From positions 1 through 21,925 of IMG/VR virus record IMGVR_UViG_3300009149_000334: a stretch of 21,925 nucleotides of DNA. One strand, 5' to 3'. A program made the translations under genes and the position numbers. Position 1 is the first letter of the stretch. Each line of letters begins with the position of its first letter. The notes beneath the pieces are model-generated. The model was not told the DNA's origin and did not search any database. It was given only the letters and a program-made list of their open reading frames with translations. This DNA is from a virus. Positions 1-21,925 of the stretch are shown here, in pieces.

Positions 1-600
1 ATTCTGGAGACCAACAAACTGAACGCCATTGGTTATCCGCTGCACTAGTTCTAGTTGTCCAATTAATACCGTCAGGACTTGTCATTACTCTATTGCCCGT
101 TCCATCGTAAGAAACGGCTACAAAAAGTGTTAATTCTGGTGACCAACAAACTGAAAGCCAATTATTATCGACTGGATTAACTCTAGTTGTCCAATTAATA
201 CCGTCAGGACTTGTCATTACTCTATTGCCAGTACCAGAATACGCTACAGCTACAAACAAAGTTAATTCTGGAGACCAACAAACTGAACGCCATTGGTTAT
301 CCGCTGCACTAGTTCTAGTTGTCCAATTAATACCGTCAGGACTTGTCATTACTCTATCACCAGTCCCAGAATACGCTACAGCTACAAACAAAGTTAATTC
401 TGGTGACCAGCAAACGGATAACCATTGGTTATCCGCTGCACTAGTTCTAGTTGTCCAATTAATACCGTCAGGACTTGTCATTACTCTATTGCCAGTACCA
501 TCGGAAGAAACGGCTACAAAAAGTGTTAATGCTGGAGACCAACAAACAGCGTACCACTGGTTATCCACTGCATTAGTTCTACTTGTCCAATTATTTACAG
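1..600 (-). repeat. 132-bp coding repeats of the tail fibre gene
   Basis: Five units are visible with an exact 132-bp period (GACC marker at 9, 141, 273, 405 and 537), continuing past the left edge. They encode the same 44-residue unit as the neighbouring gene and are nearly identical to it at the DNA level over long stretches. Confidence 0.9.
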
Positions 601-877
601 AGTTAAGGCTTAAGGTGCTCCTAAATGCTTCTATAGCAGCGACTTCGGTAGCCAAATCGGATATATTATCGTCATTAACTTCTTCCACATATCCTAAATG
701 TCGGTGAACCGCATTGCTCCAATAGTTTTGCTGATTAAGATTGGGTATCTCTCCCTCACCTAGAGGATCGTAATCCTCAGTAGACCAACCATGTTTAATC
801 CTGCGTAGGTCTGTAGATGTAACAAGAGCAGAACTATCTACAGCCCACTCTGTTTTTTCTGTAGGTTTGGTTGCCAT
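1..877 (-). CDS. Tail fibre protein with Asp-box repeats, 3' end outside the window
   Basis: The first 292 residues are visible and the frame is open to the window edge. It begins 'MATKPTEKTEWAVDSSAL', with 'GWSTEDYDPLGEGEIPNLNQ' and 'NYWSNAVHRHLGYVEEV', an N-terminal pattern common in tail fibres that attach to the baseplate (short K-P-x-x-x-W start, G-W, N-x-x-x-Y-W). From about residue 95 it carries the 44-residue Asp-box repeat, with CWSP at W113, 157, 201, 245 and 289 and 'TSPDGINWT' in each. The start at 877 has AAGGAG nine bases upstream and lies five bases after the preceding stop. It is likely a receptor-binding fibre. Length and C-terminus, and any trimerisation or chaperone domain, are outside the window. 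Confidence 0.88.
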   Translation of the reverse strand, partial: MATKPTEKTEWAVDSSALVTSTDLRRIKHGWSTEDYDPLGEGEIPNLNQQNYWSNAVHRHLGYVEEVNDDNISDLATEVAAIEAFRSTLSLNSVNNWTSRTNAVDNQWYAVCWSPALTLFVAVSSDGTGNRVMTSPDGINWTTRTSAADNQWLSVCWSPELTLFVAVAYSGTGDRVMTSPDGINWTTRTSAADNQWRSVCWSPELTLFVAVAYSGTGNRVMTSPDGINWTTRVNPVDNNWLSVCWSPELTLFVAVSYDGTGNRVMTSPDGINWTTRTSAADNQWRSVCWSPE

Positions 878-882
878 GTAGA

Positions 883-3324
883 CTAACTCCTTGGCAGTAA
901 AGTTGAAAAATTTCCTGCCTGACTTTCATTCCCCGTGTAGCTCCTAACTACCCATTCCAAGTCGGCTGTAGTTAACATTGATTTATCCAATTTAGAAAAA
1001 GTAGATAGAAACTCTGCCATGCTAACTACACTTCCATTTTTGGATACTTCACAAAGTTCTGTAGCTCCTGAACTGGAGGTTAAAGCTATTTCCATTACTC
1101 TTGTTTCATCATCTGCGAGAATAGAATCCCATCTCGTAGCTGGTCCACCATAAGTTAGCCCATTAACCCAGTCTATTCCGTTTGAACTAGTCATTGTTCT
1201 ATCGGTAAGTCCCATCATTATCGAAACGGCACAAAAGCGGTTTAATTCTGGAGACCAACAAACTGCCATCCACATATGTTCCTCTACCGCATCTCGACTT
1301 GTCCAATTTGTTCCGTCAGGGCTTGTCATTACTCTATCATTAATCCCAGTATACGCTACAGCTACAAACAAAGTTAATTCTGGTGACCAGCAAACTGATT
1401 GCCAATAGTTATTCGCTGCACTAGTTCTACTTGTCCAATTGATACCGTCAGGACTTGTCATAGCTCTATTATTAGTACCCGAATACGCTACAGCTACAAA
1501 CAAAGTTAATTCTGGTGACCAGCAAACTGAAGCCCAAGCGTTGACGCTTGCACTATTTTGACTTGTCCAGTTGATTCCATCTGGAGAAGTCATTACTTGA
1601 GTAGGACTCCCATTGTCAGATACAGCTACAAAAAGTGTTAATTCTGGTGACCAACAAACTGAACGCCAATGATTATCCGCTGCACTAGTTCTACTTGTCC
1701 AATTGATTCCATCTGGACTTGTCATAACCCTATCACCAGTACCAGTACTCGCTACAGCTACAAACAAAGTTAATTCTGGTGACCAGCAAACGGATAACCA
1801 TTGGTAATCCGCTGCACTAGTTCTAGTTGTCCAATTAATACCGTCAGGGGAAGTCATTACTCCATCACCCGTTCCATCGTAAGAAACGGCTACAAAAAGT
1901 GTTAATGCTGGAGACCAGCAAACTGATTGCCACTGGTTATCCACTGAATTAGTTCTACTTGTCCAAACAGCACCATCTGGGCTAGTCATAACTCTAGTGC
2001 CTGTACCACTAGAGGCTACAGCTACAAAAAGTGTTAATTCTGGAGACCAACAAACTGAGTAATAGTAGTTATCCTCAGGTAAAAGGAAAGGTGTACTATA
2101 GTGCGTCCCTGTTACTTCGTTTACTTCCCCATAAACACCCACATCGGATGCACTAGAAGCGTGGAAAAGATACGCATCTCCCACCCCTTCAGTTAAGTGC
2201 ACAGAGAATAGAATCCTTTCCCCCGAAACATATTTTATTGCAGGATCAAAAACAAAAGTAAGAGAATTAACCCCAGAAGTTAATGTTATTTCATTTGAGG
2301 TTGATATAAGTATAGCTGTAGAAGTCTCCCAACTCCACAATTTAGCTACAACTTTGAGACCTGGAGTGTAAGTCTCTACAGCAGCTAAAATTTGGTAGAC
2401 TAGTGCGTCAGCACTTGCAAGAAAACCATACAAGTGGGTGTCTTCTCCTACAGGTACAAGTTTGGAATAACCAAACGGAGGAGTTATGTTACTCTCTAAA
2501 GTAGAGGGTGTGGCGTTAACTGTGAGAGGAGCACTACCTAAACATTCTACGTCCCAAACCACCCCTTCTGCGTCTATTATTCTAATATTACCATCGGAAA
2601 AAGGTTTCGTACTATCATCAAAATCGACTTGTAACTGAGTTTCTGTAGTAAAAGCGTCTGAACCATCTTTCATAGCTAACTTAAGAGTATAATCCCCTCC
2701 ATTTTCGTAAACTCCAACTTCTTCGGATGGACTTAAAACTTCATCCACAAAGTAGAAAGGATACATTGTGGGGATATACGTTCCAAACCCTTTAGCATTC
2801 ACATCATTTGTAAATCCAAAGTAGTCTAAATTTGCCATTGTAAATTCAGGATATCCTACTCCTGCGGCTTTAGCGGAGTCCACACTTGTATACAATCTAG
2901 GTTCTACAGGGTAGACAGGATTGTACAGCGTAATATTAAACTTCCCGTTGGTAGCATCGACATAAATATAATCTTCAGCTTCCGCAAACCTTTTGACAGA
3001 AAGCATTACATCTTTTTCGGTAGTATCAGAATTGTTCTCTGCTATTTTCCCATATATTCCTACCAAATAGTCTGCGTCTATCCTACCTAGTCTGTTTTCC
3101 CCTACCCATGTACCCATCCTAGCTAGGTTAACACCTACAGCAGCAGTCAGACTCCTATTGTCTAGTACGTCCTGCATTATATCTTCTAGATCTTGTGCAG
3201 GATTTACAAATATGGTTAAAAGACTATCCCAATTTCCTGAAGGAATTGCTTTATGTTTTTGAGGTAGCCTAGAAATAGCTCTTGCTACGTGATCATCTAT
3301 GTTTATAATTTCTTTAACTGACAT
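883..3324 (-). CDS. Baseplate wedge DUF2612 protein fused to Asp-box repeat propeller
   Basis: An 813-residue protein. Residues 1-195 fit DUF2612/tail-protein-I: 'NWDSLLTIFVNPAQDLED', 'LDNRSLTAAVGVNLARMG', 'GRIDADYLVGIYGKI'. Members I know are often around 200 residues, so the rest is extra. Residues about 205-410 look like beta-sandwich ('LKVVAKLWSW', 'NSLTFVFDPAIKYVSGERIL'). From about 420 to 735 there are seven copies of a 44-residue repeat with CWSP at W426, 470, 514, 558, 602, 646 and 690 and an Asp-box-like 'TSPDGINWT'; an eighth, degenerate copy follows ('RWDSILADDETRVMEIALTS'). This should be a beta-propeller. The protein would sit at the baseplate edge and may bind the receptor directly. 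SD AGAGGAG. A separate fibre gene with the same repeat follows after five bases. Confidence 0.85.
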   Translation of the reverse strand: MSVKEIINIDDHVARAISRLPQKHKAIPSGNWDSLLTIFVNPAQDLEDIMQDVLDNRSLTAAVGVNLARMGTWVGENRLGRIDADYLVGIYGKIAENNSDTTEKDVMLSVKRFAEAEDYIYVDATNGKFNITLYNPVYPVEPRLYTSVDSAKAAGVGYPEFTMANLDYFGFTNDVNAKGFGTYIPTMYPFYFVDEVLSPSEEVGVYENGGDYTLKLAMKDGSDAFTTETQLQVDFDDSTKPFSDGNIRIIDAEGVVWDVECLGSAPLTVNATPSTLESNITPPFGYSKLVPVGEDTHLYGFLASADALVYQILAAVETYTPGLKVVAKLWSWETSTAILISTSNEITLTSGVNSLTFVFDPAIKYVSGERILFSVHLTEGVGDAYLFHASSASDVGVYGEVNEVTGTHYSTPFLLPEDNYYYSVCWSPELTLFVAVASSGTGTRVMTSPDGAVWTSRTNSVDNQWQSVCWSPALTLFVAVSYDGTGDGVMTSPDGINWTTRTSAADYQWLSVCWSPELTLFVAVASTGTGDRVMTSPDGINWTSRTSAADNHWRSVCWSPELTLFVAVSDNGSPTQVMTSPDGINWTSQNSASVNAWASVCWSPELTLFVAVAYSGTNNRAMTSPDGINWTSRTSAANNYWQSVCWSPELTLFVAVAYTGINDRVMTSPDGTNWTSRDAVEEHMWMAVCWSPELNRFCAVSIMMGLTDRTMTSSNGIDWVNGLTYGGPATRWDSILADDETRVMEIALTSSSGATELCEVSKNGSVVSMAEFLSTFSKLDKSMLTTADLEWVVRSYTGNESQAGNFSTLLPRS
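1140..2075 (-). repeat. 132-bp coding repeats of the DUF2612-propeller gene
   Basis: Seven in-frame units with an exact 132-bp period; the marker GACC (plus strand) is found at 1253, 1385, 1517, 1649, 1781, 1913 and 2045. Units mix a few sequence variants, for example CTACAAACAAAGTTAATTCT against CTACAAAAAGTGTTAATTCT, in no simple order. Several blocks are nearly identical to those in the neighbouring fibre gene. Edges are approximate. Confidence 0.9.
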
Positions 3325-3341
3325 ACTAGCTCCTCTTAGTT

Positions 3342-3370
3342 GAGTACCGCCTTCAATGAAGACGGTACTC
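3342..3370 (-). other. Intercistronic hairpin before the DUF2612-propeller gene
   Basis: Two 14-base arms, GAGTACCGTCTTCA and TGAAGGCGGTACTC (minus strand), surround a single base, so the real loop takes a few bases of the inner stem. One arm position forms G-U in the minus transcript but C-A in the opposite transcript, which argues that the structure is kept at the level of the minus-strand mRNA. No U-tract follows, so it is not a plain terminator. It ends 18 bases before the ATG, leaving the AGAGGAG SD free. Confidence 0.65.
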
Positions 3371-3417
3371 TAAATGCCAGAGAACCCACACCGGCACGCA
3401 ACACCCTTTTTTTAATT

Positions 3418-4617
3418 CTACCTAACTATTGTAACATTTGCTGTTGATATATAAGCCGACTCATTTGCCGCTATTACTATATTTGCACTAGCTAAAGCAT
3501 CAGAGTCCCTACGTGTCGTAATAACTAGCTCCGTTATTCCTTCCAATCCCAATGTAGCTACTTCCCCTTCTAGTCTGTAAGTTAAAACATCTACCCCAGC
3601 TTGCAGATTCCCGTCAGAGTAGGTTTCTAATTGATCTTTTATAGTATCGTCAGAATTAGAAGTATCATAATCTGAAGTAACGGTTAAAGTAACGGTAACA
3701 TCTATTTGAACAGAGTCTAATTCGCTAAAATATACTGTTTGGTCGTCTCCATTAGTGTCTACAGCCGTACCGCTTAGATCCCCATACGTACTTACGCCAG
3801 CGGACTTAGATGCCCATATCACTTCGGCAATTTCATCTCTTGTAGCAGAATCTCCAGTGGAAGCGTTTACTACCGCAACGTAACAGGCTATGGAGTGAGG
3901 AGGTTGGCTATCTACCTCTAAATCAGTATCATTAAGCACTATGGTTGCAGTAGAAACTATGTCCATTGCTTGTAATGCAGACCTAATCCCCGACTCGGTA
4001 GAGGTTCCAGTCTTCCCCAACTCAGTCCATCGTCTTAATTTCAATTCCGCATCCGTTTCCTCTTCCGTTCCTGGACTTGCCTGAGTAGGGTTAGTTACAG
4101 CCCCCACGTTTGCAGGAGCAGATACTAGTACAGTGATAGAGTCTGGTACTGCGTTGAAGGCTCCTGTGTTCTCTGGTTCTGCGGAAACGTCGATAGTATC
4201 CGTACCGTCCAGTATGGTTGCAGCGGAGGTTGTAGACCAAATTACAGAACTTCCTACAGCGTTTACTTGTGTACCTATCGGTACAGCAACGTCTCCATCA
4301 TTTGTGTCATTTGATCTAGTAAACCTTAGAGTAACTCCAGACTTACTTGCCGGCTCCCTTGCTATACCATTTAGAGCTACTATCTCGTCAAGGTAATTTC
4401 CGTAGGCTTGTTCAGGAAAAGATGCATTGTAAACAGCTTCCAGCTTCTCCCATAAGAGATAATACCTCTCAGCCAAAATCCCTACTAGTATCCCAAAAGT
4501 GGAGGTTGCACTTAAATTTATACCTTCACCAAATGCAGCTTTTAATTCGGTTTCCATACCTTCTTTTATGTCTGCCAGCTTATCGATTACAAGCCCATTA
4601 CCGTCAAACGTTCCCAT
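3418..4617 (-). CDS. Baseplate wedge protein J (gp47/gp6-like)
   Basis: A 399-residue core wedge protein. N-terminal 'INLSATSTFGILVGILAERYYLLWEKLE' features (two segments: 'TSTFGILVGILAERYY' and 'LLWEKLEAVYNASFPEQA'), then 'GNYLDEIVALNGIAR' (the common D-x-L-x-x-L-x-x-x-x-G-I-x-R motif), 'PIGTQVNA', 'SPGTEEETDAELKLRRW' (E-T-D-x-x-L/Y-R-x-R), and 'PHSIACYVA' are all standard for baseplate J. ATG 4617 has AGAGGGA SD. The 93-base gap after it contains a hairpin. Confidence 0.94.
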   Translation of the reverse strand: MGTFDGNGLVIDKLADIKEGMETELKAAFGEGINLSATSTFGILVGILAERYYLLWEKLEAVYNASFPEQAYGNYLDEIVALNGIAREPASKSGVTLRFTRSNDTNDGDVAVPIGTQVNAVGSSVIWSTTSAATILDGTDTIDVSAEPENTGAFNAVPDSITVLVSAPANVGAVTNPTQASPGTEEETDAELKLRRWTELGKTGTSTESGIRSALQAMDIVSTATIVLNDTDLEVDSQPPHSIACYVAVVNASTGDSATRDEIAEVIWASKSAGVSTYGDLSGTAVDTNGDDQTVYFSELDSVQIDVTVTLTVTSDYDTSNSDDTIKDQLETYSDGNLQAGVDVLTYRLEGEVATLGLEGITELVITTRRDSDALASANIVIAANESAYISTANVTIVR

Positions 4618-4622
4618 GTTTA

Positions 4623-4976
4623 TTATCCCTCTGCCAGATTGAAATTTAAAATACCATCCGAAGTTACTGCGGTAAATGTTACATTCAAGGTACGCCCCCC
4701 ACTATCATAATCCAAATCAAATTTGGTTATGTCGAGTATACCATCAATTGAGGATATGGCATCAAGATATACACTTTCTATATCGGCAATGGAGGTCGCT
4801 TTTTTAAAAATAGTTTGAAAGTAAGGCATTCCTAATTCTAAGTCTAAAAACCAATCCCCTTCAAAAGATCTTAAAGTGTCACCCACTAATTGCTTTATTT
4901 CATCGATACCTTCAACGGTTGCTAGGTCCCCATCTCTTACAAATAAATCCTGATTGTTATCTGTTTCTAAAATCAT
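4623..4976 (-). CDS. Baseplate wedge protein gp25-like
   Basis: A 117-residue wedge protein. The family pattern is visible: 'DNNQDLFVRDGDLATVEGID', 'LVGDTLRSFEGDWFLDLELG' then 'MPYFQTIFKK' (compare G-E-W-F-x-D-x-x-x-G-x-x-Y in gp25/GpW proteins), and 'TKFDLDYDSGGRTLNVTFTA' at the C-terminus. These proteins connect sheath and wedge. It overlaps the spike gene by four bases (ATGA), behind GGAGAA, and the J-like wedge gene follows after five bases. Confidence 0.88.
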   Translation of the reverse strand: MILETDNNQDLFVRDGDLATVEGIDEIKQLVGDTLRSFEGDWFLDLELGMPYFQTIFKKATSIADIESVYLDAISSIDGILDITKFDLDYDSGGRTLNVTFTAVTSDGILNFNLAEG

Positions 4977-5683
4977 GATTTTTCTCCAAAGATAAAATCA
5001 CTGTTTTGATTTGCCAAAGCCGAACTTACACTAGCCAGGGAAGCTTCTACAGCGGTAGTAACTACTGTAGAGACAATGGTACCACTACCCGAACCTATAG
5101 TTTGCCCTACCGTTATCAAAGCTATTAAATCCTCTATTGATGAAATCAAATCTTCCAAATTAGTTTTTAGAGTATTTCCTAAAACCATAGGCTCCGCAGA
5201 TGCACCTGTTTTGCCTAACATTATTTTGTCACCTCTAACTTCTGTAGAGTCAGTAGCAGGAGCAGGAGACATTTTTCCGCTTAAAGGAAACAACCCAGCT
5301 AAGGCTATAGCGTCCGTAAAATCGTGCCTTCTAAAATCTGTTAGTTCAACTTCCCCCCCGTTGTCTATCCAATCATCCATAGATCTTTGGGAAAATAGTA
5401 ATAGAACAGAATCCCCTACCATGATTGGGATAGTAAAACCAAAGGCTCCCGATCTAGAAAATATAACAGGGACATCTTCAATTTCTGCTCTATTTGTAAC
5501 TACTCCTGCGGTAGTAGTCCTTTTAAAAGCCGGTTGTACTGTGCATGTCTGAGTAGAGGCATCATAACTAATAACTCTGGCTGGCATACAAGTATTGACT
5601 TCCAACATTTCTAATTCTATTAACTCTTGTATCACTTCTTCTTTGCTAGAAGTAGTAAACTCCATGCTGGGTATCTGTACCAC
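4973..5683 (-). CDS. Baseplate spike protein (Gp138/gpV-like)
   Basis: The membrane-piercing spike or its OB-fold base. Residues 30-60 ('CMPARVISYDASTQTCTVQP') match the Gp138 N-terminal OB-fold domain: an A-x-V-x-x-Y-D-x-x-x-Q-x-x-x-V-x-P pattern. It continues with 'DVPVIFSRSGAFGFTIPIM', 'GDSVLLLFSQRSMDDWI' and 'RRHDFTDAIALAGLFP', all typical of this family. The C-terminal third ('GQTIGSGSGTIVSTVVTTAV') is a small-residue beta/helical tip region without the His-x-His iron-binding tip motif. The start is GTG at 5683 with a strong GGAGGAA SD, overlapping the hub stop. It overlaps the next gene by four bases (ATGA). Confidence 0.85.
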   Translation of the reverse strand: MVQIPSMEFTTSSKEEVIQELIELEMLEVNTCMPARVISYDASTQTCTVQPAFKRTTTAGVVTNRAEIEDVPVIFSRSGAFGFTIPIMVGDSVLLLFSQRSMDDWIDNGGEVELTDFRRHDFTDAIALAGLFPLSGKMSPAPATDSTEVRGDKIMLGKTGASAEPMVLGNTLKTNLEDLISSIEDLIALITVGQTIGSGSGTIVSTVVTTAVEASLASVSSALANQNSDFIFGEKS

Positions 5684-6555
5684 TATTCCTCCTTAGTCTC
5701 TATTTTCTCGGGTGTTGTGACTCTTAGCAATTCGGAAGTCATAGTCCAAGCACCTGAATAGCTATCCCCAATAATGTCTACTTTCTGTATCGAATACATA
5801 CCTTTTAAAGTAGGTCTAGAAGGACTTTGTAAATTTATGTACGATTGAGGTCTAATATCTGTATTTATGAGAGAGTCTACTATAACCAGGTTATCTACCG
5901 ATCTAGGCACCCCCAACAATCCTTTTTCAGGATTCAAAGTTACTATGTATCGAAGATCTAATGCATACCTGTTTGACTTTATAATTATACTTTCATCTTG
6001 TGTATCGAAGGTGAACCCATAGGTTTTCTGAAGATTCTTTATAATTTTTTGGGGATCTCCTGAAAAAGTTCTAGTCTTTTTCAGTGTGTCAGTCATAGGA
6101 ATTATCCTATTTATGTCCATACCTGTTGCGGAAGCCAAGTCTTTCAGTATGTTTAGTATAGGTGTACCTTTTATGTATTTCTTTTCAAAAGTATATTTAT
6201 ACTGTGCGGCACCGTCTGAACCTACTAGCGCAGTAACCCAGTCGGGTGCTTTGAACGTAGAAGAAGCGGAACACCTTCCTTTAAATAGGATACCTATTTG
6301 CTTTTCTGATTTGTACCCTGCTCTTAATTCAACATGTAATTGAGGTGTCCCATCTTTTGCTAACTCTACTTCCATAAATGTTCTGGACGCAGGAGACAAG
6401 TTGTATATTTCAATCTGTGCTTTGTTTTTTTCACTATGAGCCTTGTCTATTTTAAAAGTTACCCTCAACTCAGATATATCAATACTTTTACCATTTAAAA
6501 GATTGGTTATTGTTAAATTTGCTTTTCTGCCTAGTTGTAGATATTCTTTTTCCAC
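5683..6555 (-). CDS. Baseplate hub protein (gp27/gp44-like)
   Basis: A 290-residue hub protein on which the spike sits. Features: 'LGRKANLTITNLLNG' and 'ISELRVTFKIDKAHS' start, 'AQIEIYNLSPASRTFME' (the common N-x-x-I-x-I-Y-N-L-S motif of phage hub proteins), 'VELRAGYKSEKQIGILFKG' (the A-G-Y pattern before an L-F-x-G strand), a middle domain 'ILNILKDLASATGM' and a C-terminal 'LKGMYSIQKVDIIGDSYSG' that matches hub proteins with 'V-x-x-x-x-H-x-G/S' endings. GTG start at 6555 overlaps the previous stop (TAGTG) and is preceded by GGGAGAA. Good agreement with position between plug and spike. Confidence 0.82.
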   Translation of the reverse strand: MEKEYLQLGRKANLTITNLLNGKSIDISELRVTFKIDKAHSEKNKAQIEIYNLSPASRTFMEVELAKDGTPQLHVELRAGYKSEKQIGILFKGRCSASSTFKAPDWVTALVGSDGAAQYKYTFEKKYIKGTPILNILKDLASATGMDINRIIPMTDTLKKTRTFSGDPQKIIKNLQKTYGFTFDTQDESIIIKSNRYALDLRYIVTLNPEKGLLGVPRSVDNLVIVDSLINTDIRPQSYINLQSPSRPTLKGMYSIQKVDIIGDSYSGAWTMTSELLRVTTPEKIETKEE

Positions 6556-6875
6556 TATTCTCCCTCTAGATAGTAAAATAAAACATCAACACCAACAGCA
6601 AATCTATCTGAATCAACATAAGGTGTTTTATTGTTGCCACACCACATATCCCCACTAGGTTTAGAGGTATCCGGTACTTGTCTTAGAAAAAGCACATCTG
6701 TTTGAAATGGTTTACCTAAGAAAAGAGGGTTATTTTCATTGTCGTACATATCGAAAATCCAACACTCTAACCTACCATTCCATCTAAACTCAAAACTATA
6801 GTCACTTCCGTTTAAAGCTGTAAAGAAAGTAAAAGAGGGAGTCCCATTTTCTAAAGGTATTTCTATAAACGCCAT
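6555..6875 (-). CDS. Baseplate plug protein (Pam3 gp18-like)
   Basis: A 106-residue beta-rich protein: 'FIEIPLENGTPSFTFFTAL', 'YSFEFRWNGRLECWIFDMYD', 'NPLFLGKPFQTDVLFLRQ', and C-terminal 'RFAVGVDVLFYYLEGE'. This arrangement (EIPL start, W-x-x-D-x-x-D in the middle, G-x-x-L/F-x-x-D-V-L strand) matches the small plug protein family described in the cyanophage Pam3 baseplate. It should close the tube lumen between Dit-like ring and hub. SD is AGGGTAG, and its stop overlaps the GTG of the next gene by one base. Confidence 0.75.
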   Translation of the reverse strand: MAFIEIPLENGTPSFTFFTALNGSDYSFEFRWNGRLECWIFDMYDNENNPLFLGKPFQTDVLFLRQVPDTSKPSGDMWCGNNKTPYVDSDRFAVGVDVLFYYLEGE

Positions 6876-6887
6876 ACTACTACCCTG

Positions 6888-7658
6888 CTATTGTGGAATT
6901 AAAAAACCCCCACCGTTATATAATATAGAATTTGCAGGGGTAGCGGCTTCCGTAGGCGTAACCTTACCCTTGCTATCTGTTTTAGATAGAGAACTACTTG
7001 CAGGATCGACTGCTTTTAGCTCTAATTTAGTGTCCTGTGAAAAAGCAGAAGTAGTTTTTACTTGTTCACATGTCATAGAAAAAGTTAAAGAGTCTCCTCC
7101 AGAAGAATTTTGATCGAAGGTAAGGGAAGTCATAGCCATGTTAGTGTAAATTGTTTTGGTAAAAAAAGTATGTAAGGTAAAAGTAGTTCCAGCTTGAAAC
7201 ATTTTAATTAACCCTTGCATAGCCCTTTTAGGGTAGTCAGGATCATGCTCCGATCTGTCCATCAAGAGAGATTTCAAAGTGTCTTTACCATCATTCTTGC
7301 CTACCATGGAAGCAGCAGCAAAGGTAGAAGCCTTTACAATTGCAGATGCAAAAGTTCGGGAGATTCCTGCTGGTACTACTGTTCCAATTGCTGCGTTTAG
7401 TAACCCCGATGCTATAGATAAAATTTGTTGACTTGGAGACTCTGAAATAAAACAGTCTAGGTTTAAAACAAGAGGGTTAGGCTGTATGTGGTCTGTAATA
7501 TTATTTCTATCCTCTATTGGGAAAACTGTAAGACTAGCACTAAGGCTAGTATTTATAGCTTCTGTTGCGTCTAACGCAAACGTAACCTGGGTACCCCCAG
7601 AGTCTTTAAACATGATTGTAGAAGCTTTACTTTTGAAACCTTCAAATATAGAAGCCAT
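6888..7658 (-). CDS. Dit-like distal tail/baseplate protein
   Basis: A 256-residue protein that probably forms the ring joining tube end and hub. The N-terminal half has 'FPIEDRNNITDHIQPNPLVLNLDCFISESP' features (quoted across two segments: 'NNITDHIQPNPLVLN' and 'LDCFISESPSQQ'), the ITDH-x-x-x-P-x-x-L-x-L-x-G/C-x-I-S pattern of the Dit-like N-terminal domain in myovirus baseplates. The second half includes 'TTFTLHTFFTKTIYTNMAMT' and 'SGGDSLTFSMTCEQVK', also typical. ATG 7658 is preceded by TTAAGGG within nine bases and lies just after the tape measure stop. Confidence 0.78.
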   Translation of the reverse strand: MASIFEGFKSKASTIMFKDSGGTQVTFALDATEAINTSLSASLTVFPIEDRNNITDHIQPNPLVLNLDCFISESPSQQILSIASGLLNAAIGTVVPAGISRTFASAIVKASTFAAASMVGKNDGKDTLKSLLMDRSEHDPDYPKRAMQGLIKMFQAGTTFTLHTFFTKTIYTNMAMTSLTFDQNSSGGDSLTFSMTCEQVKTTSAFSQDTKLELKAVDPASSSLSKTDSKGKVTPTEAATPANSILYNGGGFLIPQ

Positions 7659-7667
7659 ACATAACCC

Positions 7668-9332
7668 TTAATTCAAGAACATATTTGTTTGGTTCTTTAC
7701 TCTTTTATCTGTACTATTGTTAGTCTGATCCAAGGTCTTAGGTAGTGAACCGTCTGGCTTCATATTTATAGTACTACTGTTATTTATGTTTAAGTTTTTA
7801 GTAGTCCTTGAAGCGGCTCCGGATCCCAAAGGTAGCCCCGACCATGCTCCTGCGCCTGGAAGAGGCATTGTGAAACCTCTCAAAGCGGTCAATTTCTGAA
7901 AACTGTCTGTTACTGATATGTATAATTTACCTCCAGCGGTAGTAGCAAGCCAGTTTCCAAACTCTTTCACACTTTCCATAAGTGCAAGCCAACTTCCAAA
8001 CATCGCATCGCCCAGGTCAAGCTTGTTTAGTTTTTCAAACGCCTGAACAAACACCCCAATCATAGACTTACCACCGTCATTTTTCATCCAAACACCGAGG
8101 TCTTCTATGATCAGAAACAAGGCGATTATACCAAACAACTTTCTGTTGAGTACACTAAAGGAACGGGCAAGCTTTAGAACATAAATTGCAGCGGCTCCTC
8201 CAAACACATACCCAAGAATATTGTCTTTAGTTCCCCACTTGTATATCCATGCGAATGATTTTACAATTCCTACCACTCCCCTAGTAAAATGGGCTAGTGG
8301 ACCTGTGATAGCTTCGATGCCTCTTTTAAGTGCTTTTACCCCTATAGTTATAGGCTCTAGTAAGGGTTTGCCTATCTTTTCGGCCATTACAATAAGAGCG
8401 TCACCTAAGTTATTTAATTGGGCAAGCATTGTTTTCATTTGGAGGGCCATTGCTTCAAAAAATCTGCCGCCTTTTTGTGTGAGGCTTTCCAAGGCTTTTG
8501 TTACTTCTTTAAAGCCTATCTTCCTTGCGGAAACCATTCTCATAATTTCAGGAGTAGTTTTACCTAGGGTTTTAGATAAAGCTTCATATATAGGGATACC
8601 TACTTTACCGAATTGTCGTACATCCTTTATGTTGGCTAACTGGGTATTTTTTATTTCTATCATGTTAGTCAACATGCGTCTTAGGTATACTATGCTTCCA
8701 GACGTAGCATCCCCCAACATTCTCAGTTGAGGAATTACTTCTTCTAAACCCATACCTCCACCAAGAGACTGTCTAGCTAGTTCTCTCAGAGAGTCTATTT
8801 GAAAGGGAGTCTCTTTAGCAAAAGTGTTGAGACGGTTCAAAAGATCGTCAGCTTTCGACTTACCTTCCTTACCTCCACCGAGTAAGCCAGAAAAAGCTTT
8901 CTGTTGCTTTTCCCTTTCCCCAGCTTTTTTCATTACGGCACCAATGCCTAGACCAGCTACTAGAGGTAGCCCTCCTAAGAGTGCCGAGGTTATAGCAGTA
9001 TTGCCTGAGACTCTACCAGCAAGGAAAGCTGCGGATTGCCCTAGTCCTGCTTTCCCTGAACCTTTACCTCTTGCTCCTACTCCTAATCCCCTGGCCGGTT
9101 TATCAAGGTTTCTGCGGTAATTAGTTACACTTTTATTAAGACTCTGCCAGCCGTCTCTTATCCTGCGTATTCTTTTAAATTCGCCTTTCCCAAAACTAAC
9201 TGAAGCACGCCTTACCGATTGAAAATTTTTCTTCAATCCTTGTATTGCCTGTGCAGTTTTCTTTATCTGAGAGGCATCAACTTTATACCTCCAGTGGGTG
9301 ATTAATTCTTGAACTATTTTTTTAGTCGACAT
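7668..9332 (-). CDS. Tail tape measure protein
   Basis: Sets tail length and is held inside the tube until injection. The 554 residues begin with a basic helical region ('HWRYKVDASQIKKTAQAIQG'), contain a Gly/Ala-rich hydrophobic stretch at about 108-135, then 'NTFAKETPFQIDSLRELARQ' and 'VIPQLRMLGDATSG', a pattern common to tape-measure domains, and two hydrophobic segments around 'YVFGGAAAIYVLKLARS' and 'FGIIALFLIIEDLGVW'. No lysozyme or peptidase motif is seen. At about 0.15 nm per residue the tail would be near 80 nm, short for a myovirus. ATG 9332 follows an AAAAGG SD made by the end of the frameshifted chaperone. Confidence 0.92.
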   Translation of the reverse strand: MSTKKIVQELITHWRYKVDASQIKKTAQAIQGLKKNFQSVRRASVSFGKGEFKRIRRIRDGWQSLNKSVTNYRRNLDKPARGLGVGARGKGSGKAGLGQSAAFLAGRVSGNTAITSALLGGLPLVAGLGIGAVMKKAGEREKQQKAFSGLLGGGKEGKSKADDLLNRLNTFAKETPFQIDSLRELARQSLGGGMGLEEVIPQLRMLGDATSGSIVYLRRMLTNMIEIKNTQLANIKDVRQFGKVGIPIYEALSKTLGKTTPEIMRMVSARKIGFKEVTKALESLTQKGGRFFEAMALQMKTMLAQLNNLGDALIVMAEKIGKPLLEPITIGVKALKRGIEAITGPLAHFTRGVVGIVKSFAWIYKWGTKDNILGYVFGGAAAIYVLKLARSFSVLNRKLFGIIALFLIIEDLGVWMKNDGGKSMIGVFVQAFEKLNKLDLGDAMFGSWLALMESVKEFGNWLATTAGGKLYISVTDSFQKLTALRGFTMPLPGAGAWSGLPLGSGAASRTTKNLNINNSSTINMKPDGSLPKTLDQTNNSTDKRVKNQTNMFLN

Positions 9333-9335
9333 AAA

Positions 9336-10012
9336 TCACCTTTTTTTGCTTGTCTTATAGTAATGGGTTTCTGCGTCTGACTTTATATCCAACGCTTCAT
9401 TTGCATCCGCTAAGTCACAAATATTCCAATAAGTGTTTACTTCTGTCAGGGTAGTAATTCCTTCGAGTATCGGTCTCCACTTCCATACGTTTATGTTAGT
9501 ATTACCGGCACTGAAAGGAGCAACGCAACCAGCACCTCCTACTGTTCTTCTGCGTTGCTTTCGCCTAAAAAATCACCGTACTGGTGCCTCAACACTTGAA
9601 ACATTACCTGATGCAATTCACTCATGCGACCTACAAAGTGATATGAAAAGTTAATTTCTTTCCCTTCACAATGTACCCCTTTTAGAATATGTTTCATGTA
9701 AGTGACATACTCTTTTGCGTCTAGGTTTTTTGCAATTTTTTGTACTAGCTCATTTATCGTTTTCTTTTCAGACGCTCTTTTGGCTTTCTTCTCCTCCTCA
9801 GAAAGTTTTTCTTCAGCTTCAGCAACGGCTGTAGGACTACTGAGTAAATTATCTACCCCATCAAATCCATCTTCTGACATGAATAAGGCTAGAATACCCT
9901 CTCCGAAGGTTTTTGTAATCCAAACTAAGGTTTCTAACTGCTTGTCTACTACCCAGTCACATATTACGTAAGTGCGACCTTTGATCTCGAAGCGTGTGGG
10001 TTCTTTCGCCAT
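9336..10012 (-). CDS. Tail assembly chaperone, long (-1 frameshift) form
   Basis: The gpGT-like product, predicted at 225 residues: the first 149 of the short form (to Leu149), then 76 residues read in the -1 frame from 9566 to the TGA at 9336-9338. The extension begins 'RRKQRRRTVGGAG' and includes 'NVWKWRPILEGITTLTEVN', 'YWNICDLADANEALDI' and ends 'YYKTSKKR'. The W-x-W and following helix pattern is typical of the second tail-chaperone domain in myoviruses. The extension frame has no usable start codon of its own, is open over the whole otherwise empty 206-base gap, and stops four bases before the tape measure ATG. Without this frameshift, that gap has no explanation. The codon-by-codon reading is direct; expression is inferred. 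Confidence 0.85.
9519..9572 (-). promoter_or_regulatory. -1 programmed ribosomal frameshift signal
   Basis: The slippery heptamer T-TTT-TTA (minus strand, 9572-9566) is exactly in phase with the zero frame (GAT TTT TTA GGC). Six bases downstream (GGCGAA) begins a perfect 9-bp stem: AGCAACGCA (9559-9551) pairs with TGCGTTGCT (9527-9519) around a 23-base loop. Heptamer, 5-9 base spacer and stem are the three classic elements of a -1 frameshift site. Location at the end of the tail chaperone gene matches the conserved position in tailed phages. Confidence 0.86.
9539..10012 (-). CDS. Tail assembly chaperone, short (0-frame) form
   Basis: The 157-residue zero-frame product, equivalent to lambda gpG. 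It begins 'MAKEPTRFEIKGRTYVI', has a long charged coiled-coil-like stretch ('EAEEKLSEEEKKAKRASEKK', about residues 65-84), and ends '...GDFLGESNAEEQ'. Such proteins bind the tape measure and recruit tube subunits before being discarded. It lies between tail tube and tape measure, the invariable place for these chaperones. SD is TAGGAG. A slippery heptamer occurs nine codons before the stop codon, so a fraction of ribosomes should produce the longer form described separately. Confidence 0.85.
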   Translation of the reverse strand: MAKEPTRFEIKGRTYVICDWVVDKQLETLVWITKTFGEGILALFMSEDGFDGVDNLLSSPTAVAEAEEKLSEEEKKAKRASEKKTINELVQKIAKNLDAKEYVTYMKHILKGVHCEGKEINFSYHFVGRMSELHQVMFQVLRHQYGDFLGESNAEEQ

Positions 10013-10049
10013 TGTTAAAATCTCCTATGGGGTGTTACGTAAAAAACTG

Positions 10050-10535
10050 TTAAGGCTTTATACTGCCAGACTTTATACTGCCAGATAGTGTAGTCATAGC
10101 TGCCGATATATCAGTACCTCCTGCAAATATATCTATGTGACCAGCTTCTAAAGTCCATGTTCTATCACTTAATTCTTTACCATACTCAATGGAGGGAGCC
10201 TGTTGCACCCACATCTCTGTAGCTCCTACTATTGTACCTCCATGGGCATCAAGCAACGCTACTGGGAATTTTCCTGAATTGCTTGTTTCATCTAGTAATA
10301 AGTAAGCAGACAGTAAGTCATTAGTTTCTGACGTTTGCATTAGGACTAGCTCTATAGTCCCTGACTTGTCACAGCTTTTACTACGTGCATGTTCTCCAGA
10401 CGCTCCAGAAACTACAGACCACATTGGATTGTTGCGGTTTACAGTTATGAATGTTCCATCTGCAAAACCTGAAACAGCCTGTCCATCTATAGACAGTGTA
10501 ATCGACTTAGGATCATAATTTTTAGTGTTAGACAT
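10050..10535 (-). CDS. Tail tube protein (DUF3277)
   Basis: Forms the rigid inner tube of the contractile tail. The 161 residues follow DUF3277: 'YDPKSITLSIDGQAVSGF', 'VNRNNPMWSVVSGASGEH' with the conserved W and G-E-H-A-R-S pattern, 'DKSGTIELVLMQTS', and 'RTWTLEAGHIDIFAGG' near the C-terminus. A short repeated tail, 'LSGSIKSGSIKP', arises from a small internal duplication of the last codons. ATG 10535 lies 12 bases after the sheath stop with AAGGGGAA as SD. Confidence 0.92.
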   Translation of the reverse strand: MSNTKNYDPKSITLSIDGQAVSGFADGTFITVNRNNPMWSVVSGASGEHARSKSCDKSGTIELVLMQTSETNDLLSAYLLLDETSNSGKFPVALLDAHGGTIVGATEMWVQQAPSIEYGKELSDRTWTLEAGHIDIFAGGTDISAAMTTLSGSIKSGSIKP

Positions 10536-10547
10536 TCTCTATTCCCC

Positions 10548-11885
10548 TTACAGTGTTACTGTTCCAGATATGTTAATTTTTTGTACTGCTCCTGCTAGGA
10601 CACCTACAAAAGTAATCCCATTTAAAATCCTGTTTCCTTTATCCGAAGCGGAGATATCTGCTAGTGCTGGAAGTGTAACAGTAGGTGTGGAGTCAGAAGA
10701 TAAAATTCCTTGTGCTCTAGCTCTAGCTAGCACGTCTACAACTATGCTGCCTATCCTGGCTATACCAGTAGTGTCGAAAGGTACTTTTGAAGAGTTTACC
10801 AATAGTGTAAACAAGTCTGCGGCCATATTAACCTGTATCCAATCAACCCCTCTAATTACGTCAATCCATTCAAAAGGTGAATCGGAAACCTTACCTTCTT
10901 CCGTGATGTTTGTACTGGCTACAGTATCGTAGGTGTTACACGCTTTTGCGTGAGCTATAGCCTTTTCTCCACTTGTTAAAGTGTCAACGGTTACACTAGA
11001 CACACCTTTATAGGCCCATGTAATGGATCCTGCGTCACTTGGTAATTGCCCCCCAACTACTCCACCGTCCAAATATTCAGAGTCGATAGCATGGTACCAA
11101 ACAGAAGTTCTGAAAGCAGCTAAAGCCTGAGTTGTAGAGGCAATGTCTGTTGAACCAGCAGCAATAACCGCTGCGTCAGAAGTTTGGGCAAAATAAAGTT
11201 TAGGGTTTGCATTCCCTTGGGCTTGTGTCCAAGCAGATACAGCCGTAATTTGAGCCGCTACCCTTGAGTAAATACAAAGAGCATACCAATCGTTAAATGA
11301 ACCGATAGCTGTTGTTAAAGAGCCTGCAATATCAGATACGGCAGCGGTATCCTCAGTATATGCCCCTCCTGCTTGTGTGGCACCTCCAGTCACAACTACA
11401 GTAAGCGTGTGTGTTTGGTTGTCCGCAAACGTTATGTCAATTGTGTCTGTACCATCACTAATGGCAGTGGACACAACATCTTCAGCTTCAATAATTGCAG
11501 CTAAAGCTGTTAAAGTATCAGCGTTATCTGACGTAAAAGGTACAGCGGTAAGAGCTACGGAGTCTAGGGTAGCTACTATGGAATTGGATGTTACTAGCGC
11601 AGCGTCGAAAACAAGTGCTCCAACCTCCTTGGTACCATCATCTTTGATAACAGTTAATTTTGTGGGGGATACTTGTTGTCCAAAATATACTGCTCCAAAC
11701 GCTAAAGAGTCTAACCCTACCAGGGTGGAGTCATCTGTCATTTCTGCGTAAGTAGAGTACTCTTTTGCTACCGCTGAAAAAGTAGCATACTCACTTACAA
11801 AGGCTCCTGTTCCGAAACCGGCTCTAGAGGGAACCGAAGTCTGTCGTGAAATATTCACGTTTACAATGCTGTTTAGTGAACCCAT
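10548..11885 (-). CDS. Tail sheath protein (DUF3383) with inserted domain
   Basis: The contractile sheath subunit, 445 residues. It starts 'MGSLNSIVNVNISRQT' at an ATG behind a near-perfect AAAGGAGG SD; an in-frame ATG at 11978 would run back into the previous gene and is rejected. N-terminal 'RAGFGTGAFVSEYATFS' and 'STYAEMTDDS', the central 'VWYHAIDSEYLDGGVVGGQLPSD' region, and C-terminal 'WIDVIRGVDWIQVNMAADL' and 'ISASDKGNRILNG' are typical of DUF3383 sheaths. Residues about 88-178 form an extra Ala/Thr-rich domain ('LVFDAALVTSNS' to 'GATQAG') related to that in the capsid cement protein of this phage. Gene order sheath-tube-chaperone-tape measure supports the call. Confidence 0.93.
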   Translation of the reverse strand: MGSLNSIVNVNISRQTSVPSRAGFGTGAFVSEYATFSAVAKEYSTYAEMTDDSTLVGLDSLAFGAVYFGQQVSPTKLTVIKDDGTKEVGALVFDAALVTSNSIVATLDSVALTAVPFTSDNADTLTALAAIIEAEDVVSTAISDGTDTIDITFADNQTHTLTVVVTGGATQAGGAYTEDTAAVSDIAGSLTTAIGSFNDWYALCIYSRVAAQITAVSAWTQAQGNANPKLYFAQTSDAAVIAAGSTDIASTTQALAAFRTSVWYHAIDSEYLDGGVVGGQLPSDAGSITWAYKGVSSVTVDTLTSGEKAIAHAKACNTYDTVASTNITEEGKVSDSPFEWIDVIRGVDWIQVNMAADLFTLLVNSSKVPFDTTGIARIGSIVVDVLARARAQGILSSDSTPTVTLPALADISASDKGNRILNGITFVGVLAGAVQKINISGTVTL

Positions 11886-11898
11886 TATGGTCCCTCCT

Positions 11899-12468
11899 TT
11901 AAGATTTAATAGCAGTAACGGAAACAGCAATATCTCCGTCTGTAGCTTCAATATTTCCAGTAGCGTTAACCGTTTCAATGGCTCCGCTATCTATCGTCTG
12001 TACTATAACCGTACTCACGGTAAAACTCCAAACAGCCCTAGGCTCATTTGTTGTATTCAAGGTTAAACTACTATCTGATACTACCCCTTCTTCTACTATC
12101 CTGCAATTTATAGAAGTGAGTTTTTCAATCACTTCAGGATAACTCAAAGCGAAACGTAACTCTTGTAGCATATCCCATGCGTTATCATTTCCATCAAATC
12201 TTGACTCACTATCCGAGAATCCTTCTAGTTCACAGGTTAGGATCCTTTGCCCTCTCAATATCTCGGTTGTACTATCTTCAAACCTACGTTCGTCCACACC
12301 AACAACTTCAATAGATGACATAGGACTAAAGGAGACATAGGGATTTTCTGGTCTAGGTGCCGATTGTCCTTGCAAATACATATTTGCATTAGGTAAGTAC
12401 AAGGGTATCAACCATTGAAAAAATTCAACTAGATCGGCATACTTTTCTTTTATAGGAGCCAGTGCCAT
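11899..12468 (-). CDS. Tail terminator/neck terminator protein
   Basis: Probably caps the tail tube at the head-proximal end. The 189 residues include 'FFQWLIPLYLPN', 'RPENPYVSFSPMSSIEVVG', 'LRGQRILTCELEGFSDS' and 'AWDMLQELRFALSYPEVIE', the pattern of the phage neck terminator gp12-like family; the C-terminus ('ATGNIEATDGDIAV') is a short Gly/Ala/Asp tail. It starts two bases after the preceding stop with a weak SD (GATGGG), so it is likely translated by coupling. It is immediately upstream of the tail sheath gene, the normal position for a terminator. Confidence 0.75.
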   Translation of the reverse strand: MALAPIKEKYADLVEFFQWLIPLYLPNANMYLQGQSAPRPENPYVSFSPMSSIEVVGVDERRFEDSTTEILRGQRILTCELEGFSDSESRFDGNDNAWDMLQELRFALSYPEVIEKLTSINCRIVEEGVVSDSSLTLNTTNEPRAVWSFTVSTVIVQTIDSGAIETVNATGNIEATDGDIAVSVTAIKS

Positions 12469-12470
12469 AA

Positions 12471-13424
12471 TTAAAACCCATCAAATCTTTGGAGCAAAAC
12501 TGTATAATGCCTCAAATTTAAGTGTTGCCAAACTTCTACCTTTACAGGCTTCCACTTTACATCTTGCACAACAATTAAATCCCCCAAGGGATGTGCAGTA
12601 TTCTTCTCGTCGTCAATATACACCCTTTCAGTTGTGTACATTTGCCTAATTTCCTCTCTCCAAGCACCCATGTCAGAATCAAAAATTTGGTCGGACTCTA
12701 TGGTGGAGTAAGGTTGTACACTAGCCCATGTTGAAATATTTTCTGTAAGGGTTCTAGTGTAAACACCTCCGGTAAAAGATCCTGTGTACCTTTCTATTGT
12801 AACTTGTTCGCTTCCTAAAGAAAACTTTCTAAATAAACTTTGTACGACTGGAGTATCTGCAAATGTCATTTCAAAAGTGTAAAAGACATCATCTAGAATT
12901 TCCGCAGCATCTTCAGAACTAGTACTACCCAGTATACCCCAATCTGTATCCCCATTTTCTGCGGTATTATGGTACAAAGATATTGCATTAGAAGGGGATA
13001 ATGTAATTATCGGAGGTATAAAAGAGTCCACTACTCTCCAAGCATACTCTGTGTCATCCTCCAGAACCAAAGTAGGCGTAAAAATAAAGGTTACTGAGTC
13101 TTCATCAATGCTTATTTGTGTGGCATCCTCGATATCTGAAGTGTCTATAAGTGTCTGAGCCTCTACATCCGTAGGGTTATCCCTCACCGATTGACCGTCA
13201 TATATTTCTAGTTTTATAGTCGAACCTTCTGCTATGCTGTCAATTACGTTAACGCCAAAGTAAACTTTTACGCTTACCAAACCTCCCCCGTACTTTTCTA
13301 AACTTCCAGTAAACAAGTTTGTAGGGGTAGTCCCGTTGACTTTAAAAAATTGGTAATACCTTAAGCCGTCCGGTGTAGTCAGACTCTCATTAACAAAATT
13401 TCCTGCGGTTATTACGTTCGACAT
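12471..13424 (-). CDS. Neck/head completion protein with extra N-terminal domain
   Basis: The C-terminal part (residues about 196-317) looks like the small neck proteins of DUF3383-type myoviruses: 'RYTGSFTGGVYTRTLTE', 'STWASVQPYS', 'IRQMYTTERVYIDDE', 'WKPVKVEVWQHLNLRHY'. In relatives I know this domain is the whole protein. Here it is preceded by about 190 residues rich in beta-strand pattern, acidic and Thr/Ser-rich ('LVSVKVYFGV', 'STIKLEIYDG', 'SVTFIFTPTLVLEDDTEYAWRVV'), probably a beta-sandwich exposed on the neck. Start ATG 13424 has AGGGAAG SD; it follows the previous stop by seven bases. Function of the extra domain is unknown; carbohydrate or protein binding is a guess. Confidence 0.72.
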   Translation of the reverse strand: MSNVITAGNFVNESLTTPDGLRYYQFFKVNGTTPTNLFTGSLEKYGGGLVSVKVYFGVNVIDSIAEGSTIKLEIYDGQSVRDNPTDVEAQTLIDTSDIEDATQISIDEDSVTFIFTPTLVLEDDTEYAWRVVDSFIPPIITLSPSNAISLYHNTAENGDTDWGILGSTSSEDAAEILDDVFYTFEMTFADTPVVQSLFRKFSLGSEQVTIERYTGSFTGGVYTRTLTENISTWASVQPYSTIESDQIFDSDMGAWREEIRQMYTTERVYIDDEKNTAHPLGDLIVVQDVKWKPVKVEVWQHLNLRHYTVLLQRFDGF

Positions 13425-13431
13425 ATCTTCC

Positions 13432-14013
13432 CTATGGTTTCATCGACAAAACCTCTTTGTTAATTTTATTTATAATCCTTCTCAGTTTTCTAGTATTTGG
13501 AAGGGTAGGCTTATGCACCTTGGATGTGATAGACTCTCTCAACAGTCCGCTAAATATTAGTGGATTGCTCCCTGCTCCATACCTTTTCTTTATTGCAAGT
13601 GTAGCTGGAGTGTTTGGAGGTGTTCGCAAATTCCAAACAGTAGCTTTAGTCCACTTGGTTAATTTATTTGCGTTGTCCTTTAAAATCTTTGAAATTAGAC
13701 CTTGTCGAGTAAGGCGTTTCATATCAGTCATGGACTCTTTTAAGAATTGCACTTGTCTGTTTTTTACCGTAAGCCTTAAAAAAGGTCTAGCAGGGGTAGT
13801 GCCTTTCCCATACTCATTATAAAAAGCATAGTTTCCTAAAGGTGTTTTACTTAAAACTCTACCTTTAACCGTAGGTACCATACCACTCTCAGGCTCATGT
13901 ATTCCCGTAGTTATAACGGAGCCGTTAAGTGCCTCTAACTGTTTAAATAGGTTATTGGCACCATGGTCTATTATTTTTGTTTTTGTTTTTACCTCATAAG
14001 TTAACCCTAACAT
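13432..14013 (-). CDS. HK97 gp10-like head-tail/tail completion protein
   Basis: A 193-residue basic protein of the type that finishes the neck or tail end. Recognisable features are 'EYGKGTTPARPFLRLTV' (residues about 67-83), the usual G-x-PARPFLR signature of HK97-gp10-like and virion-morphogenesis proteins, followed by a helical middle and 'LRTPPNTPATLAIKKRYG' with 'NPLIFSGLLRESI', the family's second signature (proline-rich then PL-x-x-SG-L-x-x-SI). Starts at ATG 14013 right after a poly-G SD. It lies between the DUF4054 adaptor and the neck protein, which fits. Family call is good; the exact ring it occupies cannot be told. Confidence 0.8.
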   Translation of the reverse strand: MLGLTYEVKTKTKIIDHGANNLFKQLEALNGSVITTGIHEPESGMVPTVKGRVLSKTPLGNYAFYNEYGKGTTPARPFLRLTVKNRQVQFLKESMTDMKRLTRQGLISKILKDNANKLTKWTKATVWNLRTPPNTPATLAIKKRYGAGSNPLIFSGLLRESITSKVHKPTLPNTRKLRRIINKINKEVLSMKP

Positions 14014-14014
14014 A

Positions 14015-14023
14015 CCCCCCCCC
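14015..14023 (-). other. Nine-G homopolymer as ribosome binding site
   Basis: On the minus strand nine consecutive G residues start with the last base of the TAG stop of the DUF4054 gene and end one base before the next ATG. They make up the whole SD region of the following gene. A change in tract length would move the SD relative to the start without changing either protein. Confidence 0.6.
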
Positions 14024-14430
14024 TAAGTTACAGAAGGTGACGACTTGAAAGTCTTAAGAAGAAAGATTAACTCGACTCCATATTTAGTTTGAAGTAAATA
14101 TGTTTTGAAAGACTCTATTGTTCCTATGTAAGGTTGAGAACCTCTGGTCTGGGTAAGTTTCCCAACTCTCTCAGTAGTAACAGCACCAACACCTGTATCG
14201 GCACCCCCAGCGTCAGCGTACTGAGTATCATCAAGAGCGTAGTAGTGACAAATCAGTAACGCTAGTGCATGTTTGTACTTGTCGGCTGGTACTCTACATA
14301 CGTCTGTGCTGAGATAGATAGATTGCATAGCACGAACCGCTTCAAATGTAGCGGTTTCTGCCGTTCTAGAGGCATACTTGCTATAAGAAACTACGTCAAC
14401 ATACGCTTTTGTTACATCGGTTAGAGCCAA
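14023..14430 (-). CDS. DUF4054 head-tail adaptor, TTG start
   Basis: A 135-residue helical protein that probably forms the adaptor ring under the portal. With the TTG start at 14430 it begins 'MALTDVTKAYVDVV', the usual opening of DUF4054 adaptors, and continues with helices around 'CRVPADKYKHALALLICHYYAL' (18 or so residues) and a C-terminal 'YGVELIFLL'. TTG lies two bases after the preceding stop and nine bases after AAAGGA. The alternative ATG at 14514 would overlap the preceding gene by 82 bases and add a basic leader that does not look like the family, so I reject it. The stop codon runs into a nine-G tract that precedes the next gene. Confidence 0.8.
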   Translation of the reverse strand: MALTDVTKAYVDVVSYSKYASRTAETATFEAVRAMQSIYLSTDVCRVPADKYKHALALLICHYYALDDTQYADAGGADTGVGAVTTERVGKLTQTRGSQPYIGTIESFKTYLLQTKYGVELIFLLKTFKSSPSVT

Positions 14431-14432
14431 AC

Positions 14433-14741
14433 CTATAAATCCTTTTCTAAATCTAAAGCGTCTAATTGTTTGGAGATAGCACCTTTCAATGGTCCCTTTG
14501 CACCGACTAACCATTCATTCAGAAGGTCAACGTTGTATGTCTTATTGACCAGGTCTATAGTAACTTTCTTTCTATGGTCTATTACCACAAGTACTTTGTC
14601 AGCTATCAGACCTTTGATGGGTTTTGCCCAATCCTTGGATTTGGATAGTTCATCCCACACCTTGTCTTCAAATTTGTTCACACCAACCATAAGGATATGT
14701 CCACCTAGGGTGCGTGTCTGCTTTGTGTTTTCTACTAACAT
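14433..14741 (-). CDS. Small protein of unknown function between capsid and connector genes
   Basis: I do not recognise this 102-residue protein. It is soluble-looking, without signal peptide or membrane segment, rich in Lys, Leu and Val, with alternating charged and hydrophobic residues ('KVLVVIDHRKKVTIDLV') suggesting a few beta strands and a helical C-terminus ending 'LDALDLEKDL'. ATG is preceded by TGGAGAA with a five-base spacer, so translation is well supported. The next gene's TTG starts two bases after its stop. Its position, directly after the major capsid gene and before the head-tail adaptor, suggests a virion or head-assembly role. Confidence 0.7.
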   Translation of the reverse strand: MLVENTKQTRTLGGHILMVGVNKFEDKVWDELSKSKDWAKPIKGLIADKVLVVIDHRKKVTIDLVNKTYNVDLLNEWLVGAKGPLKGAISKQLDALDLEKDL

Positions 14742-14768
14742 GGGGGTTCTCCATTCTATATGTTTTAG

Positions 14769-14780
14769 ACCCTGCAGGGT
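14769..14780. other. Second short palindrome in the capsid-connector gap
   Basis: ACCCTGCAGGGT is a perfect 12-bp palindrome located 28 bases upstream of the next gene and 31 bases after the larger palindrome. The 105-base gap (14742-14846) otherwise contains only the SD of the next gene (GGAGAA). Confidence 0.5.
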
Positions 14781-14811
14781 TTTAGGGTAACAGTGTCCTA
14801 GTGTTGCAGTA

Positions 14812-14833
14812 GGTGAGTACTCGAGTACTCACC
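14812..14833 (-). other. Perfect 22-bp palindrome after the major capsid gene
   Basis: A perfect palindrome starting GGTGAGTAC and ending GTACTCACC around TCGA, able to form a 9-bp stem with a four-base loop in the transcript, 13 bases after the capsid stop. No U-tract follows, so it is not a standard intrinsic terminator. It may protect the 3' end of capsid mRNA, act as a processing site or reduce read-through, or be a protein-binding operator. Confidence 0.75.
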
Positions 14834-14846
14834 CTAACTATCTGTC

Positions 14847-15791
14847 TTAAATACCGTTTCCTTGAGCGATTGACTTGGGGTAGTAGATGACTACGCCAGC
14901 AGTACGAGCATGGACTGGGACTTCATAGTACAATGCTTTTTCTTGTGGGTTCATAAACTCGATATCTTGAGGTATTTCAAGAGTGAGTTTAGAAGGATCC
15001 CTTTTGTATGCAATCATACAATCTGTAGAGTCGTAGGTTGCAGCAGAAGGTGCGGCAGCTTTCAACTCATAGACAGGTATGATCTGTGTAAGAAAAGCAT
15101 TGGACTTCAATACAAAATCCAAAATTGTTGTGTCTGTTCCAGAGGCTCTTGGAGTGTCTGCAATTAAAGAATACTGTGAAATAGGCAGCAGAAGAGTATC
15201 TGGAATTTCAACGCCATTAGTAGAGTCAACTATTGAAGTTGTCATGTTACTAATGTCCGCTATAATTTCAGCCGGTGTTTTTGTGGACCAAGTAGTAGTC
15301 CCAGCGGCACCATCTGCAATAGTAACGGCTGTTATATTTGCGTTGTTGATAAAGGAAGGAATGTTTGTGGCCGCATCCCCTAACCAAGCTATCTTGTTTT
15401 CCAAGACTAGCATCTGACGCTTACAAGCGTTAGCTTTACGCTGGGATAAAGGCTTTCCAGCCATTTTAGCATTACGAATATCTTGGATACTGTAACCGAA
15501 AGAGATACCTGTTGAGTAAATCTGACGAGTTGTTTTCATTCCACTTACTTCTACTGACGGCAAATCGTTAGCATAAGAATGGATAAGTTTAGCCTCTCCT
15601 AAATGGTCGTATGTCTCGTATGCCATGCTCTCGGCACCACTATTGACTTCATTAGAAACTGGAAATAGTTTCCTAGCCAATAGTTCTGGGTACTGAACGT
15701 CATAAGACCTAGATTTTACATGCTCTAGTTCTTCTGCGAAAAATATAGACTCGTTAGCGTCCATATTTACAAAATTGAGTACTTTTTTCAT
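14847..15791 (-). CDS. Major capsid protein (DUF2184, HK97-like fold)
   Basis: The shell-forming subunit. The 314 residues fit the DUF2184 family of HK97-fold capsid proteins: an N-terminal stretch with 'YDVQYPELLARKLFPVS', 'ESMAYETYDHLGEAKLI', the 'FGYSIQDIRNAKMAGKPL' spine helix region, 'NKIAWLGDA' and a C-terminal 'YEVPVHARTAGVVIYYPKS' strand. The GTG at 15800 would add three residues but it is part of the SD (AAAGGTGA); the ATG at 15791 is correctly spaced behind it. A perfect 22-bp palindrome follows the stop. This is the expected gene at the expected place after protease and cement. Confidence 0.93.
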   Translation of the reverse strand: MKKVLNFVNMDANESIFFAEELEHVKSRSYDVQYPELLARKLFPVSNEVNSGAESMAYETYDHLGEAKLIHSYANDLPSVEVSGMKTTRQIYSTGISFGYSIQDIRNAKMAGKPLSQRKANACKRQMLVLENKIAWLGDAATNIPSFINNANITAVTIADGAAGTTTWSTKTPAEIIADISNMTTSIVDSTNGVEIPDTLLLPISQYSLIADTPRASGTDTTILDFVLKSNAFLTQIIPVYELKAAAPSAATYDSTDCMIAYKRDPSKLTLEIPQDIEFMNPQEKALYYEVPVHARTAGVVIYYPKSIAQGNGI

Positions 15792-15816
15792 TATAGTCAC
15801 CTTTCTATGGAGCTAG

Positions 15817-16578
15817 TTAAACCTTGTCAATCTCAAGAACTATGATATCACCGTCCGCATCCGCAGAAGTAACCGCAGTTACGAAAGTGTTAGTAGTACC
15901 TGCTCCGTCAGCAGAATATTTACCGTTTGCTACGTGGTAAGACAATGAAGCACCTTTGGCAATTGCGGCAACAGCTACACCATAAAACCTACCTTTTTTC
16001 ATAACTGGAAATTGTCCCAAGTTATCGTATTGAACGGAACCGTCTGCGGCTTGTTCAGTACCCGAAACATAGATTGCAACACCTATTGGATCAGAGTTAA
16101 CAATTGCATTCTGATACTGATTGTCTAAAGTTCCGTTAACAACCGGAGCACCCAAAACTAAAGAAGTAGAAGCTGGGATAGTTGTAGCGAAAGTCACTCC
16201 TGCTTGAGTAGCACCAGCGGTAATTGTAACTGCGGCAGTATGAGTTGTATAGTCTGCGTAGACTATAGTAATAACTCTTGCTGCACTTACTGTTGCTGAA
16301 ATCACATCATCAGAAGCGGCAATAGCAGCGGCTACTAGAGCCATTGTCGTTGCATGGTCATCGGTGAAAGCTACTGGAGAGGCAGCTACTGCAACACTAT
16401 CTACAGTTATTGCACATGAGTTAGACGTGACAATGTCCGCATCAAAAGTTAAAGTAGCTGTTTGATAAGTATCTTCTACCAAACCACTATCGATCTGCTT
16501 AGGGCTTACAAAATTTTGAGCAATCATTCCTGCGAAGCCTATAGCTGGTGACTGACTATATGTTGTTTGGGCACTCAT
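15817..16578 (-). CDS. Capsid cement (decoration) protein with inserted domain
   Basis: A 253-residue head protein that probably binds the capsid surface and stabilises it. The ends (residues 1-36 and about 150-253, including 'DPIGVAIYVSG' and 'GQFPVMKKGRF') follow the pattern of phage structural cement proteins, which sit between protease and major capsid genes. Residues about 40-132 are an extra Ala/Thr/Val-rich domain beginning near 'TLTFDADIVTSNS' and ending 'GATQAG'. A clearly related domain occurs in the tail sheath of this same phage. I chose the ATG at 16578, not one 30 bases upstream: it has a consensus AAAGGAG SD and starts one base after the previous stop. Family assignment is good, function inferred. 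Confidence 0.8.
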   Translation of the reverse strand: MSAQTTYSQSPAIGFAGMIAQNFVSPKQIDSGLVEDTYQTATLTFDADIVTSNSCAITVDSVAVAASPVAFTDDHATTMALVAAAIAASDDVISATVSAARVITIVYADYTTHTAAVTITAGATQAGVTFATTIPASTSLVLGAPVVNGTLDNQYQNAIVNSDPIGVAIYVSGTEQAADGSVQYDNLGQFPVMKKGRFYGVAVAAIAKGASLSYHVANGKYSADGAGTTNTFVTAVTSADADGDIIVLEIDKV

Positions 16579-16579
16579 G

Positions 16580-17761
16580 TTATTTATCTCCTTTCCAAAG
16601 ATTGGCATCTCTTTCCCACGCAGCTTTTCTAGCTTTGTCTGAGTCCACTTCTTTAGAATCTTGGTTGTTAATATTCTTACCTAGATCTTCTTCACCAGAT
16701 TTTTCTGTGTCATTAAAATCTACAGAGTCTTCTAAGGCAATTTCAAACCTAGCGTCAACGTAGTCATCTGACTTTCCGTCTAGCTTAGTGTCAGGTCTGA
16801 CTTTCTCAACAACTTTTTCTTTGATCTCTCGATCTGTCAAGCTATCAAGGACAACTTCTTCACCTAAAACTTTTTTGCCTTGTCCTTCTAATTCTACTCT
16901 TAACTTAACAGCAGACTTAAAAGCTTCTGTGTTATCTGAACTATCCTTTAAGACTTTTATTTGTGATTGATAATCGTCACAGATAGCAGTCTTCCTTTCC
17001 AGTTCAGATTTGTGAGACTTCGCCAAGCCTTTAGCTTCATCAAGGTTTTTGACAAAGTTAGTGAGGAGAGTATGGACACTATCCTCTACTTGGTATTCCG
17101 TCCCGTCGAAAAGAAATTTCTTCACGTTCGGCTCCTCACCTTTGGTATTATCGATCTCGACACCACTCAATCCATCAAGAATGACTTCATTTGTCCCATC
17201 GAGTAAAATTCTACAATTCTTACCCCCTCTAGCTTGTTCTACAATAGAACCATGATTGTATCTAATATCTCTTTGGATACAATCATAGCGTTCACCTTTA
17301 TACTCCCCCGAAGTCATATCGAGAGTACATTGATAGCCTAAACTCATTTCACTTTTTTCTTTGTTGACTATCATGTTTATCGTAGCATCATCGAATATAG
17401 TTAACTTTTGCTGAACATAGTCTTCAGAGTCTTCATAGTCTTCTGTCTCGCCAACCTTAATCCTTTTAGGATTCTCACTGGCCATACCTACGACATATTC
17501 CGAAGCGTTTTCAGGATTAACCAATTCAGAAGGGTGATTATTTGTAATGGGTAAACCAGATAAAGAGGAAAGGGCATTCTCTGAAAAAACTTCCTCCTCC
17601 ATTCTCAATTGTTTCAGGAGTTTTATGGTCCCATCTGGTCTAACATGTCTATAAGAGAAGATACCTGTCCTAGTTAGGTTTGCGGTTATCGATATAAACC
17701 CATTAGGTAAAGTCGATATCTCCCCTGCTTGATCTAGATTGATAAAATCTACATTTCTCAT
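16580..17761 (-). CDS. DUF2213 prohead protease/scaffold protein
   Basis: The likely capsid maturation protease with a scaffold tail. Residues 1-190 fit DUF2213: a 'VRPDGTI' segment, then 'LPITNNHPSE' (residues 70-79) followed by 'LVNPENA', an 'EMSLGYQC' strand (138-145), and 'YNHGSIVEQARGG' near 168-180, which recalls the NHxxxV...GRxG motif of other prohead proteases. The C-terminal half is highly charged and helical (many K, E, D) as expected of an internal scaffold that is later removed. Order portal, DUF2213, cement, major capsid is the standard one for this phage group. The last codons contain the SD for the cement gene, which begins one base after the stop. The catalytic residues of DUF2213 are not assigned here. 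Confidence 0.87.
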   Translation of the reverse strand: MRNVDFINLDQAGEISTLPNGFISITANLTRTGIFSYRHVRPDGTIKLLKQLRMEEEVFSENALSSLSGLPITNNHPSELVNPENASEYVVGMASENPKRIKVGETEDYEDSEDYVQQKLTIFDDATINMIVNKEKSEMSLGYQCTLDMTSGEYKGERYDCIQRDIRYNHGSIVEQARGGKNCRILLDGTNEVILDGLSGVEIDNTKGEEPNVKKFLFDGTEYQVEDSVHTLLTNFVKNLDEAKGLAKSHKSELERKTAICDDYQSQIKVLKDSSDNTEAFKSAVKLRVELEGQGKKVLGEEVVLDSLTDREIKEKVVEKVRPDTKLDGKSDDYVDARFEIALEDSVDFNDTEKSGEEDLGKNINNQDSKEVDSDKARKAAWERDANLWKGDK

Positions 17762-17824
17762 ATTTAACCCTTTGAATCTAACCTAGAAAGGATAGCATAA
17801 GGCACAACACTATATAAGTAATTC

Positions 17825-17852
17825 ACTATAATAGTATTGTACTATAACAGTA
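17825..17852. repeat. Short direct repeat and dyad at the candidate promoter
   Basis: ACTATAATAGTA (17825-17836) and ACTATAACAGTA (17841-17852) form a direct repeat with one mismatch and a 16-base offset. The same stretch contains the inverted repeat ATAGTA-TTG-TACTAT (17831-17845). They overlap the -10 and start region of the candidate promoter, so a regulator binding site is possible; in such AT-rich DNA chance is also possible. Confidence 0.45.
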
Positions 17853-17878
17853 TACCATTATTTAACACTTTATTACAA
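17849..17878 (-). promoter_or_regulatory. Candidate internal promoter after the portal gene
   Basis: In the 111-base gap between portal and protease, the minus strand carries TTGTAA (17873-17878, overlapping the portal stop), an 18-base spacer and TATACT (17849-17854). A second -10-like element, TGTTATAGT, follows a few bases on. The predicted start site falls at about 17842 inside a small dyad. This is the longest gap in the head region, which fits a separate promoter for the abundant capsid proteins, but the match is only moderate. Confidence 0.35.
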
Positions 17879-19306
17879 GCCTGCCAAATCTTCATCACCG
17901 GACTTTTGTCCAGTAGCTAGACCGGCAGTAGGCTGTTTTGCCGTACTAGCAGGTTGCCCTCCGGTGTTACCAACCCCCATTTCTTCTCTGGCTTTTCTTT
18001 CCTTGGTCATATCTAAGATAGTTTCATATGAGTATCTTCCGGTACCAAATCTAGACTTGGCTATTTCTCCTACCTCAGCAACCCCCATGTTGTAGTAATC
18101 GGTGTCGACTTTGGCTTGCATCATTCTAGATTTAATTTCTGCCTCCCGATCTTGCTGAAATAAAGGGTTAAATTCGAAGTCTAAATCTTCAGGCATTTTA
18201 GCAGAACCAGTTTGGGAGAATAATCCTTTTACTAGGGTTTCAATTGCTTCTCTTAAATGAATTTCTTGCATAGACTTAACAGAGTCGTAGTAATTTATCA
18301 ACTCCGCTTGACCTGTAGCACCTAATCCACTAGGAGACTGTCCTAGTAGTCGAGTATGAGGTATATCTGAACCAGCCACCAGTCTTTGAATTGTAAGGTC
18401 TATTAGATCCCTACCCCCTGCCACATTATGTGCTACAATTGTAAATTCATCTTCCTTATCCAAGATAATTGCCTGTGCTGTAGATCTCATTAGTTCTACT
18501 TGTCTTAGTTTAGTTATTATCAATTCATCTTTACCCATGGCCAAGGCTTCCGACAATCCTTCTATCTTGTAAACTGGCTGGGCAATAGAGGAGATAATAG
18601 GACTTATCGCTTCATGGTTTGTGGAGTAATTTCTAAGTGCGGTTGCAAGGGAGCCATAAATGGAGTCATGCCAGAAATTATTTTGAATGTAAAGTCTGTT
18701 AGGTAAAAACATACCATCAAACCTTATAACTCTTGAGTTGTGTATCTTAATTTCTGTAGAACCATCTACCATTTCAGTAGGTCGATAGGTGTAGTGTCTA
18801 GGGGTTCCAAATTTTGGATCCGATATATCTGAAATCATATCTAGACTGTTATAATCTAGCTCCCACCTGTCGATAACTTTTAAGGTGTTTATTTTCCTAA
18901 CCCTGTTCCAATTTACTGGCTGGGCAATGGATCTACCATCATTGATAGACATATAGAGTACGGCACCTCCGTAAACTCTCCCTAAAGTCCAAGCCCTACC
19001 TAAATGTAGCCAAACCTTCAAACGTTTGAACTCTTTTTCTATAAATTTGATAACTTTTTCCTGGTCGGAAGACTTGTCCATGTTCCAAGTCACACCTTCC
19101 CTTGTCCCATCGTAGGGTATAATACGGGCTATCTTACTTCCCATTTCATCTGCGGAAAAAAGTGCCTCTGCTGTACTTCTCGCCAACTGTCTCCAAGCTA
19201 TATCATAATAAGTACTTTTATCCTTAGAGGTACCAATTCCTGTAATTACGTTGCTCCAACCATCTTTTAAGAGGGACGTTTCTCTCTTTTCTGCCTTTTT
19301 CACCAT
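17873..19306 (-). CDS. Portal protein (DUF1073 family)
   Basis: It should form the dodecameric ring at the capsid vertex through which DNA enters and leaves, and to which the neck attaches. The 477 residues match the DUF1073/phage_portal_3 pattern: an N-terminal 'DIAWRQLARSTAEALFSADEMGS'-like helix region, a central 'NSRVIRFDGMFLPNR' strand and 'HDSIYGSLATALRNYSTN' helix, then 'LLGQSPSGLGATGQ' and 'NYYDSVKSMQE', typical of the stem and clip part, and a low-complexity C-terminus. ATG at 19306 has a GGAG SD seven bases upstream. It lies directly after the large terminase. Some databases label this family with the name of the anti-CBASS protein Acb1; size and location here indicate the structural portal, not that nuclease. 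Confidence 0.93.
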   Translation of the reverse strand: MVKKAEKRETSLLKDGWSNVITGIGTSKDKSTYYDIAWRQLARSTAEALFSADEMGSKIARIIPYDGTREGVTWNMDKSSDQEKVIKFIEKEFKRLKVWLHLGRAWTLGRVYGGAVLYMSINDGRSIAQPVNWNRVRKINTLKVIDRWELDYNSLDMISDISDPKFGTPRHYTYRPTEMVDGSTEIKIHNSRVIRFDGMFLPNRLYIQNNFWHDSIYGSLATALRNYSTNHEAISPIISSIAQPVYKIEGLSEALAMGKDELIITKLRQVELMRSTAQAIILDKEDEFTIVAHNVAGGRDLIDLTIQRLVAGSDIPHTRLLGQSPSGLGATGQAELINYYDSVKSMQEIHLREAIETLVKGLFSQTGSAKMPEDLDFEFNPLFQQDREAEIKSRMMQAKVDTDYYNMGVAEVGEIAKSRFGTGRYSYETILDMTKERKAREEMGVGNTGGQPASTAKQPTAGLATGQKSGDEDLAGL

Positions 19307-19340
19307 TTCACAACTCCAAATATATGTGTTTTGTTTAATC

Positions 19341-20816
19341 TCACCATTTTGTCATGTTCATCAAATGCCTTAGTCCCTTCATTTCTTGGAACCTGAGAAG
19401 TGCTTGGGATATTGCATCTACAATATCGTCTGTACCGCCATTAGGGAAACTGCATAGTTCCTCCACTATCTCTTTGTTAGGGGGATAGCCCATAGGAAGG
19501 TAAAAATTACCAGCTTCAAAAATAGGGGATACTGCATGTAGTCTTTCATCTTTGGATACCGTAGTCTGTATGGGTATCATGTGAGATACTTTCTTTTTTA
19601 GTTGATTAAGAATTGCACTACCATTGGCTTTCTCCTCAATCAGCACTGCTCTACACATAGGGTATTTTTCTGCCATAGACTGGATAGCTTTCCCTGTTTT
19701 ATTAAAATCTGATTTTCTACGGTACATGTCCAGAAGATAAAAATCAGCGTTTTTCTTGGCAATTGTAACCCCCACTACCCAAGAACGGCCAGTATCCTTA
19801 AAGGTTAAGTCCCAAGATTGAACTAGGTAGCACTCTCTCCAATTATTTACGTCAAAAGGAAGGGTATTGTAGTACTGGAACCAACCCTCCTTGATAATGT
19901 TACCGCCTTCAATAACGGGATTGCCTTGGTATAGAGCCGACCATACTCTGGAACCTACTTGCTTTTTAATTTTATCCATTCGATCTAGATCAAACTTATT
20001 CGGCCAAAGAGGTTCTCCTGTTTTTCGGGGATCATTATCGCTTTTATTTTCTGTAGCAATAGCAGGAAGATTTATTATTTCCCACTTGTCACCCCCGTAC
20101 TCCATTTCTTCTATCAATTTTCCAGATAGATCTTGTTTATGCCAACGGGTTTGACAGATAATAACATTGGCACCTTTTTCTAATCGAGTATAGGCTGTAG
20201 AGTTGTACCAGCCAAATAGTTTTTCCTGGTAAGTTTCGGATAACGCTTCTTCTTCATTTTTAACTGGATCATCGATAATTAAATTATCCGCACCAAGTCC
20301 GGTAATTGAACCCCCTACACCCACGCTTAACAGATACCCACTATGATCTATAATTTCAAAAAAGGAGTTGGTTCTTTTGTATTTATTATTGTCTGGGTGT
20401 TCTTTAGCCTTATCGGAGTTAGGAATCAAAGAGTCTGGAAAGATACTGTAGTATTCTTTTGATTCCATGATGCGTTGAACATCTCTGGAGAACATTGTTG
20501 CAAGTCCAGCGGAGTAAGAACAGCCCATAATACGGGTATCAGGTTTTCTACCTAGCAACCAAGCTGGAAACCTACGGCTTACAAGCTCTGATTTCCCAAA
20601 TCTAGGCGGCATGAACACCATGATACGTCTATTTTGTGTGTGGGTAAGGCTTTGGAGTAACTCAATTAATAGTTCATGATGCCAGTTAAATTCATAGTTA
20701 GGCATTGTCTGAGAAATGAAGTCTCTAAAATTTTGGTACGCAGACTCAAGTAGGAGTAATTTTTCGTACTCGTCTACTTCCGCATCTGACATTTTATCAT
20801 GCTCAGTCTCCGCCAC
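19341..20816 (-). CDS. Terminase large subunit (packaging ATPase and nuclease)
   Basis: The motor that pumps DNA into the prohead and cuts the concatemer. The N-terminal ATPase has a Walker A-like 'MPPRFGKS' at residues 69-76, Walker B 'LIIDDP' at 179-184 and the coupling motif 'QTRWH' at 222-226. The C-terminal RNase H-fold nuclease begins with 'SWDLTF' (Asp336), continues with 'LIEEKANG' and ends with the acidic 'GGTDDIVDA' segment. The length of 491 residues is normal. The start is GTG at 20816, overlapping the zinc-finger gene and preceded by AAGGCGG; an in-frame ATG at 20792 has only a distant SD. The portal gene follows after 34 bases, as in most tailed phages. All catalytic motifs look intact. 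Confidence 0.97.
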   Translation of the reverse strand: MAETEHDKMSDAEVDEYEKLLLLESAYQNFRDFISQTMPNYEFNWHHELLIELLQSLTHTQNRRIMVFMPPRFGKSELVSRRFPAWLLGRKPDTRIMGCSYSAGLATMFSRDVQRIMESKEYYSIFPDSLIPNSDKAKEHPDNNKYKRTNSFFEIIDHSGYLLSVGVGGSITGLGADNLIIDDPVKNEEEALSETYQEKLFGWYNSTAYTRLEKGANVIICQTRWHKQDLSGKLIEEMEYGGDKWEIINLPAIATENKSDNDPRKTGEPLWPNKFDLDRMDKIKKQVGSRVWSALYQGNPVIEGGNIIKEGWFQYYNTLPFDVNNWRECYLVQSWDLTFKDTGRSWVVGVTIAKKNADFYLLDMYRRKSDFNKTGKAIQSMAEKYPMCRAVLIEEKANGSAILNQLKKKVSHMIPIQTTVSKDERLHAVSPIFEAGNFYLPMGYPPNKEIVEELCSFPNGGTDDIVDAISQALLRFQEMKGLRHLMNMTKW

Positions 20817-21027
20817 ACTTTCCGCCTTCTATTACTTTAAGATTGTGCTGGACTTTACCCCTTATTATAGAGGCTCTTTCTCTGTGTAGTTCAGAGAATA
20901 ATTGTATATCGTCGTATACCTTACTTAAGTGAAACAGGCACTCTGTGCAAATTGTAGCACCTCTATCAAAAGAGGAATTAAATACCGTTACTCCTGCATT
21001 TACTCCCCCACAAAAACTACAAACCAT
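20803..21027 (-). CDS. Small ClpX-type C4 zinc-finger protein
   Basis: A 74-residue protein. Four cysteines (C3, C6, C27, C30) are arranged as C-x2-C-x20-C-x2-C, with 'CSFCGG' at the first knuckle and 'ICTECL' at the second. This resembles the N-terminal zinc-binding domain of the ClpX unfoldase (CSFCGK ... ICDECV) in sequence and spacing. Nothing of the AAA+ ATPase part of ClpX is present; the rest is a short charged helix. ATG follows a strong GGAGGG SD and overlaps the stop of the small terminase (TAATG); its own 3' end overlaps the start of the large terminase by 14 bases, so the three are co-translated. The function is unknown. It could be an adaptor binding host Clp machinery, or a packaging accessory or nucleic-acid-binding protein. 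The zinc-site call is firm, the role is not. Confidence 0.72.
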   Translation of the reverse strand: MVCSFCGGVNAGVTVFNSSFDRGATICTECLFHLSKVYDDIQLFSELHRERASIIRGKVQHNLKVIEGGKCGGD

Positions 21028-21515
21028 TACAATCCCTCCAAGTCTTTATCTGTTACTTCATCCACGTCTACGTCAATTACTTTTTCTTCCAGTTGTACAC
21101 GCTTGTTTAACTCTTTTAATTTTTCAATTCTAGCTTGTCTTATTGGAGCGTTTATATTAGGAGTTACAGATATGTTACCCTGGTGGCTATGTTGTACTTC
21201 AGATTTTTCAGTCACACCCATTTGGTTCATTAAAAATTTCCATGCGACAACGTTACCGCCTTTAACCATTTTCATACCTTCGGATTCCAACCGCTTTAAC
21301 TTTGCCCTTTCTCCACTTTCTTTAGCAGCTTGAAAAGCAGGAAATCTCTTTTTCCATTTTTCTAACGTACTGTGACATACCTTTGCATCAACGGTAAAAC
21401 TTGCGAAGCTGAATCCTTTTCTTAAGTGCTCGTACAATTCATATGCGTACTTTGGTTTGTACAAACAAGGCGACCATTGTTGCTCTAGTAAAGCAATTTC
21501 TTCTTTAGTAGACAT
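21027..21515 (-). CDS. Terminase small subunit
   Basis: This is probably the DNA-recognition subunit of the packaging motor, which binds the viral packaging site and hands DNA to the large subunit. The protein (162 residues) begins with a helix-turn-helix-like region (G-F-S-F-A-S-F near residue 29, then the typical 'LEKWKKRFPAF' segment), followed by a charged helical stretch and an acidic C-terminus. This layout is usual for small terminases. I chose the ATG at 21515 because it has an AAAAGG SD seven bases upstream; an in-frame ATG at 21536 would add seven residues but has a weaker SD and only a very short leader after the predicted promoter. It overlaps the next gene by one base (TAATG). 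Assignment rests on motif pattern plus position before the large terminase. Confidence 0.8.
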   Translation of the reverse strand: MSTKEEIALLEQQWSPCLYKPKYAYELYEHLRKGFSFASFTVDAKVCHSTLEKWKKRFPAFQAAKESGERAKLKRLESEGMKMVKGGNVVAWKFLMNQMGVTEKSEVQHSHQGNISVTPNINAPIRQARIEKLKELNKRVQLEEKVIDVDVDEVTDKDLEGL

Positions 21516-21552
21516 TAAACGACCTTTTACTTTCATACTGTCTCACCCTACC

Positions 21553-21561
21553 ATTATATCA
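21553..21561 (-). promoter_or_regulatory. Probable extended -10 promoter for the terminase operon
   Basis: On the minus strand the bases read TGATATAAT, a perfect TATAAT hexamer preceded by TG one base upstream (the extended -10 form, which can work without a good -35). No convincing -35 box is seen 16-18 bp upstream. Transcription would start near 21546, just ahead of the small terminase gene. It lies between the tandem repeat array and the first structural gene, a sensible place for the promoter of the late operon. Confidence 0.5.
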
Positions 21562-21641
21562 CTATGCTTATACTATAGAATAGCAATCTCACCAACTACG
21601 CAACCAGTTTTTTGTATATAAAGAGAGGTACCACCAAATAT

Positions 21642-21925
21642 AAGGTAAAATTTTTTTAGTATATACGATTGTATATCGGTGAGGTAAATAAATTTTTGTA
21701 GTATATACGATTGTATATCGGTGAGGTAAATAAATTTTTGTATATCGGTGAGGTAAATAAATTTTTGTATATCGGTGAGGTAAATAAATTTTTGTATATC
21801 GGTGAGGTAGTATATACGATTGTATATCGGTGAGGTAAATAAATTTTTGTAGTATATACGATTGTATATCGGTGAGGTAAATAAATTTTTGTAGTATATA
21901 CGATTGTATATCGGTGAGGTAAATA
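21642..21925. repeat. Tandem repeat array (27-bp and 42-bp periods) upstream of terminase
   Basis: Eight copies of the core GTATATCGGTGAG begin at 21671, 21713, 21740, 21767, 21794, 21822, 21864 and 21906. Copies are spaced 27 bp (short unit) or 42 bp (short unit plus a 15-bp block GTAGTATATACGATT); one 28-bp step comes from a truncated copy. The long unit creates an inverted repeat, ATATAC-GATT-GTATAT, of which the short units keep only the right half. A decayed copy is visible at about 21642-21670. The array continues past the window edge, so its full size is unknown. Repeats are almost identical, which points to recent amplification or to selection. Position just upstream of the terminase genes makes a packaging (pac/cos) binding region, replication iterons or a multi-site operator possible; the sequence does not decide between them. 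Confidence 0.93.

Follow-up and report, generated by a model that had tools for sequence, protein, structure and literature searches.

The minus strand of the window (the 21,925-nt stretch of viral DNA analyzed here, from IMG/VR record IMGVR_UViG_3300009149_000334) very likely carries, on the sequence evidence, a G/GT-type (TAC-N/TAC-NC) cassette for programmed -1 ribosomal frameshifting, located in the tail region of an uncultured contractile-tailed phage (myovirus). The original prediction had named a lack of conservation in relatives among the results that would count against this reading; the -1 frame and the slippery heptamer are both conserved over 39 distinct loci.

Gene order and overlapping reading frames

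The zero frame (9539..10012, minus strand) runs from an ATG at 10012 to a TAG stop at 9541-9539 and encodes a 157-aa protein, assigned as the short form of the tail assembly chaperone (TAC-N/gpG-like). The tail-chaperone identity proposed for it held up, with a match to Pfam family PF21822, Phage_TAC_15 (E value of 1.9e-13; 51.4 bits against a cut-off of 22), and a second match to phrog_1613 (tail assembly chaperone; 4.7e-10). Phage_TAC_15 is matched by the zero-frame proteins of all 39 loci, 14 of which also match Phage_TAC_9. Fold matches were to annotated tail assembly chaperones, including the "tape measure chaperone" of Citrobacter phage Moogle.

The neighboring genes agree with this assignment, as the minus-strand order is tail tube, chaperone, tape measure. 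Upstream lies a putative tail tube gene (10050..10535, minus strand), which matches KPP10_Orf10 (4.5e-9) and phrog_280 (virion structural protein; 9.1e-41) and whose positional equivalent in phage Pam3 is annotated as tube. Downstream lies the tape measure gene (7668..9332, minus strand; PF20155 TMP_3, 9.6e-13; phrog_9959, 8.4e-34). By analogy, the tape measure protein would be the expected partner of the chaperone and the tail tube protein that of the C-terminal extension domain.

Between the zero-frame stop and the tape measure gene is a gap of 206 bases (9538-9333), as the original prediction had reported. This gap is spanned by a -1 frame extension (9336..9572, minus strand). Because the last upstream stop in that frame is a TGA at 9575-9573, the frame opens exactly at the first base of a T_TTT_TTA heptamer (9566..9572, minus strand), and it closes at a TGA at 9338-9336. 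The heptamer is read as GAT TTT TTA, the register that a simultaneous -1 slip requires, and is followed by a 6-nt spacer, GGCGAA (9560..9565, minus strand). Translation through it would add 76 new residues, the C-terminal domain of a 225-aa long form (TAC-NC/gpGT-like). The heptamer and its phase, the spacer, and the lengths of the extension and the fusion were correct as predicted when the minus-strand frames were checked. The four bases predicted between the extension stop and the tape measure ATG (9332) proved to be three (9335-9333). The extension had also been described as lacking a start of its own, which is true of ATG and GTG; a single late TTG (9392) could yield 18 codons at most.

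The heptamer alone is unconvincing, as in-phase XXXYYYZ heptamers are not rare: 36 occur across the 24 genes of the window, and we estimate a chance of about 5% for one within the 33-nt overlap considered. Chance is dismissed because signal and frame are conserved across relatives. Separately, two overlapping in-phase heptamers (GGGTTTTTTA, 6909-6900, minus strand) occur at the extreme end of the Dit-like gene (7658-6888), where a -1 shift would alter just the last few residues of the protein.

Two repeat regions lie elsewhere in the window. An AT-rich tandem repeat with 27- and 42-nt periods (21648-21925), at the contig end, is open in all three minus-strand frames and is probably noncoding. 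Two adjacent minus-strand ORFs (2-877 and 883-3324) share a 44-aa repeat (132-nt unit; motif NW.SVCWSPELTLFVAV..GTG.RVMTSPDGINWTTRTSAAD), with several copies in each. They are possibly a beta-propeller-like tail fiber region; a Pfam search of the longer ORF returned no match.

Conservation of the -1 frame in relatives

The extension alone was used as a probe against a viral contig collection and retrieved 44 matching contigs. Two of these (L047 and L048) have very long ORFs and no chaperone ORF in front; they were judged unrelated, which left 42 genuine relatives. The extension outperformed other probes: a search with the zero-frame protein found no relatives, and the sheath retrieved only two. 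A profile scan of genome contigs (prophages) with the extension gave 29 motif-bearing stretches and no confirmed case.

In all 42 relatives, as well as in the phages Erebus, RHph_TM26, and vB_EcoM_SD350, a chaperone-sized ORF (133 to 174 aa) lies ahead of the extension and overlaps it; relative to this ORF, the extension occupies the -1 frame every time. That the two frames were formerly one ORF, broken by a sequencing error or by decay of the gene, therefore carries a negligible probability. The frame break itself is all that suggests such an origin, and this explanation is already refuted because the break is conserved, recurring across some 40 independent contigs as well as isolates such as Pam3, RHEph04, RHph_TM26, Erebus, and Rosemountvirus phages.

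Once near-duplicates were taken out, along with two relatives that lack a canonical heptamer (L031 and L039), 39 distinct loci were left, the window included. Their in-phase heptamers are TTTTTTN in 36, A_AAA_AAA in two (L042 and L043), and G_GGA_AAG in one (L036); frameshifting has apparently been kept in these last three while the heptamer changed. The annotated phages Pam3, RHEph04, ctfzr933, and fHy-Eco03 have the same layout with T_TTT_TTC or T_TTT_TTT. L031 and L039 keep the extension and carry GATTTTGGT and GATTTCTCC where the heptamer would normally lie (around 4950-5000), which represents either another slip motif or a sequence error.

Beyond the zero-frame stop, comparison of the window with its five nearest relatives gave pN values of 0.18 to 0.27 against pS values of 0.69 to 0.96, and in four of the five the extension is more conserved than the chaperone at the protein level. 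These values indicate that the -1 frame is under purifying selection as protein.

A selected reading frame could also be a separate small gene, translated by reinitiation past the stop at 9539. A perfect AGGAGG (9540-9535, minus strand) overlaps that stop, and some annotations do call a small separate ORF, such as product 25 of Aminobacter phage Erebus. But no extension-frame start codon follows the AGGAGG, the TTG closest to it sits in another frame, and the only in-frame start in the window is the late TTG, 18 codons from the end. Among the 39 loci, the interval between the heptamer and the conserved W of the core contains no start codon whatever in 22 and no ATG in 34. Reinitiation also leaves the heptamer and its codon constraint unexplained, and we consider it very improbable.

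Candidate signals around the slippery heptamer

Codon choice in the chaperone genes points to constraint on the signal at the nucleic acid level. All T-heptamer loci (36/36) use TTT for the P-site Phe, compared with 141/256 Phe codons in the rest of these genes (p = 4e-9). The Glu located five codons upstream of the Asp/Asn codon is encoded by GAG in 22/22 cases (131/327 elsewhere; p = 5e-9). These p values of about 5e-9 overstate the evidence, since the loci have common ancestry and the heptamer itself partly defined the T6 set. Mere codon bias is unlikely, given that the GC content of the loci spans 0.30 to 0.70.

The conserved Glu codon forms part of an internal Shine-Dalgarno (SD)-like element 13 to 14 nt upstream of the heptamer, which is a strong GGAGGU in many relatives. 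In the subgroup of the window, that Glu position has changed to Leu-Arg, and the element is a GAGG (codons TTG AGG; 9587..9590, minus strand) 14 nt upstream. The Arg at this position is always AGG (six loci: the window, L005, L006, L009, L010, and L012), with GAGG kept in five of the six. Pairing of the window GAGG with the anti-SD sequence is weak (-5.6 kcal/mol; rank p = 0.14), and the site ranks at p < 0.1 in 23/39 loci. The codon data suggest that the element, overlooked in the original prediction, is maintained through codon choice in relatives, where it is better conserved than the downstream stem. An SD-like stimulator of -1 shifting is known from dnaX (PMC3711429).

Downstream of the spacer, a stem-loop (9519..9559, minus strand) is formed by AGCAACGCA (9559-9551) and TGCGTTGCT (9527-9519), with nine Watson-Crick pairs around a 23-nt loop. 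The loop encloses the zero-frame stop TAG, and the AGGAGG described above lies in it. The 66 nt downstream of the heptamer fold only moderately better than shuffled sequences (-21.6 versus -16.9 kcal/mol; z = -1.8), with 10 of 200 shuffles equally good. Placement was more telling: an equally strong contiguous stem begins 5 to 9 nt after a codon-phased position at only 0.8% of control positions (p = 0.008 for the window).

The same holds across the 39 loci. A strong contiguous stem starts 5 to 9 nt past the heptamer in 19 (each p < 0.1; about four expected), and the placement p values depart from uniform (Kolmogorov-Smirnov p = 1e-6). In contrast, the general folding excess is weak (mean z of -0.86 versus -0.3 to -0.6 in control windows); only the placement-restricted test is clear. 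The perfect 9-bp stem of the original prediction is thus present but specific to the window, with an 8-bp counterpart in L005, and the check for its conservation in relatives succeeded in part, because 11/39 loci have no stem at all. Position rather than sequence is conserved, and the stem is a frequent yet dispensable part of the signal. SD-like and stem strength show no significant trade-off (Spearman coefficient of -0.29, p = 0.08; Fisher p = 0.20), and in six relatives both elements fall short of the cut-offs used for a strong site.

These signals also bear on transcriptional slippage, in which a mixed mRNA pool would encode the fusion. In its favor, the site is a homopolymer run, extended to eight T residues in L018, L022, and L045. 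However, the run in the window is just six T residues, L036 has G_GGA_AAG in its place, and heptamer phase, SD-like element, and stem placement all favor the ribosome; slippage is accordingly given a very small probability.

The conserved sequence elements, the selection acting on the -1 frame, and the chaperone homology are established here, and from them we infer a ribosomal shift, its rate, the contributions of the stem and the SD-like element, and the roles and binding partners of the two protein forms. In the programmed frameshift that we favor, the majority of ribosomes would make the 157-aa chaperone and terminate at 9539, while a minority would pause at U_UUU_UUA with the help of the 9-bp hairpin. 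A further, probable aid to this pause would be weak base pairing between the upstream GAGG and the tail of the 16S rRNA. Both tRNAs would then re-pair one base back, and 76 further codons would be translated into the long form, with the junction GDFL-RRK or, in some molecules, GDFF-RRK; both the G/GT mechanism and heterogeneity at U_UUU_UUA have been described (PMC5009743). By analogy with lambda, the shared N-terminal part may coat the tape measure protein, while the C-terminal helical domain may recruit tail tube subunits. Efficiency could be low, because in E. coli U_UUU_UUA is less slippery than A_AAA_AAG (PMC5009743); G_GGA_AAG, the heptamer of L036, is highly shift-prone there (PMC5009743).

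The extension domain and known systems

The extension consists of a basic linker followed by a helical WRPIL...DANEALDIK domain, whose WR...DANEALDI core is invariant or nearly so among relatives. The zero-frame part and the extension were modeled separately, and AlphaFold predicts a disordered basic linker and then three helices for the latter, with pLDDT values exceeding 90 across most of the core. A profile search against tail-chaperone families had been proposed for these residues. It gave a match to phrog_4364 (1.3e-4 for the window; 33/39 loci) and a weak one to DUF6889 (PF21829; 0.0053 for the window, below the cut-off; 23/39 loci at an E value of ≤0.01), both of which are families of "unknown function." PDB sequence and fold searches returned no credible match, and proteins from the Pseudomonas phages PAK_P1 and PaP1 gave only weak fold matches.

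Existing annotation mostly passes over the extension. Among the 60 records listed, 46 have no feature under the extension match and three have no annotation of any kind. The Pam3 and RHEph04 records annotate the chaperone and leave the extension as a gap, while the Erebus fragment noted above is listed as a hypothetical protein of its own.

The original prediction had described the G/GT frameshift as established for tailed phages, and it has been reviewed as such for lambda and many others (PMC5009743). The locus resembles lambda gpG/gpGT in its order (tube, G, T, tape measure), in a -1 shift close to the 3' terminus of G that yields short and long forms, and in an extension without its own start (PMC5009743); unlike here, lambda is a siphovirus with a different host and slippery sequence. 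The three-part layout of SD-like element (weak in the window), heptamer, and hairpin resembles that of E. coli dnaX (PMC3711429). Unlike in dnaX, the heptamer is T6N rather than A_AAA_AAG, the hairpin or SD-like element may be missing in relatives, and the shift gives a longer rather than a shorter product.

A close parallel comes from a December 2025 paper on Pseudomonas phage Adele, which describes the same -1 strategy with a GTTTTT motif in Vandenendeviridae and Andersonviridae and notes the same annotation gap (PMC12846349). As here, these are myoviruses with TAC-N directly upstream of the tape measure gene, a -1 shift on a T run close to the 3' end, and a C-terminal domain annotated as hypothetical or intergenic. 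Their motif differs from the full T_TTT_TTN heptamer, and the passages on that locus describe no upstream SD-like element or stem. Our literature search, outside whose scope many subscription papers fell, found no paper containing both "Rosemountvirus" and "frameshift" and none naming Phage_TAC_15 or DUF6889.

Phage -1 frameshifting in tail chaperones is thus already known and its basic mechanism textbook knowledge, and the window is a well-supported new case. The present analysis adds the internal SD-like element, the distribution of the stem in relatives, and the link of phrog_4364 and DUF6889 to the extension. Tentatively, these observations could be read together as a modular signal across this large myovirus group, in which the heptamer class and the two stimulators (SD-like element and hairpin) can be swapped or dropped without loss of the -1 fusion and its DANEALDI domain, and in which phrog_4364 and DUF6889 would be a frameshift-encoded chaperone C-terminal domain rather than free-standing proteins. 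With parts swapped or lost and the fusion kept, a set frameshift rate would then be held by compensating parts.

The finding suggests a function for two families of "unknown function," phrog_4364 and DUF6889, and explains a recurring annotation gap of ∼200 bp in Rosemountvirus, Kleczkowskavirus, Pam3-like, and uncultured phages. The roughly 40 natural variants, which differ in heptamer type and in the presence of the SD-like element and the stem, offer a ready set for measuring how the parts of a bacterial frameshift signal together set the short-to-long ratio.
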